Shown: one piece after another, positions 1-64,000 of the stretch
How the letters are laid out: the number at the start of each line of letters is the position of its first letter
Numbering within the stretch: position 1 is the first letter of the stretch
NCBI GenBank assembly: GCA_016869975.1
Contig: VGCZ01000024.1
Span: 1 to 64,000, forward strand
Length of the DNA stretch: 64,000 bases
DNA from: Alphaproteobacteria bacterium
GTDB taxonomy: Bacteria; Pseudomonadota; Alphaproteobacteria; Reyranellales; Reyranellaceae
Reading direction: 5' to 3'
The notes under the pieces: model-generated
What the model was told of the DNA's origin: nothing
What the model saw: the letters and a program-made list of their open reading frames with translations, nothing else
The model's database searches: none
Translations under genes and position numbers: made by a program

Positions 1-775
1 AGCCCGGGCCGGGGTGCAGGAACTTGCGGCCGATGCGGCCGTCGAGCCCGATGCCGCGCGCCACGTCGTGCACGTCGGCGCCGACCTTCTCGCACAGATC
101 GGCCATCTCGTTGATGAAGGTGATCTTTGTCGCCAGGAAGGTGTTGCCGGCGTACTTGATCAGCTCCGAGGTCTCGAGGTTGGTGAAGACCATCGGCGTC
201 TCGATTAGATAGAGCGGCCGATAGATCGCGCGCATGACCTCCTTGGCGCGCTCGCTCTCGACGCCGATAACGACGCGGTCCGGCTTCATGAAATCCTCGA
301 TCGCCGCGCCCTCGCGCAGGAACTCGGGATTGGACACGACATCGAACGCGGCGTCGGGGCGGCGCTGGCGGATCACGCGGGCGACCTCCCGGCCGGTACC
401 CACCGGCACCGTCGACTTGGTGACCACCACCGTATAGTCGGTCATGGCGTCGGCCACTTCCGCCGCCGCCGCGTAGACATAGCCGAGGTCGGCGCGGCCA
501 TCGCCGCGGCGTGACGGCGTGCCCACGGCGATGAACACCGCGTCGGCGCCGGCCACCGCCGCCTTCAGATCGGTGGTGAAGGTAAGCCGCCCCGCCGCGC
601 GGTTGTCGGCGACCAGCCGGTCGAGCCCAGGCTCGAAGATCGGGATCTCGCCGCGCTCCAGCGCCGCGATCTTCGACTTATACTTGTCGACGCAGACGAT
701 GTCGAATCCGAACTGTGAAAAGCACGCGCCGGACACCAGTCCGACGTAACCCGTGCCGATCATCGCGATACGCAT
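1..775 (-). CDS. ugd: UDP-glucose 6-dehydrogenase, C-terminal part beyond window
   Basis: Oxidises UDP-glucose to UDP-glucuronate with two NAD+, feeding exopolysaccharide or LPS synthesis in the cytoplasm. Translation from the ATG at 775 opens with MRIAMIGTGYVGLVSG, the GxGxxG NAD-binding Rossmann motif of the UDP-glucose/GDP-mannose dehydrogenase family. Family-typical stretches VGTPSRRGDGRADL, TKSTVPVGTG and NPEFLREGAAIEDF follow. About 258 residues are present. The catalytic Cys region (normally GxCFPKD) lies off the window, so the gene is cut by the edge, not broken. It lies 36 bp downstream of galU on the same strand, which makes the product of galU its substrate. Confidence 0.96.
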   Translation of the reverse strand, partial: MRIAMIGTGYVGLVSGACFSQFGFDIVCVDKYKSKIAALERGEIPIFEPGLDRLVADNRAAGRLTFTTDLKAAVAGADAVFIAVGTPSRRGDGRADLGYVYAAAAEVADAMTDYTVVVTKSTVPVGTGREVARVIRQRRPDAAFDVVSNPEFLREGAAIEDFMKPDRVVIGVESERAKEVMRAIYRPLYLIETPMVFTNLETSELIKYAGNTFLATKITFINEMADLCEKVGADVHDVARGIGLDGRIGRKFLHPGPG

Positions 776-811
776 GAAGCCCCCATTCCCGTCGGCGACG
801 TCGTCGCGCGC

Positions 812-1693
812 TTAGGTATTCTTGGCCAGGCGCGCGAGCATAGCGCGCGCCTCCTTGGCAGTGTCCTCGCGCGCCAGCGCCACCGCGATATTCGCCTCAA
901 GGAATCCCATGCGGTTGCCGCAGTCGTAGCGCGTGCCGCGATAGCGCAGCGCATGGAATGGCGCGTGGCCGATCATGCGCGCCATCGAGTCGGTGAGCTG
1001 GATCTCGCCGCCGGCGCCCTTCTCGTGCTTGTCGAGATGGCTGAACACCTCGGGCAGCAGGACGTAGCGGCCGATCGCCGCCAGGGTCGAGGGCGCCTTG
1101 GCCGGATCGGGCTTCTCGACCAGGCCGACGACCTCGGCGATGCGTCCGTCATCCTTGCCCGGCGCGACGATGCCGTAGCTCTTGGTCTGCTCGCGCGGCA
1201 CGTCGACGACCGAGATCACGCTGCCGCCGCTGCGCTCGTGCTCGGCGACCAGCTCGGCGGTGCAACTCGGCGTGCTCAGCGTCAACTCGTCGGGCAGCAG
1301 GACGGCGAAGGGCTCGTCGCCCACCCAGTGACGGGCGCACCAGACGGCGTGGCCCAGCCCCAGCGGCTGCTGCTGGCGGGTGAAGACCGCATTGCCGTAG
1401 GGAATAATCGCGTCGCGCGCCGCCTCGAGCTCGGCCTTCTTGTTGCCGCGCGCCTCGAGCGTCGCTTCGAGCTCGTAGGCGTGGTCGAAATGGTCCTCGA
1501 TCACGTGCTTGCTGCGCCCGGTGACGAAGACGAACTCCTCGATGCCGGCGGCGAGGCACTCCTCGACCGCGTACTGGATCAGTGGCCGATCGACGATCGT
1601 CAGCATCTCCTTGGGGATCGCCTTGGTCGCGGGCAGGAAGCGGGTACCAAGCCCGGCGACGGGAAGAACGGCCTTGCGGACGCGCGGCATCAA
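812..1693 (-). CDS. galU: UTP-glucose-1-phosphate uridylyltransferase
   Basis: Makes UDP-glucose from UTP and glucose-1-phosphate. The 293-residue length is normal for bacterial GalU. The N-terminus carries the nucleotide-binding signature LPVAGLGTRFLPATKAIPKE (about residues 10-29), and later GLGHAVWCAR and the VGLVEKPDP segment are typical of the family. The start could be either of two adjacent ATGs (1693 or 1690). Together with ugd downstream it forms a UDP-glucose to UDP-glucuronate module. The leader on its 5' side is AT-rich and holds a nested inverted repeat. Confidence 0.96.
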   Translation of the reverse strand: MMPRVRKAVLPVAGLGTRFLPATKAIPKEMLTIVDRPLIQYAVEECLAAGIEEFVFVTGRSKHVIEDHFDHAYELEATLEARGNKKAELEAARDAIIPYGNAVFTRQQQPLGLGHAVWCARHWVGDEPFAVLLPDELTLSTPSCTAELVAEHERSGGSVISVVDVPREQTKSYGIVAPGKDDGRIAEVVGLVEKPDPAKAPSTLAAIGRYVLLPEVFSHLDKHEKGAGGEIQLTDSMARMIGHAPFHALRYRGTRYDCGNRMGFLEANIAVALAREDTAKEARAMLARLAKNT

Positions 1694-1725
1694 ACTCTCT
1701 CTGCTTCAAAAAAGCATTCATTGTT

Positions 1726-1780
1726 AGGCAATATCAATATCTTATCGCAGGTCTCTGCGATTCGCTATCAATAATTGCCT
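1726..1780. promoter_or_regulatory. nested inverted repeat in the galU leader
   Basis: An outer pair AGGCAAT/ATTGCCT (1726-1732 and 1774-1780) encloses a perfect hairpin ATCGCAG-GTCT-CTGCGAT (1744-1761). It lies in the AT-rich 154-bp gap between the DnaJ-protein gene and galU, which are on the same strand, so it would be in the galU leader or form the terminator or attenuator of the upstream gene. No U-tract follows on the minus strand. The role is inference. Confidence 0.4.
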
Positions 1781-1847
1781 GAGGCACGCAAGTAACCCGG
1801 TCGATATGGCCTAAGGATGGCAGCGCAACGCAATCGGTTGCGGAACG

Positions 1848-2591
1848 CTACTCACCTAACAGAATAGCGCGGGCGCGATTGACGCGCGAGGCCAGTTCGT
1901 CGCTGCCGCCCTGGTCGGGGTGGACCTTGCGCATCAGCCTCCGGTGCGCCGCCTTGATCTCCTCCTCGCTGGCGTCGGGCGTCACGCCCAGCACCGCGCG
2001 GGCTTCCTCCCGGCTCATCGCATCGGACCGCCGGTCGTGGCGAGGCGGCGCCTCCTCGCGCGACGCCCTCTCTCGCGCTGGGCGCCGGTCGCGCCAGCTG
2101 GCGTCCAAGCGTCGGTCGAGATAGGCCTCGAGCACACGCACGGACTCCGAGTCGGCGGCGCAGGCGTCGAGCAGCTCGAACAGTTCGGCCTCGGACATCG
2201 CCGACAGCGTGCGACCGATCCAGTGACCACGTAGGATCACGCCATCCATAACGCCGCTATCGTGGTCGAGGCTCATGCGCAGCCATTCGGTCTCGACACC
2301 GGTGCGTTGCGCGTCGCCGGGAGTCGACCATCCGCCGCCGAGCTTTCCACTGGCGCGGCGCTGGCGGAACCACCAAACCAGCGCGGGCGCGGCCAAGGCG
2401 AGCAGCGAGAACAGGAACTGCGGCGTGCGCAGCACGAGGAACAGCAGGACGCCGGTGATGCCCAGCGCCACGGCGGCGAAGATCGCGCCCCGCAGCGCCG
2501 TGGCCAGGCCCGCCGGACTAGCCGTGGCGAGCCAGCGTAGCACGCCGACCAGAACGATCAGCAGGACAAGGCCGGTGAGGAGCTGCAGCAT
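1848..2591 (-). CDS. membrane-anchored J-domain protein
   Basis: A 247-residue co-chaperone with two or three hydrophobic segments at the N-terminus (about residues 3-22, 34-56 and 58-75), a central soluble region with an Arg-rich charged stretch (about 165-190), and a C-terminal J domain (about 192-247). The HPD triad that stimulates Hsp70/DnaK ATPase is at 224-226 (KVHPDQGG). This layout, with TM segments first and the J domain last, is common in alphaproteobacterial proteins annotated as DnaJ domain-containing. It differs from canonical DnaJ because the G/F and zinc-finger regions are absent. It probably recruits DnaK to the inner membrane; clients are unknown. Confidence 0.85.
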   Translation of the reverse strand: MLQLLTGLVLLIVLVGVLRWLATASPAGLATALRGAIFAAVALGITGVLLFLVLRTPQFLFSLLALAAPALVWWFRQRRASGKLGGGWSTPGDAQRTGVETEWLRMSLDHDSGVMDGVILRGHWIGRTLSAMSEAELFELLDACAADSESVRVLEAYLDRRLDASWRDRRPARERASREEAPPRHDRRSDAMSREEARAVLGVTPDASEEEIKAAHRRLMRKVHPDQGGSDELASRVNRARAILLGE

Positions 2592-2623
2592 CGGCTAGAG
2601 CGTGTTCTGCGTTGCTTGAATCA

Positions 2624-2694
2624 CTGTCACCCCGAGCGCGGCGAGGAATCCTTCCTGCGTCTTCAAAGACCCCTCGCTACGCTCGGGGTGACAG
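2624..2694. repeat. REP-like palindrome, GTCACCCCGAGC type
   Basis: A perfect 15-bp inverted repeat CTGTCACCCCGAGCG (2624-2638) and CGCTCGGGGTGACAG (2680-2694), extended inward by partly matching GCGAGG/CCTCGC. It lies between the DnaJ-protein gene and the stop of the vWA gene. Related palindromes occur at 24428-24496 and 43315-43389. Confidence 0.75.
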
Positions 2695-2720
2695 ATAGAC
2701 TTGGCCGAGGAGCACATGTG

Positions 2721-3446
2721 TCAGCCGCGCCGATCGACCAGGCGGCGCGCCGCGCCGCCATGAACGCGGGCGTAGTCGCCCATCGCCAACGCGCCGCCCG
2801 CGGCGTAGGCCGCGACGGCGCCGAGCAGGCGGCGCAATTCGTCGGGACTCGCCGCATCGAAGACGCAGTGCCGCCCGCCGCTCAGCTTCGCGATCTGCCG
2901 GAAGGCTCGGGTCGCGGCCGGATCGCCGCCCTCCTGGAAGGCGAAGACCGGCACGCCCAGCAGGCCAAGCTTGCCGGCGCCAGGGCCGATCGAGTCAATC
3001 TCCTCCTCGAAGGCGTCGCCCACCAGCACCATGGCGTGCAGACGGCTGGTCGACGCCTCTTCGGCCGCGAAAGCGAGGCTACGCGCGATCTGGGTCTGGC
3101 CGGCGAGGCAATCGACGCGCGCCATGAGCCGCGCCAGCTCGACGCCGTCGCTCGCCCATTTCGAGACCTTGAACTCGTCGAAGCCGCGATAGAACGCCAG
3201 GCGTACCGCCAACCCGCCCAGCTTCTCGGCGGCGACGAACATGTCGCCCTGGATGCGGCTTGCCTGGTCCCAGGTCGGCTCGCGGCTGGCGGTCGCGTCC
3301 ATGCAGAACAGCAGTCGGCCACGCGCCACAGAGGGGTCGCGTACGGGCGCGGGCACACGCCGCGCCTGCTCGAGGAAAAGGTCGACATCGCGCGCCCCAG
3401 CGCCCTGCGGCGTGGGCATGGATGATTTGCGGTCCTCGCCGCCCAT
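2721..3446 (-). CDS. vWA domain protein with MIDAS motif
   Basis: About 241 residues from the ATG at 3446. An alternative ATG is at 3419; longer open frame upstream only runs antisense to the MFS gene. A von Willebrand factor A fold is supported by a hydrophobic strand followed by CMDATAS, giving a DxTxS metal-ion site at Asp50, Thr52 and Ser54. A later strand is AMVLVGDAFEEEID. MIDAS proteins bind ligands through a divalent cation. No signal peptide or membrane segment is evident, so it is probably cytoplasmic. It is transcribed divergently from the MFS transporter across a gap of about 105 bp. The biological role is unknown. Confidence 0.8.
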   Translation of the reverse strand: MGGEDRKSSMPTPQGAGARDVDLFLEQARRVPAPVRDPSVARGRLLFCMDATASREPTWDQASRIQGDMFVAAEKLGGLAVRLAFYRGFDEFKVSKWASDGVELARLMARVDCLAGQTQIARSLAFAAEEASTSRLHAMVLVGDAFEEEIDSIGPGAGKLGLLGVPVFAFQEGGDPAATRAFRQIAKLSGGRHCVFDAASPDELRRLLGAVAAYAAGGALAMGDYARVHGGAARRLVDRRG

Positions 3447-3551
3447 GCGCTTTGACCCTCCCCTGCCACCCCAATATGGTGACGCCCCGGCGCCGCCGTC
3501 CAGAGCGGCGCCCCAATAAACAGCGCAGCCGCGCGCAGAGGGAACAAGACC

Positions 3552-4823
3552 ATGGCTATCGCCGCCGGCGCGGGATCCTCGCCGGGCATCGCCACCTTGG
3601 TGCTGCGGATCTACCTGCCCTTCGCCGCCGCCTACTTCCTGTCCTACCTCTACCGCACCGTGAACTCGGTGGTCGGACCGGTGATCGCCGACGAGCTGAA
3701 GCTCAGCGCCGGCGACCTCGGCTTCCTGACCAGCGCCTATTTCATCATGTTCTCGGCAATCCAGATCCCGCTGGGCGTGGCGCTCGACCGCTATGGACCG
3801 CGTCGCGTGCACGGCACCCTGCTGATCATCGCCGCGGTGGGCGCGGCGGTCTTCGGCGGCGGCTCCTCGATGACGGAGCTGGTGATCGGTCGCGCCTTAA
3901 TCGGCCTGGGCGTCGCCGGCGGGCTTATGGCGGCGATCAAGGCGATCTCGCTGTGGTTCCCGCCCGAGCGCTGGACCCTGATGAACGGCATCCACATGGC
4001 GGCCGGCGGCGTCGGCTCGCTGACCGCCACGGCACCGACCCAGGCGGCGCTTCAGTACACGACCTGGCACGGCGTGTTCTTCATCCTCGCCGGCATCACC
4101 CTGATCGTCGCGCTGGTGATATGGCTGGTAGTGCCGGAAAAGCCCGGCACGCAGTCGGGCGGGACGCTCTCGCAACAGGTCTCCATCATCGGCCGCATCC
4201 TGCGCACCGGGTACTTCTGGCGCATCGTGCCGCTGATGACCTTTCAGCAATGCGCCTATATCGGCATCCAGACCTTGTGGGCCGGCCCTTGGCTGCGCGA
4301 TATCGCCGGGCTCAACGCCACCGACCGCGCAGACGTCCTGTTCATGACAGCCGCCGCCATGACCGTCGGTTTCTTCACCACAGGCATGGTGGCGGGGGTC
4401 GTGCGCCGCTTCGGCTTCGGCGACTTCCATACCGCCACGGGCGCCACGGTGATCTTCTGCGCCGTCATGGCGGTGATCACCTTCGCGCGGCCGACCAATG
4501 TCATCCTGTGGTGGATGCTGTTCGGCTATTTCGGCGCCTTCGCCATCGTCTACTTCCCGCCGATGGCGCAGGCCTTCACGCCGGAGCTCGCCGGTCGCGT
4601 CACCACGACCGGCAACTTCATCATGTTCAGCAGCATTTTCCTGGTTCAGTGGGGCATCGGCCGCATCGTCGATCTGTGGCCGCGCACCGCGACCGGCTAC
4701 GCGCCGGACGGCTACACTTGGTCTTTCGGCCTGCTGATCGCGCTGCAGGTCGTGGCGTTCTTCTGGCTGATCCTCTTCCGCGCCCGGCCGCCGGTCGAGC
4801 GGCAGACACACCTGTCGCCCTGA
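3552..4823 (+). CDS. MFS transporter
   Basis: A 423-residue inner-membrane protein with about 12 hydrophobic segments. The loop 2-3 signature of the major facilitator superfamily is seen as GVALDRYGPRRVHG. The sequence resembles the nitrate/sugar-phosphate-type MFS group (SYLYRTVNSVVGPVIADEL near the N-terminus), but the substrate cannot be read from sequence. The start ATG at 3552 follows GAGGGAACAAG. The last codons and the stop fall inside the left arm of a perfect 23-bp palindrome, so the C-terminus ends in LSP by virtue of the repeat. Confidence 0.9.
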   Translation: MAIAAGAGSSPGIATLVLRIYLPFAAAYFLSYLYRTVNSVVGPVIADELKLSAGDLGFLTSAYFIMFSAIQIPLGVALDRYGPRRVHGTLLIIAAVGAAVFGGGSSMTELVIGRALIGLGVAGGLMAAIKAISLWFPPERWTLMNGIHMAAGGVGSLTATAPTQAALQYTTWHGVFFILAGITLIVALVIWLVVPEKPGTQSGGTLSQQVSIIGRILRTGYFWRIVPLMTFQQCAYIGIQTLWAGPWLRDIAGLNATDRADVLFMTAAAMTVGFFTTGMVAGVVRRFGFGDFHTATGATVIFCAVMAVITFARPTNVILWWMLFGYFGAFAIVYFPPMAQAFTPELAGRVTTTGNFIMFSSIFLVQWGIGRIVDLWPRTATGYAPDGYTWSFGLLIALQVVAFFWLILFRARPPVERQTHLSP

Positions 4824-4913
4824 GCGCAGCGAAGGACTTCGCGGTATCGCGGTCATACACCGGCACCGCAGCCGACCGTATCACCGCGAGGTCCTTCGCT
4901 GCGCTCAGGGCGA
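4815..4913. terminator. palindromic element forming both convergent gene ends
   Basis: Perfect 23-bp inverted arms at 4815-4837 and 4891-4913 (core CCTGAGCGCAGCGAAGG) separated by 53 bp. The left arm holds the TGA of the MFS gene (4821-4823), and the right arm holds the TGA of the HIT gene (4905-4907, minus strand). The element probably works as a bidirectional terminator or mRNA-end stabiliser. Repeat structure is seen directly; the terminator role is inference. Confidence 0.65.
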
Positions 4914-5351
4914 AGGGTGCGTAAGCCGCCGCCGCACCGCCTCGACGAACGGACGATCCCCCTCAGGATCGAACTTGCGCGCCGTCGCCCAGGAATATCC
5001 CATCACGGCCGGACGCCGACGCTTGTCATCGGGCTCGCTGAGGTAGCGCGGCACGATGTGCGTATGAAGGGCGGCCTCGCTGTTGCCCCAGGTCTCGTAG
5101 TTGATCCGATAGGCGTCGGTCGCCGCCAGAAGCGCATCGCCGATCCGTACCGTATCGAGGCAATATGCCGTTCGTTCGGCCTCGTTCATCGCGTTGAGGC
5201 TCTCGACCACGGGATCGGCGAGCAGCAGACAGTAGCCGGGCAATGGCTGCACGTCGCCGATGACCAACCAGCCGGACTTCATCCGACAGATGACATAGGG
5301 GTTCTGTCCCCGCCGGGCGAGATCGACTCGCTCGTGGATCAGCGTCGTCAG
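4905..5351 (-). CDS. HIT family protein
   Basis: Histidine-triad nucleotide hydrolase/transferase fold. The motif reads ALHTHIVPR, so the first His of HxHxH is Ala, but the middle (nucleophilic) and last His are kept. An ATG at 5282 is available, but conserved-looking sequence continues upstream (TLIHERVDLARRGQNPYVIC), which looks like the normal N-terminus of this group. The only start candidate that includes it is a CTG at 5351, preceded by AGAGG and one base before the mipZ stop codon. I therefore use 5351 (about 148 residues); the ATG would give 125. The substrate is unknown. Confidence 0.8.
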   Translation of the reverse strand: MTTLIHERVDLARRGQNPYVICRMKSGWLVIGDVQPLPGYCLLLADPVVESLNAMNEAERTAYCLDTVRIGDALLAATDAYRINYETWGNSEAALHTHIVPRYLSEPDDKRRRPAVMGYSWATARKFDPEGDRPFVEAVRRRLTHPSP

Positions 5352-5352
5352 C

Positions 5353-6282
5353 TCACGCCTCTTCGGCCTCCTCCGCCGCCGGTGCGGGCGGTACCTCGAT
5401 CGTCAAGGTCGGCAGCTTCAGTGCCGCCAGCAGATCGCGCACTTCCTGGCGGGCGGCGACGTGCGACATGGTCATGGCGATGCCCGTCTTCTCCTCGCGC
5501 AAGTCGAGAAGAGTCAGGCCCTTGAGGAACAGCTCGCGGTAGATCACGCGCTCGCTCAGGCCGGCGGCGAGGCGGTAGCCGATGCGCTTGGACAGATTGG
5601 CCAGCACGGCGCTCATGTCGCGCTTGTTGCGCGCGGTCAGCGCCGAGAGGCGATTGCGCATCACCAACCAGTCGATCGGCTTGCCGCCGGCGATGGCGCG
5701 GATCTGGCGCTGCCGCCACACCGTCTCGGCGTAGATGCTGGGCCGCACCACCTTGAACGTTTCAGGATCGACGCGCGCCAGCAGGTCGAGATCGACGAAG
5801 CTGTCGTTGAGCGGCGTCACCAAGGTGTCGGCGAAGGTGTGGGCGTGGCGCGACAGGAAGGTGTCGCTGCCCGGCGTGTCGACGACGACAAAGTCGCAGG
5901 ACGGCAGCAGGTCGTTGAGCGCCACCTCCAGCCGCGCCTTCTCGTCGGCCTCGGCCTCCGCCTTGGTCGCCGCGCTGCTCGGCAGCACCGCGTGGTGGCG
6001 CGGCATCGGCATGTCAGGGGCGCGCGTGGCGTTGTAGCTGCGGCGGTTCTCGAAGTAGCGCGTGAAGGTGCCCTGCCGCGCATCGACGTCGACCGTGCCG
6101 ACGCTCTTGCCCTCGCGCAGCAGCGCCACAGCAACGTGCATGGCGGCGGTCGACTTGCCCGACCCGCCCTTCTCGTTGCCGAAGACGATGACATGCGCGC
6201 GCGGCTCGCTCGTGCTGGCCTGCGCCTGCACGATGCTGGGATTGGCGGCGGCACGGAACGGCCGCAAGGCGATCTGGTTCAT
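5353..6282 (-). CDS. mipZ: MipZ-type ParA/MinD-like division-site ATPase
   Basis: 309 residues from the ATG at 6282 (MNQIALRPF); the open frame upstream of this has no family similarity. The deviant Walker A motif FGNEKGGSGKST is at 35-45. It is followed by DVDARQGTFTRYFENRR, DTPGSDTF, NDSFVDLDLL, DWLVMRNRL and a C-terminal ARQEVRDLL. These match Caulobacter MipZ blocks rather than ordinary ParA. MipZ dimers bind DNA near ParB-origin complexes and block FtsZ assembly away from mid-cell. It is alphaproteobacteria-specific, so it is also a lineage marker. The HIT gene follows directly. Confidence 0.9.
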   Translation of the reverse strand: MNQIALRPFRAAANPSIVQAQASTSEPRAHVIVFGNEKGGSGKSTAAMHVAVALLREGKSVGTVDVDARQGTFTRYFENRRSYNATRAPDMPMPRHHAVLPSSAATKAEAEADEKARLEVALNDLLPSCDFVVVDTPGSDTFLSRHAHTFADTLVTPLNDSFVDLDLLARVDPETFKVVRPSIYAETVWRQRQIRAIAGGKPIDWLVMRNRLSALTARNKRDMSAVLANLSKRIGYRLAAGLSERVIYRELFLKGLTLLDLREEKTGIAMTMSHVAARQEVRDLLAALKLPTLTIEVPPAPAAEEAEEA

Positions 6283-6391
6283 GGTCGGCGCCCGAGGGGT
6301 TGTGCGTCGATGCGGCCGGTCTTGTGTCGGCTCGGTTCCAGAAACCCTACACCTGACCCGAAGCAGATGCGAGGCACCCGCCTTGGGAAAA

Positions 6392-6745
6392 CTATGGCTT
6401 GTGCGCCAGGATATTGACCAGCTTGCCAAAGGGGTCGCGCACGAAGAAGCGCCGCACGCCCCACGGTTCATCGGTCGGCCCGTACTCGATCGCGAAGCCG
6501 GCGTTCTTCATGCGCTTCACGACCTCATCGACGTCGTCGACCTCGATCGACAGATCGGGCGTTGGCGTGCCCGAACCACCTTCGGACATGAAGCTGATCT
6601 GCACACTCATCTGCTGCCGCGATCCATAGGTCGCGATCCAGCCCTGGTCCATCAGTATCTCGAGGCCGAGCACGTCCTGATAGAAGCGCTTCGCCGCCGC
6701 GGGGTCAGCCGCATGTACATCGGCGACAATGCGTTTGACCCGCAC
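6392..6745 (-). CDS. VOC-family (glyoxalase/bleomycin-resistance fold) protein
   Basis: 117 residues with the single VOC-unit pattern: N-terminal VADVHAADPAAAKRFYQDVL, a central IEVDDVDEVVKRM, and C-terminal FFVRDPFGKLVNIL. Such proteins form paired beta-alpha-beta-beta-beta modules, usually dimeric and metal-dependent. Substrates range from methylglyoxal-glutathione adducts to antibiotics, so function is not assigned. It starts 4 bp after the stop of the molybdopterin oxidoreductase and is probably in its operon. Confidence 0.85.
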   Translation of the reverse strand: MRVKRIVADVHAADPAAAKRFYQDVLGLEILMDQGWIATYGSRQQMSVQISFMSEGGSGTPTPDLSIEVDDVDEVVKRMKNAGFAIEYGPTDEPWGVRRFFVRDPFGKLVNILAHKP

Positions 6746-6749
6746 GGGT

Positions 6750-8852
6750 TCAGGCTCGCTTCAACCACACCGCCGTGTCGTGGAACACCGCGCCGCCGTT
6801 GGGCCAACCGGGATCGGCCGACGTGATGGCGTTGATGCCGATCTTCCGTTCGAAGTGCTTGTTGGGCCAGATGCCCTCGACGATCACCACGCCGCGCTGC
6901 TGGCCATCCTGCGGCTTGGCGTGGACCAGCACCTCGCCACGCTCGTTGCCGAGGATCACCTTGTCGCCGGACTTCACGCCCAACGCGGCGCAATCCTCGG
7001 GATGGATCAGCGCCGTCGGCCGCTTCTCGCGGCTGAGCGAGCCCGGAGTCTCGGTGAAGGTCGAGTTGAGGAAGGTGCGCGCGGGTGCCGCCACCAAACG
7101 GAAAGGTTTCTCCGGGGTCGCGTTGTCGATCACGTCCATGTGGTCGGGCAGATCGGGCATATCCTGCCAGCGACCGCCGAACCTCTTCCAGTCGGGCCGG
7201 AAGTGGAACTTCTTGTCGGGAGTCTCGAAGCCATCGAGGAAGTGACCCGTCTCGAACGGCTTGACGAAATCCTGGCCGCCTTTCTGGAAGTTTGTCTCGG
7301 CGTCCCACATGCCCGAGACCTTCAAGGTCTCGTCCATGATCTCCCACGCCGTCATGTCGAAGCCGCGATGCTCGGCACCCAGACGCTTGGCCAGCTCGCA
7401 GATCACATAGTGGTTCTCGCGACTCTCGGCATAGGGCTCGATGACCTTCTTGGTCACCTGGAAGTAGGTGTGACCCGAGGCGGTGTAGAAATCGTCGTGC
7501 TCGAGGAAGGTCGTCGCCGGCAGCACGATGTCGGCGAAGGCCGCCGTCTCGGTCGGGAACTGCTCGTGCACGCAAAGGAACAGGTCCTCGCGCGACAGGC
7601 CCTTGTGCACGAGATGCAGCTCCGGACAGACCATCGCCGGGTTGGTGTTCTGGATCAGCATCGCCGTCACCGGCGGCCCGCCGTTCAGCGCCCCGGGATC
7701 GTTGGTCAGGATCGGGCCGAGACGCGACTGGTCGAGCTCGCGCAGCGACATGTCGATATGGTCGTTGCCCTCGATCAGCGTGCGGTTGAGCGGATACATC
7801 TGCGTGTGGCCATAGAGCGCACCGCCGCCGAGCTGCGACCAAGCGCCGGTCACCGTCGGCAGGCAGGTCACCGCGTGCATGTTGGCCGCCCCGTTGCGTG
7901 ACCGGCTGAAGCCGTGGTGGCAACGGATATAGGTCTTCTTGGTCGAGCCGTAGAGCCGCGCGAACGCCACGATCTGCGCCACCGGGATGCCGGTGATCTT
8001 CTCGGCCCACTCGGGCGTGCGCGTCGCGACGTGTTTCGCCAGATCGTCAGGGCAATCGGCGTACTGGCGCAGGTAGTCCCAGTCGGCGAAGCCCTCCTTG
8101 AACAGCACATGCATCACCGCCACCGCCAGCGCGCCGTCGGTACCGGGACGCACGGCCAGGTGCATGTTGGCCTTCTCGGCCGTGCCGGTGCGGTAGGGAT
8201 CGACCACCACCAGCTTGGCGCCGCGCTTCTTGGCGGTCATGGCGTGATGCATAACGTTGACCTGGGTGTTCACCGGGTTGCCGCCCCAGATCACCACCAC
8301 GTCGGAGTGCTCGTCGACCTCGCGCATGTCGACGCCCCGCTTGAAGCCAGTGCCGGCTACCCAGCCGGTGTCGGCGAGCGTCACGCAGATGGTCGAGAAC
8401 CAGCGCGAGTACTTCATCACGTGGCGCAGGCGGTTGATGCCGTCGCGCTGCACCAGGCCCATGGTGCCGGCGTAGTAGTACGGCCACACCGTCTCGCCAC
8501 CGTGCTTCGCCGCCTTGGCGATGAACTGCTCGGCGACGGTGTCGAGCGCCTCCTCCCAGGAGATGCGCGCGAACTGGCCGGAGCCCTTGGGCCCGACCCG
8601 CTTCATCGGGTATTGAAGCCGATCGGGGTGATGAACCCGCTGGGCGTAGCGCGCGACCTTCTCGCAGATCACGCCGGCGGTGTAGGTGTTGCGCCGGGAG
8701 CCATGCACGCGGCCGATGGTGTGGGCGTCGAGCCGCTCGACCTCCAGCGCGCAGGTGCTGGTGCAGTCGTGCGGGCAGACCGAATCGACCAGAACAGGCT
8801 TCTGCTTGGCCGCGGCGGTCTTGCCGGGCCGGGCGCTTCCATCAGGGGCCAT
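6750..8852 (-). CDS. molybdopterin-dependent oxidoreductase, DMSO-reductase family
   Basis: About 700 residues from the ATG at 8852 (MAPDGSARPG). The N-terminal Fe-S domain has Cys26, Cys30, Cys34 and Cys63 in the pattern Cx3Cx3Cx28C, with an MGD-dependent catalytic core (VVIWGGNPVNTQ, VVVDPYRTGTAEKA, VRPGTDGALAVA) and a C-terminal molydopterin dinucleotide-binding beta-barrel (LNSTFTET, IHPEDCAALGVKSGD, GNERGEV). No twin-arginine signal is present, so it is probably cytoplasmic. It lacks neighbouring Fe-S or membrane subunits. The substrate is unknown; thiosulfate/polysulfide-reductase-like and BisC-like members are possible. Downstream is the VOC gene. Confidence 0.88.
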   Translation of the reverse strand: MAPDGSARPGKTAAAKQKPVLVDSVCPHDCTSTCALEVERLDAHTIGRVHGSRRNTYTAGVICEKVARYAQRVHHPDRLQYPMKRVGPKGSGQFARISWEEALDTVAEQFIAKAAKHGGETVWPYYYAGTMGLVQRDGINRLRHVMKYSRWFSTICVTLADTGWVAGTGFKRGVDMREVDEHSDVVVIWGGNPVNTQVNVMHHAMTAKKRGAKLVVVDPYRTGTAEKANMHLAVRPGTDGALAVAVMHVLFKEGFADWDYLRQYADCPDDLAKHVATRTPEWAEKITGIPVAQIVAFARLYGSTKKTYIRCHHGFSRSRNGAANMHAVTCLPTVTGAWSQLGGGALYGHTQMYPLNRTLIEGNDHIDMSLRELDQSRLGPILTNDPGALNGGPPVTAMLIQNTNPAMVCPELHLVHKGLSREDLFLCVHEQFPTETAAFADIVLPATTFLEHDDFYTASGHTYFQVTKKVIEPYAESRENHYVICELAKRLGAEHRGFDMTAWEIMDETLKVSGMWDAETNFQKGGQDFVKPFETGHFLDGFETPDKKFHFRPDWKRFGGRWQDMPDLPDHMDVIDNATPEKPFRLVAAPARTFLNSTFTETPGSLSREKRPTALIHPEDCAALGVKSGDKVILGNERGEVLVHAKPQDGQQRGVVIVEGIWPNKHFERKIGINAITSADPGWPNGGAVFHDTAVWLKRA

Positions 8853-8939
8853 GGAGATAGACGCTCCGCGATAAAGTCGCCCATCATACCGGCGGGCGAC
8901 CATCGGACAAAGCACCCAGTCCAAGAGGGGACAATCGTA

Positions 8940-10337
8940 TTGTCATCGACCGAGACATCAGCCGACAGCGACCCCCAGGTCGCGCGCCGGGCGCTTGCCG
9001 GTGACGCACCCGCCCTGCGCGACCTGGTGCGCTCGGCCTACGCCAAGTGGGCGCCGCTGATCGGCCGCGAGCCCAAGCCGATGACCGCCGACTACGACAA
9101 GGCGGTACGTGAGCACCTGGTGTTCGTGGTCGAGGCGCCCGGCCGACTCGACGCGGCGATCGAGCTGATCCCGGCGGCCGACCATTTGCTGGTCGAGAAC
9201 GTCGCGGTGGCGCCGGCGGCGCAGGGGCGCGGCCTCGGCACGCAACTCATGGACGTCGCCGAGCGGGTCGCGCGCGATCTCGGGCTCCGCGAGTTGCGCC
9301 TCTACACCAACGCCCGGTTCGCTGAGAACATCGCGCTGTACGAGAAGCTGGGCTACGCCATCACCGAGCGCGCCGCGATTCCCACCGGCGGCGAGGTCGT
9401 CTGGATGCGCAAGCAGCTCGACGGCGCCGTGGCGAGCCCACCGGTATTGCCCGAGTCGTTGCGCATGCCGGTCTGGCGCGACGCGCCGGTACCGCTCAGC
9501 CGTGTCGTCTACTACCGCACCGTCTGGGCGGTGCTGGCGCTGATCGTCGGCGTCGGCAGCATATCGCTCGCGGTGTCGGCGGGCGGCCCGATCACCATCG
9601 CCCATATCGCCATCCCCGGCGTGCTGTGCGCGCTGGGCGTCGGCTTCGCGCTCTGGCAGCTCTGGCTGATCGCCGCCGCCGCGCGCCGCATCGCCAACAG
9701 CGGCAATCCCCGGTCGAGCGGTCTCGCCTTCTCCAGCACGATCCTGGGCGCACTGACCATCGCCGGCGTGCTGCACGGCAAGGCCGTGCCGCAGCTCACG
9801 GAGATGTGGGAGATCTATCGCGGCGATCAGCGGCTCAGCGATCTGCGGATCGTCGTCGGCACCGACGGCCGAACCATGGTCCTCGACGGCTCGCTGGGCA
9901 TGAACGCCGCAGCCGACGTCCGGCGCGCGCTCGACGCCCATCCCGATGTGCGCGTGATCGTCTTGGAGGGACCGGGCGGACGCATGGGGCCGGCCTACGA
10001 GATCTTCCAGCTGATCCGCGATCGCGGCCTCAACACGCGGGTCGAGCGCGAATGCGACTCGGCCTGCACGGTCATGTTCCTGGGCGGCGCCGAGCGCAGT
10101 CTCGGCTTCTACGGCCGCCTCGGCTTCCACCAGGTCGGCTTCCCGGGCATGAGCCGCGGCGACATGGTCGACGCCAACCGCCAGCTCGAGCGTTTCCTGA
10201 TCTTCGACGCCAAGCTCGACCGCGACTTCGCGCGTAAGGTGATCGACACACCGCATGATGCGATCTGGTCGCCGACGCCGGAGGAGCTGAAGGCGGCCGG
10301 TGTCATTCATCGCGGCGGCGCGCCGGGGCGCAAATAG
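8940..10337 (+). CDS. GNAT acetyltransferase fused to 3-TM ClpP-like protein
   Basis: 465 residues from a TTG at 8940 with AAGAGGGG nine bases upstream. Residues 1 to about 165 are a GNAT domain (acetyl-CoA loop VAPAAQGRGLGTQLMD about residues 88-103, then YEKLGYAI). Residues from about 174 begin MPVWRDAPVPL, followed by three hydrophobic helices and then a ClpP/crotonase-like domain of the COG3904 type. That domain has a CDSAC nucleophile motif (Ser374) and a GFH motif (His397). With three TM spans, the GNAT part would be cytoplasmic and the ClpP-like part periplasmic. The C-terminal two thirds are paralogous to the next gene, which starts 2 bp later. Confidence 0.85.
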   Translation: MSSTETSADSDPQVARRALAGDAPALRDLVRSAYAKWAPLIGREPKPMTADYDKAVREHLVFVVEAPGRLDAAIELIPAADHLLVENVAVAPAAQGRGLGTQLMDVAERVARDLGLRELRLYTNARFAENIALYEKLGYAITERAAIPTGGEVVWMRKQLDGAVASPPVLPESLRMPVWRDAPVPLSRVVYYRTVWAVLALIVGVGSISLAVSAGGPITIAHIAIPGVLCALGVGFALWQLWLIAAAARRIANSGNPRSSGLAFSSTILGALTIAGVLHGKAVPQLTEMWEIYRGDQRLSDLRIVVGTDGRTMVLDGSLGMNAAADVRRALDAHPDVRVIVLEGPGGRMGPAYEIFQLIRDRGLNTRVERECDSACTVMFLGGAERSLGFYGRLGFHQVGFPGMSRGDMVDANRQLERFLIFDAKLDRDFARKVIDTPHDAIWSPTPEELKAAGVIHRGGAPGRK

Positions 10338-10339
10338 GC

Positions 10340-11206
10340 ATGCTGGGCGTGCCGATCTGGCGCGACGCGCCGGTGCCGCTGGGCCGTGTCGTCAACCATC
10401 GCGTGGTGTGGGCGGCGCTGGCGATGATCGTGGGCTTGAACGCGATCTCCATCGCGATCTCCAAAGGCCGCGACCTCGGCGTCCTCCAGGTCATCATCCC
10501 CGCCGCGCTCTGCGCCGTCGCGTCCTTGTTCGCGCTGTGGCAACTCTGGCTGATCGTCGCCGCCGCGCGCCGCACGATTCGCGAGGGTGGCGGCCTGCGC
10601 TTCGCCGTCCTCTCCATCGCCGGCGCGGCGTTCGGCGCCGCCGCTATCGCCGGCATCCTGCACGAGAAGGCGGTGCCGCAGCTGGAAGAGTTGTGGGACA
10701 TCCACCACGGCGACGAGCGGCTGGGCGACCTCGGCATCGTCGTCACCGACGAGGGCCGCACCCTGATTCTCAATGGCCCGCTGGGCATCGGTGCCGCCGC
10801 GCAGGTCAAGACGGCGCTCGAGCGCAACGCCGGCCTGCGCACCGTCGTCGTGGCCGGTCCGGGCGGCCGCGTCGGGCCGGCCTACCAGATCGCAGGATTG
10901 ATCCGGACGCGCGGTCTCGATACGCGCGTCGAGCACCGATGCTACTCGGCCTGCACTGTGGTTTTCCTCGGCGGCGTGCGGCGCGGCGTCGGACCACGCG
11001 GCGCACTCGGCTTCCATCGGCTGAGCTTCCCCGGGATGGACGACGCAGAGCTCGCCGACGCCAATCGACAGCTGCGCGACTTCATGGTCTTCGCCGGCCA
11101 GGTCAGCGGCTCCTTCGTGCGCCGGGTGATGGAGACGCCATCGGAGTCGATCTGGATACCGACGCTCGAAGAACTGCTCGAGGCCGGTGTGATCCATCGG
11201 CGGTAA
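10340..11206 (+). CDS. 3-TM ClpP-like periplasmic protein, tandem paralogue
   Basis: 288 residues, collinear with residues from about 174 onward of the preceding fusion protein: PIWRDAPVPLGRVV versus PVWRDAPVPLSRVV, then three hydrophobic segments, then a COG3904-like domain. The putative nucleophile is Ser203 in CYSAC and the putative base is His226 in GFH. It starts 2 bp after the upstream stop, so the pair is almost certainly cotranscribed and arose by tandem duplication. Family knowledge: ClpP-fold proteins of this type are predicted to be periplasmic or membrane proteases with no assigned substrate. It lacks the acetyltransferase domain. Confidence 0.82.
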   Translation: MLGVPIWRDAPVPLGRVVNHRVVWAALAMIVGLNAISIAISKGRDLGVLQVIIPAALCAVASLFALWQLWLIVAAARRTIREGGGLRFAVLSIAGAAFGAAAIAGILHEKAVPQLEELWDIHHGDERLGDLGIVVTDEGRTLILNGPLGIGAAAQVKTALERNAGLRTVVVAGPGGRVGPAYQIAGLIRTRGLDTRVEHRCYSACTVVFLGGVRRGVGPRGALGFHRLSFPGMDDAELADANRQLRDFMVFAGQVSGSFVRRVMETPSESIWIPTLEELLEAGVIHRR

Positions 11207-11256
11207 CGCTACAGTCGGCAGGGACAGGACACGCAGCAGATGGACGCCCGATCGTG

Positions 11257-12891
11257 ATGATTCCACCAGGCCGCAGCTACGAGCAGGCGCAGGCCGAGTT
11301 CCGTTGGCCCAGGCCGGCTCGCTTCAACATCGCGCGCGCGGTGTGCGACCGTCATCCCGCCGCCGCGCTGGGCATGATCGTCGAGAACGCCGACGGCACC
11401 GTGCGCAACTGGACCTTCGGCGAGCTCGCGCGTGCCAGCGCCCGGCTGGCCAACGCGCTCAAGGCCCGCGGCGTAGCCAAGGGCGATCGCGTCGGCGTGT
11501 TCCTGTCGCAGAGCGCCGAGCTGGCGATCGGCCACCTCGCCTGCTACCGCATGGGCGCGATCGCCCTGCCGCTGTTCACGTTGTTCGGCGAGGAGGCCGT
11601 CGAGTACCGCGCCGCCAATGCCGGCGCCTGCGCCCTGCTCACCGACATGACGCAATTGCCCAAGGTGCTGGCGGTGCGCGAGCGGTTGCCCGACCTGAAG
11701 ACCATCATCGTCATCGGCGCCGGCAAGCACGCCGCCGCGTTCCTCGACTACGACACCTTGGTCGGCGCCACCTCCGACTCCTTCCCCGCGCTCGACACCG
11801 ACGCCGAGGACCCGGCGCTGCTGGTCTACACGTCGGGCACCACCGGCCAGCCCAAGGGCGCGCTGCATGCGCACCGCATGATGATCGGCGTGATTACGGC
11901 AGTGAACCAGTGGGCCGATTTCTGGCCGCGCGGCAACGAGGTGATGTGGACGCCGGCGGAATGGGCGTGGATCGCCGGGCTCTACGACGCGCTGTTCCCG
12001 GCCTGGTGGTACGGCACGCCCGTGCTGGCGCATCGCTTCGCCAAGTTCGATCCCGAGCGCGCCTTCCACATGCTCGACAAGCACCGCGTCGGCGTCGCCT
12101 TCATCCCGCCCACGGCGCTGAAGATGATGCGCCAGGTCGAGCGTCCGCGCGAGCGCTGGGGCTACGACGTGCGCTGCGTCTATACCGGCGGCGAGGCGAT
12201 GGGCGCGGAGCTGCTGCAATGGGGCCGCGACACGTTCGGCTCGACCATCTCCGAAGGCTACGGCCAGACCGAGATGAACCTGATGCTGCTGAACTCGCCC
12301 AACTGGTTCCCGGTCAAGCCCGGCTCCTGCGGCCGCGCCGCCATCGGCCGCAAGGTGGCGGTCGTCGACAGCCAGGGCCGCGTGTTGCCGCATGGCGAGG
12401 AAGGCCAGATCGCCGGCTGGCGGCACGATCCCGTGGTGATGCTGGAGTACTGGAAGAACCCCGAGGGCACGGCGAAGAAGTACGCTGGCGACTGGCTGCT
12501 CACCGGCGATCTCGGGCGCATGGACGAGCAAGGCTACGTCTTCTTCAAGAGCCGCGACGACGACGTGATCACATCAGGGGGCTATCGCATCGGCCCCGGC
12601 GAGATCGAGGAATGCCTGATCAAGCATCCGGCGGTGGCGATGGCCGGCGTCGTCGGCATCCCCGATCCGGTGCGGACCGAGATCGTCAAGGCGTTCGTTC
12701 AGTTACGGCCGGGCGTGAACGGCGACGACGCCCTGAAGCGCGACATTGCCGAGTACGTGAAGACAAGGCTGGCGGCGCACGAATACCCGCGCGAGGTCGA
12801 GTTCCTCGACACGCTGCCGTTGACCACGACGGGCAAGATCCTGCGCCGCGAGCTCAAGCGCATGGATGCGGAAAAGAAGGCAGGCCGCTGA
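11257..12891 (+). CDS. AMP-dependent acyl-CoA synthetase
   Basis: 544 residues from the ATG at 11257 (a GTG directly precedes it). It activates a carboxylic acid to acyl-AMP and then acyl-CoA. The P-loop is YTSGTTGQPKG from about residue 191. EGYGQTEMN, the TGDLGRMDEQGYV hinge region and the C-terminal Lys in TTTGKILRRELK are all present. The overall pattern resembles medium-chain/acetyl-CoA-synthetase-like enzymes; the substrate is not readable from sequence. It follows the ClpP-like gene by 50 bp on the same strand. Confidence 0.92.
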   Translation: MIPPGRSYEQAQAEFRWPRPARFNIARAVCDRHPAAALGMIVENADGTVRNWTFGELARASARLANALKARGVAKGDRVGVFLSQSAELAIGHLACYRMGAIALPLFTLFGEEAVEYRAANAGACALLTDMTQLPKVLAVRERLPDLKTIIVIGAGKHAAAFLDYDTLVGATSDSFPALDTDAEDPALLVYTSGTTGQPKGALHAHRMMIGVITAVNQWADFWPRGNEVMWTPAEWAWIAGLYDALFPAWWYGTPVLAHRFAKFDPERAFHMLDKHRVGVAFIPPTALKMMRQVERPRERWGYDVRCVYTGGEAMGAELLQWGRDTFGSTISEGYGQTEMNLMLLNSPNWFPVKPGSCGRAAIGRKVAVVDSQGRVLPHGEEGQIAGWRHDPVVMLEYWKNPEGTAKKYAGDWLLTGDLGRMDEQGYVFFKSRDDDVITSGGYRIGPGEIEECLIKHPAVAMAGVVGIPDPVRTEIVKAFVQLRPGVNGDDALKRDIAEYVKTRLAAHEYPREVEFLDTLPLTTTGKILRRELKRMDAEKKAGR

Positions 12892-12934
12892 GCGCGAAAT
12901 TACGTTCAGTAACTTGGTTACGACTGACCGCGCA

Positions 12935-14014
12935 CTACGCCGCGCGTTTCTTGCGCATGGCGCTGGAGTAGCGCGGGCAGATCTCCTCGGCGAAGCGCGT
13001 CATCATCTTCTGGCGCAGCACGATCGGCGTGCCCGGGGTGGCGCAGGACACCATGAAGTAGTTGAAGCCCAGCGCCGCCAGCTGGTCGATGCGCTTGCAG
13101 ATCGTCTCGACGCTGCCGACGAGGTTGGACTCGAGGAACGGTCCGAGTTCGTTGGGATTCGTGAGCTTGCGCAGGTTGGCGAACATGCGGCTGAAATCCT
13201 GGTACTCCGGGATGTCGGCCCAGGGGTTGGCGTCGGACTCGTAGTGATCGCACTGCAGCGCGAAGTACGGCGGGTAATAGCTCCGGCCGAGCGCGCGGGC
13301 TTCCTCGTCGGTATCGCCGATGAACATCTTCACCGAGATCGGCAGGATGGCGTCCTTGGCCTTCGCGCCCGCCTTGGCGCGCCAGCGCCCGAGGATGCGG
13401 CTCAGCATCTTGTCGGGGAAGGTCGAGAGGCAGATCGGCGCGACGCCCAGCTCGCCCATCACCTCGGCGCTGGCCGGGCTGCCGATCGCGCCATAGAAAT
13501 GGATCTTCTTGTCGATCGCCTCGGGTCGCAGGCGGATCGGCTTGTCGATCTTCCAGAAGCGACCGTCATGGGTGAAGGGCGCGCCCGAAAGTCCCTTCTC
13601 CATGATGCGATAACACTCGGCGAAACGCGCGCGGGCCTCGTTCATGTCGACGTTGTAGGCGTCGTACTCCATCTTCGCCGTGCCGCGGCCGATGCCCAGA
13701 TGCAGCGTGCCTCTGGTCATGCTGTTGAGCATGGCGATCTCTTCGGCCAGCCGCACCGGATGGTACCAGGGCAGCACGAGGACCGAGGTGCCAAGCGACA
13801 GATCGGGCAACGCCGCCGCGATATGCGCCATGAACAGCAGCGGGCTGGGCGTCGGGTAGTAGTCGCTGAAGTGATGCTCCAGCAGCCAGGCCGCGTCGTA
13901 GCCGAGCCGGTGGCCCAGCGCGCAATCCTCCATCACCTCGCGATAGAGCGCCTGGTCGGACTTGCGCACATCGCTGGCCGGCGCGGCCTGGAAGCCGAAG
14001 GCGATATCGGCCAT
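12935..14014 (-). CDS. LLM-class (luciferase-like) flavin-dependent oxidoreductase
   Basis: 359-residue TIM-barrel protein of the bacterial luciferase-like monooxygenase family: WLLEHHFSDYYPTPSPLLF, LGTSVLVLPWYHPVRLAEE and LHLGIGRGTAKMEYDAY are standard blocks. Such enzymes use reduced flavin (FMNH2 or F420) supplied by a partner reductase. No reductase is adjacent. A small unknown gene ends 3 bp before it on the same strand, suggesting translational coupling and a joint job. The convergent acyl-CoA synthetase ends 43 bp away. Confidence 0.9.
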   Translation of the reverse strand: MADIAFGFQAAPASDVRKSDQALYREVMEDCALGHRLGYDAAWLLEHHFSDYYPTPSPLLFMAHIAAALPDLSLGTSVLVLPWYHPVRLAEEIAMLNSMTRGTLHLGIGRGTAKMEYDAYNVDMNEARARFAECYRIMEKGLSGAPFTHDGRFWKIDKPIRLRPEAIDKKIHFYGAIGSPASAEVMGELGVAPICLSTFPDKMLSRILGRWRAKAGAKAKDAILPISVKMFIGDTDEEARALGRSYYPPYFALQCDHYESDANPWADIPEYQDFSRMFANLRKLTNPNELGPFLESNLVGSVETICKRIDQLAALGFNYFMVSCATPGTPIVLRQKMMTRFAEEICPRYSSAMRKKRAA

Positions 14015-14017
14015 CGC

Positions 14018-14428
14018 CTACAGCTTCTGCTCGAGCATGAGGCCGAGCTTGTCGCCGCGCAGCACGCGATCCTGCACGTTGGTGAACGGCAGGTGGTCGA
14101 GCGTCAGCACGCCGTCCTTCAGCACCGCCCAGCGGTCGGGATTCTTGTTGTTGGCCTCGTTCTGGATAACGATCTTCTTGATGCCGTCCTTGATCGCGGC
14201 TCGACCCATGTCGTCCTTGTTTATTCGGCCCAACCCCGCGACCAGCGGCTCGAAGTACATGTCCGGCCAGTGCGTGTTGTACTTGTCGGCTTCCTTGTCG
14301 AGCGCCAGCGTATCCCACTTGACCTCGACCGTGACAGGATAGCCGGCGGCCGCATGGACCTTCTTCAGGAGCGCCGGATAGTAACGCTCCTGGAACTCCG
14401 CCACCGCCCTTCGTTCAACCATCCCCAT
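14018..14428 (-). CDS. small conserved-looking protein upstream of the LLM oxidoreductase
   Basis: 136 residues from the ATG at 14428, which has AAGGAAGGGGG about seven bases upstream; a second in-frame ATG is at 14422. I do not recognise the family. It is soluble with mixed alpha/beta character: an N-terminal helix with FQERYYPALLKKVHAAAG, a Trp-rich middle (VKWDTLALDKEADKYNTHW), then DMYFEPLVAGLGRI. No signal peptide or known metal or nucleotide motif is visible. It sits 3 bp upstream of the luciferase-like gene, so a role as subunit or partner is a reasonable inference. Confidence 0.7.
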   Translation of the reverse strand: MGMVERRAVAEFQERYYPALLKKVHAAAGYPVTVEVKWDTLALDKEADKYNTHWPDMYFEPLVAGLGRINKDDMGRAAIKDGIKKIVIQNEANNKNPDRWAVLKDGVLTLDHLPFTNVQDRVLRGDKLGLMLEQKL

Positions 14429-14487
14429 GGGACGCCCCCTTCCTTGCGTTGCACCTACCCGAAGTAAAACGCCCCCGGCATGACCGG

Positions 14488-15900
14488 TCAATGACGCCAG
14501 ATTTCGATCCGCACGATCCAGGTGGTCAGGCTGGAGCCGGTCAGGCGATTCTTCAGACCGGCGTCGCGGTCGATGCCAAAGGTCTGCGCGACGATCGCGG
14601 TCCGCCCCGCCGTCGCGCGCGCGGCACCGTCGACCAGATAGTCGACGCGCCCGAAGGTCTGGTCGCGCACGACAACCACCGGCCGGCCGGCCGACTCACA
14701 GCCCTCGTCCACGCGCGTGCGACCGATGACGCACAGGCCGCGCTTGCGCAGGGCGTACTCGATCACCGGCTCCGACACATAGGCCATGGCACCGGCCGGG
14801 ACCTGCGTCAGGGTCCAGTCGATCGCCGCGTCATGGGGAATCGCGAGGTTGCGCTTGAACGGATGCTCGGTGCCGCGCAGCGTGAGCAGCACGCAGAGCG
14901 TCGGTACCACCGTCGCCAGCAGGAATAGCCAGCGCCCGACCGGCTCCAGCCGCCCGAGCGCCGCCGGCGCCAGCGCCAGCAGCGCGCAGAGCCAGGGCGC
15001 CACGAACAGCAGGCTGCGCGGCTGCGAGTTGCCGATCACGAGCAGCACGAGCGCCGCCAGCGCCGCCAGCAGCAGCGCGACGATCGCCAGATCGGGCGCT
15101 TGTCGCCAGCGCCTGAGGATCAGCCAGACCGCGCCGGCCATGACCACCCCGTACGGCGCGACGGCGGCTAGCCAGGATGGACCCAGCCGCCCGCCGGCGA
15201 AGAAGCCGTAGCCCAGCGACAGCAGCGTGCCGGCCGGGCCGGCATCGCGCAGTCCGGGGATCGCCTCGGCCACGCGCAAGAGCGCCAAGGCGCTGGGCAG
15301 CGCCATGACCGCGACGATCGCGAGGAAGGCGCCATCCTCGCGCCGGTCGAATCGGCGCCGCAAGACATAACGATGCAGGCCGAAGGCGGCGGCCGGCACC
15401 ACCGCCAGGAAGCTGGTCATGCCGGCCAGGCCCAGCAGCGCGCCGGCGCCGATCGATGGTCGGCCATCGAGCAGCACGCGGCGCAGGAACAGCGCCGTCA
15501 GCAACGCGAACAGCGGATACCAGCGCAGGCTGTCGCCAACGCCGAACAGCAGCGGGCAGGCGGCGAACAACGCGATCACCGTCCAGCGGCGCGCCTGGAC
15601 CTGGCGCAGCACGACATCGAGCACAGCGAGAAAGGCCAGCGCCGAGAACAGCATGGCGACGACGCGCAGGGCCGGCGGCCCGAGGCCAAACGCCGACAGC
15701 GCCGCGAACAGGGCTGTGGACAACGGCGGATGAATGTCGCCGCCGTCGAAGCCGGTGACGATGACCCGCCAGACGCCGAGCTCCTCGATGGCCAGCAGGG
15801 TATGGATCTCGTCGTCGAAGGGCGGGCGCAAATAGAGGCCGCCGGCCAGTCCGGCCAGCAGCACGGCCGCGAGGAAGCCCAGCGCCTCGCCGCGCCTCAC
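14488..15900 (-). CDS. GT39-like (ArnT/PMT-type) membrane glycosyltransferase
   Basis: 470 residues from a GTG at 15900 that overlaps the upstream DUF1489 stop (GTGA). It is a multi-pass membrane protein with an early periplasmic acidic motif DDEIHT and DIHPPLS, the D-E and D.HPPL signature of GT-C glycosyltransferases using polyprenyl-linked donors (GT39/GT83). The C-terminal soluble region follows roughly ten hydrophobic spans. It probably transfers a sugar from a lipid carrier on the periplasmic side; acceptor and donor are unknown. Confidence 0.8.
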   Translation of the reverse strand: MRRGEALGFLAAVLLAGLAGGLYLRPPFDDEIHTLLAIEELGVWRVIVTGFDGGDIHPPLSTALFAALSAFGLGPPALRVVAMLFSALAFLAVLDVVLRQVQARRWTVIALFAACPLLFGVGDSLRWYPLFALLTALFLRRVLLDGRPSIGAGALLGLAGMTSFLAVVPAAAFGLHRYVLRRRFDRREDGAFLAIVAVMALPSALALLRVAEAIPGLRDAGPAGTLLSLGYGFFAGGRLGPSWLAAVAPYGVVMAGAVWLILRRWRQAPDLAIVALLLAALAALVLLVIGNSQPRSLLFVAPWLCALLALAPAALGRLEPVGRWLFLLATVVPTLCVLLTLRGTEHPFKRNLAIPHDAAIDWTLTQVPAGAMAYVSEPVIEYALRKRGLCVIGRTRVDEGCESAGRPVVVVRDQTFGRVDYLVDGAARATAGRTAIVAQTFGIDRDAGLKNRLTGSSLTTWIVRIEIWRH

Positions 15901-16325
15901 AGCAGCCCGAGCCGCTTCAACTCGGCGGCCATGTCGGCCGGCATGTCCGCCGTATCGCCACGGGACAAATCGGGCGGCGCGCGCTCGTCTTCCATATAGC
16001 GCCAGCCCTGGAACGCCTTGAAGGCCACCGGCGCGGTCGGCACGATCGTGCGCTTGACCTTGATGCGGCAGTACTTGCGGCCCTCGTCGTCGACGGCCTC
16101 CTCGAAGCCGACAAGCTGCTGACGGCAGCGCATCACGCCCTTGATGATCCAGTACAGCGAGCCGCCGTCGAGCAGGTCGGTCGAGCGCTTGGGCGTGTTG
16201 CGGGTATAGACCCAATGCGGCGCGCGCGGCGCCATGCCGCGCTGCTTGCGGCGCGCCGCTTGCAGGGTCTTGAGATGGGCGAGATCGCTGACGCCGACCG
16301 CGAGCTTGATCAGATGCAAGGCCAT
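15897..16325 (-). CDS. DUF1489 family protein
   Basis: 142 residues matching the alphaproteobacterial DUF1489 family: N-terminal HLIKLAVGVSDLAHL, RGMAPRAPHWVYTRNTPKR, and GGSLYWIIKGVMRCRQQLVG. The function is unknown; members are soluble and usually single-copy. It overlaps the GTG of the GT39-like gene by 4 bp, so the two are translationally coupled. It is transcribed divergently from the alpha-2-macroglobulin gene across about 257 bp. Confidence 0.88.
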   Translation of the reverse strand: MALHLIKLAVGVSDLAHLKTLQAARRKQRGMAPRAPHWVYTRNTPKRSTDLLDGGSLYWIIKGVMRCRQQLVGFEEAVDDEGRKYCRIKVKRTIVPTAPVAFKAFQGWRYMEDERAPPDLSRGDTADMPADMAAELKRLGLL

Positions 16326-16355
16326 GATCGGCCAGATTCATCACCGTTTGCGCTA

Positions 16356-16406
16356 CCGCAACACAATTCAAACATTTTCCGACCATACTCAGTAAATGTG
16401 TTGCGG
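16356..16406. promoter_or_regulatory. 10-bp inverted repeat in divergent promoter region
   Basis: Perfect arms CCGCAACACA (16356-16365) and TGTGTTGCGG (16397-16406), 31 bp apart, in the AT-richest part of the gap between DUF1489 (minus) and the alpha-2-macroglobulin gene (plus). Arm spacing fits cooperative binding of a regulator. No known regulator consensus was recognised. Confidence 0.35.
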
Positions 16407-16582
16407 GATCGGCTCATGTCGGGTCGAATCGCACTCGATGGGCAGGGTCATGCAAGCGTCCATGTACGCACGACCGAGCGTCGGCTTGTCCGGCGGACCC
16501 GCTCCGTTCCCGCGTGTTTTCCAAGACCTCACGACCGCCGGCGCTACGCCCGGCGGCGTGAGCGCGTTCGTCAGGTGACATC

Positions 16583-19500
16583 ATGAACCGCACCACCCTC
16601 GTCGGCCTGTTCGCCGCTGTCGCGCTGGGAGCCGGCGTGCTCGGTTACACGATCGGCAATGAGAAGCCGCCGCTCGATCGCCCGGCGGCGCCGCCCACGA
16701 TCTCGGCGCCGGCGCCGGCGCCCGCGCCGGCCCAGCCGCCGCAGCAACAGGCCGCGCCCAAGCCGCCCGCACCGCCAGCCGCCACGCCGCCATCCCCGAC
16801 TCCGGCGCCCGCGCCCCAGCAGGCGGCGCCCAGGCCGCCGGCGACACCGCCGGCGCCGCCGCCGTTCGGCTATACGCGCACCACGATCACCGCCGACCGC
16901 GGCGCGCCCGAGGCCTGCCTGCATTTCAGCCAGGCGCTCGACGACACCGGCCGCGTGAAATACGCCGACTTCGTCGCCATCGAGCCCGAGACCAAGGCGG
17001 CGATCACCATCACCCGCGAACGCCTCTGCATCGGCGGCCTGTCCTATGGCGTCGACTACACCGTCACCGTCAAGGCCGGCCTGCCCGCCGCCAATGGCAA
17101 CAAGATCCTCGCCGAGGACAAGGTCGACGTCGCCTTCGGCGAGCGCCCGCCGGTCGTCTCCTTCGCCGGCAAGGGCCATATCCTGCCGCGCCAGTCGACC
17201 GCCGGCCTGCCGGTCACCACGGTCAACGTGTCCAAGGTCAACATCGCGCTCTACCGCGTCGGTGAGCGCCTGCTGCCGCGCCTCAGCAAGAGCGCCTTCT
17301 CGGAATCGTCCGACGACGAGGAGTCGAACGGCGACCGCAAGGTGATGACACCTTGGAACCTGCGGACCTTCCGCGAGTCGCAGGGCGCGCTGATGTGGAC
17401 CGGCAGCATGGAGGTGCGCAACGTCCAGAACACGGCGGTGACCACTGCGATCCCGATCCGCGAGATGGTCAAGGACTGGAAGCCGGGCGCCTATGTCCTG
17501 GTCGCCTGGAACTCGGCCGACGGCACGCTCGAGCATCTGCTGTCGGATGAGAACGAGGAACGCTACGAGCATCGCTTCGCCGCCCAGTGGCTGTTCGACT
17601 CCGATATCGGCATCACCAGCTTCAGCGCCCGCGACGGGCTCACGGTCTTCGTGCGTTCGCTGCATACGGCCCAGCCGCTGGCCGGCATCGAGCTGTCGCT
17701 GATCGCGCGCAACAACGACGAGCTGGCCCGCTTGACCACCGACGCCCAGGGCAAGGTCGTCTTCCCCGGCGGCCTGCTGGCAGGCGCCGGCGCCATCGAG
17801 CCGATCTCGTTGATGGCCTTCGACAAGGCGCGCTCGGACTTCAACCATCTCGACCTGACCAAGGCCGCCTTCGACTTCTCCGACCGCGGCGTCGAGGGCC
17901 GCGCCACACCAGGCCCGGTCGACGGCTTCATCTATACCGACCGCGGCATCTATCGCCCGGGCGAGACGGTCAACGTCATGACCCTGCTGCGCGATCGCGC
18001 AGGCCACGCCGTCGAGGGCGTGCCGGTGACCATGATCGTGCGCCGCCCCGACGGCGTCGAGTTCCGCCGCCAGGCGCTGCAGGCGCAAGCCGCCGGCGGC
18101 CTGCATTTCCCGGTCGAGCTGACCCGTACAGCGCGCCGCGGCAAGTGGTCGGTCGCGGCCTATCTCGATCCCAAGGCCGAGCCGGTCAGCCGCGTCGAGT
18201 TCAGCGTCGAGGACTTCATCCTGCAGAAGCTCAAGGTGCAGATCTCGACTCGAGCCACCGTGCTGAAGATGGCGACCACCTTCCAGGTCGACGCGCAAGC
18301 CGACTTCCTCTACGGCGCGCCGGCCGCCGGCCTCGAAGGCGAGGCCGAGCTGACGGTGAAGGCCGATCCCAACCCCTTCCCCAAGGAAATGGGCTTCCGC
18401 TTCGGCGACGTCGATGAGCGGATCAGCCCGGAACTGGAAAAGCTCGAGCTCGCCAACATGGATGAGCGCGGCCGTTCGCAAGTCCGCACCACCGTGAGCC
18501 TGAAGGAGGTGCCAATGGCGCCACTGACCGGCGAACTGAGGGTGTCGGTGCTCGAGCCCGGCGGCCGCGCCACCGGCGACCAGCTCACCATCCCGGTACG
18601 GCTGCGCAGCCGCTATATCGGCGTCAAGCCGCTGTTCACAGGCGCCAGCGCCGAGGAAGGCCGCGAGGCGTCGTTCGAAGTCATCACCTTGGATCCCGAC
18701 GGCGCCCGCGTCGGCGCCAAGGGACTGCAGTGGCGGCTGGTGAAGGAGAATCGCCGCTTCCAGTGGTATCGCGACGACAACAACTGGCGCTGGCGCGAAT
18801 ACGTGACCGACGCCGTCGTCGCCCAGGGCACGCTCGACACCGAAGACGGCAAGGCCACGACCATCCGCCATGCGGTGAACTGGGGCAGCTATCGCCTGGT
18901 GCTCACCGACGGCGACAACCGCACGGTCTATCGCTTCTACGCCGGCTGGGGCGCCGAGGTCGCAAAGAAGGAGACCCCGGATACCGCCGCCGTCAGCGCC
19001 GACAAGACGGCCTACGTCGCGGGCGACATCGCCAAGCTGCGCGTCGAGGCGCCGTTCGACGGCGAGGCGCTGCTGGTCGTCGCCAACGACCGCATTGTCG
19101 AGACGCGCTCGATCCGGGTCGCCGCATCGGGCACGACCGTCGAAGTGCCCGTGTCGGCCGATTGGGGCGCCGGCGCCTATGCGCTGGTCACCGCCTACCG
19201 GCCGCTGAACCGCGCCGAGCGCGCGCCCGTGCGCGCCGTCGGTCTCGCGTGGCTGGGCATCGACCCGGCGACGCGCTCGCTGCAGGTCGCGATCGACGCG
19301 CCGGAGCGCATCCGGCCGCGCACTTCGATCACCTTGCCGGTCAAGGTCGCCAACGCCGGCAACGCCGAGGTCTACGTCACCCTCGCCGCTGTCGACGAAG
19401 GCATCCTGCAGCTCACGCGCTTCCGCTCGCCCAAGCCGGTCGAGCACTACTTCGGCAAACGCATGCTGGGCATCTTCATGCGCGACGACTACGGCAAGCT

Positions 19501-21598
19501 GCTCGACGACAAGGCCGATGGCGTCGGCCGGCTGCGCGAAGGCGGCGACGCCGCTGGCGGCGTCGGGCTCGACGTCGTGCCAATCAAGGTGGTCTCGCTG
19601 TTCTCGGGCATCGTCAAGCTCGGCGCCGACGGCACCGCGCAGATCAAGTTCGACGTGCCCGACTTCAGCGGCCAGTTGCGACTGATGGCCGTCGCCTACG
19701 ACAAGAGCCGTGTCGGCGCCGTCGAGGGCCGTATGTTCGTGCGCGACGCGCTGACCAGCGATCTCGTGCTGCCGCGCTTCCTCGCCCCCGGCGACCGCAG
19801 CCAGGCGACGATCTCGCTGCACAACGTCGAGGGCCAGGCCGGGGACTACACGGTCAAGGTCACGACCACGGGCTCGGTGATCCTCGCCGGCGACGATACC
19901 CGCGTCGTCACGCTGCCCGCCGGCCGCCGTGAGCAGTACGTGGTGCCGGTCGCCGGCGACGTGGTCGGCCTGGGCTCGGTCACCATGGCGATCACCGGCC
20001 CGGGCAATTTCTCGGTGAGCCGCACCTGGGACATCGAGACCCGCGCGCCGCAGGCGCCGATCACGCGCCAGTCGATGGAGCAGATTGCCTCGGGCAACGA
20101 GCTGCGCATCGATCGCGAGCTGCTGGCCGGCTTCCTGCCGGGCACCGCGATGGCGTCGGTGGCGCTGTCGAGCACGCGCACCTTCGACGTCGCGGCCTTG
20201 CTGCAGTCGCTCGACCGCTACCCCTATGGCTGCCTCGAGCAGACCACCAGCCGCGCCCTGCCGCTGCTCTACTTCAACGACGTCGCCTATCTCGGCGGTG
20301 TGAAGGAGGACCGCGCCATCCCGCGCCGCATCCAGGAGGCGGTCTACAGCGTGCTCGATCGCCAGACCTTCGACGGCGGCTTCGGCATGTGGAGCGTCTA
20401 CAGCGGGCCAGCCGACCAGTGGCTGCAGATCTACAGCGTCGACTTCCTGCTGCGCGCGCGCGACAAGAACTACGTCGTGCCCGAAGCGCAGCTGCGTCGC
20501 TCGCTGCAGTGGGTGCAGCGCTACGCACCGCAGATGGCGCCCAACGCCCAGGCCTACGCCTGGTACCTGCTGGGCCGCGCCGGCATCTCCGACGCCGGCC
20601 GCGTGCGCTACTTCCAGGACACGTCGTCCGACAAGATGACCGGCGCGCTCTCGCACGCTCATCTCGCCGCCGCCCTGTCGCTGGTCGGTGAGCGCGGCCG
20701 GGCCGAGGCGGCGTTCCGCGTCGCGCTCGACAAGGTCGGCACGGCGCCGGATCACGACTACTACGGCACGGCGTTGCGCGACATCGCCGCCCTGGTGGCG
20801 CTGGCGCCGGAGATCGGCCAGCGCGCGGCGGCGCAGCGCCTGTCGATGCAGCTCGCCGCGCAGAGCCGCGTCGACGTGCGCCGCACGACGACGCAAGAGA
20901 AAGCCTGGATGCTGCTGGCCAGCGCTACCGAGCTACAGGGCTCCAGCCCGCTCGACCTGATCGTCGACCGCAAGGAGGTCAAGCCGCAGGCCGGCGCTGG
21001 TGTCGCCTACACCCTCGACCGGGAGGCGCTGGCGCGCGGCTTCACGATCAAGAACGTGGCGCCCGGCCATGCCTGGGCCATGGTCTCGGCGCGCGGCGTG
21101 CCGGCGCAGCCGCTGCCGGCCGACAACAAGGGCGTGATCATCGAGCGCGAGTTCCGCACCTTGAGCGGCGGTATGGCCGATCTGTCGCGCGTGCGCCAGA
21201 ACGACCGCATCGTGGTGATGATCGACGTCACCTCGACCACCCAGACCTACCACGAGATGGCGCTGCTCGATCTGCTGCCGGCGGGCTTCGAGATCGAGAG
21301 CGTGCTGAGCGAGGAGTACAAGTGGATGGCCAAGCTCGGCAAGCCGTCCTCGACCGAGGCGCGCGACGATCGCTTCTTCGCCGCCTTCGAGTTCGGTTCG
21401 CGCGACTGGCCGGCCGGCTGGCGCCCGTGGTGGTACGACGAGTCGCCGCGCCGCGGCCGCCTGATGCGGCTGGCCTATGTCGTGCGCGCGGTAACCCCGG
21501 GCAGCTACGTCCTGCCGGCCACGCAGATCGAGGACATGTACAACCCCGAGATCTTCGCCCGCACGTCACCGACCCGCGTCACGATCCTCAGCCGCTAG
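16583..21598 (+). CDS. bacterial alpha-2-macroglobulin with thioester site
   Basis: 1671 residues. An N-terminal signal-anchor (TTLVGLFAAVALGAGVLGY) without a lipobox Cys is followed by a Pro/Ala-rich stalk (about 32-98), then repeated MG domains, and a thioester motif GCLEQ with Cys1217-Gln1220 in a terpenoid-cyclase-like TED domain. Bacterial A2Ms trap proteases in the periplasm by covalent thioester bonding. The following pbpC reproduces the known yfhM-pbpC pairing: A2M guards the cell when the wall is breached and PBP1C repairs it. E. coli YfhM is a lipoprotein, so the uncleaved anchor is a difference. The start at 16583 follows GTCAGGTGACATC. Confidence 0.93.
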   Translation: MNRTTLVGLFAAVALGAGVLGYTIGNEKPPLDRPAAPPTISAPAPAPAPAQPPQQQAAPKPPAPPAATPPSPTPAPAPQQAAPRPPATPPAPPPFGYTRTTITADRGAPEACLHFSQALDDTGRVKYADFVAIEPETKAAITITRERLCIGGLSYGVDYTVTVKAGLPAANGNKILAEDKVDVAFGERPPVVSFAGKGHILPRQSTAGLPVTTVNVSKVNIALYRVGERLLPRLSKSAFSESSDDEESNGDRKVMTPWNLRTFRESQGALMWTGSMEVRNVQNTAVTTAIPIREMVKDWKPGAYVLVAWNSADGTLEHLLSDENEERYEHRFAAQWLFDSDIGITSFSARDGLTVFVRSLHTAQPLAGIELSLIARNNDELARLTTDAQGKVVFPGGLLAGAGAIEPISLMAFDKARSDFNHLDLTKAAFDFSDRGVEGRATPGPVDGFIYTDRGIYRPGETVNVMTLLRDRAGHAVEGVPVTMIVRRPDGVEFRRQALQAQAAGGLHFPVELTRTARRGKWSVAAYLDPKAEPVSRVEFSVEDFILQKLKVQISTRATVLKMATTFQVDAQADFLYGAPAAGLEGEAELTVKADPNPFPKEMGFRFGDVDERISPELEKLELANMDERGRSQVRTTVSLKEVPMAPLTGELRVSVLEPGGRATGDQLTIPVRLRSRYIGVKPLFTGASAEEGREASFEVITLDPDGARVGAKGLQWRLVKENRRFQWYRDDNNWRWREYVTDAVVAQGTLDTEDGKATTIRHAVNWGSYRLVLTDGDNRTVYRFYAGWGAEVAKKETPDTAAVSADKTAYVAGDIAKLRVEAPFDGEALLVVANDRIVETRSIRVAASGTTVEVPVSADWGAGAYALVTAYRPLNRAERAPVRAVGLAWLGIDPATRSLQVAIDAPERIRPRTSITLPVKVANAGNAEVYVTLAAVDEGILQLTRFRSPKPVEHYFGKRMLGIFMRDDYGKLLDDKADGVGRLREGGDAAGGVGLDVVPIKVVSLFSGIVKLGADGTAQIKFDVPDFSGQLRLMAVAYDKSRVGAVEGRMFVRDALTSDLVLPRFLAPGDRSQATISLHNVEGQAGDYTVKVTTTGSVILAGDDTRVVTLPAGRREQYVVPVAGDVVGLGSVTMAITGPGNFSVSRTWDIETRAPQAPITRQSMEQIASGNELRIDRELLAGFLPGTAMASVALSSTRTFDVAALLQSLDRYPYGCLEQTTSRALPLLYFNDVAYLGGVKEDRAIPRRIQEAVYSVLDRQTFDGGFGMWSVYSGPADQWLQIYSVDFLLRARDKNYVVPEAQLRRSLQWVQRYAPQMAPNAQAYAWYLLGRAGISDAGRVRYFQDTSSDKMTGALSHAHLAAALSLVGERGRAEAAFRVALDKVGTAPDHDYYGTALRDIAALVALAPEIGQRAAAQRLSMQLAAQSRVDVRRTTTQEKAWMLLASATELQGSSPLDLIVDRKEVKPQAGAGVAYTLDREALARGFTIKNVAPGHAWAMVSARGVPAQPLPADNKGVIIEREFRTLSGGMADLSRVRQNDRIVVMIDVTSTTQTYHEMALLDLLPAGFEIESVLSEEYKWMAKLGKPSSTEARDDRFFAAFEFGSRDWPAGWRPWWYDESPRRGRLMRLAYVVRAVTPGSYVLPATQIEDMYNPEIFARTSPTRVTILSR

Positions 21599-21602
21599 GA
21601 CG

Positions 21603-23825
21603 ATGCGCGGGCTTTGGAGCACCTTTATCCGAAGAAGCGCCCTCTCCCCGCAAGCGGGGAGAGGGAGGAAGGGGCTGCGCCGTCTTATCCGACGCACCGC
21701 CATCGCGGTGACGTTGGGGGTTCTGGCGACCGCAGCCTCCCTGCTCGCGCTCGACCGCGTCTTCCCGCCCGACCTTTCGCGCTATCAAGCGCGCTCGCTC
21801 GAGGTGCGCGACGCCGACGGGCGGTTGCTGCGCGCCTTCACCACCGCTGACGGCAAATGGCGGCTGAAGGCGACGGTCGACGACGTCGATCCGCTCTACC
21901 TCGCCCTGCTGAAGTCCTACGAGGACAAGCGCTTCGACAGTCACGCCGGCATCGATCCTCTCGCCGCGTTGCGTGCCGCCGAGCAGTGGGTCAACCATCG
22001 CCGGATCATCTCGGGCGCCTCGACGCTCTCGATGCAGGCTGCTCGCCTGCTCGAGCAGGATCGCGGCCCGCGCCGCACCTTAGGCGCCAAGTTGCGCCAG
22101 AGCGCGCGGGCGCTGCAGCTCGAGTGGCGCTACTCCAAGGCCGAGATCCTCTCGATCTACCTCACCTTGGCGCCCTTCGGCGGCAACATCGAGGGCGTGC
22201 GCGCCGCCTCGCTGTCCTATTTCGGCAAGGAGCCCAAGCGGCTGACCGCCGCCGAAGCGGCGCTGCTGGTGGCGCTGCCGCAATCGCCCGAACGCCGCCG
22301 GCCGGATCGCCGCCCCGCGCTGGCCCAGGCCGCGCGCGACGTGGTGCTGGCCCGCGCGCTGGAACGCGGCGTCATCCCGGCCTCCGTGGCGCATCAGGCA
22401 ACACAGGCCGCCGCGCCCGATCGCCGGCTGGCGATGCCCTTCGTGGCGCCGCACGTCGCTCAGTATCTCGCCGCGCGCTCACCCAGGGGCGGCATCGTCA
22501 CCACCACCCTGCGCCGCGAGATCCAGGACTCCGCCACGCGGCTGGCGGTGGACGAGCGCGCACGGCTGGGCGACGGCGCCGACATCGCCATCGTCATCAT
22601 CGACAACAAGCGGCACAGTATCGCCGCCTGGCATGGCGGCGGCTTCTTCGGTCGCCAGGGCCAGGTCGACCTCGTGCGCGCGCGCCGCTCGCCCGGCTCG
22701 ACGCTCAAGCCGTTGATCTACGGAGTCGCCTTCGACGATCGTGTCGCCCATCCCGACACTTTGATCGACGACGTGCCGCTGCGCTTCGGCGAATGGATGC
22801 CGCGCAACTTCGACCGCGCGCATCAGGGCACGGTGAGCGTGCGGCACGCGTTGCAGCAATCGCTCAACGTCCCCGCCGTCGCCATGCTCGAGCGCATCGG
22901 CGCGCAGCGCTTCCTGGCGATGCTGCGCCAGGCAGGAGTCTCGCCGGCCCTGCCGAGGACGGGCGATCTCGGCGGCTCGTTGGCAATCGGCCTGGGTGGC
23001 GTGGCGCTCTCGCCGCTGGAGTTGGCGACGCTCTATGCCGGTCTGGCGAATGACGGCGTGGTGGTGAAGCCGCGCCTGATCGCCGATGAGAAGGACCAGC
23101 CCAGCCTGCGCCTGATCGGCGCCGCCGCCGCGTGGCAGGTCACGGATGCGTTAGCCAACGCGCCGATGCCCGACGGCTGGGCCTCGCTGCCGCGCTCCTA
23201 TGACGGCCGCCGCACCGGCAGCCGGCAGATCGCCTTCAAGACCGGCACCTCGTACGGCTTCCGCGACGCCTGGGCCGCCGGCTATAGCGGCGCCTACACC
23301 GTCGTCGTCTGGGTCGGTCAGGCCGACGGCACGCCGCGCCCCGGCGCCTTCGGCCGCGAGACCGCGCTGCCGATCCTGCTGAAGATGTTCGACCGCCTGC
23401 CCGGCGAGCTGGCGACTCGCCCGCAGCCGCCCGCCGACACCTTGCTGGTGGCGCGCAACGCCGACCTGCCGCCCGCGCTGCGTCGCTTCCAGGGTTCCGC
23501 CGCGCGCATGACCGCCGCCTCCGCCGCGCCGACGCGGCCGACCGCCGGCGCGACCTCGGCCCCAGCGAGCAAGCCGCCGCGCATTCTCTATCCGCCGTCA
23601 TCGGCGGTGATCGACCTCGACGCCGACGACGCGATCGTGCCGTTGCAGGCCGATGGCGGCTCGGGCCAGCTGCGCTGGCTGATCGACGGCAAGCCGCTGC
23701 CGATCGACCGCTTCGCCAAGGACCAGACCTGGCGACCCGATGGCCCCGGCGTGACCCAGATCACGGTGGTCGATTCCGAGGGCCGCAGCGCCTCGGCGCG
23801 GGTCCGTATCGTCGCGCGGCCCTGA
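21603..23825 (+). CDS. pbpC: penicillin-binding protein 1C
   Basis: 740-residue bifunctional class A PBP. After an N-terminal membrane anchor comes a GT51 glycosyltransferase domain (SYEDKRFDSHAG, catalytic Glu107), then a transpeptidase domain with Ser366 in STLK, SLN, and KTG at about 546-548, and a C-terminal PBP1C-specific domain from about residue 660. It polymerises and crosslinks peptidoglycan in the periplasm. It starts 4 bp after the A2M stop. The N-terminus is odd: a 60-nt palindromic insertion flanked by a 17-bp imperfect direct repeat sits in frame just before the membrane anchor. An alternative GTG at 21708 would skip it. Confidence 0.93.
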   Translation: MRGLWSTFIRRSALSPQAGRGRKGLRRLIRRTAIAVTLGVLATAASLLALDRVFPPDLSRYQARSLEVRDADGRLLRAFTTADGKWRLKATVDDVDPLYLALLKSYEDKRFDSHAGIDPLAALRAAEQWVNHRRIISGASTLSMQAARLLEQDRGPRRTLGAKLRQSARALQLEWRYSKAEILSIYLTLAPFGGNIEGVRAASLSYFGKEPKRLTAAEAALLVALPQSPERRRPDRRPALAQAARDVVLARALERGVIPASVAHQATQAAAPDRRLAMPFVAPHVAQYLAARSPRGGIVTTTLRREIQDSATRLAVDERARLGDGADIAIVIIDNKRHSIAAWHGGGFFGRQGQVDLVRARRSPGSTLKPLIYGVAFDDRVAHPDTLIDDVPLRFGEWMPRNFDRAHQGTVSVRHALQQSLNVPAVAMLERIGAQRFLAMLRQAGVSPALPRTGDLGGSLAIGLGGVALSPLELATLYAGLANDGVVVKPRLIADEKDQPSLRLIGAAAAWQVTDALANAPMPDGWASLPRSYDGRRTGSRQIAFKTGTSYGFRDAWAAGYSGAYTVVVWVGQADGTPRPGAFGRETALPILLKMFDRLPGELATRPQPPADTLLVARNADLPPALRRFQGSAARMTAASAAPTRPTAGATSAPASKPPRILYPPSSAVIDLDADDAIVPLQADGGSGQLRWLIDGKPLPIDRFAKDQTWRPDGPGVTQITVVDSEGRSASARVRIVARP
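21625..21701. repeat. in-frame palindromic insertion within pbpC
   Basis: A perfect 12-bp stem CCCTCTCCCCGC / GCGGGGAGAGGG (21640-21651 and 21654-21665) with a 2-nt loop. It is bracketed by imperfect 17-bp direct repeats starting TTATCCGA at 21625 and 21685, exactly 60 nt apart. The encoded protein repeats (F/L)IRR(S/T)A on either side. Removing one 60-nt unit restores a compact N-terminus, MRGLWSTFIRRTAIAVT. Confidence 0.7.
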
Positions 23826-23964
23826 ATACGACCACCGTAGGGGCGGAACTCTTGATACAGCCGCAGCGACTTTCCCCACCGATAGCGCAGCCGTAGCCGC
23901 GGAAATTGGAGAAGTCGCGTCCTGGCGGTACACCGGCGCCAGTCTTTCCAACCGGAGTCCGCCC

Positions 23965-24600
23965 ATGGCCCGCGACCGTATCCTTCCGTCCGACCTCTGG
24001 ACCTGGGAGGCCGTCGTCGACTGCGCGGCGATGACGCGCCTCCTGTTCATCGGCCTCTGGAACTTCGCCGACGATTTCGGCATCCAGCCGCTACGACCAC
24101 GCACCATCAGGATGCAGGTGTTTCCCGGCGACACCATAGAAAACGATAGCGTGCGCGCGATGATCGACGAGTTGGTGGCGCGCGGTCTGGTGCGCATCTA
24201 CGAGGCCGAGGGCCGCGAATACCTGGAGATCGTCGACTGGAGCCAGTTCCAGCGTGTCGGCAAGCGGGCCAAGCGCCGCTATCCGGCCTTCCCTGCGCCC
24301 CACGCGGACGGACAGACGGCGCCGAGCGTCAGCGAGACAGATGCAGGAAATCCCGCCGCCGCAAACTCGCCAGACCATAGCAAACCATTGCAAAGCTCGT
24401 CATCGGGGCCGCCCGGATCGAATGGCTCTGTCATCCCGAGCACAGCGAGGGATCCAGGAGAATCGTATGGATCCCTCGCTGCGCTCGGGATGACAGGAGA
24501 GGCGAATTGCCTGGATGTCGCGCCCGCTACGCCGCGAGCTTGGCCTTCAGCGCTTGCGCCACCTTCGACGCCGGCTGACGTCCCAGCGCCTCGCAGATGA
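23965..24600 (+). CDS. phage-replication-protein-like winged-helix protein with repeat-derived tail
   Basis: 211 residues as read. Residues 1 to about 110 resemble the N-terminal winged-helix region of phage replisome organiser/DnaD-like proteins: LWTWEAVVDCAAMTRLLFIG, NFADDFGIQP, VFPGDTI, VRAMIDELVARGLVRIYEAE. From about residue 155 the frame runs through a REP palindrome (SVIPSTARDP...LAALGMTG), and the end overlaps the 3' end of the convergent HMG-CoA lyase gene by 74 bp. The tail is therefore probably not ancestral. GGAG seven bases before the ATG supports the start. No other phage genes are nearby, so it may be a domesticated remnant. Confidence 0.65.
   Translation: MARDRILPSDLWTWEAVVDCAAMTRLLFIGLWNFADDFGIQPLRPRTIRMQVFPGDTIENDSVRAMIDELVARGLVRIYEAEGREYLEIVDWSQFQRVGKRAKRRYPAFPAPHADGQTAPSVSETDAGNPAAANSPDHSKPLQSSSSGPPGSNGSVIPSTARDPGESYGSLAALGMTGEANCLDVAPATPRAWPSALAPPSTPADVPAPRR
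24428..24496. repeat. REP-like palindrome, GTCATCCCGAGC type
   Basis: Arms CTGTCATCCCGAGC (24428-24441) and GCTCGGGATGACAG (24483-24496), with further inward pairing AGCGAGGGATCC/GGATCCCTCGCT, giving a long near-perfect hairpin. It lies inside the 3' part of the phage-like gene, just before the convergent HMG-CoA lyase stop. Same family as 2624-2694 and 43315-43389. Confidence 0.8.
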
Positions 24601-25435
24601 AGCGGCCGGTGGCGGCGATGGCATCGAGGTCGACGCCGTGCTCGATCCCCAGCCCGTTCAGCAGATAGAGCACGTCCTCGGTGCCGACATTGCCCGACGC
24701 GCCCTTGGCGTAGGGACAGCCGCCCAACCCGCCGACGGCGGTGTCGAACACGGTGATGCCGCGTTCCATCACCGCCAGGATATTGGCCAGCGACTGGCCG
24801 TAGGTGTCGTGGAAATGCGCGGCGATCTTCTCGCGCGGCATGCGCTGGGCCACCGCGTCGATCATCGCCACACATTTCGCCGGCGTGCCGACACCGATGG
24901 AATCGCCCAGCGACACCTCGTAGCAGCCCATCCTGAACAGCCGCTCCGAGACATCGGCGACGATTTTGGGGTCGACGTCGCCCGAGTACGGACAGCCGGC
25001 GACGACCGAAACGTAGCCGCGCACCCGAATGTTGTGGCGCTGGGCCGCCTCGATCACCGGGGCGAAACGCTCGAAGCTCTCGTCGATGGTACAGTTGGTG
25101 TTGGCCTTGCAGAAAGCCTCGGAGGCGGCGGTGAAGACGGCGACCTCCTCGCACTTCGATTCGATGGCGCCGTTCATGCCCAGCTTGTTGGGCACCAGCA
25201 CGGGATAGGACACGCCGGGCTTGCGCTTGATCCTGGTCATGACCTCGTCGGTGCTGGCCATCTGCGGCACCCATTTGGGCGACACGAAGCTGCCGGCCTC
25301 GACCGTGGTGTGGCCGGCGGCCGTCAACCGGTCGATCAGCTCGACCTTGACGTCGACCGGCACCGGCTTGGCCTCGTTCTGCAGGCCATCGCGCGGCCCG
25401 ACCTCGACCAGTCGCACGCGCTTGGGCAGGTTCAT
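24527..25435 (-). CDS. hydroxymethylglutaryl-CoA lyase
   Basis: 302 residues from the ATG at 25435 with AAAGGAG upstream. Cleaves HMG-CoA to acetyl-CoA and acetoacetate, the last step of leucine degradation. The HMGL/DRE-TIM signature is VEVGPRDGLQNE near the N-terminus. The metal site HFHDTYGQ and the active-site Cys region VGGLGGCPYAKGASGNVGTE are intact. No other leucine-catabolic genes are adjacent, but a branched-chain aminotransferase-like gene and a Liv transporter are in the window. The 3' end overlaps the convergent phage-like gene. Confidence 0.95.
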   Translation of the reverse strand: MNLPKRVRLVEVGPRDGLQNEAKPVPVDVKVELIDRLTAAGHTTVEAGSFVSPKWVPQMASTDEVMTRIKRKPGVSYPVLVPNKLGMNGAIESKCEEVAVFTAASEAFCKANTNCTIDESFERFAPVIEAAQRHNIRVRGYVSVVAGCPYSGDVDPKIVADVSERLFRMGCYEVSLGDSIGVGTPAKCVAMIDAVAQRMPREKIAAHFHDTYGQSLANILAVMERGITVFDTAVGGLGGCPYAKGASGNVGTEDVLYLLNGLGIEHGVDLDAIAATGRFICEALGRQPASKVAQALKAKLAA

Positions 25436-25472
25436 GGCGGCTCTCCTTTGTCGGCACACTCTACCCCATATC

Positions 25473-25500
25473 TCCCTCTCCCCGCCCACGGGGAGAGGGA
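25473..25500. repeat. palindrome TCCCTCTCCCCG
   Basis: A 12-bp perfect stem TCCCTCTCCCCG-CCCA-CGGGGAGAGGGA in the gap between the class III aminotransferase stop and the HMG-CoA lyase start (both minus strand). It shares its core with the palindrome inside pbpC (21640-21665). It could terminate the aminotransferase transcript or process a joint message. Confidence 0.65.
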
Positions 25501-25516
25501 ACCAGAGGCGAGGCAT

Positions 25517-26827
25517 TTAGCCCGCCACCACCCTCGCCATGGCGCGGTCGGCGGCGGCCAAGGTCTCATCGATGGTGGCGTCGTCGTGCGCGGCGGAAAG
25601 AAACCAGGAGCAGCGTTGGTTCACGCGCACGCCCTCGTCCTGCAGCGCGCGGCTGAGCGCCATGGCGCGATCGCGGTCAGTGGCGGCGGCCTCGCGGAAG
25701 TTGCGCGGCGGCGGGTCCGTGGTGATGAAGGTCTGGAAGATGGTCGGCAGGCCCTGCGCCAGGATCGGCAGGCCGTGGCGCTTGCCCAATGCCTGAAGCT
25801 CGCGCATCAGGCGCTCGCCGCGCTTCTCCATCGCGGCGTAGACCGCACCGCCGTCGCGCTCCAGCAGGTCGAGCGCGGCCAGCGCCGCGGCCATGCTCTG
25901 GACGTTGCCGTTGTAGGTGCCGCCATGCATGACGCCGCGGGTCTGCAGGATCTCCATCACGTCGCGCCGGCCGGTGACCATCGCCAGCGGGAAGCCAGCC
26001 GCCACGGCCTTGGCGTAGATCGACAGGTCGGCGGTGAACCCGAAGCGGCCCTGCGCGCCCGTCAGCCCGGCGCGAAAGCCGGTGATCACCTCGTCGCAGA
26101 TGAACAACGCACCGTGCCGGCGACAAAGGTCGGCGACGCCCTGGAGATAGCCCGCTTGCGCCAGGATCGCGCCGCCATTGACCATGACCGGCTCCATGAT
26201 CACGCCGGCAATCTCGGCGCCTTCCTTGGCGAACAGCGCCTCCAGCCCCTGGAGGTCGTTCCAGCCGCGCACGATCACGTCGTCGAGCGAGCCCGGCGCG
26301 GTGCCCGGCGACTCCGCCACCGGCACCGGCGCGTTGGCGGGGCCGGCTTCGTTGCCGGTCGGCCGCACGCTGATATAGGTCTGGTCGGTCCAGCCGTGAT
26401 AGTGGCCCTCGAACTTCACGATCTTGCGCCGACCGGTGAAGGCGCGCGCGATGCGCAGCGCCATCATCGCCGCCTCGGTGCCCGACGTGCAGAAGCGCAC
26501 CAGCTCGGCGCCGGGCAGCAGGCCGCACAGCCGCTTGGCCAGCGCGCTCTCGCGACGATGCTGAGCGGCGAAGACCTGGCCGTCGGCCAGGCTGTCGGCC
26601 ACCGCCTTGATCACCTCCGGCGGCGCGTGGCCGAGGATCGCCGGCCCATTGCCCAGCACATAGTCGATATGCACGTTGCCATCGACGTCGATGAGCCGCG
26701 CACCCTCGCCGCAGGCGAAGAACAGCGGCACCGGCACGCTGGCGTAGCGCACATTGCTGCTGACGCCGCCGGCCATATGGCGGCGCGATTCCTCGTACAG
26801 CGCAATGGACCCTCGATACTCCCGCAT
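25517..26827 (-). CDS. class III aminotransferase, glutamate-1-semialdehyde aminomutase-like
   Basis: 436-residue PLP enzyme of fold type I. GTEAAMMALRIARAFTGR (PLP phosphate region), FEGHYHGW, FICDEVITGFR and the Schiff-base Lys in SIYAKAVAAGFP match the GSAM-like subgroup. A HemL function is unlikely because the organism carries an ALA synthase (45839-47071) and so uses the C4 pathway. A transaminase acting on an amino acid or amine is more likely. It is divergent from the class IV aminotransferase across a gap of about 60 bp. Confidence 0.88.
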   Translation of the reverse strand: MREYRGSIALYEESRRHMAGGVSSNVRYASVPVPLFFACGEGARLIDVDGNVHIDYVLGNGPAILGHAPPEVIKAVADSLADGQVFAAQHRRESALAKRLCGLLPGAELVRFCTSGTEAAMMALRIARAFTGRRKIVKFEGHYHGWTDQTYISVRPTGNEAGPANAPVPVAESPGTAPGSLDDVIVRGWNDLQGLEALFAKEGAEIAGVIMEPVMVNGGAILAQAGYLQGVADLCRRHGALFICDEVITGFRAGLTGAQGRFGFTADLSIYAKAVAAGFPLAMVTGRRDVMEILQTRGVMHGGTYNGNVQSMAAALAALDLLERDGGAVYAAMEKRGERLMRELQALGKRHGLPILAQGLPTIFQTFITTDPPPRNFREAAATDRDRAMALSRALQDEGVRVNQRCSWFLSAAHDDATIDETLAAADRAMARVVAG

Positions 26828-26887
26828 GGCACCTCCCGGCGATTTCCGTTAGCGTGGCGCATCCCGAAGCTGAAAGCGAGAGGACCC

Positions 26888-27817
26888 ATGACCGCGCTGT
26901 CCAATTCCCGCGTCGCCTGGTTCAACGGCCAGTGGATGCCCGAGGGCCAGGTTGTGATCCCGTTCCGCGACCGCAGCTGGAAGTACGGCGACGGCGCCTT
27001 CGACATGACGCGGACCTTCGACGGCCGCATCTTCCGCATCAAGGAGCACATCGACCGCTTCTACCGCTCGCTGCGCTACCTGCAGATCGATCCCGGCATG
27101 GCGCCCAAGGAGATGGTGGCGCTGAGCGAGGAGATCGTGCAGCGCAACGAGCATCTGCGCGAGAAGGACGGCGACTGGTGGGTCGGCCAGCGGGTGAGCC
27201 GCGGCGTCGACGCGATCGGCGACGAGGGCTGGGACCACACCGGCCCGAACGTGGTGATCGAGGTGCTGCCGTTGCCGCTGGCCAAGCGCGCCAAGTACTT
27301 CCGCGACGGCGCCGACGTCATGACGACGGCGATGCGCAGGACGTCGCCGACCATGCTCAGCCCGCGCGCCAAGACGCACAACTACTTGAACATGATCGTC
27401 GCCGAGAAGCCGGTGAAGGCGATGAACCCCGACGCCTGGGCGATCCTGCTCGACGAGCATGGCAATCTCGCCGAGGGGCTGGGCAGCAACATCTTCATCG
27501 TGCGCGACGGCATGCTGCTGACCCCCAGCGAGCGCTACGTGCTGCCGGGCGTCTCCAGGCAGATGACCATGGACATGGCCAAGAAGCTGGGCATCCGCTG
27601 CGAGCAGGCCGACATCGACATGTTCGACGCCGCCAACGCCGAGGAGATGTTCCTGACCTCGACGTCGCTCTGCATCCTGCCGGTGCGCACGTTCAACGGC
27701 GAGAAGGTCGCCGACGGCAAGGTGCCGGGGCCGATCACCAAGCGGCTCACCGACGCCTATGTCGCCGAGGTGAAGTGCGACTTCGTCCAGCAATACCTGA
27801 GCAAGCTCGCCGCCTGA
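26888..27817 (+). CDS. class IV aminotransferase, branched-chain amino acid aminotransferase-like
   Basis: 309 residues from the ATG at 26888 with GAGAGGA upstream; the very long open frame upstream is antisense to other genes. PLP class IV fold (IlvE/DAAT/ADCL): FRDRSWKYGDGAFDMTRT at the N-terminus, the Schiff-base Lys in RAKTHNYLNMIVAE, and GNLAEGLGSNIFIV then LPGVSRQ near the end. It probably interconverts branched-chain amino acids and 2-oxoacids. D-amino-acid or (R)-amine transaminase activity is also possible. It starts a plus-strand run with a GST gene 1 bp downstream. Confidence 0.9.
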   Translation: MTALSNSRVAWFNGQWMPEGQVVIPFRDRSWKYGDGAFDMTRTFDGRIFRIKEHIDRFYRSLRYLQIDPGMAPKEMVALSEEIVQRNEHLREKDGDWWVGQRVSRGVDAIGDEGWDHTGPNVVIEVLPLPLAKRAKYFRDGADVMTTAMRRTSPTMLSPRAKTHNYLNMIVAEKPVKAMNPDAWAILLDEHGNLAEGLGSNIFIVRDGMLLTPSERYVLPGVSRQMTMDMAKKLGIRCEQADIDMFDAANAEEMFLTSTSLCILPVRTFNGEKVADGKVPGPITKRLTDAYVAEVKCDFVQQYLSKLAA

Positions 27818-27818
27818 G

Positions 27819-28421
27819 ATGCTGACGCTCTACCATGCGCCGCAATCGCGCTCCTCCCGCATCGTCTGGCTGCTGGAGGAGCTTGAGGCGCCGTACGAGC
27901 TGAAGACCATCAACATCTCGCGCATGGACGGTTCCGGCGGCGCCGATCCCGCCAATCCGCATCCCGACAAGAAGGCGCCGGCGCTGGTCGACGATGGCGC
28001 GCTGGTCACCGAGTCGGCCGCGATCTGCCTGTACCTGACCGACAAGTTTCCGGCCAAGGGCATCGGCCCGGTGGTTGGCGACAAGCTGCGCGGGCCGTAT
28101 CTCACCTGGCTGGCCTACAACGCCGGCGTGATCGAGGTAGTCATGCACATGGAGTTCGGCGGGCTGCTCGAGAACGACATGCTGCGTCGGACCTTCCGCG
28201 GCCGCGACGAGGTTGACGCGCGCATCCTCGCGGCGCTCGCGGCCGGTCCGTACCTGCTGGGTGAGCGCTTCTCGGCGGTCGACGCGCTGATCGGCAGCAC
28301 CGGCATGTGGATGCGGCAGATGATGCCCAAAGGCAAAGTCGTCGACGACTACCTGGCGCGCTTGGCGGCGCGCCCGGCGCTGGCGCGCGCCAATGCCAAG
28401 GACGGCGCGATTCCCAAGTAA
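27819..28421 (+). CDS. glutathione S-transferase family protein
   Basis: 200 residues. An N-terminal thioredoxin-like domain has SRSSRIVWLLEEL and the glutathione-binding DDGALVTESAAICLYL (cis-Pro region PALVDDG, then ES). The C-terminal helical domain has ERFSAVDALIG, the N-capping box and hydrophobic staple region. It conjugates or isomerises using glutathione in the cytoplasm; substrate unknown. It starts 1 bp after the stop of the aminotransferase gene and 14 bp before the next. Confidence 0.9.
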   Translation: MLTLYHAPQSRSSRIVWLLEELEAPYELKTINISRMDGSGGADPANPHPDKKAPALVDDGALVTESAAICLYLTDKFPAKGIGPVVGDKLRGPYLTWLAYNAGVIEVVMHMEFGGLLENDMLRRTFRGRDEVDARILAALAAGPYLLGERFSAVDALIGSTGMWMRQMMPKGKVVDDYLARLAARPALARANAKDGAIPK

Positions 28422-28435
28422 GGTTGGAGACGGAC

Positions 28436-29761
28436 ATGGACGGCACTACGCGCGTCAATATCGATCTGGCCTCGGCGCTGGCCGAGGTTGAGCGCGAATA
28501 CGTCGCGGCGCGGCCCAAGAGCCAGGCGCAAGCCGAGCGCGCCGGCAAGTCGATGCCCGGCGGCAACACGCGCACGGTGCTGTTCTACGGCCCCTTCCCC
28601 TCGGTGATCGATCGCGGCGAGGGGCCGACGCTGATCGATATCGACGGCAACCGCTATACCGACTTCCTCGGCGAGTACACCGCCGGGCTCTATGGCCACT
28701 CGCATCCGGTGATCATGAAGGTGCTGCACGAGACGCTCGACAAGGGCGTGTCGTTCGGCGGGCCCAACGTCAACGAGGCCGAGCTGTCGCGGCTGGTCTG
28801 CGAGCGCTTCCCCTCGGTCGAGCTGGTGCGCTTCACCAATTCCGGCACCGAAGGCAACATCATGGCGCTGGGCACCGCGCGCGCCTTCACCGGACGACAG
28901 AAGGTGTTAGGCATCTCCGGCGGCTATCACGGCGGCGTTCTCTATTTCGGTGGCGGCTCGCCGGCGCCGATCAACGCGCCCTACCCCTTCGTGCTGGCGC
29001 CGTACAACGACATCGAGGGCACCCGCGCGCTGATCCGGCAGAACGCTAGCGAACTCGCCGCGATCATCGTCGAGCCGATGATCGGCAATTCCGGTATCCC
29101 GGCCGATATCGAGTACCTGAAGATGCTGCGCGAGGAAGCCACGGCGCACGGCATCGTGCTGATCTTCGATGAGGTGATGACCTCGCGCCTGTCGCCCGGC
29201 GGCCTGCAGCTCAAGCACGGCGTCACGCCGGACATGACCACCTTCGGCAAGTACATCGGCGGCGGCATGTCGTTCGGCGCCTTCGGCGGCCGCGGCGACA
29301 TCATGCGGCGCTACGATCCGCGCCAGGCCGACGCCTGGCCGCATGCTGGCACCTTCAACAACAACGTGCTGACCATGGCCGCCGGCGTCGCCGGCCTGAC
29401 CAAGATCTACACGCCGCAGAAGTCGATCGAGCTCAGCGCCCAGGGCGATGCTTTCCGCGCGCGGCTGAACGCCATCGGCGCGAAGGCCGGCGTGCCGCTG
29501 CTGTGCTCCGGCATGGGCTCGATCAACGTCGTGCACTTCCAGCGTACGCCATTGCGCCGCCCCGCCGACGCGGCCAAGACGCCGATCGAGGTGCGCGCGC
29601 TCTTCCAGCTCTCGATGCTGGGCCGCGGCTACTACATCGCGCGCCGCGGCTTCAGCAGCCTCTCGGTCGTGCTCGAGCCGCAGCACTACGACGGGTTCTA
29701 CGCCGCGGTCGAGGCGTTCTGCGAGGAATACCGCACGGTGCTGCAAGCGCTGGATGGCTGA
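28436..29761 (+). CDS. class III aminotransferase, GSAM-like (second copy)
   Basis: 441 residues from the ATG at 28436 (GGAGACGGAC upstream). Fold-type I PLP enzyme with NSGTEGNIMALGTARAFTGR, GGYHGG, IFDEVMTSR and the Schiff-base Lys in TTFGKYIGGGMSFGAFGG. It is the same subgroup as 25517-26827 but clearly diverged. For the same reason (an ALA synthase exists), haem-pathway HemL is unlikely. It is the third gene of an aminotransferase-GST-aminotransferase run, and a stem-loop follows its stop. Confidence 0.88.
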   Translation: MDGTTRVNIDLASALAEVEREYVAARPKSQAQAERAGKSMPGGNTRTVLFYGPFPSVIDRGEGPTLIDIDGNRYTDFLGEYTAGLYGHSHPVIMKVLHETLDKGVSFGGPNVNEAELSRLVCERFPSVELVRFTNSGTEGNIMALGTARAFTGRQKVLGISGGYHGGVLYFGGGSPAPINAPYPFVLAPYNDIEGTRALIRQNASELAAIIVEPMIGNSGIPADIEYLKMLREEATAHGIVLIFDEVMTSRLSPGGLQLKHGVTPDMTTFGKYIGGGMSFGAFGGRGDIMRRYDPRQADAWPHAGTFNNNVLTMAAGVAGLTKIYTPQKSIELSAQGDAFRARLNAIGAKAGVPLLCSGMGSINVVHFQRTPLRRPADAAKTPIEVRALFQLSMLGRGYYIARRGFSSLSVVLEPQHYDGFYAAVEAFCEEYRTVLQALDG

Positions 29762-29766
29762 GCGAC

Positions 29767-29789
29767 GGGCGGCGTGCTACACGCCGCCC
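29767..29789 (+). terminator. stem-loop after the aminotransferase gene
   Basis: A perfect 9-bp G/C stem GGGCGGCGT-GCTAC-ACGCCGCCC directly after the aminotransferase stop and 4 bp before the GDT1 start. It lacks a T-tract, so it could reduce read-through or stabilise the upstream mRNA rather than fully terminate. Confidence 0.5.
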
Positions 29790-29793
29790 GCCC

Positions 29794-30363
29794 ATGGACG
29801 CCTTCCTCGTCTCGACCATCGTCGTCGCGCTTGCCGAATGCGGCGACAAGACCCAGCTCCTCGCCCTGGCGCTCGCGGCGCGCCTGCGTCGGCCGATCCC
29901 GATCGCGCTGGGCATCCTTGCCGCGACCCTGCTGAACCACGCCGCCGCCGGCTATGTCGGCCACCTGCTGGGCGACTTGCTGGACGGCGACTGGCAACGA
30001 TGGGTACTGGGTGCGTCCTTCATCGCCATGGCGGCCTGGACCTTGATCCCCGACAACGACGACCGCGTGAGCGCGCGCGAGGCGGCGAGCGGCTGGGCGG
30101 CCTTCGTCACGACCTCGGTCGCCTTCTTCCTGGTCGAGATGGGCGACAAGACGCAGATCGCCACCGTGGCGCTGGCGGCGCGCTTCGACCTGCTGGGCGC
30201 GGTCGTGATCGGCACCACGGCCGGCATGATGCTGGCCAACGCGCCGGTGGTCTGGCTCGGCCACAGGCTCGCCGACCGCCTGCCGCTGCGCGGGCTGAGG
30301 CTCGCGGCCAGCCTGCTCTTCGCCGCGCTCGGTGTCCTGACCCTGGCCGGCGTCTCGCTCTGA
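29794..30363 (+). CDS. GDT1/TMEM165 family cation transporter
   Basis: 189-residue membrane protein with six predicted spans arranged as two homologous halves, each bearing the family motif ExGDKT: AECGDKTQLLALALAAR and VEMGDKTQIATVALAAR. Family members exchange Mn2+ or Ca2+ (MneA/Gdt1/TMEM165), so Mn2+ efflux is the most likely role. The ATG lies just after the stem-loop, so initiation may be affected by that structure. It converges on the crotonase gene with one base between stops. Confidence 0.9.
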   Translation: MDAFLVSTIVVALAECGDKTQLLALALAARLRRPIPIALGILAATLLNHAAAGYVGHLLGDLLDGDWQRWVLGASFIAMAAWTLIPDNDDRVSAREAASGWAAFVTTSVAFFLVEMGDKTQIATVALAARFDLLGAVVIGTTAGMMLANAPVVWLGHRLADRLPLRGLRLAASLLFAALGVLTLAGVSL

Positions 30364-30364
30364 C

Positions 30365-31207
30365 CTACTTCTTGCGCTCGCGGTAGTCGCCGAAGGACGC
30401 GTCGCGCTCGCTCAAGAGCTTCGAGACGCTCTCGCCGTCGCGGCGGAAGCGGCTCATATAGGCCTTGCTCGAGTCGGTGTGGAAGGCCAGCGCCTGGATC
30501 TCGGTGCCCGAGCGCACCGCGGCGCGCAAGCCCATGATCTCCATGGCGCGATGCACCGAGCGCTTGTTGATCTGCTGGATGTCCGAGGGGATCTTGGCGA
30601 CGCGCTCGGCGATCTTCAGCACCTCGGCGTCGAGCTCGGCGGCGGCGAAGGCGCGGTTGGCCCAGCCTTTCGCGACAGCCTCGACGCCACTCAGCGAGTC
30701 GCCGGTGAGCATCGACTCCATGGCTTGGCGCATGCCCATCAGCCAGGGATGGAACTGCATATCAGGGGGGCTCATCAGCCGCACGGGCGGGTAGCCGATC
30801 TGCGCATCCTCGGCGACGTAGACCAGGTCGCAGGACGTCGCGAGCTCGGTGCCGCCGGCCAGGCAATAGCCGTGCACCTGCGCGATCACCGGCTTGGCGA
30901 GATCCCAGACGCGGAACCAGCCATCGACGACATGGCGCGACCACTGACCATGGCCGCCGGCGGTGTGATAGGGCTGCTCGACCCGGTTGTTGGCCGCGAG
31001 GTCGTAGCCGGCGCAGAAGGCCGGGCCGGCGGCGCGGATGATCGTGACCTTCACCTGATCGTCGCGGTCATGCGCCTCGAGCGCGGCGAAGATCTCGGTG
31101 CGCAGCCGGTTGTTGAGCGCGTTGCGCTTCTCCGGCCGGTTCAAGGTGATGCGGCGGATGCCCGGCAGCGGCGTGTCGAGCAGGATGTGGAGCGGCGTGG
31201 TCGTCAT
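30365..31207 (-). CDS. enoyl-CoA hydratase/isomerase (crotonase) family protein
   Basis: 280 residues from the ATG at 31207, which overlaps the PhyH stop (ATGA). The crotonase fold is clear: NRPEKRNAL, the oxyanion-hole segment GPAFCAGYDL, and GYCLAGGTELATSCDLVY. The first catalytic Glu (E in GGTELA) is kept. The position of the second (E in the usual GQPE block) reads GYPPV, i.e. Pro, so normal hydratase activity is doubtful. Isomerase, hydrolase or another reaction is possible. It is coupled to the PhyH-type dioxygenase gene. Confidence 0.88.
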   Translation of the reverse strand: MTTTPLHILLDTPLPGIRRITLNRPEKRNALNNRLRTEIFAALEAHDRDDQVKVTIIRAAGPAFCAGYDLAANNRVEQPYHTAGGHGQWSRHVVDGWFRVWDLAKPVIAQVHGYCLAGGTELATSCDLVYVAEDAQIGYPPVRLMSPPDMQFHPWLMGMRQAMESMLTGDSLSGVEAVAKGWANRAFAAAELDAEVLKIAERVAKIPSDIQQINKRSVHRAMEIMGLRAAVRSGTEIQALAFHTDSSKAYMSRFRRDGESVSKLLSERDASFGDYRERKK

Positions 31208-32037
31208 GCGTCGATCGTGACCTTGGGAACGAAGGGTTTGGAGGCGAAGTGCTCCTGGCCGGAGCCGTCGGCGAATTTCAGCCCGGCGCGGTGGATGGCG
31301 CCGTCGTCGACGCGCTCTAGCGGCACGTAGTAGCGGTCGTCGTCTTTCGTCACCGTGTCGTTGTCGACGCGGTTGTAGCAGATCAGCAGGGTCCAGCGCC
31401 GGTTGGGCGAGCGGTTGGCGTCGCTGCGATGGATGGCGTTGCTGTGGAAGATCAGCACGTCGCCCGGATCGAGCTCGCAGTACTCGACCGGGTAGCGCGC
31501 GAGGATGTGGGTCATGCGCTTGGGATCGACCTCGTTCTGCCCCTGTGTCAGCGGCGTGTGGTCGATGCGGCCGAGCTTGTGCGAGCCGCGCACGATCTGC
31601 AGGCAGCCGTTGGTCCGATCCGAGCGATCGAGCGCGATCATGCACGACAACAGGTCGGGCCGCAGGCAGCCATTGTGGTACCAGTAGCCGTAGTCCTGAT
31701 GCCATTCCCAGGCACCGCCGACGCGCGGCTCCTTGGCGGTGAGCTTGGACTGGTAGTGATAGACCTCGCCGCCGAGCAATCGGGTCACCGTGTCGACCAT
31801 GCGATCGCAGCGCGCGGCGAGGCCGTAGACGCTGTCGCCGGCGCGGTTCCACAGCGAGATGCGCGTGGCGCGGCCCTCGCCATCGAGGCGGTCGAGCATG
31901 TGGTCGCGCACCGAGGGATCGCGTTCCATCGCGCCGCGCAGCAACTCGACCTCGGCGGCGTCGAAGAGACCGCGGGCGATCACCAGCCCGTCTTCCTCGT
32001 AGGCGCGGATCTGCGCCTCGTTCAGCGCGCAGGCCAT
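31204..32037 (-). CDS. phytanoyl-CoA dioxygenase (PhyH) family protein
   Basis: 277 residues. Fe(II)/2-oxoglutarate-dependent oxygenase: the metal triad is visible as WHQDYGYW (HxD) and a distal His in FHSNAIHRSDANRS, with the 2-oxoglutarate-binding Arg after it (NRRW). It hydroxylates an unknown small molecule or acyl-CoA. It shares a 4-bp overlap with the crotonase gene, which hints at a common pathway. No signal peptide. Confidence 0.88.
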   Translation of the reverse strand: MACALNEAQIRAYEEDGLVIARGLFDAAEVELLRGAMERDPSVRDHMLDRLDGEGRATRISLWNRAGDSVYGLAARCDRMVDTVTRLLGGEVYHYQSKLTAKEPRVGGAWEWHQDYGYWYHNGCLRPDLLSCMIALDRSDRTNGCLQIVRGSHKLGRIDHTPLTQGQNEVDPKRMTHILARYPVEYCELDPGDVLIFHSNAIHRSDANRSPNRRWTLLICYNRVDNDTVTKDDDRYYVPLERVDDGAIHRAGLKFADGSGQEHFASKPFVPKVTIDA

Positions 32038-32096
32038 GCGGTGTCCTCCCGTCCACAGGGACGGTAAGGACTATCGCGCCGCCCGCCCGGCCCCGT

Positions 32097-32948
32097 CTAG
32101 TGGGCGATCAGCGTGGGCACGGTCATATGGCCCAGCATGGTACGGCTGGCGCCACCGAACAGCGTCTCGCGCAGCTTGGAGTGGCCGTAGATGCCCATCA
32201 CCACCAGATCGATGTCGAGGTCCGAGACGCGCGAGAGGATGACGCTGCCGACATCGGTCCCATCGGATACGTCGTTGACCAGCTCGACGTTGACGCCGTG
32301 ACGCGCCAGCCAGCCGGCGGCCCTGTCGCCCGGCGGTTCGTGGCCGAGGCCGACATCCTCGACCTCGCGCTTGTCGCCGTCGATCACCAGCAGCGTGACC
32401 TTCTCGGCGGCCCGCAGCAACGGCAAGGCGTCCGTCGCCGCGCGCCGCGCCTCGGGGCTGTCGTTCCACGCCAGCAGAACCTTTCGGCCGACCGGCTTGC
32501 TGTAGCCGATATGCGGCACGACCATCACCGGCCGGCGGGACTCCATCGCCACCGTTTCGGGCAGGGTCGTGTACATGTCGCTGATGGTTCGCTCGGGGTC
32601 GCGCTGGCCGACAACGCCGAGATCGGCGTAGAGCATCTCGTGGTTCATCGCGCCGGCCGCGTCGGCGATAACGCCGTGAAACTCGCCCTCGACCGACGCC
32701 TCGCGCACCGCCCGTTCGAAGAGCACGCGCGAGGCGGCCAGTCGCTCCCGATTGGACTCGTCCTGCGCCTTGAGCACGCTGGCCGACACGGACATGCCCT
32801 CGATCCCGGCCGGCATCCGCGGCCGCGGCATCACCGCCAGGCCGATCAGGCGCGCGCCGCAGGCGCGGGCCAGTTCCGTAGCAAGCCGGACGCGTGGCGC
32901 CGTTTCCGCCTGGTCATCGACATGAACGACGATCGTCTTGTAGGTCAT
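32097..32948 (-). CDS. universal stress protein, tandem UspA domains
   Basis: 283 residues forming two Usp repeats. The first starts YKTIVVHVDDQAETAP; the second starts VLLAWNDSPEARRAATDAL. The second half carries the ATP-binding pattern G-x2-G-x9-G-S/T-like as GIYGHSKLRETLFGGASRTM, whereas the first lacks it. Family members help survival under oxygen, energy or redox stress. An FNR/FixK-type box (33090-33103) lies 142 bp upstream of the start, suggesting oxygen-limited induction. Confidence 0.92.
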   Translation of the reverse strand: MTYKTIVVHVDDQAETAPRVRLATELARACGARLIGLAVMPRPRMPAGIEGMSVSASVLKAQDESNRERLAASRVLFERAVREASVEGEFHGVIADAAGAMNHEMLYADLGVVGQRDPERTISDMYTTLPETVAMESRRPVMVVPHIGYSKPVGRKVLLAWNDSPEARRAATDALPLLRAAEKVTLLVIDGDKREVEDVGLGHEPPGDRAAGWLARHGVNVELVNDVSDGTDVGSVILSRVSDLDIDLVVMGIYGHSKLRETLFGGASRTMLGHMTVPTLIAH

Positions 32949-33089
32949 GACGGCCTCCTGCCGGTCGATCGCGCTCGCACTTCGCGGCGCGCGGTTCCGC
33001 CCGACGCCGTCGCGCGGTGCAGCGGAACTCCGAAACGCCGGTCATCCGAACTCGTTGCCCCTCACTAACCGTTCCGGGGCGGGCCGACC

Positions 33090-33103
33090 TTGATCGATGT
33101 CAA
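33090..33103. promoter_or_regulatory. FNR/FnrL/FixK-type box upstream of the universal stress gene
   Basis: TTGATCGATGTCAA fits the CRP/FNR-family consensus TTGAY-N4-RTCAA. It overlaps the end of the peptide-transporter ATPase gene and lies upstream of the universal stress protein (minus strand). If it acts at about -41.5, transcription would begin near 33055. Sequence match is direct; binding is inference. Confidence 0.5.
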
Positions 33104-34167
33104 TGGCCGCCGTAGCCGCGGTCTTCGGCCTTCAGCCGGCCTTCCTCGATGGCGTGGCAAGCCACCAAGCCGCCCTCGATCGGGATCGTCGCCGGTCTCT
33201 CGCGCTTGCAGCGGTCGTTGGCGAAGGGACAGCGCGGATGGAAGGCGCAACCCGATGGCGGATTGATCGGGCTGGGCACCTCGCCTGCCACCGGCGCGCG
33301 CTGGCGGCCGGTCATGTCGAGGTCGGGAATCGTGTCCAGCAGCATGCGCGTGTAGGGATGCTTCGGCCGCCGGAACAGCGTGTCGGTGTCGGCGACCTCG
33401 ACCAGACGGCCGAGATACATCACGCCCACCCGCGTGCTGATGTGATAGACGACCGCGAGATTGTGGCTGATGAACAGATAGGTCAGCCCGTGCTCGCGCT
33501 GCAGCTCCATCATCAGGTTGAGGATCTGCGCCTGCACCGAGACATCGAGCGCCGAGGTCGGCTCGTCGCACACCAGGAACTCAGGCCGGCTGGCGAGCGC
33601 ACGAGCGATCGAGATGCGTTGGCGCTGGCCACCGGAGAACTCGTGTGGATACTTCGATCCATCGGCCGGCGTCAGCTTGACCTGCCGCAGCAGATCGTCG
33701 ACGCGCTGACGGACCTCGGTCGTGGAGCTCGCCAGCTTGAAGGCGCGAATCGGCTCGGCGATGATATCGAACACGCGCCAGCGCGGATTGAGGCTGGCGA
33801 ACGGGTCCTGGAAGATCATCTGCATGCGTCGGCGGATCGCCGACATCTCCACACGGCCGCGTCTGGCGGCCATGTCGTTGCCGTCGAACTCGATCGCGCC
33901 GTCGGTCGGCGGATAGAGGCCGACGACGAGGCGCGCCACCGTCGACTTGCCGCAACCGGACTCGCCCACCAGCGAAAAGGTCTCACCCTTGCGGATCTCG
34001 ATATCGATGCCCGCGACGGCCTGCACGATGGCGCGCGGCTTGCGCTCCAGGACACGCGCCAGCCATGGCGGCGAGACGTCGAAATAGCGCTTGAGCGCCG
34101 AAAGCCGCACCAGCGGCTTGCCGCCGGAAGCCGGCGGGCGACTCACCGCGACGCCCGTATCAGGCAT
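33100..34167 (-). CDS. peptide ABC transporter ATP-binding protein, OppF/DppF-like
   Basis: 355 residues from the ATG at 34167, overlapping the OppD-like stop by 8 bp. Walker A GESGCGKSTVAR, signature FSGGQRQRISIARALA, Walker B FLVCDEPTSALDV. The C-terminal oligopeptide/dipeptide extension contains HPRCPFANDRC, typical of OppF/DppF ATPases and proposed to hold an Fe-S cluster in some homologues. Energises peptide import at the inner membrane. Last gene of the five-gene operon oppA-B-C-D-F. Confidence 0.93.
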   Translation of the reverse strand: MPDTGVAVSRPPASGGKPLVRLSALKRYFDVSPPWLARVLERKPRAIVQAVAGIDIEIRKGETFSLVGESGCGKSTVARLVVGLYPPTDGAIEFDGNDMAARRGRVEMSAIRRRMQMIFQDPFASLNPRWRVFDIIAEPIRAFKLASSTTEVRQRVDDLLRQVKLTPADGSKYPHEFSGGQRQRISIARALASRPEFLVCDEPTSALDVSVQAQILNLMMELQREHGLTYLFISHNLAVVYHISTRVGVMYLGRLVEVADTDTLFRRPKHPYTRMLLDTIPDLDMTGRQRAPVAGEVPSPINPPSGCAFHPRCPFANDRCKRERPATIPIEGGLVACHAIEEGRLKAEDRGYGGH

Positions 34168-35182
34168 TGGCCGTCTCCCTCGCCAAGGCCGGCCCGACAC
34201 CCTGGCTGTGGTAGAGCCAGCACGCCGCGCGGGTCACCCCGGCCGGCATCAGGTCGGGCCTTTCGGCCGTGCAGCGCTGTCCCGCATCGGGGCAGCGCGG
34301 GTTGAAGGCGCAGCCCCGGGGGATCGCCGTCAACCGCGGCATGGCGCCATCGATCTGCGTCAGCCGTTCGGTGCGCACCCCGAGGCTGGGGATCGAGCCC
34401 ATCAGGCCGCGCGTATAAGGATGGCTGGCGTTCTTCACGACGTCGCGCACCGGCCCGATCTCGGCCAGCCGGCCGGCGTACATGACAGCGACCCGATCGG
34501 CGGTCTCGGCGATCACGCCCATGTCGTGCGTCACCAGCATCACCGCCGTGCCGTGTTCGCGGCACAGCCGCTTGAGCAGCGCGATGATCTGCGCCTGGAT
34601 CGACACGTCGAGAGCCGTCGTCGGCTCGTCGGCGACGATCAGGCGCGGATTGGCGCACAGCGCCAAGGCGATCACGACGCGCTGGCGCATGCCGCCGGAG
34701 AACTGGTGCGGATAGTGATCGACGCGGGTCTCGGCGCCGGGAATACCGACCTCCTTCAGGAGGTCGATGGCCCGCTGGCGCGCGTCGGCGGCCGACAGCG
34801 GCAAATGCGTCTGGATCGTCTCGACCAGCTGCCGGCCGATCGAATAGAGCGGGTTGAGGCTGGTCAGCGGGTCCTGGAAGATCGCGCCGATGCGCGCGCC
34901 GCGGATGCGTCGCATGCGCTCGTATGGCAGATTATCGATACGCTCGCCCTCGAGCACGACCTCGCCGCCGGCGATGCGTCCGGGCGGTTCGAGCAGGCCG
35001 ATGATCGCCGCGCCGGTCAGCGACTTGCCGGCGCCCGACTCGCCCACCACGCCCAGCACCTCGCCGGGCGAGATCGAGAACGAGACGTCATCGACCGCGA
35101 CCAGCGTGCCGCGCCGCGTCGGGAACTCGACGCGAAGGTTGCGCACTTCGAGCAATGGTGCCTGGTTGGAACCGGGGATCAT
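34160..35182 (-). CDS. peptide ABC transporter ATP-binding protein, OppD/DppD-like
   Basis: 340 residues. Walker A GESGAGKS at about 47-54, signature FSGGMRQRVVIALALC, Walker B LIVADEPTTALDV, and the C-terminal oligopeptide-transporter extension FNPRCPDAGQRC. Pairs with the OppF-like ATPase, whose start overlaps its end. The start at 35182 lies 10 bp downstream of the oppC-like gene stop. Confidence 0.93.
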   Translation of the reverse strand: MIPGSNQAPLLEVRNLRVEFPTRRGTLVAVDDVSFSISPGEVLGVVGESGAGKSLTGAAIIGLLEPPGRIAGGEVVLEGERIDNLPYERMRRIRGARIGAIFQDPLTSLNPLYSIGRQLVETIQTHLPLSAADARQRAIDLLKEVGIPGAETRVDHYPHQFSGGMRQRVVIALALCANPRLIVADEPTTALDVSIQAQIIALLKRLCREHGTAVMLVTHDMGVIAETADRVAVMYAGRLAEIGPVRDVVKNASHPYTRGLMGSIPSLGVRTERLTQIDGAMPRLTAIPRGCAFNPRCPDAGQRCTAERPDLMPAGVTRAACWLYHSQGVGPALARETANA

Positions 35183-35192
35183 GCGCGCGACC

Positions 35193-36110
35193 TCATCGCA
35201 GCTTGGGATTGAGGGCGTCGCGCAACCAGTCGCCCAGCAAGTTCACGGCCAGCACGAGGGCCGCCAGCGTCAGGCCGGGGAAGATGGTGATCCACCATTC
35301 GCCGGAGTTCAGGTACTCATTGCCGATGCGGATCAGGGTACCCAGCGACGGCTGCGTCGAGGGCAGGCCGACACCCAGGAACGACAGGGTCGCCTCGGTG
35401 ATGATCGCCAAGCCGAGATTGATCGTGGCGATCACCAGCACCGGCCCCATCACGTTGGGCAGCACGTGGCGGAACATGATCAGCCAGCGCGGCAGGCCGA
35501 TGACGCGCGCGGCCTGCACGTACTCCTTGTTGCGCTCGACCATGACCGAGCCGCGCACGGTGCGCGCGTACTGCACCCAGAAGGCCAGCGAGATCGAGGC
35601 GACGATGACGAAGACCGCGATCTCCTCGTGGCGCTTGACCGAGATGACGCCGCGCACCACGCCGTCGATCAGCAGCGCGATCAGAATCGCCGGGAAGGTG
35701 AGCTGCACGTCGGCGATACGCATGATGATCGCGTCGAGCGTGCCGCCGACATAGCCCGCGACCAGGCCCAGGCCGATACCGAGGATCATCGAGAAGAAGA
35801 CGACGGCCAAGCCGACCTCGAGCGACAGGCGCGTGCCGTAGAGGATCGCCGAATAGAGGTCTCGACCCTGATCGTCGCTGCCCATCGGAAAGCTCCACTC
35901 GCCGCCGAAGAACATCGGCGGGCGCATGGCGTCGCTGAGGTTGAGGTTGGCTGGATCGAAGGGATTCTGCAGGGCGATCAGCGGCGCGAGGAAAGCGGCC
36001 AGGACGATGAAGAGCGTGACCGCCGCCGCGGCCATGGTCATCGGCGAGGCGCGGAAGCTGTGCCAGATATCGCTGTCGGCGGCGCGCCGGAAGCTGTCGA
36101 TGAGCGCCAT
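35193..36110 (-). CDS. peptide ABC transporter permease, OppC/DppC-like
   Basis: 305 residues from the ATG at 36110, in a TGATG overlap with the OppB-like stop. Six TM spans, an N-terminal cytoplasmic segment before TM1, and the permease EAA motif near ARVIGLPRWLIMFRHVLPNV. The periplasmic loop with MGSDDQGRDLYSAILYGTR is typical of DppC/OppC. Forms the channel with the OppB-like subunit. Confidence 0.93.
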   Translation of the reverse strand: MALIDSFRRAADSDIWHSFRASPMTMAAAAVTLFIVLAAFLAPLIALQNPFDPANLNLSDAMRPPMFFGGEWSFPMGSDDQGRDLYSAILYGTRLSLEVGLAVVFFSMILGIGLGLVAGYVGGTLDAIIMRIADVQLTFPAILIALLIDGVVRGVISVKRHEEIAVFVIVASISLAFWVQYARTVRGSVMVERNKEYVQAARVIGLPRWLIMFRHVLPNVMGPVLVIATINLGLAIITEATLSFLGVGLPSTQPSLGTLIRIGNEYLNSGEWWITIFPGLTLAALVLAVNLLGDWLRDALNPKLR

Positions 36111-37099
36111 CAGTGCCTCCCAGCGGCGGCCGCGCCCATGCCGCGCAGCCGCGGATCGACCACGAAATACAGCAGGTCGACGATCATGTTGATGACCACG
36201 AAGAAGAAGCTGACCAGCAGCAGGTAGGCCGCCATGACGGGTATGTCGCCGAACTGCACCGACTGGACGAAGAGCTGCCCCATGCCCGGCCAGGCGAAGA
36301 CCGTCTCGGTGACGATGGCGAAGGCGATGATGGCGCCCAGCTGCAGGCCGGTGATGGTGATGACCGGCACCAAGGTGTTCTTGAGCGCGTGGCCGAAATT
36401 GATGGCACGGTTCGACAGGCCGCGGGCGCGCGCGAACTTGATGTAGTCGGTGCGCATCACCTCCAGCATCTCCGAGCGCACCAGCCGCATGATCAGGGTG
36501 AGCTGGAACAGGCCGAGCGTGATCGACGGCAGGATCAGCGCCTTGAGCCCCGACCAGGTGAAGAAGCCCGAGGTCCACCAGCCGAACTTCACCGTGTCGC
36601 CGCGACCGAACGAGGGCAGGACGTTGAGAATCACGGCGAAGAACAGGATCAGCATGATGCCGATCAGGAAGGTCGGCAGCGATATGCCGATCAGCGATAC
36701 CGCCTGCAGCGCCCGGCTCGTCCAATGTCGCGGATAGAGTCCGGTATAGACGCCAAGCGGCACGCCGAGGCCGACAGCGAAGATCGCGGCGCAGAGCGAC
36801 AGCTCCAGCGTCGCCGGCAGGCGCTCGAGGATCAGCCTGCCGACCGGGTCGGACGTGCGATAGCTCAGCCCGAAGCGCCCGCTCGCCGCGTTGCCGATGA
36901 AGCGCGCGAACTGCAGCGGCGGCGAATCGTCCAGCCCGAGCTTGCGGCGCAGTTCCTCGCGATCCTCCATCGAGGTGTCCTGGCCGACCATGGCGTTGAT
37001 CGGGTCACCGATATAGGTGAACAGCGAGAAGGCGATGAAGCCCACGGCCAGCAGAACGCCGACCGCCTGGGCGAGCCGTCGCAGAATGAACGCGATCAT
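36110..37099 (-). CDS. peptide ABC transporter permease, OppB/DppB-like
   Basis: 329 residues. TM1 starts within RRLAQAVGVLLAVGFIAFSL; the EAA loop reads TDYIKFARARGLSNRAINFG; the C-terminus has FVVDPRLRGMG, the classic DppB/OppB ending. First permease gene after the binding-protein gene, from which it is separated by a strong stem-loop at 37125-37165. Confidence 0.93.
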   Translation of the reverse strand: MIAFILRRLAQAVGVLLAVGFIAFSLFTYIGDPINAMVGQDTSMEDREELRRKLGLDDSPPLQFARFIGNAASGRFGLSYRTSDPVGRLILERLPATLELSLCAAIFAVGLGVPLGVYTGLYPRHWTSRALQAVSLIGISLPTFLIGIMLILFFAVILNVLPSFGRGDTVKFGWWTSGFFTWSGLKALILPSITLGLFQLTLIMRLVRSEMLEVMRTDYIKFARARGLSNRAINFGHALKNTLVPVITITGLQLGAIIAFAIVTETVFAWPGMGQLFVQSVQFGDIPVMAAYLLLVSFFFVVINMIVDLLYFVVDPRLRGMGAAAAGRH

Positions 37100-37124
37100 G
37101 GGGCTCGATGTAGCATGAATCGAA

Positions 37125-37165
37125 CCGCCCCCGCACCAGCCCTTGGCGGGCCGATGCGGGGGCGG
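37125..37165 (-). terminator. intercistronic stem-loop between oppA-like and oppB-like genes
   Basis: Arms CCGCCCCCGCA (37125-37135) and TGCGGGGGCGG (37155-37165), perfect 11 bp with a 19-nt loop, in the only sizeable gap of the peptide-transporter operon. Such structures commonly protect the binding-protein mRNA from 3' decay and attenuate the permease genes. Role is inferred by analogy. Confidence 0.55.
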
Positions 37166-37182
37166 GCTTAAGGTCGCTTAGC

Positions 37183-38808
37183 CTACTTCAGCGTCACGAA
37201 GCGCAGCGGGAAGCGGTTGTCCGCAGGCTGGTGCAGGCTGACGTTCTTGCGCGCCGCCCATACCACCGCCTGCTGGTGCAGCGGGATATAGGCGTAATCC
37301 TGGGTGTAGAGCTTGGTGGCTTCCAGGATCATTGCGTTGCGCTTGGCGACGTCGGTCTCGGCCTCCATCTTGTCGGCCAGTTCATCGACCGCCTTGTTCG
37401 AGTAACCGCTGACGTTGAACTGACCCTTCTTGCTCGCGGCGCTGGGCGTCTGGATCAGCGCCTCGAAGACGTTGTGCACGTCGTAGGTCGCGGCCGGCGA
37501 CCAGCCCAGCATGTAGAAGCTGGTCTCGCCCGGCTTGAAATCGCTCTTGCGCAGGATCTTGGTGAAGTACTTGCTGCGCGTCTGCGCCAGCAGGTTCACT
37601 TTGATACCGATGCGCGCCAGCATGCCGACGACCGCCTGGCAGATCTTCTCGTCGTTGACGTAGCGATCGTTCGGGCAATCGAAGCCGACCTCGAAGCCCT
37701 GCGGATAGCCGGCGTCGGCCAGCAGCTTCTTGGCCTCCTCGGGCTTCAGCAAAGTCGGCCGCTTGTCGAGCTCCTTGACGTAGCCGTTGATGCCCGGCGC
37801 GACCATCAGCGCGGTCGGGAAGGACTGGCCGCGCATGACCGTGCGCTTGATCGCCTCGACGTCGATCGAGCGGTAGAAGGCCTCACGCACCCGCTTGTCC
37901 TTGAACGGGTTCTTGCCCTTGATGTTCGACTCCAGCAGCTCGTCGCGCTCCTGATCGAAGCCGAGATAGACGACGCGCGTCTCGGGTCCCTCGATGACGT
38001 TGATGTTGGCGTCGCGCTTGAGATTGTCGGTGTCCTGCGGCGGCACCTCGTACATCATATCGATGTCGCCGGCCTTCAGCGCGGCCACGCGCGTGGCGGC
38101 GTTGGCGACCGGCGTGAAGATGACCTCGGTGAGGTTGTGGGTCGGCTTGTCCCACCAGTTCGGGTTCTTCACGAGGATGGTCTTCTCGCCCGCCTTGCGC
38201 TCGCGCAGGACGAAGGCGCCCGTGCCCATGGCGTTGCGGGTGGCGAAGTTCTCCTCGTTCTTGGTCGCGTCCGAGGCTACCTGGGCGTTGTTCTTCTCCG
38301 CCCAGGCCTTGGACATGATCAGGATCGCCGCCCATTTCGAGGCGAGCAGCGGATCGGGATACTTGGTCTCGACCTCGACGCGGAAATCGCCGGCCTTGCG
38401 AATCTCCTTCACCGAGGCGAAGTACGCCTTCATGTTGGAGCCGCCGCTGTTGGCGCGGTTGAGCGAGAACACGACGTCGTCGGCGGTGAACGGCGTGCCG
38501 TCGTGGAACTTCACGCCCTGGCGCAGGTCGAAGAACCACACCGTCGGCGAGCTCTGGCCCCACTTCACCGCCAGCGCCGCCTCGAGACCAAGCTTCTGGT
38601 CGCGCCGCACCAGCGGCTCGTAGATGTTCTCGAGGAAGGCCAGCAGGAAGGTCTCGTTGCGATAATACGGGTCCATCGAGCTGACATCGCCCGCGTTCGC
38701 CCACTTGAACGTCTTGGCCGAAGCCTGCGACACCGGCGCAATGGCCAGCGCCCCCGCCAACGCGAACGCCGCCGCGCTCGCGAGGCCCCATCGCGAAATC
38801 TTAGCCAT
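37183..38808 (-). CDS. peptide ABC transporter substrate-binding protein
   Basis: 541 residues with a Sec signal peptide (SAAAFALAGALAIAPVSQASA, cleavage after ASA about residue 31). SBP_bac_5 family: SSMDPYYRNETF, FDLRQGVKFHDGTPFTADDV and DPLLASKWAAIL are family blocks. Periplasmic receptor for peptides or similar solutes (nickel, opines or glutathione are used by some homologues). GGGAG six bases before the ATG fixes the start. First gene of the operon. Confidence 0.93.
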   Translation of the reverse strand: MAKISRWGLASAAAFALAGALAIAPVSQASAKTFKWANAGDVSSMDPYYRNETFLLAFLENIYEPLVRRDQKLGLEAALAVKWGQSSPTVWFFDLRQGVKFHDGTPFTADDVVFSLNRANSGGSNMKAYFASVKEIRKAGDFRVEVETKYPDPLLASKWAAILIMSKAWAEKNNAQVASDATKNEENFATRNAMGTGAFVLRERKAGEKTILVKNPNWWDKPTHNLTEVIFTPVANAATRVAALKAGDIDMMYEVPPQDTDNLKRDANINVIEGPETRVVYLGFDQERDELLESNIKGKNPFKDKRVREAFYRSIDVEAIKRTVMRGQSFPTALMVAPGINGYVKELDKRPTLLKPEEAKKLLADAGYPQGFEVGFDCPNDRYVNDEKICQAVVGMLARIGIKVNLLAQTRSKYFTKILRKSDFKPGETSFYMLGWSPAATYDVHNVFEALIQTPSAASKKGQFNVSGYSNKAVDELADKMEAETDVAKRNAMILEATKLYTQDYAYIPLHQQAVVWAARKNVSLHQPADNRFPLRFVTLK

Positions 38809-38970
38809 AGAAAGCTCCCTCTCTTGCTTGCCGGGTCAGCGGATTCACACCCCTGTACGCTCGCCGGCCGCCACTTGTGCTGCGCACCATACAATCAAAG
38901 CCGGGTCAATTTCACGTCAGAACGTCATAGGGTGGTCTGCTGGTTTTTTCGCGAAGTTTTCACGAAACAG

Positions 38971-38999
38971 TTGATTGTGCCGCCGTAGGGGTGTGTAAA
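38971..38999 (+). promoter_or_regulatory. possible promoter for the Flp pilin region
   Basis: TTGATT (38971-38976), a 17-bp spacer and TGTAAA (38994-38999) in the AT-rich gap between the divergent peptide-binding-protein gene and the Flp region. The match to a housekeeping promoter is partial (4 of 6 at -10). The 244-bp gap 38809-39052 holds nothing else that I can assign. Confidence 0.25.
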
Positions 39000-39052
39000 T
39001 GGTTTGTCAGATTGAAATCATTTAAGTAATTGATTTTGTGGGAATTATTTCC

Positions 39053-39220
39053 ATGACCTCCATTGATCGCGTCGCCCGGGCCTGTGTGGTCGCTGATCGC
39101 GAATTCCTCTTCGTCAACGCCTTGGTGGGCGTCACGGCGGCCGCCGCAGCCGGATTGCTTGTTCACTATGGGTCGTTTGCCCGCGCGCTGGCCGCCCTCG
39201 GCCTGTCGCCAGCGATCTGA
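39053..39220 (+). CDS. possible 55-residue hydrophobic protein upstream of Flp pilin
   Basis: Starts at the ATG at 39053 (MTSIDRVARA) with a GGGA about 10 bases upstream, and ends in a TGATGG overlap with a candidate Flp-gene start. One hydrophobic segment, LVGVTAAAAAGLLVHYG, is a plausible TM helix. I recognise no family. It may be a small membrane protein cotranscribed with the pilin or a translated leader. Being short and without homology evidence, it is uncertain. Confidence 0.4.
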   Translation: MTSIDRVARACVVADREFLFVNALVGVTAAAAAGLLVHYGSFARALAALGLSPAI

Positions 39221-39231
39221 TGGAGCGTACC

Positions 39232-39408
39232 ATGCCGAACAAGCTCCGCGCGTTCTCCGCCGATCTCCTCCGCGACGAATCCGGCACCGTCGTCATCGAG
39301 TACACGTTGCTTGCCTCGCTCATCGCCATGGGCATCTTGACCGCGACCCAGCTGCTGACCACGAGCATCGACACGATGTTCATCAACCTGTCCAACAAGT
39401 TCTCGTAG
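39232..39408 (+). CDS. Flp-type type IVb pilin
   Basis: 58 residues from the ATG at 39232, which has GGAG six bases upstream; an in-frame ATG at 39220 would add four residues. Prepilin leader followed by the Flp cleavage motif G|TVVIEY: Gly18 at -1 and Glu-Tyr at +5/+6, then a hydrophobic helix LLASLIAMGILTATQLLTT. Flp pilins are processed by TadV/CpaA and assembled by the Tad machinery for tight surface adhesion. No tad/cpa genes are in the window, so this is an orphan copy. Confidence 0.88.
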   Translation: MPNKLRAFSADLLRDESGTVVIEYTLLASLIAMGILTATQLLTTSIDTMFINLSNKFS

Positions 39409-39501
39409 TCGGGACCGCGGCCCGGCGATCGGGGGCCGCATGGACAGCGTCGCGGGGGCGACGCTACAGTGCGCCGCGACGGTACGTCCGGAGGGCCCCC
39501 C

Positions 39502-40905
39502 ATGAACCAGATCACGCGCTCGCTGCGCGGCAATTCCAACGCCGCCCGCGACATCGCCTCCCACCTGCATCCCTATACGAATTTCAAGAAGCACGAGAGC
39601 GAAGGCCCGCTGACGATCGTGCGCGGCCGCGGCGTGCACGTCATCGACGATGACGGCAAGGAGTACATCGAGGGCATGGCCGGCCTGTGGTCGGCCGCGC
39701 TGGGCTTCGATAACGAGCGTCTCGCCAAGGTCGCCTACGAACAGCTGCGCCAGCTGCCATTCTATCATTCGTTCAACCACCGCAGCCACGAGCCGGCGAT
39801 CAATCTCGCCGAGAAGCTGCTCGAGATGGCGCCGGTGCCGATGTCGAAGGTGTTCTTCGCCAATTCCGGCTCGGAGGCGAACGACAGCGTCATCAAGATG
39901 GTCTGGTACATGAACAATGCGCTGGGCCGGCCGCAGAAGAAGAAGATCATCAGCCGGATCAAGGGCTATCACGGGGTCACCGTGGCCGCAGCCAGCCTTA
40001 CCGGCCTGCCGACCAACCACAAATCGTTCGACCTGCCGATCGCCGGCATCCTTCACACCAGCTGCCCGCACCACTACCGCTTCGCCAAGGATGGCGAGAC
40101 CGAGGAGCAGTTCGCGACGCGCTGCGCGGAGGAATTGGAGGCGCTGATCCTGAAGGAAGGCCCTGAGACCGTCGCGGCGATGATCTGCGAGCCGGTGATG
40201 GGCGCCGGCGGCGTGATCGTGCCGCCTAAGGGCTACTACCAGAAGATCCAGGCCGTGCTGAAGAAGTACGACGTGCTGCTGGTCGCCGACGAGGTGATCT
40301 GCGGCTTTGGCCGCACGGGCAATGTCTGGGGCAGCCAGACCATGGGCCTGCAACCCGACATCCTGAGCTGCGCCAAGGCGCTGTCGGCCTCTTTCCTGCC
40401 GATCTCGGCGGTGATGGTGAACGAGCGCGTCTACCAGGCGCTGATGACCGAGAGCGACAAGATCGGCGTGTGGGGCCACGGCTTCACCTACTCCGGCCAT
40501 CCGGTCGCCGCCGCCGTCGCGCTCGAGGCGCAGAAGATCTACGAGGAGACCGACTTGTTCGGTCATGCCGCGCGTCTGGCGCCACATTTCCAGGCTCGCC
40601 TGCGCTCGTTCCAGGATCACCCGCTGACCGGCGAGACCATGGGCGTGGGCCTGGTGGGCGCCATCGAAGTGGTGACCGACAAGAAGACCAAAGCGCCCTT
40701 CGAGCCGGCCGGCGCCGCGGGCAACAAGATCGCCAAGCACGCGATGGCGGCGGGGCTGATCGTGCGCAATATGGCCGATCGCATCGCCATCTGTCCGCCG
40801 CTGGTGATCACCCAGAGCGAGACGGACGAACTCTTCAACCGACTGCGCAAGGCCTTCGATGCGGCGCTCGCCGAGATGCGCGCCGACGGCAGCTTCAAGG
40901 GCTGA
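39502..40905 (+). CDS. class III aminotransferase (omega-amino acid/amine:pyruvate type)
   Basis: 467 residues from the ATG at 39502 (GGAGGG upstream). Fold-type I PLP enzyme: NSGSEANDSVIKMVWYMNN, GYHGVTVAAASLTG, VADEVICGFGRTG and the Schiff-base Lys in LSCAKALSASFLPISAVMV. The pattern resembles beta-alanine/putrescine/taurine:pyruvate aminotransferases. Substrate not decided by sequence; amine or omega-amino acid catabolism is likely. A palindromic element follows the stop. Confidence 0.92.
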   Translation: MNQITRSLRGNSNAARDIASHLHPYTNFKKHESEGPLTIVRGRGVHVIDDDGKEYIEGMAGLWSAALGFDNERLAKVAYEQLRQLPFYHSFNHRSHEPAINLAEKLLEMAPVPMSKVFFANSGSEANDSVIKMVWYMNNALGRPQKKKIISRIKGYHGVTVAAASLTGLPTNHKSFDLPIAGILHTSCPHHYRFAKDGETEEQFATRCAEELEALILKEGPETVAAMICEPVMGAGGVIVPPKGYYQKIQAVLKKYDVLLVADEVICGFGRTGNVWGSQTMGLQPDILSCAKALSASFLPISAVMVNERVYQALMTESDKIGVWGHGFTYSGHPVAAAVALEAQKIYEETDLFGHAARLAPHFQARLRSFQDHPLTGETMGVGLVGAIEVVTDKKTKAPFEPAGAAGNKIAKHAMAAGLIVRNMADRIAICPPLVITQSETDELFNRLRKAFDAALAEMRADGSFKG

Positions 40906-40930
40906 TATCGAGGTGGCCGCTTCGCCTCAC

Positions 40931-41066
40931 GTTACCTTCTCCCGGAGGGGGAAGGTGGCGGCGCGAAGAGCCGACGAATGGGGGATGTTGAAGACGGACT
41001 CCTGCGTTCGCCGTCGACATCCGCCTTCCGCCCTTCGGGCACCTTCCCCCTCCGGGGGGAGGTAAC
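40931..41066. repeat. long palindromic element between aminotransferase and small membrane protein genes
   Basis: 27-nt arms at 40931-40957 and 41040-41066 (outer ends GTTACCTTCTCCC / GGGGGGAGGTAAC) matching at 25 of 27 positions, with about 80 bp between. The right arm ends in GGGGGGAGGTAAC immediately before the TTG/GTG start of the next gene and so supplies its Shine-Dalgarno sequence. Confidence 0.75.
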
Positions 41067-41390
41067 TTGGTGGCAGCGACCGACATCGGGGCGATCTCGC
41101 GCCGTCTTAGGCTGCGCGCCATCTGGGCCTGGACCTTCTTCGCATCGGCCGTTCCCGCCGTCATCGTCGGTCAGGGCTTCGTCGGCAGCAGCGAGCGGCT
41201 GCGCGACGTCGGCGCCGTCATGGCGCTGATCTTCTGGCTGTTCGGCATGATTCCCGCGATCGCCGCGACCATCGGCGCCTTCCGCCATTGGGACGCGCTG
41301 CCCGACCGGATCCGCTTGCTCGCTGTCTCGCCCGTGCTGGCGGTCTCGTTCAGCTTCTCGCTCGGCCTGCTCGCGCTCGTGTTCGCCTGA
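41067..41390 (+). CDS. small membrane protein of unknown function
   Basis: 107 residues from TTG at 41067, or GTG at 41070; there is no ATG upstream of residue 52. Three or four hydrophobic segments: AIWAWTFFASAVPAVIVGQG, VMALIFWLFGMIPAIAATIG and LLAVSPVLAVSFSFSLGLLA. I recognise no family. The strong GGGGGGAGG ribosome-binding site comes from the arm of the upstream palindrome. The 3' end overlaps the convergent LysR gene by 41 bp. Confidence 0.65.
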   Translation: MVAATDIGAISRRLRLRAIWAWTFFASAVPAVIVGQGFVGSSERLRDVGAVMALIFWLFGMIPAIAATIGAFRHWDALPDRIRLLAVSPVLAVSFSFSLGLLALVFA

Positions 41391-42252
41391 GCGCCGCCGA
41401 GGTGATCCAGCGCCGGAACACCTTGAAGCCCTCCTCCGCCGCGCGGTGCGGTCGATGGACGAGGTACCAGCTCGTCCCTTTGGGCACCGACAACGCGAAG
41501 GGCACCACCAGCCGGCCGGCGGCCAAGTCGTCGTCGATGTAGGGCCGGATGCCCATGGCGACGCCGAGCCCGTCGGCCGCCGCCTGCAAGGCATGGCCGT
41601 AGTACTCGAACACCGGTCCGTCGATCCGCCACTCGCCGACGCCCGCCGCCTTCAACCAGCGCGGCCAGTCCTCGCGCGCATGCGCCACGCGCAGCAATGT
41701 CGCGCGCTTGAGATCTTCCGGCTTGCGTAGTCGCGCCGCCGCCGACGGCGCGCAGACCGGCGACAGATCGGCGGCGAACAGCTTCTCGGCGACGAAACCC
41801 GGCCAGTCGCCGTCGCCCAGCCGGATGCCGCAAGTCCAGTCCTCGGCGAAAGGCACCGTCGCGCCGCCCGTCGTGATCCGCACCTCGACATCGGGTGCCT
41901 CGGCGCGAAATGCCGCCAGGCGCGGAATCAACCAGCGGATGGCAAAGGTCGGTCCGACGCCGACGGTCAGCACGCGGCCACGGGCGGCGTCGCAGACCTG
42001 GGCCGTCAAGGTCGCGAGCGAATCGAGGATCGGCGTCAGGCCGTCGCGATAGGCGACGCCTGATGGCGTCAGGCGCAGGCCGTTGGCGCGGCGTTCGAAT
42101 AGCGGCACGGCAAGGCGCACCTCGAGCAGGCGTACCAGCCGACTGATCGCCGCCGGCGTGACGTTGAGTTCCTCAGCCGCGCCGGCGAAGCCGCCCAGCC
42201 GGGCCGCCGCCTCGAACGCCTTCACACCGTTGAGTGACGGCAGCGCGCGCAT
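41350..42252 (-). CDS. LysR-family transcriptional regulator, GcvA-like
   Basis: 300 residues from the ATG at 42252 (MRALPSLNG); another ATG five codons upstream is less likely. N-terminal winged HTH: LNGVKAFEAAARLGGFAGAA, then ELNVTPAAISRLVRLLEV. The C-terminal effector domain has GVGPTFAIRWLIPRLAAF and LGVAMGIRPYIDDDLAAGRL, as in GcvA/AmpR-type members. Divergent from TauE across 78 bp; LysR regulators usually control the divergent gene, so TauE is the likely target. Confidence 0.93.
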   Translation of the reverse strand: MRALPSLNGVKAFEAAARLGGFAGAAEELNVTPAAISRLVRLLEVRLAVPLFERRANGLRLTPSGVAYRDGLTPILDSLATLTAQVCDAARGRVLTVGVGPTFAIRWLIPRLAAFRAEAPDVEVRITTGGATVPFAEDWTCGIRLGDGDWPGFVAEKLFAADLSPVCAPSAAARLRKPEDLKRATLLRVAHAREDWPRWLKAAGVGEWRIDGPVFEYYGHALQAAADGLGVAMGIRPYIDDDLAAGRLVVPFALSVPKGTSWYLVHRPHRAAEEGFKVFRRWITSAALRRTRARAGRARS

Positions 42253-42270
42253 CAACAGCCTCAGCAAAAG

Positions 42271-42288
42271 TAAGCCTAAGCCAACTTA
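42271..42288. promoter_or_regulatory. candidate LysR-type operator
   Basis: TAAG-N10-CTTA dyad (TAAGCCTAAGCCAACTTA), containing the T-N11-A pattern of LysR sites, in the 78-bp gap between the LysR gene and the divergent TauE gene. Such placement is usual for autoregulated LysR pairs. Only pattern evidence is available. Confidence 0.35.
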
Positions 42289-42330
42289 ACGCCGTTTGCC
42301 GCCGAACGACAAGCGGCGCAAGAGAACGGC

Positions 42331-43074
42331 ATGACACCGCTGCTTATGGCCGCCCTTTTCGCGATCATGGTCGCGACCGCTTTCCTGTCCGGCATCTTCG
42401 GGATGGCCGGCGGGCTGATCCTGATGGGAGTCTTACTGGCGTTGATGCCCGTGCCGGCGGCAATGGTGCTGCATGGCGTTACGCAGATGGCCTCGAACGG
42501 CTGGCGTGCCTTCCTGTGGCGCGACCACATCGTATGGCAGCCGGTGGGCTTCTACATGGCGGGCTGCGTGTTGGCGCTCGGCCTGTGGTCGCTGCTGACC
42601 TTCGTGCCGAGCCGGCCGGTGGCCCTGCTTTTCCTCGGCCTGTCGCCCTTCATCGTCCGGCTGCTGCCCGCTTCGCTCAAGCCCGATCCGGGCCGGCTGT
42701 CGCACGGCGTGCTCTTCGGCGGCGCCTGCACCAGCCTGATGCTGCTGACCGGCGTGTCGGGGCCGCTGCTCGACACCTATTTCCTCGGTGGCGCGATGGA
42801 CCGGCGCCAGCTGGTGGCCACCAAGGCGACCTGCCAGGTGCTCGGCCATGGCATCAAGCTGATCTACTTCGGCGGCATCATCAGCGCGGCGGCCACGCTC
42901 GACCCGATCCTCGCCGGCCTCGCCATCGCCGCCTCCTTGATCGGCACGACCCTGGCACGGCGCATTCTCGAGGGCATGTCAGAAAAGCAGTTCCGCACCT
43001 GGGCCAACCGTATCATCCTGGCGATCGCGACCTACTATGTCGGTCACGGCACCTGGCTGATGGCGACGTCATAG
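42331..43074 (+). CDS. TauE/SafE family anion permease
   Basis: 247 residues, about eight TM spans, with the N-terminal family motif FLSGIFGMAGGLILMGVLLA and the internal second-half repeat GACTSLMLLTGVSGPLLDTYFL. Members export sulfite, sulfoacetate or related organosulfonates or take up other anions. Substrate unassigned. Probably regulated by the divergent LysR gene and cotranscribed with the small downstream gene (12-bp gap). Confidence 0.9.
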   Translation: MTPLLMAALFAIMVATAFLSGIFGMAGGLILMGVLLALMPVPAAMVLHGVTQMASNGWRAFLWRDHIVWQPVGFYMAGCVLALGLWSLLTFVPSRPVALLFLGLSPFIVRLLPASLKPDPGRLSHGVLFGGACTSLMLLTGVSGPLLDTYFLGGAMDRRQLVATKATCQVLGHGIKLIYFGGIISAAATLDPILAGLAIAASLIGTTLARRILEGMSEKQFRTWANRIILAIATYYVGHGTWLMATS

Positions 43075-43085
43075 GAGACAGCGAC

Positions 43086-43313
43086 ATGAGCGATCCGATC
43101 GATCCGCTGATCGTCGATCTCGTCGAATGGGTCGGCAAGACGCCGCGCCGCTACGACGAGTTGATCGACGCCTGGCGCACATCATGCCCGCGGCTGACCG
43201 TGTGGGAAGAGGCCTGCGCGCGCGGCCTCGTCGTGCGCCGCTCGGTCGCCGGCGCGGGCACGATCATCGAGATCACCGATGAAGGCCGCGCGTTGCTGAC
43301 AAGCCGGCATTGA
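43086..43313 (+). CDS. small uncharacterised protein downstream of TauE
   Basis: 75 residues from the ATG at 43086. Mostly helical start (PLIVDLVEWVGKTPRRYDEL), then WRTSCPRLTVWEEACARGLV and a beta-hairpin-like end, IIEITDEGRALLTSRH. The layout (helices then a wing ending in TDEGRALL) resembles a small winged-helix domain, but no clear HTH signature is seen. It is 12 bp after TauE and ends just before a palindromic repeat. Confidence 0.7.
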   Translation: MSDPIDPLIVDLVEWVGKTPRRYDELIDAWRTSCPRLTVWEEACARGLVVRRSVAGAGTIIEITDEGRALLTSRH

Positions 43314-43314
43314 T

Positions 43315-43389
43315 GTCACCCCGAGCGCGGCAAGCCGCGGTCCGGCTGGGGCTAGCGTGCCGGGGGGAACCCGCCGCGCCCGGAATGAC
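43315..43389. repeat. REP-like palindrome, degenerate copy
   Basis: Arms GTCACCCCGAGCGCGGC (43315-43331) and GCCGCGCCCGGAATGAC (43373-43389) pair at 14 of 17 positions. It lies between the convergent small gene (plus) and cytochrome c gene (minus), consistent with a bidirectional transcript end. Related to 2624-2694 and 24428-24496. Confidence 0.65.
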
Positions 43390-43403
43390 GGAGGTTGGCC
43401 GCG

Positions 43404-43772
43404 TCAGCGGCCGGAAACGCTCTTGAGATAGGCGATGATGTCGCTGCGATCGTTGGCGTCGCCGACCGCGAAGCCCATGCGACTGCCGGGCACGAACTGG
43501 CCCGGCGCGGCGAGCCACTTGTCGAGGCTCGCCTCGGTCCAGGTCTGGCCGAAATTCTTCAGCGCGGTGGAGTAGCTGAAGCCCGGCACGGTGCCAGCCT
43601 TGCGGCCGAAGACACCCCGGTGCAGAGGGCCGATGCGATTGGCTTCCAGCGAGTGGCAGCCGGTGCAGCGCGCCTCCCACAGCTCCTTGCCGCGATTGAC
43701 ATCGTTAGCGGCGAGTTGCGGGCCGAAGCAGAGCTGGCCCGCCAGCACGGCGCAGGCGAGAAGCGTATCCAT
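43404..43772 (-). CDS. class I cytochrome c
   Basis: 122 residues with a short Sec-type signal sequence (about residues 1-22). Haem attachment is at Cys36-x2-Cys39-His40 (CTGCH), and the probable axial Met99 is in GSRMGF. The NRIGPLHRGVFGRKAG block after the haem site is typical of small soluble cytochromes c/c2. A periplasmic electron carrier. It lies downstream of the ferritin-like gene with a stem-loop between them. Confidence 0.92.
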   Translation of the reverse strand: MDTLLACAVLAGQLCFGPQLAANDVNRGKELWEARCTGCHSLEANRIGPLHRGVFGRKAGTVPGFSYSTALKNFGQTWTEASLDKWLAAPGQFVPGSRMGFAVGDANDRSDIIAYLKSVSGR

Positions 43773-43794
43773 GAGTCACCTCGTTCGCTGGCGT

Positions 43795-43818
43795 CCCCGT
43801 CGCCGCGAAGCGACGGGG
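43795..43818 (-). terminator. stem-loop between ferritin-like and cytochrome c genes
   Basis: A perfect 9-bp stem CCCCGTCGC / GCGACGGGG with a 6-nt loop, between the stop of the ferritin-like gene and the start of cytochrome c (both minus strand). May uncouple the two genes or process a joint transcript. Confidence 0.45.
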
Positions 43819-43835
43819 ATCAGCGGATGTGTGGA

Positions 43836-44417
43836 TCAGCCGACGTAGAACGCCTTGGGTGACAGCGCGTCGCCCAGCGCCTGGCTCAGCACAATCCAGT
43901 GGCCGGTCTCGTCCGAGGCGAGCTTGGCCGAAACCTGCGCCAGTCCCTTGTCCGAGAAGGAGGGGATCACGCCGAGATAGGCGTTGGCCGCGCCGCGCTC
44001 GAGCCTCTGCGCCAGGCGCAGCACATCGGTCTGGTTCTTCAGCGACGCGGCGTTGAGCGCCTTGGCGACCTCGGCGTCGGGCTTGGCCGCGACCGGCGTG
44101 CCGCCCAGCTTGCGGATAGTCGCGATCAGCGCGTCGCGATGCTCCTTGTGGTGGCCCTGGAAGGTCACCGCGACGGGCAGCACGGCCTTGCTGACCAGGC
44201 CGCTGCCGGCGGCGATCGAGTAGGCGCTGATCGCCTCGTGCTCGAGCCCCAGCGCGACGTTGAGGATCTGCACGTCGCCGGCCGGATTGGTCTGGGCCTG
44301 CGCTTGGCTCGCCATGCGCTCGCAGCCCGCAAGAAGCGCCACCGCGGTGGCCGAGAGGAGCGACGTGCCGCCGACGCGCAGCAGCTTGCGGCGTCCGCTG
44401 TTGACAGTGGTATCCAT
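43836..44417 (-). CDS. exported ferritin-like (diiron four-helix) protein
   Basis: 193 residues from the ATG at 44417 (AAGGGAG upstream). The N-terminal export signal RRKLLRVGGTSLLSATAVALL ends in a lipobox-like LLAGC, so it is Tat-like and possibly a lipoprotein. The mature part has four helices with Glu/His ligands: LEHEAISAY, GHHKEHRDAL, LERGAANAY, SDETGHW. Ferritin-like proteins of this type bind iron in the periplasm. It lies near an ECF sigma/ChrR pair, in keeping with a stress-response role. Confidence 0.82.
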   Translation of the reverse strand: MDTTVNSGRRKLLRVGGTSLLSATAVALLAGCERMASQAQAQTNPAGDVQILNVALGLEHEAISAYSIAAGSGLVSKAVLPVAVTFQGHHKEHRDALIATIRKLGGTPVAAKPDAEVAKALNAASLKNQTDVLRLAQRLERGAANAYLGVIPSFSDKGLAQVSAKLASDETGHWIVLSQALGDALSPKAFYVG

Positions 44418-44541
44418 GATGAGTTCTCCCTTGCTGGTCGACGAGGCCATGTCCTGTCGACCTCGTGCCCTGTTACGGCGGGCCCAGGCGGGAGGATGCG
44501 ATCAGCCGATCACGAGAGCGCGCGTGTGGTGTGAAAGACTT

Positions 44542-44560
44542 GTGATCGGCAAACGATCAC
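44542..44560. promoter_or_regulatory. dyad upstream of the ferritin-like gene
   Basis: GTGATCG-GCAAA-CGATCAC, perfect 7-bp arms, about 125 bp upstream of the ferritin-like start, in the 192-bp gap after the anti-sigma gene. Further GATCA words lie at 44499-44514. It could be an operator or part of an ECF promoter region; no regulator consensus was recognised. Confidence 0.35.
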
Positions 44561-44609
44561 GTGCTTGCATCTGGCCTCGCGTTCGGAGCGTAAAGCCGCG
44601 CCGCGACCG

Positions 44610-45170
44610 TCAGGGATAGCCGTCGTAGATCGGGCCACGGATAAAGATCACGCCGCCGTCGCGGCTGGTCAGCGCCGGATGCTTCACCCCGGCGATCGCG
44701 GCGTGGAAGTCGCCGGGATAGAAGACCGTGTCGCCGATCACCATGTCGCCGGACAGCACCACGCACTCCTCGGTCGTGGGATGATCGTGCGGCGGCACGT
44801 ATCCACCGGGCGCAAGCCGCAGCAGGAACGAGCGCTCGCGCTTCACCTTGTCGACCAGAAGCAGCTTGATCTCCGACCCACGGGCCAGCGGCACCCACTC
44901 GCCTTCGTTGGCGCGCACCGTCACGCCGCCGAAATCCACGGACTGACGCGCGTCGATCACGCGCTCGATCTTCGCCAGCAGATCGGCCGCCGGCTCGACC
45001 GACCGAGCCGCAGCGACGACCGCCGGACCTAGACGACGCTCCCAGGCCTCGACCCGTGCGCGCAGGTCGGAATCGCGCTCGATACGCGCCTCCAACGCCT
45101 GGCGCTCCTCGCCCGCGAGGGTGCCGAGGACGTATTCCCCAGCCAGCGCGTCGAGGTCCTGATCCGTCAT
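44610..45170 (-). CDS. ChrR-like cupin anti-sigma factor
   Basis: 186 residues from the ATG at 45170, overlapping the sigma-factor stop (ATGA). The N-terminal part (about 1-70: DLDALAGEYVLGTLAGEERQ) resembles the RskA-type anti-sigma domain and lacks the HxxxCxxC zinc motif of classical ChrR. The C-terminal cupin has metal-binding His128, His130, Glu134/135 and His156 in PPHDHPTTEE. ChrR-type cupins release their sigma factor on singlet oxygen or peroxide stress. It controls the adjacent ECF sigma factor. Confidence 0.88.
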   Translation of the reverse strand: MTDQDLDALAGEYVLGTLAGEERQALEARIERDSDLRARVEAWERRLGPAVVAAARSVEPAADLLAKIERVIDARQSVDFGGVTVRANEGEWVPLARGSEIKLLLVDKVKRERSFLLRLAPGGYVPPHDHPTTEECVVLSGDMVIGDTVFYPGDFHAAIAGVKHPALTSRDGGVIFIRGPIYDGYP

Positions 45171-45712
45171 GACTCCAGACACCCTTTCAAGTCGATCAAC
45201 CCCCGCCTGATCCAGCTCTTCACCGTGCCCAGCGGCCGCCCCATGCGGGCCGAGATCTCCTCGTGCGTCAACCCCTCGCGCATCGCCAGCCAGATCGCGC
45301 TACGCGGATCGGCGGGCAGGCGCTCCAGGCAACGCATCACGTCCTTCGCCCGACCGTCGAACACGGTTTCGGGCGATATGGGTACGTCGGCGAAGTCGTC
45401 TTCGGATGCGGCCATGTCCTCGGGCCGCCGGGCCTCGCGCCGCAGCCGGTCGATGGCGCGATAGCGCACCACCATCGCCATCCAGGCGATCGGCGCGCCC
45501 CGCTCCGGCTTGTACTGGCCGGCCTTGTCCCAGATCGCCACGAAGGCTTCCTGCAACACGTCCTCGGCCGCGTCGCGGCGGCGCAGCACCTTCAGGGCGA
45601 CGCCCATCAGCGTGGGCGCGGTCGCCCGGTACAGCGTCGCGAACGCCGCGCGCTCGCCGCGTGCCGTGCCTGCCAGCGCTTCGACCAGCGGGTCGTCCGG
45701 GGCTCCGTGCAT
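45167..45712 (-). CDS. ECF RNA polymerase sigma factor
   Basis: 181 residues from the ATG at 45712. Region 2: [20 protein letters not shown], with the aromatic-rich -10 recognition part; region 4: [20 protein letters not shown], an HTH for the -35. The 4-bp overlap with the cupin anti-sigma gene is the standard layout for sigma/anti-sigma pairs. Likely regulon includes its own operon, and possibly the ferritin-like and cytochrome genes downstream. Divergent from hemA across a 126-bp gap that contains an FNR-type box. Confidence 0.93.
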
Positions 45713-45736
45713 GTCGGCCCTAACCTGTCCCCGCCT

Positions 45737-45750
45737 TTGACGTGCGTCAA
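45737..45750. promoter_or_regulatory. FNR/FnrL/FixK-type box between ECF sigma and hemA
   Basis: TTGACGTGCGTCAA matches TTGAY-N4-RTCAA exactly. It is 88 bp before the hemA ATG and 24 bp before the sigma-factor start. Control of hemA by FnrL/FixK-type regulators is established in Rhodobacter and Bradyrhizobium, supporting a real site. Binding here is inferred. Confidence 0.6.
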
Positions 45751-45838
45751 TGCGCCTTGTCCGGGTAGGGGAATTCTGTTTCGTATGGGGTGTTCGCCCA
45801 CTAGGTTCCCGCGGCCGGCCGTCCGGAGGTCCCGCAGC

Positions 45839-47071
45839 ATGTCTTTCGACTACACCGGTTTCTTCGCCGAGCAGCTGGCGGCGCTGAAGGCCGAGGGGCG
45901 CTATCGGGTCTTCGCCGATCTTGAGCGGCTGTCCGGGCGCTTTCCGCTGGCGCTCTATCGCGACGAGCGGGGCCGGGCGCGTGAAGTCACCGTGTGGTGC
46001 AGCAACGACTACCTGGCGATGGGCAGCCATCCCGTCGTCACCGAGGCGATGGCCGCGACGATCGTCCGGCAGGGCGCCGGCGCGGGCGGCACGCGCAACA
46101 TCTCCGGCACCAACCACCTGCATGTCGAGCTGGAGCACGAGCTCGCCGACCTGCACGGCAAGGACGCCGCCCTGGTCTTCACCTCGGGCTACGTCGCCAA
46201 CGAGACGACGTTGGGTACGCTGGCCGCGCGCCTGCCGGGATGCGTGGTGTTCTCCGACGCCTTCAATCACGCTTCGATGATCGCCGGCATCCGCAACAGC
46301 CGCGCGCCCTATCACGTCTTCCGCCACAGCGATCCCGCGCATCTGCGCGAGCTGCTGGCGGCAGCGGATCCCGAAGCGCCCAAGCTGGTCGCGTTCGAAT
46401 CCGTCTACTCGATGGACGGCGACATCGCGCCGATCGCCGCGCTATGCGACGTAGCGCGGGAATTCGGCGCCTTGACCTATCTCGACGAGGTGCACGCCGT
46501 GGGCATGTACGGCGCGCGCGGCGGTGGCGTGGCTGAGCGCGACGGCGTCATGCATCGCCTCGACGTCATCCAGGGCACGCTGGCCAAGGGCTTCGGCGTG
46601 GTCGGCGGCTATGTCGCGGCCAACGCCGGCTTGATCGATTTCATCCGCAGCAACGGCAACGGGTTCATCTTCAGCACCTCGATGCCGCCCTCGATCGCCG
46701 CCGGCGCGCTGGCCGCCGTGCGCTACCTCAAGAGCGAGGGCGCGGAGCGCCGCGCGCGCCACCAGGAACGCGCCGCGACCCTGAAGGCGAAGCTCGCGGC
46801 GGTCGGGCTGCCGGTGATGCCCTCGGTCAGCCACATCGTGCCGCTGTTCGTCGGCGACGCTGCCTTGTGCAAGGCCGCCAGCGATCTGCTGATGGATCGC
46901 CACGACATCTATGTGCAGCCGATCAACTATCCGACGGTCGCACGCGGCACTGAACGCCTGCGCATTACCCCGACCCCGGCGCATGACGATCAGGCGATGG
47001 AGCGCCTCGTCGCGGCGCTTGTCGATGTCTGGACGACGCTGATGCCCTCGCGGCGCCAGGCCGCCGAATAG
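45839..47071 (+). CDS. hemA: 5-aminolevulinate synthase
   Basis: 410 residues from the ATG at 45839 (GGAGG nine bases upstream). Condenses glycine and succinyl-CoA to 5-aminolevulinate using PLP, the first step of haem and bacteriochlorophyll synthesis by the C4 pathway of alphaproteobacteria. N-terminal [65 protein letters not shown], and the Schiff-base Lys250 in [13 protein letters not shown] match ALAS rather than KBL or BioF. An FNR-type box lies upstream. Converges on the MFS gene with a 4-bp gap. Confidence 0.96.
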
Positions 47072-47075
47072 ACCC

Positions 47076-48299
47076 TCACGCCGAGCGCTCGCGCCAGATA
47101 CCGGAGGTCGCGAGCACGATCGCGATCACCACGACCATGCCGGCGGCGGCGGCCAGCATCGCGGCCGTCAGACCATGGCCGCTGGCGATCGCACCGACGA
47201 CGGGGGCGCCGATCGGCGCGCCACCCATGAAGCCGAGCTGAAACAGGGCCAGCACGCGGCCGCGATGGCTGGCCGGCGCCGCCATCTGCACGATGGTGCG
47301 CCCCTGCGTCATGGTCACGCCGGCGCCGGTGCCCCAGACGAAGATCAACGCCAGCACCACGGGAAACGGCGGCAGCAGCGCCATCAGGGCCAGCACGACG
47401 AAGCCCATCGACAGCGCCAGCACCACGGCGCGGCCGCGATGCGCCAAACGGGCGCCGAAGCGCGCCATGGCGAAGCTCGCGGCGATGGTGCCGGCCCAGA
47501 ACATCAGGTTGAGCAAAGCCAGCCGCGTCGAGCCGCCGCCATAGACGTCGCGCACCGCGATCGGCAGCACGACGACGAAGGGCGCAACGTAGAACAGGCC
47601 GATGGCGAAGATCAGCGCGATGACCGGCCAGATGCGAGGCTCGCGCACGGCGACGCGGATGCCATCCACAAGACCGCCGTCGGTGGCGCCACCGCCGTTC
47701 GCCGCCGGCTGCGGCCGCAGGCGCGCGATAGCGAGCGTGCCGGCCAGCAGCATGACCCCCTGCGCGATCAGCAGCGGCGCGGCGCCGGTACTGTCCGCCG
47801 CCGTCGCGACGCCGATGCCCACGAGCTGGGTCAGGAACTGCATGCCGGTGGCGACCGCCACGGCGCGCGGCATCGGCAGGCGCGTCACGCGCGGCAGCAG
47901 GCCATCGCGCGCGGGAATGGCGAAGGCAGCAATCGTGCCGGAGGCGACGCCGTAGATGATCATCACCAGCAGGTCGAGCTTGCCGGTCAGCGCGAGGACC
48001 GCCAGCGCCAAGGGCGGCATGGCCGCGAGCACATGGCAGATCATCAGCTGCCGGCGCGCGTCGCCACGGTCGGCGACCGCGCCGCCATACAGCATGAACA
48101 GCAGGGCCGGTCCCATCGCGCACATCTGCACCAGGCCAAGATCCTCGGCCGAGCGGCGCAACACGTCGGTCACCAGCCACTGCACCATGACCATGCCGAT
48201 GCCCTGGGCGAGAAACCACGAGCTCAGGCCGCCGAGATAGGTGCGGAAACCGGGATCGGCGGATGGATCGGATGCGGACATGCGTCGGATGTTTGGCAT
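47076..48299 (-). CDS. MFS transporter (MFS_3-type)
   Basis: 407 residues from the ATG at 48299 (GGGGGG close upstream); an alternative ATG at 48281 gives MSASDPS. About 12 TM spans; MFS_3/enterobactin-exporter-like features include WFLAQGIGMVMVQWLV and MLYGGAVADRGDARR in the loop 2-3 position. Substrate unknown, probably an exporter. Upstream DNA contains a GGGAAC/GTTCCC dyad and two DnaA-box-like sequences shared with the divergent gene. Confidence 0.87.
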   Translation of the reverse strand: MPNIRRMSASDPSADPGFRTYLGGLSSWFLAQGIGMVMVQWLVTDVLRRSAEDLGLVQMCAMGPALLFMLYGGAVADRGDARRQLMICHVLAAMPPLALAVLALTGKLDLLVMIIYGVASGTIAAFAIPARDGLLPRVTRLPMPRAVAVATGMQFLTQLVGIGVATAADSTGAAPLLIAQGVMLLAGTLAIARLRPQPAANGGGATDGGLVDGIRVAVREPRIWPVIALIFAIGLFYVAPFVVVLPIAVRDVYGGGSTRLALLNLMFWAGTIAASFAMARFGARLAHRGRAVVLALSMGFVVLALMALLPPFPVVLALIFVWGTGAGVTMTQGRTIVQMAAPASHRGRVLALFQLGFMGGAPIGAPVVGAIASGHGLTAAMLAAAAGMVVVIAIVLATSGIWRERSA

Positions 48300-48315
48300 A
48301 TCCCCCCGGCGCGCC

Positions 48316-48331
48316 GGGAACGATTGTTCCC
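48316..48331. promoter_or_regulatory. GGGAAC-N4-GTTCCC dyad upstream of the MFS gene
   Basis: Perfect 6-bp arms (GGGAACGATTGTTCCC) 17 bp before the MFS start. The GAAC-N4-GTTC shape is like the LexA site of Gram-positive bacteria, whereas alphaproteobacterial LexA uses GTTC-N7-GTTC, so a local repressor is more likely. Confidence 0.3.
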
Positions 48332-48339
48332 GTCGGGGA

Positions 48340-48378
48340 GGTGGATAACCACGCTTCGCTTGCTTTCGCTGTGGATAA
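48340..48378. promoter_or_regulatory. two DnaA-box-like sequences
   Basis: TGTGGATAA at 48370-48378 is the exact complement of the DnaA consensus TTATCCACA; GGTGGATAA at 48340-48348 differs at one base. They are in the same orientation, 30 bp apart, in the promoter gap between the MFS gene and the unknown gene at 48484. Could mark DnaA-linked regulation. Too few boxes, and no AT-rich unwinding element, for a chromosomal origin. Confidence 0.4.
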
Positions 48379-48483
48379 TCCATATCTTGTGTTCAAGTCA
48401 CGAAAAGTGGCGCAGTCTATTGTTTCTCAAGATCATTGCCGGCACTCCGCCCCCCGGAACCGGCTAGGGGGAGAGGGTCCCCA

Positions 48484-48915
48484 ATGACCCAGTTCAATAA
48501 GACGACGCTCGCCAAGATCCTCGAGATTCTCGGCAGCGACCACGCCGGAGAGGTCATGGCGGCCGCGAAACTAGCGACGACCATGGTCCGCGAGGCCGGA
48601 TTCTCCTGGGAAGAGATCCTGCGCCCCGATCTGCTCCCCAAAGCGCAGCTTGCCAGGTCGGGCGCCGCCGTGAGCGAAGCCAGCCATGCCAGGTCGGCAC
48701 CGGAGCCGGCCACTGTCGGAGCCGGCCCAATGGGCATGCGGCGCGAGCGCGAGTTGTCACCCTACGAGCAGTTCTTCATGCTGCTACTCAGCCCGCGAAC
48801 GCCCAACCACGTGAAGAAAGAGCTGCGCTCTTGGGAAGCGCGCGTGCTCGATGGCGAGATCACGCCGCAGGAGCGGCAGGACCTGCGCCACCTTTTCCGC
48901 CAGTTCGTCGCTTAG
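48484..48915 (+). CDS. uncharacterised alpha-helical protein
   Basis: 143 residues from the ATG at 48484 with AGGGGGAGAGGG upstream. N-terminal helical block LAKILEILGSDHAGEVMAAA then REAGFSWEEIL, a disordered Ala/Ser-rich linker (about 58-85), and a C-terminal helical block YEQFFMLLLSPRTP...LDGEITPQERQDLRHLF. The first block resembles a short domain seen in many alphaproteobacterial and phage-associated unknown proteins. No catalytic motif. The promoter region has two DnaA-box-like sites. Function unknown. Confidence 0.75.
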   Translation: MTQFNKTTLAKILEILGSDHAGEVMAAAKLATTMVREAGFSWEEILRPDLLPKAQLARSGAAVSEASHARSAPEPATVGAGPMGMRRERELSPYEQFFMLLLSPRTPNHVKKELRSWEARVLDGEITPQERQDLRHLFRQFVA

Positions 48916-48920
48916 CGCTC

Positions 48921-49820
48921 CTACTCCGGATCGCGCTGCGGCTCCTCGAGACCATCGGGATCGAGGTGCAGGAGCACTTCGGCGTCCGGGAAGGCGTCCT
49001 TGATCGCCGCCTCGATCTGGTCGCCGTGACAATGCGCGACGGCCAATGGCAGATCGGGATCGAACGCCACATGCAGTTCGATGAAGCGGGTCGTACCTGA
49101 CGTCCGCGTGCGCAGGCCGTGCAGATCTCGCGCCGCCGGATGGGCGCGCGCGATCGCCTCGATGCGCCGGCGATCCGCCCCGGGCAATTCACGATCCATC
49201 AGCACGTCGAGTGCCTGCCCAACGATGGCGCGCACGCCCAGGAGAAGATAAAGAGCGATGGCGATAGCCACCGCCCCGTCCAGCCACACCACGCCAAAGC
49301 GCGCCGTCAGCAGCAGCGCCATCACGACCGCGATGTTGACCAGCAGATCCGATCGGTAGTGCAGCGCGTCGGCGCTGATGGCCACGGATCCCGTGCGTCG
49401 CACGACGTGTCGCTGGAACAACGCCAGCCCCGCGGTCGCGACGATCGACAGCAAGCTGACGGCGATGCCGATCTCTTCGCGAACGATCGGATGGGGCATC
49501 ATGAGGCGTTCGATACCGGCGAAGATCAGCCCGATGGTCGAGGCGAGGATGAAACCCGCCTGCGCCAGCGCGGACAGGGCCTCGGCCTTGCCGTGCCCGA
49601 AGCGGTGCTCGCGATCCGCTGGATTCATCGCGTGACGGACGGCGAGCCAGGTGATCGCCGACGCCAGCAGGTCGAGCGACGAATCGACCAGCGACGACAG
49701 CAGGCTCACCGAGCCGGTCAGAAGCCAGGCGAAGAGCTTGGCCAGAACCAGAACCAGCGCCACCGATGTCGAGGCGTAGGTCGCCGCGCGCACCAGCCGG
49801 GCACGTTCATCGCCAATCAT
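48921..49820 (-). CDS. cation diffusion facilitator (FieF/ZitB-type) transporter
   Basis: 299 residues from the ATG at 49820 (MIGDERARL); a GTG at 49856 would add 12 residues and overlap pdxH. Six TM spans; metal site residues are in LVDSSLDLLAS (TM2 Asp pair) and DALHYRSDLLVN (TM5 His and Asp), as in the Zn/Fe/Cd exporter FieF. The C-terminal cytoplasmic dimerisation domain is present, with a His-bearing AHCHGDQIE. Exports divalent cations in exchange for protons. Confidence 0.92.
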   Translation of the reverse strand: MIGDERARLVRAATYASTSVALVLVLAKLFAWLLTGSVSLLSSLVDSSLDLLASAITWLAVRHAMNPADREHRFGHGKAEALSALAQAGFILASTIGLIFAGIERLMMPHPIVREEIGIAVSLLSIVATAGLALFQRHVVRRTGSVAISADALHYRSDLLVNIAVVMALLLTARFGVVWLDGAVAIAIALYLLLGVRAIVGQALDVLMDRELPGADRRRIEAIARAHPAARDLHGLRTRTSGTTRFIELHVAFDPDLPLAVAHCHGDQIEAAIKDAFPDAEVLLHLDPDGLEEPQRDPE

Positions 49821-49828
49821 GGCAAGGC

Positions 49829-50425
49829 TCAGGGGTAGAGCTTCTCGGTCCGCCACGACGAGGCGCCAACATCCGTGCGCCTGAACACCGTACGATCGTG
49901 CAGGCGAAAGGGCATGTCGCGCCAGAACTCGAACAGCAGCGGCGCGACCCGGAAGCCCGACCAGTGCGGCGGGCGTGGCACGGCGCCGATCAAGTGCTTG
50001 GCGCCGAACTCCGCGACCTTCTTCTCAAGCGCGAAGCGACTCTCCAGCGGCCGCGACTGGGCCGAAGCCCAGGCGCCGATCTGGCTGCCGCGCTGGCGCG
50101 TGGCGAAATAGTCGTCGGCCTCCTGCGGCGTCGTCTTGCTCACCGGTCCCTCGATACGCACCTGGCGGCGCAGCGACTTCCAATGGAACAGCAAGGCCGC
50201 CTTGGGATGGGCCAGCAGTTGCTCGCCTTTGCGGCTTTCATAGTTGGTGTAGAAGACGAACCCGTCGCGATCCCAGCCCTTGAGCAGCACCATGCGCAGC
50301 GACGGCATGCCGTCGGCGCCGACGGTCGCCAAGGCCACAGCGTTGGGATCGTTGGGTTCGCTCTTCTCGGCTTCGGCGAACCACGCGCCAAAGCTCTGCC
50401 ACGGATCGTCACTAGGCTCGCTCAT
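49829..50425 (-). CDS. pdxH: pyridoxamine 5'-phosphate oxidase
   Basis: 198 residues from the ATG at 50425 (MSEPSDDPW); the longer frame upstream is not family-like. FMN-dependent oxidation of PNP and PMP to PLP. Blocks [50 protein letters not shown] and C-terminal [12 protein letters not shown]...W are diagnostic. Supplies cofactor to the many PLP enzymes in this window (four aminotransferases and ALA synthase). Divergent from fabI across 178 bp. Confidence 0.94.
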
Positions 50426-50603
50426 TGTCGCGACTATGGCCGCTGACCGCGTCGTAAGGCTAGCGGCCGTTTGTCCCTGTTGGCCGACGCGATCCCCTTG
50501 CGGGCATCCGGCCCGCCCGCTACAAGCGGGGTCAAGCTGTTGAAAAATCGTCGCAATCGGCGATGCCAACGATCTGATACGCAACGATTCCAGAGGTTTC
50601 CGT

Positions 50604-51440
50604 ATGACCGCCCCGACGCAGCTCATGGCCGGCAAGAAGGGCCTGATCATGGGCGTCGCCAACGACCGCTCGATCGCCTGGGGCATCGCCAAGATGGTGC
50701 ACGATCACGGCGCCCAGCTCGCCTTCACCTATCAGGGCGACGCGTTGAAGCGGCGGGTCGAGCCGCTGGCCGCCTCGATCGGCTGCGACTTCACCGTACC
50801 CTGCGACGTGACCGACAAGGCCAGCATCGACGCGGTCTTCGCCGAGATCGACAAGCGCTGGGGCGGCGAGCTCGATTTCGTCGTCCACTGCATCGCCTTC
50901 TCCAACAAGGACGAGCTCAAGGGCCGCTACCTGGATACCACGGCCGACAATTTCGCGATGACGATGAACATCAGCTGCTACTCCTTTACCGCGGTGGCGC
51001 AGCGCGCCGTGCCGCGCATGAAGAAGGGCGGCAGTCTGCTGACCCTCACCTACTACGGCGCCGAACGCGTCATGCCGCACTACAACGTCATGGGCGTGGC
51101 CAAGGCCGCGCTCGAGGCCAGCGTGCGCTACCTCGCCGCCGACGTCGGCGACCTCGGCATCCGCGTCAACGCCATCTCGGCCGGCCCGATCAAGACGCTC
51201 GCCGCGTCGGGCATAGGCGATTTCCGCTATATCCTGAAGTGGAACGAGCTCAACTCGCCGCTAAAGCGCAACGTCACCACGGAAGAGGTCGGCGGCGCTG
51301 GCCTGTTCCTGCTGTCGGACCTCGGCAGCGGCGTCACCGGCGAGGTGATGCATGTCGATTCTGGCTACCACGTCGTCGGCATGATCAAGACCTCCTCGGC
51401 GCCGCAGCTCGGCGAGCTGCTCGCCGATTTCAAGGACTGA
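50604..51440 (+). CDS. fabI: enoyl-[acyl-carrier-protein] reductase I
   Basis: 278 residues. NADH-dependent last reduction of the fatty-acid elongation cycle. N-terminal [20 protein letters not shown] replaces the usual GxxxGxG of SDRs, as in FabI; active-site Tyr and Lys are in [20 protein letters not shown] (Y-x6-Y-x6-K), and [16 protein letters not shown] follows. Target class of triclosan and related inhibitors. First gene of a plus-strand run with aroC 2 bp downstream. Confidence 0.95.
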
Positions 51441-51442
51441 GT

Positions 51443-52513
51443 GTGGCTGGCAATACCTTCGGGCATCTCTTCCGGTTCACGAGCTGGGGTGAAAGCCACG
51501 GCCCGGCGATCGGCTGCGTCGTAGACGGCGCACCGCCGCGCATTCCGTTGAGCGAAGCCGACATCCAGGCCTTCCTCGACAAGCGCCGACCCGGTACCTC
51601 GCGCTTCGTCACGCAACGCCAGGAACCCGACGCGGTGAAGATCCTGTCGGGCGTGTTCGAGGGAGTCACGACGGGCACGCCGATCTCGCTCCTGATCGAG
51701 AACGTCGACCAGCGGTCGAAGGACTACGGCGCGATCAAGGACCAGTTCCGTCCCGCGCACGCCGACTACACCTATCTGCAAAAATACGGCGTGCGCGACT
51801 ATCGCGGCGGTGGTCGCCAGTCGGCGCGCGAGACCGCGGTGCGCGTCGCCGCCGGCGCGATCGCGCGCAAGATCCTCGGTGACGGCGTCGCCATCCGCGG
51901 CGCGGTGGTGCAGATGGGCACGCAGAAGGTCGATCGTGCGAAATGGGATTGGGACGCCGTCGGTGACAACCCCTTCTGGTGTCCCGATCGCCAGGCGGCG
52001 CAGGCGTGGGAAGGCTATCTCGACGACGTACGCAAGCGCGGCTCCTCGGTCGGCGCGGTGATCGAGGTCGTGGCCTCGGGCGTGCCGGCCGGCCTGGGCG
52101 CGCCGATCTACGACAAGCTCGACGGCGACATCGCCCGCGCGCTGATGAGCATCAACGCCGTGAAAGGTGTGGAGATCGGCGACGGCTTCGCCGCCGCGGC
52201 GTTGTCCGGCGAAGAGAACGCCGACGAGATGCGCATGAAGGACGGCAAGGTGACGTTCCTCGCCAACCATGCCGGCGGGATTCTGGGCGGCATCTCCTCC
52301 GGCCAGGACATCGTCGCGCGTATGGCGGTGAAGCCGACCAGCTCGATCCTGACGCCGGTGCGCAGCGTCGATCGACATGGTAACGACATCGAGATCCGCA
52401 CCACGGGCCGCCACGATCCTTGCGTCGGCATTCGCGCCACGCCGGTCGCCGAGGCGATGATCGCCTGCGTGCTGGCCGACCATCTGCTGCGCCATCGCGC
52501 GCAGTGCGGCTGA
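51443..52513 (+). CDS. aroC: chorismate synthase
   Basis: 356 residues from a GTG at 51443, 2 bp after the fabI stop. Converts 5-enolpyruvylshikimate-3-phosphate to chorismate with reduced FMN. Signatures: [38 protein letters not shown], and [17 protein letters not shown] near the end. The long open frame upstream in this frame is antisense to fabI-region features. The downstream gene starts within the TGATG of its stop. Confidence 0.95.
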
Positions 52514-53034
52514 TGGCCAAGCGCGAGCGCCTCGAGGTCCGTTTCAGCCAGACGTTCCACGTCACGCTGGCGGCGATCGGCGTGATCCTCCCGGCCGTAG
52601 CGGCGATCTGGCTGGCAATCAACTACGAGCGGCTGGGCAGCGAAGGATCGGGCGGCCGCTTCATATGGCTCGGCCTTTGCGCCGCCGGCCTGCTCTATTA
52701 CGCCGGCCGCGCCATCGTCCGCCTGCGCGAGACGCGCCCGCAGATCGTCGTCGACAACAAGGGCGTCTGGCTGGGCTTCGGCCGCGACGTGCTGCTACCC
52801 TGGGGCGATATTCGTCTCGCCCGCCCGCGCGGCATCCGCCGCACCCTGCAGATCGGCATCACGCCGGAACTCTACGGTCGCCTGAACCTGTCGCTGTTCA
52901 ACCTCGACGACAATCTGACCGCCGTTCCCGGTGGCGGCGCCTCGGTCGGCGTGCGCTTCAACGGCCTCGACCGGCCGATGCGCGAGCTGTACGAGGCCAT
53001 CAGGATCTGGAAGCCCGGCCTGCCCACGCACTGA
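52513..53034 (+). CDS. two-TM protein with PH-like C-terminal part, unknown
   Basis: 173 residues from the ATG in the TGATG overlap with aroC. Two hydrophobic helices (FHVTLAAIGVILPAVAAIWL and FIWLGLCAAGLLYYAGRAIV) are followed by a soluble beta-rich part (QIVVDNKGVWLGFGRDVLLP, WGDIRLARPRG) that looks like the bacterial PH-like membrane-protein fold. No catalytic residues evident. Operon position suggests only cotranscription with housekeeping genes. Function unknown. Confidence 0.75.
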   Translation: MAKRERLEVRFSQTFHVTLAAIGVILPAVAAIWLAINYERLGSEGSGGRFIWLGLCAAGLLYYAGRAIVRLRETRPQIVVDNKGVWLGFGRDVLLPWGDIRLARPRGIRRTLQIGITPELYGRLNLSLFNLDDNLTAVPGGGASVGVRFNGLDRPMRELYEAIRIWKPGLPTH

Positions 53035-53042
53035 GGATCGCC

Positions 53043-53615
53043 ATGCCGCAGCCCACCCATCTCTGGAAGCTCGACATCCCCTCCTCCGAACCGACGGAAG
53101 AGGATCTCAAGAAGTACTGGGCAAAATGCGTCGAGAAGCTCGGCATGGTGCCCAACGTCATCCGCGCCGTTTCGACCAACCCGAAGAAGGCCCGCGCTTT
53201 CATCTCGATGTACAACGAGCTGATGCTGGGCGAATCGGGCCTGAGCAAGCTCGAGCGCGAGATGATCGCGGTCGTCGTGTCGAGCGCCAATCGCTGCTAC
53301 TACTGCCTGGTCGCCCACGGTCAGGCCGTGCGCCAGTATTCCGGCGATGCGCAGCTCGGCGAGATGATGGTCATGAACTATCGCGTCGCCGAGTTGCCGG
53401 CGCGGCAGCGCGCCATGCTCGACTTCGCCTGGAAATTGACGCTCACGCCGTTCGACGTCGGCGACGCCGACCGCGAGGCCCTGCGCAAGCTGGGTTTCAG
53501 CGAGCGCGACCTGTACGATCTGTGCGACGTGGTGGCGTTCTTCAACATGTCCAACCGCATGGCGCATGGCACGGAGATGATGCCCAACGCCGACTATCAC
53601 GCGCAGAGCCGCTGA
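53043..53615 (+). CDS. AhpD-like / carboxymuconolactone-decarboxylase-fold peroxidase-related protein
   Basis: 190 residues from the ATG at 53043. The AhpD core is seen as NRCYYCLVAHG, with redox Cys85 and Cys88 and downstream His92, plus LSKLEREMIAVVVSSANRC before it. The length and PNVIRAVSTNPKKA segment fit the peroxidase-related enzyme subgroup. Probably reduces peroxides or acts as a disulfide reductase. It overlaps the radical-SAM gene by 1 bp, so the two are coupled. Confidence 0.92.
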   Translation: MPQPTHLWKLDIPSSEPTEEDLKKYWAKCVEKLGMVPNVIRAVSTNPKKARAFISMYNELMLGESGLSKLEREMIAVVVSSANRCYYCLVAHGQAVRQYSGDAQLGEMMVMNYRVAELPARQRAMLDFAWKLTLTPFDVGDADREALRKLGFSERDLYDLCDVVAFFNMSNRMAHGTEMMPNADYHAQSR

Positions 53616-54583
53616 TGCCCGACACGGCCCTACCGATCGACAACGGCACGAAGCCGACCCGCTTGCGGGTCGAAGCGTCGTCGTTCTGCCAGTTGCGTTG
53701 CCCGTCCTGCCCAACCACGGACCGGGCGATCGACGCCCATGTCGGCAAGGGCTTCCTCAAACCCGCGGACTTCGCCGCCCTGCTCGACGCCAATCCCGCC
53801 GTGCGCGAGATCGAGCTGTCGAACTACGGCGAGGCGCTGATGAATCCCGGGATACCGGACATCCTGCGTATCGCGCATGAGCGCGGCGTGATGACCATGA
53901 TCGCCAATGGCGCGAACCTCAACACCGCGTCGCCGGCGGCCCTCGAAGCGCTGGTGCGTTATCGTGTGCAATCGATCATGTGCTCGATCGACGGCGCCAC
54001 GCAGGAGACCTACGAGAAGTACAGGGTGCGTGGCAATCTCGAGAAGGTCCTGGCGAATATCCGCGCCATCAACGACTGGAAGACCAGGCTCGGCATCGAC
54101 GAGCCGCTGCTGGTCTGGCGCATGATCCTGTTCGAGCACAACAAGCATGAGGTCGAGATCGCCCACGCAATGGCGACGCAGCTGGGCATGCGTTTCAAGC
54201 TCAAGCTCAGCTGGGACGAGGACATCGCGCCCACCGAGGTCGGCCCCGAAGTGCTGCGCTGGCTAGACACGCCGGCGGTACGCCGCTCCGATTGGGAAGC
54301 GCAGACCGGTGAGACTTATCTCGCCAGCATGTGCGAGCAGCTCTGGGACGAGCCGCAGATCAACTGGGACGGCAAGGTGCTGGGCTGCTGCCGCAACTTC
54401 TGGGGCGATTTCGGCGGCAACGTCTTCAAGCAGAGCATGGACGATGCGCTGAGCCACGAGAAGATGCGTCACGCAAAGGCGATGCTGCGCGGCGAGGCCG
54501 GCGAACGCGCCGATGTCCCGTGCTCCACCTGCGACATCTATCACAAACGCCGCGCCGCGGCGCAGTGGATCAACCGGCCTTAG
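53615..54583 (+). CDS. radical SAM protein with SPASM-like C-terminus
   Basis: 322 residues. The radical-SAM Fe-S motif CQLRCPSC (Cys25, Cys29, Cys32) is followed by an AdoMet-binding ELSNYGEALMNP and MIANGANLN. The C-terminal part has DGKVLGCCRNFWGDFG and CSTCDIY, resembling a SPASM or twitch auxiliary-cluster region. Such enzymes modify peptides, lipids or small molecules by radical chemistry. No precursor peptide gene is obvious nearby. It is coupled to the AhpD-like gene by a TGATG overlap. Confidence 0.88.
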   Translation: MPDTALPIDNGTKPTRLRVEASSFCQLRCPSCPTTDRAIDAHVGKGFLKPADFAALLDANPAVREIELSNYGEALMNPGIPDILRIAHERGVMTMIANGANLNTASPAALEALVRYRVQSIMCSIDGATQETYEKYRVRGNLEKVLANIRAINDWKTRLGIDEPLLVWRMILFEHNKHEVEIAHAMATQLGMRFKLKLSWDEDIAPTEVGPEVLRWLDTPAVRRSDWEAQTGETYLASMCEQLWDEPQINWDGKVLGCCRNFWGDFGGNVFKQSMDDALSHEKMRHAKAMLRGEAGERADVPCSTCDIYHKRRAAAQWINRP

Positions 54584-54592
54584 TTTTCGCAC

Positions 54593-54613
54593 CTTCTCCC
54601 ATCGCGGGAGAGG
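54593..54613. terminator. stem-loop between convergent radical-SAM and livM genes
   Basis: CTTCTCCC / GGGAGAGG pair at 7 of 8 positions with a 5-nt loop, between convergent gene ends at 54583 and 54621. The sequence resembles the TCTCCC palindrome family seen in pbpC and at 25473-25500. It probably serves as a transcript end. Confidence 0.45.
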
Positions 54614-54620
54614 GGCGGCC

Positions 54621-55613
54621 TTACGCGGCCGCCTTCGCGGGCTTGGCCGCCGCCGGCTTGCGCCGCAGATCCAGCAGGCTACCCAGAATGCCCTTGGGCA
54701 GGAAGATGATGAACACTACCAGCAGCACGCCGTAGACGAGGTTGTCCCAGCCCACCGCCTTGGTGCCAAAGCCGATACGCAGTCCCTCAGCCATCAGGAT
54801 CGTGATGATGGCGCCCACGGTCGGTCCGAGCGAGACGTAGATGCCGCCGACGACGACGGCGAACACCATCTGCAGCGACACGGCAATGCCGCTCACCGTG
54901 TCGGGCGAGATGAACATCTGATACTGGCAATAGAGCGCACCAGCGAGCGCCGTCATCACCGCGCTGAGCACGGTGATCTTCAGCTTCTCGGCGGTGACAT
55001 TGACGCCCGCGGCGGCCGAGGCGTCCTCGTCCTCGGAGATCGCCTCCATGGCGTAGCGCGCCATGCTGCGGTCGACGAAATGCCAGATGGCGAGCCCGAC
55101 CACCCACACCGCCAGCGCGATCAGGTACCAGGTCTCCTTGTCGGTGAACTGAAGGGCGGCGAGCCCGCTGCCCTTGGTGCGCTCCGGCGTGTAGCCCAGC
55201 GAGCCGCCGGTCCAGTCGCGCGTCGCGGTGATGACCTGCAGCACGATGCCGGACAACGCCAGCGTCACCAGGGCGAAGTAGTGGCCGGTGATGCGAAAGC
55301 GGAAGCACGGATAGGCGACGATCAAGGCCAGCACGCCGGCGGTCACCATCGCTATCGGGATGCCGATCCACGGCGAAACGCCGAGATGGTTCCACATCAG
55401 CGCCGTGACATAGGCGCCGACGCCCATGAAGCCGCCATGGCCCAACGACACCAACCCGAAGCGACCCATCATCGACCACGAGGTGTAGGCGAAGGACCAG
55501 ATCAGGATGAGGATCAGGATGTGAAGCGGATAAGCCGAATGGTAGACGAACGGCAGCAGGACCAGGGCGAGAATCCCGACGCCGCCGAGAATCTGGTTGC
55601 GCGAGAGGCTCAT
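54621..55613 (-). CDS. livM: branched-chain amino acid ABC transporter permease, LivM-like
   Basis: 330 residues from the ATG at 55613, overlapping the LivH-like stop (ATGA). About nine or ten TM spans; family motifs FGLVSLGHGGFMGVGAY, ITGHYFALVTLALSGIV and EAISEDEDASAAAGVNVTAEK (the conserved cytoplasmic loop) are clear. The C-terminus is Ala/Lys-rich. Forms the channel with LivH. Last gene of the operon SBP-livG-livF-livH-livM. Confidence 0.93.
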   Translation of the reverse strand: MSLSRNQILGGVGILALVLLPFVYHSAYPLHILILILIWSFAYTSWSMMGRFGLVSLGHGGFMGVGAYVTALMWNHLGVSPWIGIPIAMVTAGVLALIVAYPCFRFRITGHYFALVTLALSGIVLQVITATRDWTGGSLGYTPERTKGSGLAALQFTDKETWYLIALAVWVVGLAIWHFVDRSMARYAMEAISEDEDASAAAGVNVTAEKLKITVLSAVMTALAGALYCQYQMFISPDTVSGIAVSLQMVFAVVVGGIYVSLGPTVGAIITILMAEGLRIGFGTKAVGWDNLVYGVLLVVFIIFLPKGILGSLLDLRRKPAAAKPAKAAA

Positions 55614-56482
55614 GAGCGCCTCGCCAGCAGGCCGCCGGGTCGAATGAACATCATCACGATGAAGAAGCCGAAGGCCAGCACGTAGCCCCACTCCAGATCC
55701 GAGGCCAGGCTGCCGATGGCAATGATCTCGGCGAACACGAAGGCGGCGATGAAGCCGCCGATCAAATTGCCCAGCCCGCCCAGCACGCAAATCAGGAAGG
55801 TGATCGGCCCGAAGCTCAGGCCGACGAATGGATGAACGTCGTACTGCAGCACCAGCACGCAGGCGCCCAGCCCGGCCAGGCCGCCGCCCAGCGCCGAGGT
55901 GATGAGGTAGATGCGCCGGCTGTCGACGCCCATCAGGGTCATGATCTGACGATCCTGCGCGATGGCGCGGATGGCGATGCCGGTATAGGTGCGGGTCAGG
56001 AAGAGATAGACCAGCACCATGCCGACCAGCGCCGCGCCGAAGGCGATCAGGCGCGGATACGAGATGAACATGTCGCCGACCTCGAGCACCGGCAGGCGGA
56101 TGCCGAGATTGCGGAACTCGATGCCGAAGGCGACGGTGGCGAAGCTCTGCAGGAAAAACAGCACGCCGCCGGTCGCCAGCAGCTGGTTGATTGGCGCGGC
56201 GTTGAGCAGCGGCTCGATGACGATGTAGTGCAGCGCCATGCCGAGGACCGCCACCAGCGCGATACAGGCGATCACCGCCAGCGGGATCGGCACGCCATAG
56301 ACCGTCACCAGGAAGTACATGCCGTACATGCCGACCATGATCAGCTCGGCGTAGCAGATCCAGGTGACGTCGATGACGCCGAAGATCAGGTTCAGCCCCA
56401 GCGCGAGCAGCGCCAGCAGGCCACCCAGCAGGATGCCGTTGATCACGGCCTCGGCCATCTCGATGCTGAACAGGAAATCCAT
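55610..56482 (-). CDS. livH: branched-chain amino acid ABC transporter permease, LivH-like
   Basis: 290 residues from the ATG at 56482; a GTG at 56485 just upstream is equally near the GAGGAGA ribosome-binding site. Family blocks: GILLGGLLALLALGLNLIFG, TGIAIRAIAQDRQIMTLMGV (EAA-like loop), and ITFLICVLGGLGNLIGG. Seven to eight TM spans. Translationally coupled to LivM. Confidence 0.93.
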   Translation of the reverse strand: MDFLFSIEMAEAVINGILLGGLLALLALGLNLIFGVIDVTWICYAELIMVGMYGMYFLVTVYGVPIPLAVIACIALVAVLGMALHYIVIEPLLNAAPINQLLATGGVLFFLQSFATVAFGIEFRNLGIRLPVLEVGDMFISYPRLIAFGAALVGMVLVYLFLTRTYTGIAIRAIAQDRQIMTLMGVDSRRIYLITSALGGGLAGLGACVLVLQYDVHPFVGLSFGPITFLICVLGGLGNLIGGFIAAFVFAEIIAIGSLASDLEWGYVLAFGFFIVMMFIRPGGLLARRS

Positions 56483-56494
56483 CACGAACTCTCC

Positions 56495-57199
56495 TCAGAC
56501 GCCGAGATAGGCTTCCTTGATCGTGTCGCTCGCCAGCATCTCGGCCGACGTGCCCGAGGCGCGGATGCTGCCGGCTTCCAGCAGGTAGGCGCGATCGACG
56601 ACCTTCAGCACCTGCTGCACGTTCTGCTCGACGATCAGCACGGTGAGTCCGCTGGCGCGAATGCGGCGAACCAGCTCGAAGACTTGCTGGACGACGACCG
56701 GCGCCAGACCGGCCGACGGCTCGTCGAGCAGCAGCAGCTTGGGGTCGGACATCAGGGCGCGGCCGATGGCGCACATCTGCTGCTCGCCACCCGACATCGT
56801 GCCGGCGAGCTGTGTGCGGCGTTCCTTCATGCGCGGAAAGAGCTCGAAGACGAACTCCAGCCGCTGCGCGAACTTGGCGCGCGCCGAGGGGATGAAGGCG
56901 CCCATGCGCAGATTGTCCTCGACGCTCAGCCGCGGAAACAGCCGGCGGTTCTCGGGCACGTGGGCGATGCCCATCTCGATGATGCGATGCGCCGGCGTCG
57001 CCACGACGTCGGCGCCCTCCATCGAGATCGTGCCCTTGGTCGGGCGGATCAGGCCGGAGATCACCCGCATCAGCGTGGTCTTGCCAGCACCGTTAGGGCC
57101 GATGACGCCCACCGCCTCGCCGGCGTTGACGTCGAGGTCGATGCCGAACAGCGCCTGGAAGGCACCGTAACCCGCGTCGACCGAGCGCAATTGCAACAT
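56495..57199 (-). CDS. livF: branched-chain amino acid ABC transporter ATP-binding protein, LivF-like
   Basis: 234 residues. Walker A GPNGAGKTTLMR, signature MSGGEQQMCAIGRALM, Walker B LLLLDEPSAGLAP, H-loop region IVEQN in place of the usual His-containing switch, as is normal for LivF. Starts 5 bp after the LivG-like stop. Confidence 0.94.
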   Translation of the reverse strand: MLQLRSVDAGYGAFQALFGIDLDVNAGEAVGVIGPNGAGKTTLMRVISGLIRPTKGTISMEGADVVATPAHRIIEMGIAHVPENRRLFPRLSVEDNLRMGAFIPSARAKFAQRLEFVFELFPRMKERRTQLAGTMSGGEQQMCAIGRALMSDPKLLLLDEPSAGLAPVVVQQVFELVRRIRASGLTVLIVEQNVQQVLKVVDRAYLLEAGSIRASGTSAEMLASDTIKEAYLGV

Positions 57200-57204
57200 G
57201 GCGC

Positions 57205-57957
57205 TCAGCCTCCGCCGCCGGTCGCGGCCTGCACCGCGCCCGCGTCACTGCCGAGATAAACCTCGATCACCTTCGGATCGTGGGCGACCGCCGAGGGCAG
57301 GCCTTCGGAAATCTTCTCGCCGTGATCCAGCACCATGACCCGATCGACCACGCGCATCAGCACGCCCATGATGTGCTCGACCCAGATGATGGTGATGCCG
57401 AGCTCCTTGCGGATACGGCGCAGCATCTCGGCGGCCTGGTCCATCTCGTGCTCGTCGAGACCGCCCAGGCTCTCGTCGGCGAGCAGCAGCCGGGGGCCAG
57501 TGGCCAGCGCCTTGGCCAGCTCCAGCTTCTTCAGACCGGCGGCGCCCAGGCCGTCGACCGAGGCCTCGCGGTCGGTCGGCAGGCCGACCATCGCCAGCGC
57601 CTTCTCGGCGGCGTCGAAGGCTTTCGTCTTCGAATGGCCGCCCTGGCCGTAGTAGCCGGCCAGCGCCACGTTATCGAAGATCGACAGGCGACGGAACGGC
57701 CGCGGAATCTGGAAGGTGCGGCCGATGCCGCGGTTGATGATCCAGTGCGGCGCCTGACCGGCGATCTGCCGCCCCTCGAACTGGATCAATCCCGCCGTCG
57801 GCGCCAAGGTGCCCGACAGCATGTTGAAGATCGTGCTCTTGCCCGAGCCGTTGGGGCCGATCAGGCCGAGAATCTCGCCCTGATCGACCTTGAAGGACAC
57901 GTTGTTGACCGCCGTGAAGCCACCGAAGCGCTTCACGAGTTTATCGACGACTAGCAC
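57205..57957 (-). CDS. livG: branched-chain amino acid ABC transporter ATP-binding protein, LivG-like
   Basis: 250 residues from a GTG at 57957. Walker A GPNGSGKST (34-42) is standard, and RGIGRTFQIPRPFRRLSIFD is the LivG Q-loop region. The signature reads LGAAGLKKLELAKAL, unlike the usual LSGGQ/LSYGQ, and Walker B is LLADESLGGLDEHE with Ser where Pro is usual but the catalytic Glu kept. H-switch His in WVEHIMG is present. This variant is seen in some Liv-type ATPases, so it is probably functional. Confidence 0.92.
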   Translation of the reverse strand: MLVVDKLVKRFGGFTAVNNVSFKVDQGEILGLIGPNGSGKSTIFNMLSGTLAPTAGLIQFEGRQIAGQAPHWIINRGIGRTFQIPRPFRRLSIFDNVALAGYYGQGGHSKTKAFDAAEKALAMVGLPTDREASVDGLGAAGLKKLELAKALATGPRLLLADESLGGLDEHEMDQAAEMLRRIRKELGITIIWVEHIMGVLMRVVDRVMVLDHGEKISEGLPSAVAHDPKVIEVYLGSDAGAVQAATGGGG

Positions 57958-57994
57958 GCGCGGGCCGTACTGATGGTCGCGGCGGCTTCGCGGG

Positions 57995-59308
57995 TCACTT
58001 CGCGGCGTAGGGCGAGGTTGCCGGGAACGGCAACACCGCCTCGCGCTGCGCCTGGCTCTTGGGCCACACGATATGCGCCTGGTCGTCGATGTACTGCACG
58101 ATCACCGGGAAGGCGCGCGCGTTCTGGCCGGCCATCGGCGAGCCCTCGCCCTCGAACTTCACGCCGAAGCCCAGCATCGTGCCGCCTTCCTGCAGGTCGA
58201 CCTCGAGCGCCGCCTTGCGCAGCGCGTCGGCGTCGATGCCCCCGTGCTTGCTGATCGCGCGCGACAGCACCTCGGTGAAGAAGACATAGGCGTTCGAGGC
58301 CGCCATGCCGACATGTGCCGACTTGATGGTCGTGCCCGGCCGCGCCTTCTCGTACTCGGTGCCGACCATTGCGATCAGCGGCGGCAGCTTGGTGTCGAGC
58401 GCCTTCTGGTTGGCCTGCCAGATCGAGATCGGATCGACGTTGAAGAAGTGGTTGACGTCCTTGCCGAGCGCTTCCTTCAGCTTGTCGTAGACGCCGTAGC
58501 CGGCGCCGTGGCCGACCAGGGCGCTGAAGCGCAGGCCGCCCTCGCGCGCCTGGCGCAGGAACAGCGAGATGTCGGGGTTGTAGCCGGTGTGGAAGATCAC
58601 GTCGGGTCGCGCACGGCGCAGTTTGGTGACGAGCGCCGACAGATCGGGCGCGGTCGAGGCGTAACCCTCCTTCAGCACCATCTGGAAGCCGGCCTTCTTG
58701 GCGCCTTCCTCGTTACCCTTCGCGACGTCGACGCCATAAGCGCCGTCCTCGTGGATGATCGCCACGCGCAGGTCCTTGGGATCCTTGCCGAACTTGGACT
58801 GGCTGTGCGCGGCGATGAACTCCATCGACGTCAGGCCGAACTGCCGCCCGCTGGGCTGGGTGCGGAAGACATACTTGAGATTGCGGTTCTCGAGCACCGC
58901 CGAGGAGATGCAGGTGGTGATCCACATGAACTTCTTCATCTGCTCGACGCGCGCCGCCGCCGGCACGCACTGCGCCGAGGAGAAGAAGCCGAGCAGCATG
59001 TCGACCTTTTCCTGCTCGACCAGGCGCACCGCTTCGTTGATCGCGACGTCGGGCTTGCTCTGCGCGTCGGCGTAGATCGCCTCGATCTTGTAGCCGCCGA
59101 CGCCACCCTGCTTGATGAAGTGGTCGATCATGATCTTGGCGCCCAGTGCGTGCAGCTCGGAGCCGCCGCCGGCCAGCGGGCCGGTGTAGTCGTAGATCAC
59201 GCCGATCTTGAGCTTCTTCTCCTGCGCCTGGGCGATGCCCGCCGCGCCCAAAGTCAGGGCGGCGATGGCCACGCCACCCAACAGCCGGCCGAACGTACGC
59301 TTCATCAT
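57995..59308 (-). CDS. branched-chain amino acid-type ABC transporter substrate-binding protein
   Basis: 437 residues from the ATG at 59308 (a second ATG is one codon on; GGAGG upstream). Signal peptide LLGGVAIAALTLGAAGIAQA with cleavage after AQA. Periplasmic binding-protein type 1 (Peripla_BP_6): KIGVIYDYTGPLAGGGSELH, DMLLGFFSSAQCVPAAAR, and AIIHEDGAYGVDVAKG. First gene of the operon. Ligand could be branched-chain amino acids, amides or aromatic acids. Confidence 0.93.
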   Translation of the reverse strand: MMKRTFGRLLGGVAIAALTLGAAGIAQAQEKKLKIGVIYDYTGPLAGGGSELHALGAKIMIDHFIKQGGVGGYKIEAIYADAQSKPDVAINEAVRLVEQEKVDMLLGFFSSAQCVPAAARVEQMKKFMWITTCISSAVLENRNLKYVFRTQPSGRQFGLTSMEFIAAHSQSKFGKDPKDLRVAIIHEDGAYGVDVAKGNEEGAKKAGFQMVLKEGYASTAPDLSALVTKLRRARPDVIFHTGYNPDISLFLRQAREGGLRFSALVGHGAGYGVYDKLKEALGKDVNHFFNVDPISIWQANQKALDTKLPPLIAMVGTEYEKARPGTTIKSAHVGMAASNAYVFFTEVLSRAISKHGGIDADALRKAALEVDLQEGGTMLGFGVKFEGEGSPMAGQNARAFPVIVQYIDDQAHIVWPKSQAQREAVLPFPATSPYAAK

Positions 59309-59345
59309 GATGTCCTCCCGGGCGACTCAGCGCCGAATTCTTGTT

Positions 59346-59408
59346 GGCGTGATCACACGGGCTGGACACCGCAATGTCAAGCGCCGTGGCCGGTCCGCTG
59401 ATCACGCC
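59346..59408. promoter_or_regulatory. 10-bp inverted repeat upstream of the Liv operon
   Basis: Perfect arms GGCGTGATCA (59346-59355) and TGATCACGCC (59399-59408), 43 bp apart, in the promoter region of the Liv binding-protein gene (minus) and next to the tRNA gene (plus). Candidate operator with looping geometry; no regulator consensus recognised. Confidence 0.4.
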
Positions 59409-59426
59409 GCGAAAAACAGCCAAACA

Positions 59427-59455
59427 TTTCGTTCCCGTTATCAGCGGGTTATACT
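59427..59455 (+). promoter_or_regulatory. possible tRNA-Thr promoter
   Basis: TATACT at 59450-59455 is a good -10 hexamer 9 bp before the tRNA 5' end. The -35 partner at 59427-59432 (TTTCGT, 17-bp spacing) is weak. Position fits a tRNA promoter with a very short leader. Confidence 0.35.
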
Positions 59456-59463
59456 CCACGCAC

Positions 59464-59538
59464 GCCGGGTTAGCTCAGAGGTAGAGCAACCGCCTTGTAA
59501 GCGGTAGGTCGTCGGTTCAATTCCGACACCCGGCACCA
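59464..59538 (+). tRNA. tRNA-Thr (anticodon TGT)
   Basis: A 75-nt cloverleaf: acceptor GCCGGGT / ACCCGGC, D arm GCTCAGAGGTAGAGC, anticodon arm ACCGC-CTTGTAA-GCGGT with anticodon TGT reading ACA, T arm with GGTTCAATTCC, discriminator A and an encoded CCA at 59536-59538. It lies between the Liv operon (minus) and the glycosyltransferase cluster (plus). No repeated tRNA 3' end is seen elsewhere in the window, so no island attachment site is supported. Confidence 0.95.
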
Positions 59539-59588
59539 GACGCGCGGCCGACGGTCCCCTCCCGGCGGTGCCAACGCGAGGACACAAC

Positions 59589-60827
59589 GTGCCGGAAACC
59601 GGCGCCAAGAAGATCAGCGTCGCCTATCTGGTGACGCATCCCATCCAGTATCAGGCGCCGCTTCTGCGCGCGATCGCGGCCGACCGCGATATCTATCTCA
59701 AGGTCTTCTTCGCCACGGATTTCTCCGCCCGCGCCTTCCACGATCCCGAGTTCGGCCGCGCCGTCGAGTGGGATGTGCCGCTGCTCGAGGGCTACGAGTC
59801 CGAGGTGCTGCCGACCTGGCCGGGCACGCGCTATCCCGGCGGTGCCTATTTCGACGCCTGGCGACCGTTCAGCCGCGGCCTGCGCCGGCGGCTGCGCGCG
59901 GGACGGTTCGACGCGCTTTGGATCCACGGCTACGCGCGCCTGCCGCACATCGCAGCGATGTTGGCGGCCAAATCCGCGGGCGTGCGCGTGCTGCTGCGCG
60001 ACGAGACCAACGCCATCGGCCAGGCGCGCTCGGGCACCCGCTTCTTCGCCAAGCGCGCGCTGTTCGGGGTGATCGACCTGATGGTCGATCGCTACCTCAC
60101 CATCGGTGCGCTGAACGAGGCGCACTACCGCGACCTCGGCATCGATCCGGCGAAGTTCACGCCGATGGGCTACGCCGTCGACAACGACTGGTTCCAGGCG
60201 CGCATGGCGGAGGCGGCGGCAGGGCGCGAGACGCTGCGCCGATCGCTGGGCCTCGCCCCGGGCCGGCCGATCGCGCTCTACGCCGCCAAGCTGATCGACC
60301 GCAAGGCGCCGCTCGATCTGGTCGAGGCTTTCGCCGCGGCGACACGCGCGCGCGACGCGGTGCTGCTGATGGCAGGCGACGGCGAGCTGCGCGCCGCGGT
60401 CGAGGCGCGGGTCGCCGCGCTGGGCGCGAGCGAGCGCATCCGATTGCTGGGTTTCCAGCCGCAACGCCAGCTCGCCGCGCTCTACGATCTCTGCGACCTC
60501 TTCGTGCTGCCCTCCGAGCGCGAGACCTGGGGCCTGGTGGTCAACGAGGTGATGAACGCCGGCCGGCCGGTGATCGCCTCCGACCGCGTCGGCTCGGCGC
60601 GCGATCTGGTGCGAGACGATGTCAACGGCTTCGTCTACGCCTCCGGCGACATCGAGGCGCTGACAGCGCGTTTGCGCGAGGCGCTGGCCGATCCCGCGCG
60701 GCTCGCCGCCATGGGACGCGAAAGCCTGGGCATCATCGCCGGCTGGGGCTTCGCGCAGAATCTCGCCGGGCTGAAGTCGGCGCTGGCACGGCTGTTTCCC
60801 GATCGCGGCATCACGGTGCCGCCGTGA
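59589..60827 (+). CDS. glycosyltransferase family 4 protein
   Basis: 412 residues from a GTG at 59589 with GCGAGGA upstream. GT-B fold: N-terminal ISVAYLVTHPIQYQAPLLRA, C-terminal nucleotide-sugar domain with PIALYAAKLIDRKAPLDLVE, and E-x7-E in ETWGLVVNE followed by MNAGRPVIASDRVG. Transfers a sugar from a nucleotide donor to a polysaccharide or lipid acceptor at the cytoplasmic face. It begins a coupled three-gene plus-strand cluster just after the tRNA-Thr gene. Confidence 0.9.
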   Translation: MPETGAKKISVAYLVTHPIQYQAPLLRAIAADRDIYLKVFFATDFSARAFHDPEFGRAVEWDVPLLEGYESEVLPTWPGTRYPGGAYFDAWRPFSRGLRRRLRAGRFDALWIHGYARLPHIAAMLAAKSAGVRVLLRDETNAIGQARSGTRFFAKRALFGVIDLMVDRYLTIGALNEAHYRDLGIDPAKFTPMGYAVDNDWFQARMAEAAAGRETLRRSLGLAPGRPIALYAAKLIDRKAPLDLVEAFAAATRARDAVLLMAGDGELRAAVEARVAALGASERIRLLGFQPQRQLAALYDLCDLFVLPSERETWGLVVNEVMNAGRPVIASDRVGSARDLVRDDVNGFVYASGDIEALTARLREALADPARLAAMGRESLGIIAGWGFAQNLAGLKSALARLFPDRGITVPP

Positions 60828-62068
60828 GCCGGCGCCGCCTGCTCATCGCCCATCCCGGCGCGACCTCGCTGCTCTATCCGCTGGTCGCCCTGCTGCAGCG
60901 CATGGATCTCGAGGTGCGCTTCGAGACCTTGTTCTACGACCGGCCGGGCGACGCGCTGCATCGCCTCGCGCGAATCCTGCCGGGGTCGCCGGGGCGTACG
61001 CTGGCGCGCGAGCTGGGACGGCGCAGCCATCCCGACATCGATCCGACGCGCGTCGCCACCGCGCCCTTCTCCGAGCTGGTCCATATCGCGTCGGCGCGTC
61101 TGCTCTCGCCGGCGACGACCGCCTCGGTGCTGCGCTGGCGCAACGCACGCTTCGATCATCGCATCGCGGCGATGATCGAACGCGAGCGGCCGGATTTCTT
61201 CATCGGCTTCGACGGCTCCGCCGAGCGTAGCTTCGAGGCCTGCCGCGCGAGCGGCACGATTTCCCTGCTCTACCAGGCGATCGGCCATTTGCGCAGCGGC
61301 CTCGGTACGCTGATGGAGGAGCGCCGCCTGTCGCCGGAATTCGCCAGCGTATCCTTCGGCGACACATCGGAGGCGTGGATCGCGCGCAACACGCGCGAGG
61401 CGCTGCTGGCCGACCGCGTCGTCGTGCCGTCGGAGTATGTGCGCGACACCATGGTCGAGAACGGCCGCGATCCCCAGACCATCGACCTGCTGCCGTTTCC
61501 GATCGACGTGGCGCGTTTCACGCCGGCCAGCGCGCCGCGCGGCGACGGCAAGCTGCGCGCCCTCTTCGTCGGCCAGATCGGCCTGCGCAAGGGCGTGAAG
61601 TACATTCTCGAGGCCGCACGACAGCTGGCGCGACCCGACATCGAGGTCGTGCTGGTGGGCGGCATTGTCGACGGCGCCGATTGGCTGAAGCGATACGACG
61701 GCCTCTACCGCCACATCGCCAACGTACCCTACGCCGAAATGCCCGACATCTTCCGGTCGGCCGACGTTTTCGTCTTTCCCTCGCTGCACGAGGGCTCGGC
61801 GATGGCGGTGAACGAGGCGCTGGCCAGCGGCCTGCCGGTGATCGTCACGCCCAACGCCGGCGCCATCGCGCGCGACGGCGTCGAAGGCTTCATCGTGCCG
61901 CTGCGCGACACCACCGCCGTGGCCGACCGCTTGGCGCGCCTCGCCGACGATCCGGCGATGCGTCAACGCATGGGCGCCGCCGCGCGCCAGCGCGCCCAGG
62001 CGCACGACGCGTCGGCCTACGCGGCGCGGCTGGGCGCGCTGCTCGATCGCCTGAAGCCGCCGACGTGA
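60824..62068 (+). CDS. glycosyltransferase family 4 protein
   Basis: 414 residues from a GTG in a GTGA overlap with the preceding glycosyltransferase. GT-B fold: RRRLLIAHPGATSLLYPLVA at the start, then LRALFVGQIGLRKGVKYILE and E-x7-E in HEGSAMAVNEALASGLPVI. The N-terminal half (RWRNARFDHRIAAMI, SLLYQAIGHLRSG) is more divergent. Together with its neighbours it probably builds an exopolysaccharide or O-antigen repeat. Confidence 0.9.
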   Translation: MSRRRLLIAHPGATSLLYPLVALLQRMDLEVRFETLFYDRPGDALHRLARILPGSPGRTLARELGRRSHPDIDPTRVATAPFSELVHIASARLLSPATTASVLRWRNARFDHRIAAMIERERPDFFIGFDGSAERSFEACRASGTISLLYQAIGHLRSGLGTLMEERRLSPEFASVSFGDTSEAWIARNTREALLADRVVVPSEYVRDTMVENGRDPQTIDLLPFPIDVARFTPASAPRGDGKLRALFVGQIGLRKGVKYILEAARQLARPDIEVVLVGGIVDGADWLKRYDGLYRHIANVPYAEMPDIFRSADVFVFPSLHEGSAMAVNEALASGLPVIVTPNAGAIARDGVEGFIVPLRDTTAVADRLARLADDPAMRQRMGAAARQRAQAHDASAYAARLGALLDRLKPPT

Positions 62069-63264
62069 AACGGCTGCCCCTCGCGCTCGCCTGTCTGGCG
62101 CTGCCGGCGTTCGCCGCCTCGGTCTGGTTCGCTTTCGTGCGGCCGATCGAGCCGATCATGCCGTCCTATCTCGAGCTCGCCGAGGCGCTAAGTCGCGGCG
62201 AGACTGCGCGCGGCTTCGAGCCGCTGGGCTATCCGGCGCTGATCGCCGGCTGGCTGGGCGGCATCGAGCGCACGCTGCGCGTCGTGCACGCGCTGTGCCT
62301 GTGGGGTGTCTGGGCGATCGTCGCCTGGCTTGTGCTGCGCATGGCGACGCAGGATCGCGACGGCACGCGGCGCGGCCGGCCGTGGTGGCTGTGGGGGTGG
62401 ATCGCCTTCTGGCTGGCGACGATCTTCCTCAATCCCTATTTCCTGATCGGCCTGCCGCGCGTCAGCGACAGCGCCGTGAACATCCTGCTGATCGGCGCGG
62501 TCTTCGCCTGCGCGCTGGCCGCGCGCGAAGCGCGCTGGCGCGACTGGACGCTGGCGGGCCTGGCGCTGGGCTTCTTCGTCCTGGTGCGGCCCAATTCGAT
62601 CACGCTCATCGTCGCGCTCGCCGTCATCGCCTGGCTCGCGGGCACGCCGTGGTCGCGGCCGCTGGTTGCCGCAATCGCCGCGCTCGCCACCTTCGTGGCG
62701 CTGTCGTGGACCCTAACCGGCGCGCCCGCGTTCTGGCCCAAGAATGGCGGCTACAACCTCTTCGCCGGCAACAACCCGTTCGCCTACGCCGAGCTGGTCG
62801 GCAACCACAACGCCGAGTACTCGCTCGACAAGGGGCTGCGGTGGTGCGGCGTCGAGGGCGATCGCTACTCCGTGCCAGACGACGCCTATCTGCGCTGCAC
62901 GATCCGCTTCGTGGCCGAGAATCCCGGCGAGTTCGCCAAGCTTACGGCCTACAAGGCCTACTCCATGCTGTTCCGCCCCAACCTGAAGCTGGCGGACACC
63001 TTGCCGAAGATCGCCATCCAATACGCGATCCTGCTGCCGGCGCTGCTGTGGTGGGCGCTGTTCATTGTCAGCCACCGCTTCCGCGTCTCGCTGCCGGGCG
63101 TGTCGGGCTTCCTGTTCGTGCTGTCCTACGCCGCGCCGTTCGCGCTCACCAACGCCGATCCGCGTTTCCGCATCCCGCTCGACGTGGTCTACGCGATGTC
63201 CGCGCTAGCCTTCGCGCTGGGCGACCGCCTGCCGATCCGTCGCGCCTCCCGGTCGCGTTCCTAG
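62065..63264 (+). CDS. GT39/ArnT-like multi-pass membrane protein
   Basis: 399 residues from a GTG in a GTGA overlap with the preceding gene. About ten TM spans, with a long periplasmic segment (about 215-290: FWPKNGGYNLFAGNNPFAYA, GLRWCGVEGD) typical of GT-C membrane glycosyltransferase relatives. The canonical N-terminal Asp-Glu catalytic pair is not obvious (LELAEALSRGETARGFEPLG), so activity is uncertain. Its stop forms a CTAG overlap with the convergent ligase-like gene. Confidence 0.75.
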   Translation: MKRLPLALACLALPAFAASVWFAFVRPIEPIMPSYLELAEALSRGETARGFEPLGYPALIAGWLGGIERTLRVVHALCLWGVWAIVAWLVLRMATQDRDGTRRGRPWWLWGWIAFWLATIFLNPYFLIGLPRVSDSAVNILLIGAVFACALAAREARWRDWTLAGLALGFFVLVRPNSITLIVALAVIAWLAGTPWSRPLVAAIAALATFVALSWTLTGAPAFWPKNGGYNLFAGNNPFAYAELVGNHNAEYSLDKGLRWCGVEGDRYSVPDDAYLRCTIRFVAENPGEFAKLTAYKAYSMLFRPNLKLADTLPKIAIQYAILLPALLWWALFIVSHRFRVSLPGVSGFLFVLSYAAPFALTNADPRFRIPLDVVYAMSALAFALGDRLPIRRASRSRS

Positions 63265-64000
63265 CGGCCGGCGCCGTCGGGGGGCCGCCCGCCTGGTTCG
63301 AACCTCGGCAGGGCGGTCATGCGCTGTCCCATGGCCGGCTTGGCCCAGCGCACTGGCCGACGAACGTTAGGGACCGGTTGCGGCGCGCCCGGCGCCCAGG
63401 ATTGCGGCTGTCGCTGCGCATAAGCGCCGCGCCGTGCCGCGTCCTGCTGCAGCGTCGCTCGTTCAAGATAGGGCAGGCCCAGCACCAGGCCGATGGTGAG
63501 GTAGAAGTAGTAGTTCAGCGGCTCGACATCGAGCGTCCAGCCCTTGAACGACACCACGGCGCAAAATGCGATCATGGCGCAGCCGATCGAGGCGATGCTC
63601 TTGAAGCGCTCGAGCCTCATATGGGCGCGAATCTGCAGGCAGTAGAGAAACAGCATGCCGTAGCAGCCGATCAGGACGAAGAAGCCCAGCACGCCCAGCT
63701 CGACCACCGCCTTGCCGTAGAAGTTCTCGATGAAGGCGCCGCCATCAACCAGGAAGGCGAGCTCGGAGCGATCGAGCCCGTGACGCGCGGCGCCGGTGTT
63801 CGTGCCGGCGCCGAGACCGAACAGGCCGCCCTTCTCGACCGCGTCGAACAAGCCCTTGACGGCGAACTCCCTGCCATAGACCGAGGTCAGCGTCGCCACC
63901 TCGCTGGCTATGTTGGCGCCGTCGAGGCCGGATACGGCGAGGAACAGGCCCAGCCCGCCGACGATCATGACGACGTTCCAGAACATGCCCCGCGAGCGCA
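63261..64000 (-). CDS. O-antigen ligase/polymerase-like membrane protein, 5' part beyond window
   Basis: The C-terminal ~246 residues of a multi-pass membrane protein entering from the right window edge; an ATG at 63986 is in frame but coding continues upstream. Features: a large periplasmic loop with GAGTNTGAARHGLDRSELAFL and FYGKAVVELGVLGFF, then TM spans and a Pro/Arg-rich cytoplasmic tail. The layout (big loop then two or three TMs) fits WaaL/Wzy-type proteins. Convergent with the GT39-like gene with overlapping stops. Confidence 0.65.
   Translation of the reverse strand, partial: RSRGMFWNVVMIVGGLGLFLAVSGLDGANIASEVATLTSVYGREFAVKGLFDAVEKGGLFGLGAGTNTGAARHGLDRSELAFLVDGGAFIENFYGKAVVELGVLGFFVLIGCYGMLFLYCLQIRAHMRLERFKSIASIGCAMIAFCAVVSFKGWTLDVEPLNYYFYLTIGLVLGLPYLERATLQQDAARRGAYAQRQPQSWAPGAPQPVPNVRRPVRWAKPAMGQRMTALPRFEPGGRPPDGAGR

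Follow-up and report, generated by a model that had tools for sequence, protein, structure and literature searches.

We analysed a 64,000-nucleotide stretch of Reyranellaceae DNA (the window), in which one gene on the forward strand, P1 (8940..10337, stop codon included), encodes a genuine fusion protein of 465 aa that consists of a GNAT domain, three transmembrane (TM) helices and a ClpP-like domain. It is followed after 2 bp by P2 (10340..11206, forward strand, 288 aa), a free-standing paralogue of the 3TM-ClpP-like part. On balance, and with modest confidence, we read P1 as a Ser/His hydrolase that is anchored in the membrane and faces the periplasm, with a GNAT-derived domain in the cytosol that was fused to it once and is probably active in the genus of the window.

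The reading frame of P1 runs from the GNAT domain into the membrane/ClpP unit (8940-10337) without a stop. It starts at a TTG codon that is also kept in two relatives of the same genus, and a Shine-Dalgarno-like stretch, AGAGGGG, lies 9 nt 5' of it. Full-length, in-frame GNAT-TM-ClpP fusions, counted as matches that reach from model position 11 or before to position 421 or beyond, occur at one syntenic locus in 49 of 75 family genomes, single-contig genomes (G022, G023) among them. For every compared segment of the fusion, dN/dS was below 1 (pairwise Nei-Gojobori), indicating purifying selection. A reading of the DNA made earlier from the sequence alone (the sequence-only reading) had proposed this architecture within one protein, with the reservation that the GNAT-TM join could be a start-site artefact. 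The recurrence of the join in frame and the selection acting on it establish the architecture and rule out an artefact of the start site or the assembly. Two genes joined by a lost stop codon or an assembly error thus have next to no probability as an explanation, for which nothing speaks beyond the MAG origin of some of the relatives. Our search of the open-access literature for a GNAT/ClpP-like membrane fusion found nothing relevant, and COG3904, the label that the sequence-only reading had applied to the ClpP-like unit, turned up in an unrelated context only.

Residues 1-160 of P1 (8940..9419, forward strand) form the GNAT acetyltransferase domain, which is predicted to be cytoplasmic. Pfam, AlphaFold2 and Foldseek agree on this assignment: residues 44-139 match Acetyltransf_1 (E 4.5e-14), the pLDDT is mostly 83-95 except at residues 1-10 and 41-50, and the top Foldseek matches of the P1 model are GNAT acetyltransferases. 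The acetyl-CoA pyrophosphate-binding loop, QGRGLG (residues 95-100, 9222..9239, forward strand), is intact and follows the pattern R/Q-x-x-G-x-G/A. Judged from these features, the fused GNAT in the genus of the window is probably an active acetyltransferase. In comparisons with NCBIfam equivalogs, the domain reached no cut-off and stayed far below all of them. Its fold and CoA loop are like those of RimI, PaiA, AcuA and PA4794, but it differs from these acetyltransferases in being fused to a membrane hydrolase and in having decayed, with loss of the loop, in most fused relatives of P1.

The GNAT domain is connected by a linker of low model confidence (residues 161-185, 9420..9494, forward strand) to the membrane part, whose model helices span residues 186-213, 220-253 and 257-293 (9495..9818, forward strand). 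In the AlphaFold2 model of P2, helices at 14-42, 48-81 and 86-122 precede an alpha/beta domain. The three proposed membrane spans were seen as hydrophobic helices in both proteins. Among 19 homologues, the TM2-TM3 loop has a net charge of +2.84 and the stretch after TM3 one of -3.32, which by the positive-inside rule argues for an N-in/C-out orientation. This charge bias bears out, as a prediction, the earlier placing of the acetyltransferase inside and the hydrolase outside: the GNAT domain is predicted to be cytosolic and the ClpP-like domain to lie beyond the inner membrane, in the periplasm. Four distant relatives (L060, L070, L078 and L081) carry an apparent signal peptide, read by eye, before the ClpP-like domain, which fits the periplasmic placing.

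The ClpP/crotonase-fold domain of P1 comprises residues 301-461 (9840..10322, forward strand). AlphaFold2 modelled this domain and the GNAT domain with confidence and the linker and membrane part with low confidence; at a pTM of 0.43, the P1 model leaves the orientation between the two domains undefined. The P2 model has a mean pLDDT of 81, and the models rested on shallow alignments (11 and 21 sequences). The ClpP-like domain of P2 superimposes on ClpP with a Z-score of 17.9 and 2.2 A over 148 residues at 14% identity (VIA-align), and ClpP accounts for all 50 matches listed. Foldseek also returned 1510-N (6m4b, E 3.6e-5) and crotonases among the matches of the P2 model. The ClpP-like fold expected by the sequence-only reading was thus recovered by structure prediction. 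No Pfam or NCBIfam model matches the 3TM-ClpP unit of P1 or P2, a profile of the ClpP-like unit gave only a weak Clp protease match among PDB sequences (E 0.0048), and PHROGs yielded weak matches to protease families only.

The putative nucleophile of P1 is Ser374 in a C-x-S-A-C motif (codon 10059..10061, forward strand) and the putative base is His397 in GFH (10128..10130, forward strand); their counterparts in P2 are Ser203 (10946..10948, forward strand) and His226 (11015..11017, forward strand). All four were found where they had been proposed, and the pair is invariant in 44 of 44 non-gapped family rows examined. In ClpP, a helix begins at the Ser and the His comes just past a strand; in the P2 model, Ser203 opens a helix and His226 directly follows a strand. 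Position 440 is D or E in 18 of 19 family members and is not kept among wider relatives, and this residue is a candidate for the catalytic acid. Lys is missing from the invariant columns of alignment A1 (sequence columns only).

SppA/SohB and 1510-N (NfeD-type) are membrane-linked ClpP-fold serine hydrolases, as P1 and P2 are predicted to be. Their known members use a Ser-Lys dyad, whereas the invariant base candidate of P1 and P2 is His. With ClpP (S14), P1 and P2 share the fold and the positions of Ser and His, but they are membrane-anchored and predicted to be periplasmic, and no ATPase partner was seen. Given the three TM helices and the predicted periplasmic side, it is unlikely that the ClpP-like domain forms a soluble tetradecamer with an AAA+ unfoldase. 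ClpP-fold proteins include non-proteases such as the crotonases; the product of this locus would most likely be a peptidase like SppA or 1510-N, with proteins of the envelope or membrane as its substrates.

The position of the fusion is constant in the family. It lies between a divergent molybdopterin oxidoreductase, detected at 20 of 27 loci with short flanks (L005-L031), and an AMP-forming acyl-CoA synthetase, detected at 26 of the 27, with only 27-28% identity in L029 and L030. In the window, these syntenic genes are found at 6750..8924 on the reverse strand (Pfam Molybdopterin, E 3.7e-43) and, 50 bp after P2, at 11257..12891 on the forward strand (Pfam AMP-binding, E 9.8e-73). The oxidoreductase frame opens at a TTG (window 8849-8924), and homologues from beyond the genus align only from about residue 22 on, so that its start probably is an ATG some 70 bp further in.

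In a phylogenetic tree of 16 fused and 40 stand-alone GNAT domains, all the fused ones group together (support 97/81); L007, L049 and L022, whose rows are long, were excluded from this tree, and the fused domain of G004 is hence unplaced. Because the fused domains form a single clade, the fusion happened once, and separate fusions in each genus are unnecessary. On this sequence comparison the fusion is shown to be an old and single event in an ancestor within the family, in which the GNAT would have been joined on the cytoplasmic side. A placement of the genus's fused GNAT with the stand-alone GNATs of the family was rejected (p-AU 0.0012, with the caveat of long branches). A recent swap of this domain for a stand-alone copy is ruled out by the same test and under the same caveat.

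Most of the fused GNAT domains have since decayed. The acetyl-CoA loop is missing from 36 of the 43 GNAT-bearing rows examined, a count that includes the reference and duplicate loci, and it is retained only by the genus of the window, G004 and G025. In the Reyranella-type group (g3), most fused domains have lost the GREPKPMTADY stretch (substrate loop) along with the CoA loop. L008 (from G025) and L007 (from G004) are intermediate, with a CoA-type loop present and the GREPKPMTADY stretch absent. A Pfam scan of five g3 members without the CoA loop, taken singly, gave no match; hhalign, which compares profiles, identified the degenerate domain as a GNAT homologue (probability 97.2, E 2.8e-11). 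Of the 71 genomes that do not belong to the window's genus, 65 contain a stand-alone-type GNAT with 43-63% identity to that of P1. Each of the four genomes within the genus has one GNAT of P1 type, the fused one, and no stand-alone copy; with a sample of this size, the combination of an intact fused GNAT and no stand-alone copy represents a single evolutionary contrast. An Acidisphaera locus (L038, 4001-4921) holds two P1-type GNAT copies in one unbroken frame, a possible GNAT-GNAT fusion.

The two halves of the protein are also under different constraint. Between G000 and G002, amino acid identity is 0.82 in the GNAT, 0.57 in the TM and 0.72 in the ClpP segment, with dN/dS values of 0.23, 0.65 and 0.31, respectively, and the GNAT is the most constrained segment in both comparisons with G002. 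For the closest pair, G000 and G001, the lowest dN/dS is found in the ClpP part (0.11 versus 0.19 in the GNAT). Across 11 Reyranella-type pairs, dN/dS is 0.05-0.16 in the ClpP part and 0.21-0.41 in the GNAT-like domain; in 10 of these pairs, no other large segment is under weaker constraint than the GNAT-like domain. Together with the lost loops, these values suggest that the GNAT-like domain of the Reyranella-type proteins has a job, which is hardly acetyl transfer. Since the fused GNAT has decayed in most relatives and a separate intact GNAT was kept, the fusion does not appear to be conserved for the sake of acetylation. The conserved function of these proteins would be that of a periplasmic hydrolase, and in the Reyranella-type majority the GNAT fold may have turned into a domain for regulation or docking in the cytosol. 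In the genus of the window, the fused GNAT, the sole copy of its type, is probably active and would acetylate at the membrane.

P2 consists of the 3TM/ClpP unit alone, as the sequence-only reading had it, and is 55% identical to residues 175-465 of P1. A tree of these units places P2 and its relatives together with the genus's own P1-type units (6 rows, 96/92), and the duplication is therefore genus-level; P2 arose there as a copy of the 3TM-ClpP part. Two further genomes of the genus have one gene each. G002 carries the fused gene only, with the ligase directly after P1, and G003 carries the free-standing P2 only, preceded by a GNAT that ends at residue 69. This truncated GNAT runs into the C-terminal GAPxR end of P1, which corresponds to a deletion between similar GGCGC-rich stretches. 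The deletion scar lies around 1292-1492 of L005 and leads from mid-GNAT to the C-terminal end of P1, and the remaining GNAT frame of about 70 aa adjoins P2. Neither gene thus needs the other, P2 is independent of P1, and the fused gene is dispensable even within this genus. These genomes contradict a hetero-oligomer as a requirement, and the earlier suggestion that the tandem paralogues build a hetero-oligomeric ring did not find support. The 2-bp spacing, the Ser/His pair in both proteins and the ClpP fold would suit an obligate ring, but P1 occurs without P2 in G002, P2 occurs without P1 in G003 and a single gene is the rule in the family, so that we regard such a ring as very improbable.

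The sequence-only reading had further suggested that the layout could couple cytosolic acetyl-CoA or acetylation state to periplasmic proteolysis; as the purpose of the design, such coupling found no support. In this view, the level of acetyl-CoA or acetylation by the GNAT would switch the ClpP-like hydrolase via the three helices, and the decayed Reyranella-type GNAT would be an acetyl-CoA-independent version of the switch. A single chain that reaches both sides of the membrane, with both sites intact in this genus and purifying selection on the linker, speaks for such a switch. However, the acetyl-CoA loop was lost in most fused relatives and the ClpP part stayed strongly constrained, P2 and the g4 relatives are wholly without a GNAT, and the model of P1 predicts no contact between the domains. 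Coupling across the membrane is therefore possible but unsupported by the pattern of decay; we consider it unlikely, both as a switch in this genus and as a control that extends to the decayed proteins. It is somewhat less improbable, though still clearly behind our preferred reading, that the two enzymes do unrelated work and that the fusion serves only to hold the acetyltransferase on the membrane or to have both expressed together. The differing patterns of constraint in the two lineages would agree with such a tether, as would the clean deletion in G003, which took the GNAT core together with its ClpP unit and left P2, and the occurrence of stand-alone GNATs with varied neighbours. Unlike a pure passenger, the degenerate GNAT-like domain is under purifying selection, and its junction with TM1 shows high conservation in these proteins.

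One candidate substrate of the fused GNAT is encoded by a neighbouring gene. The acyl-CoA synthetase carries PLTTTGK, an instance of the PX4GK acetylation motif described for the AMP-forming ligase family (PMC11619455), and it adjoins the fusion in nearly all family loci. AcuA offers a precedent, as it acetylates and inactivates AcsA (PMC11255334), and the fused GNAT might in the same way acetylate the PX4GK lysine of the ligase at the membrane. Against this, PX4GK is general in the ligase family, the neighbourhood is kept equally where the GNAT is degenerate, and G003 keeps the ligase without an intact GNAT. The neighbours of the stand-alone homologues also show no common partner: among 44 ORFs next to stand-alone GNATs, none is shared in a way that would hint at a substrate. 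We rate this possibility as doubtful, about on a level with the coupling or a little above it; the PX4GK lysine is a candidate cytosolic substrate of P1 and a lead only.

The 3TM-ClpP-like unit also occurs in a wider set of proteins. Both P1 and P2 match proteins across the class, P2 in 30 of 385 class-level genomes, and in 10 of 13 class-level frames examined at least three hydrophobic spans directly precede the ClpP-like domain. These alphaproteobacterial proteins, for which we keep the label COG3904-type from the sequence-only reading (it does not derive from a COG model), share with P1 and P2 the three TM helices, the ClpP-like domain, C-x-S-A-C and GFH. They differ from P1 in their cytosolic part: no GNAT was present in the inspected frames of class-level relatives outside the family, and two of them (L057 and L079) have, N-terminal to the 3TM-ClpP-like unit, a GYF_2 domain (Pfam E 3.8e-14 and 1.3e-10). 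The unit thus seems to accept different cytosolic domains. A Sel1-repeat protein (L069) has a ClpP-like domain of the P1/P2 type at its C-terminus. Relatives of the ClpP-like domain with 29-35% identity are also found on contigs catalogued as viral (L143-L149), which may be host or prophage DNA.

A chimera of a cytosolic enzyme and a periplasmic hydrolase that is kept across a bacterial family is unusual. It also offers a way into a large and uncharacterised set of ClpP-like proteins, which are anchored in the membrane, probably face the periplasm and carry interchangeable domains in the cytosol (GNAT, GYF_2). The family itself amounts to a natural experiment, in which the products of one fusion have an intact GNAT in this genus and a decayed one in the Reyranella-type members, with differing constraint on the two halves. 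This makes cross-talk between the two sides of the membrane directly testable.
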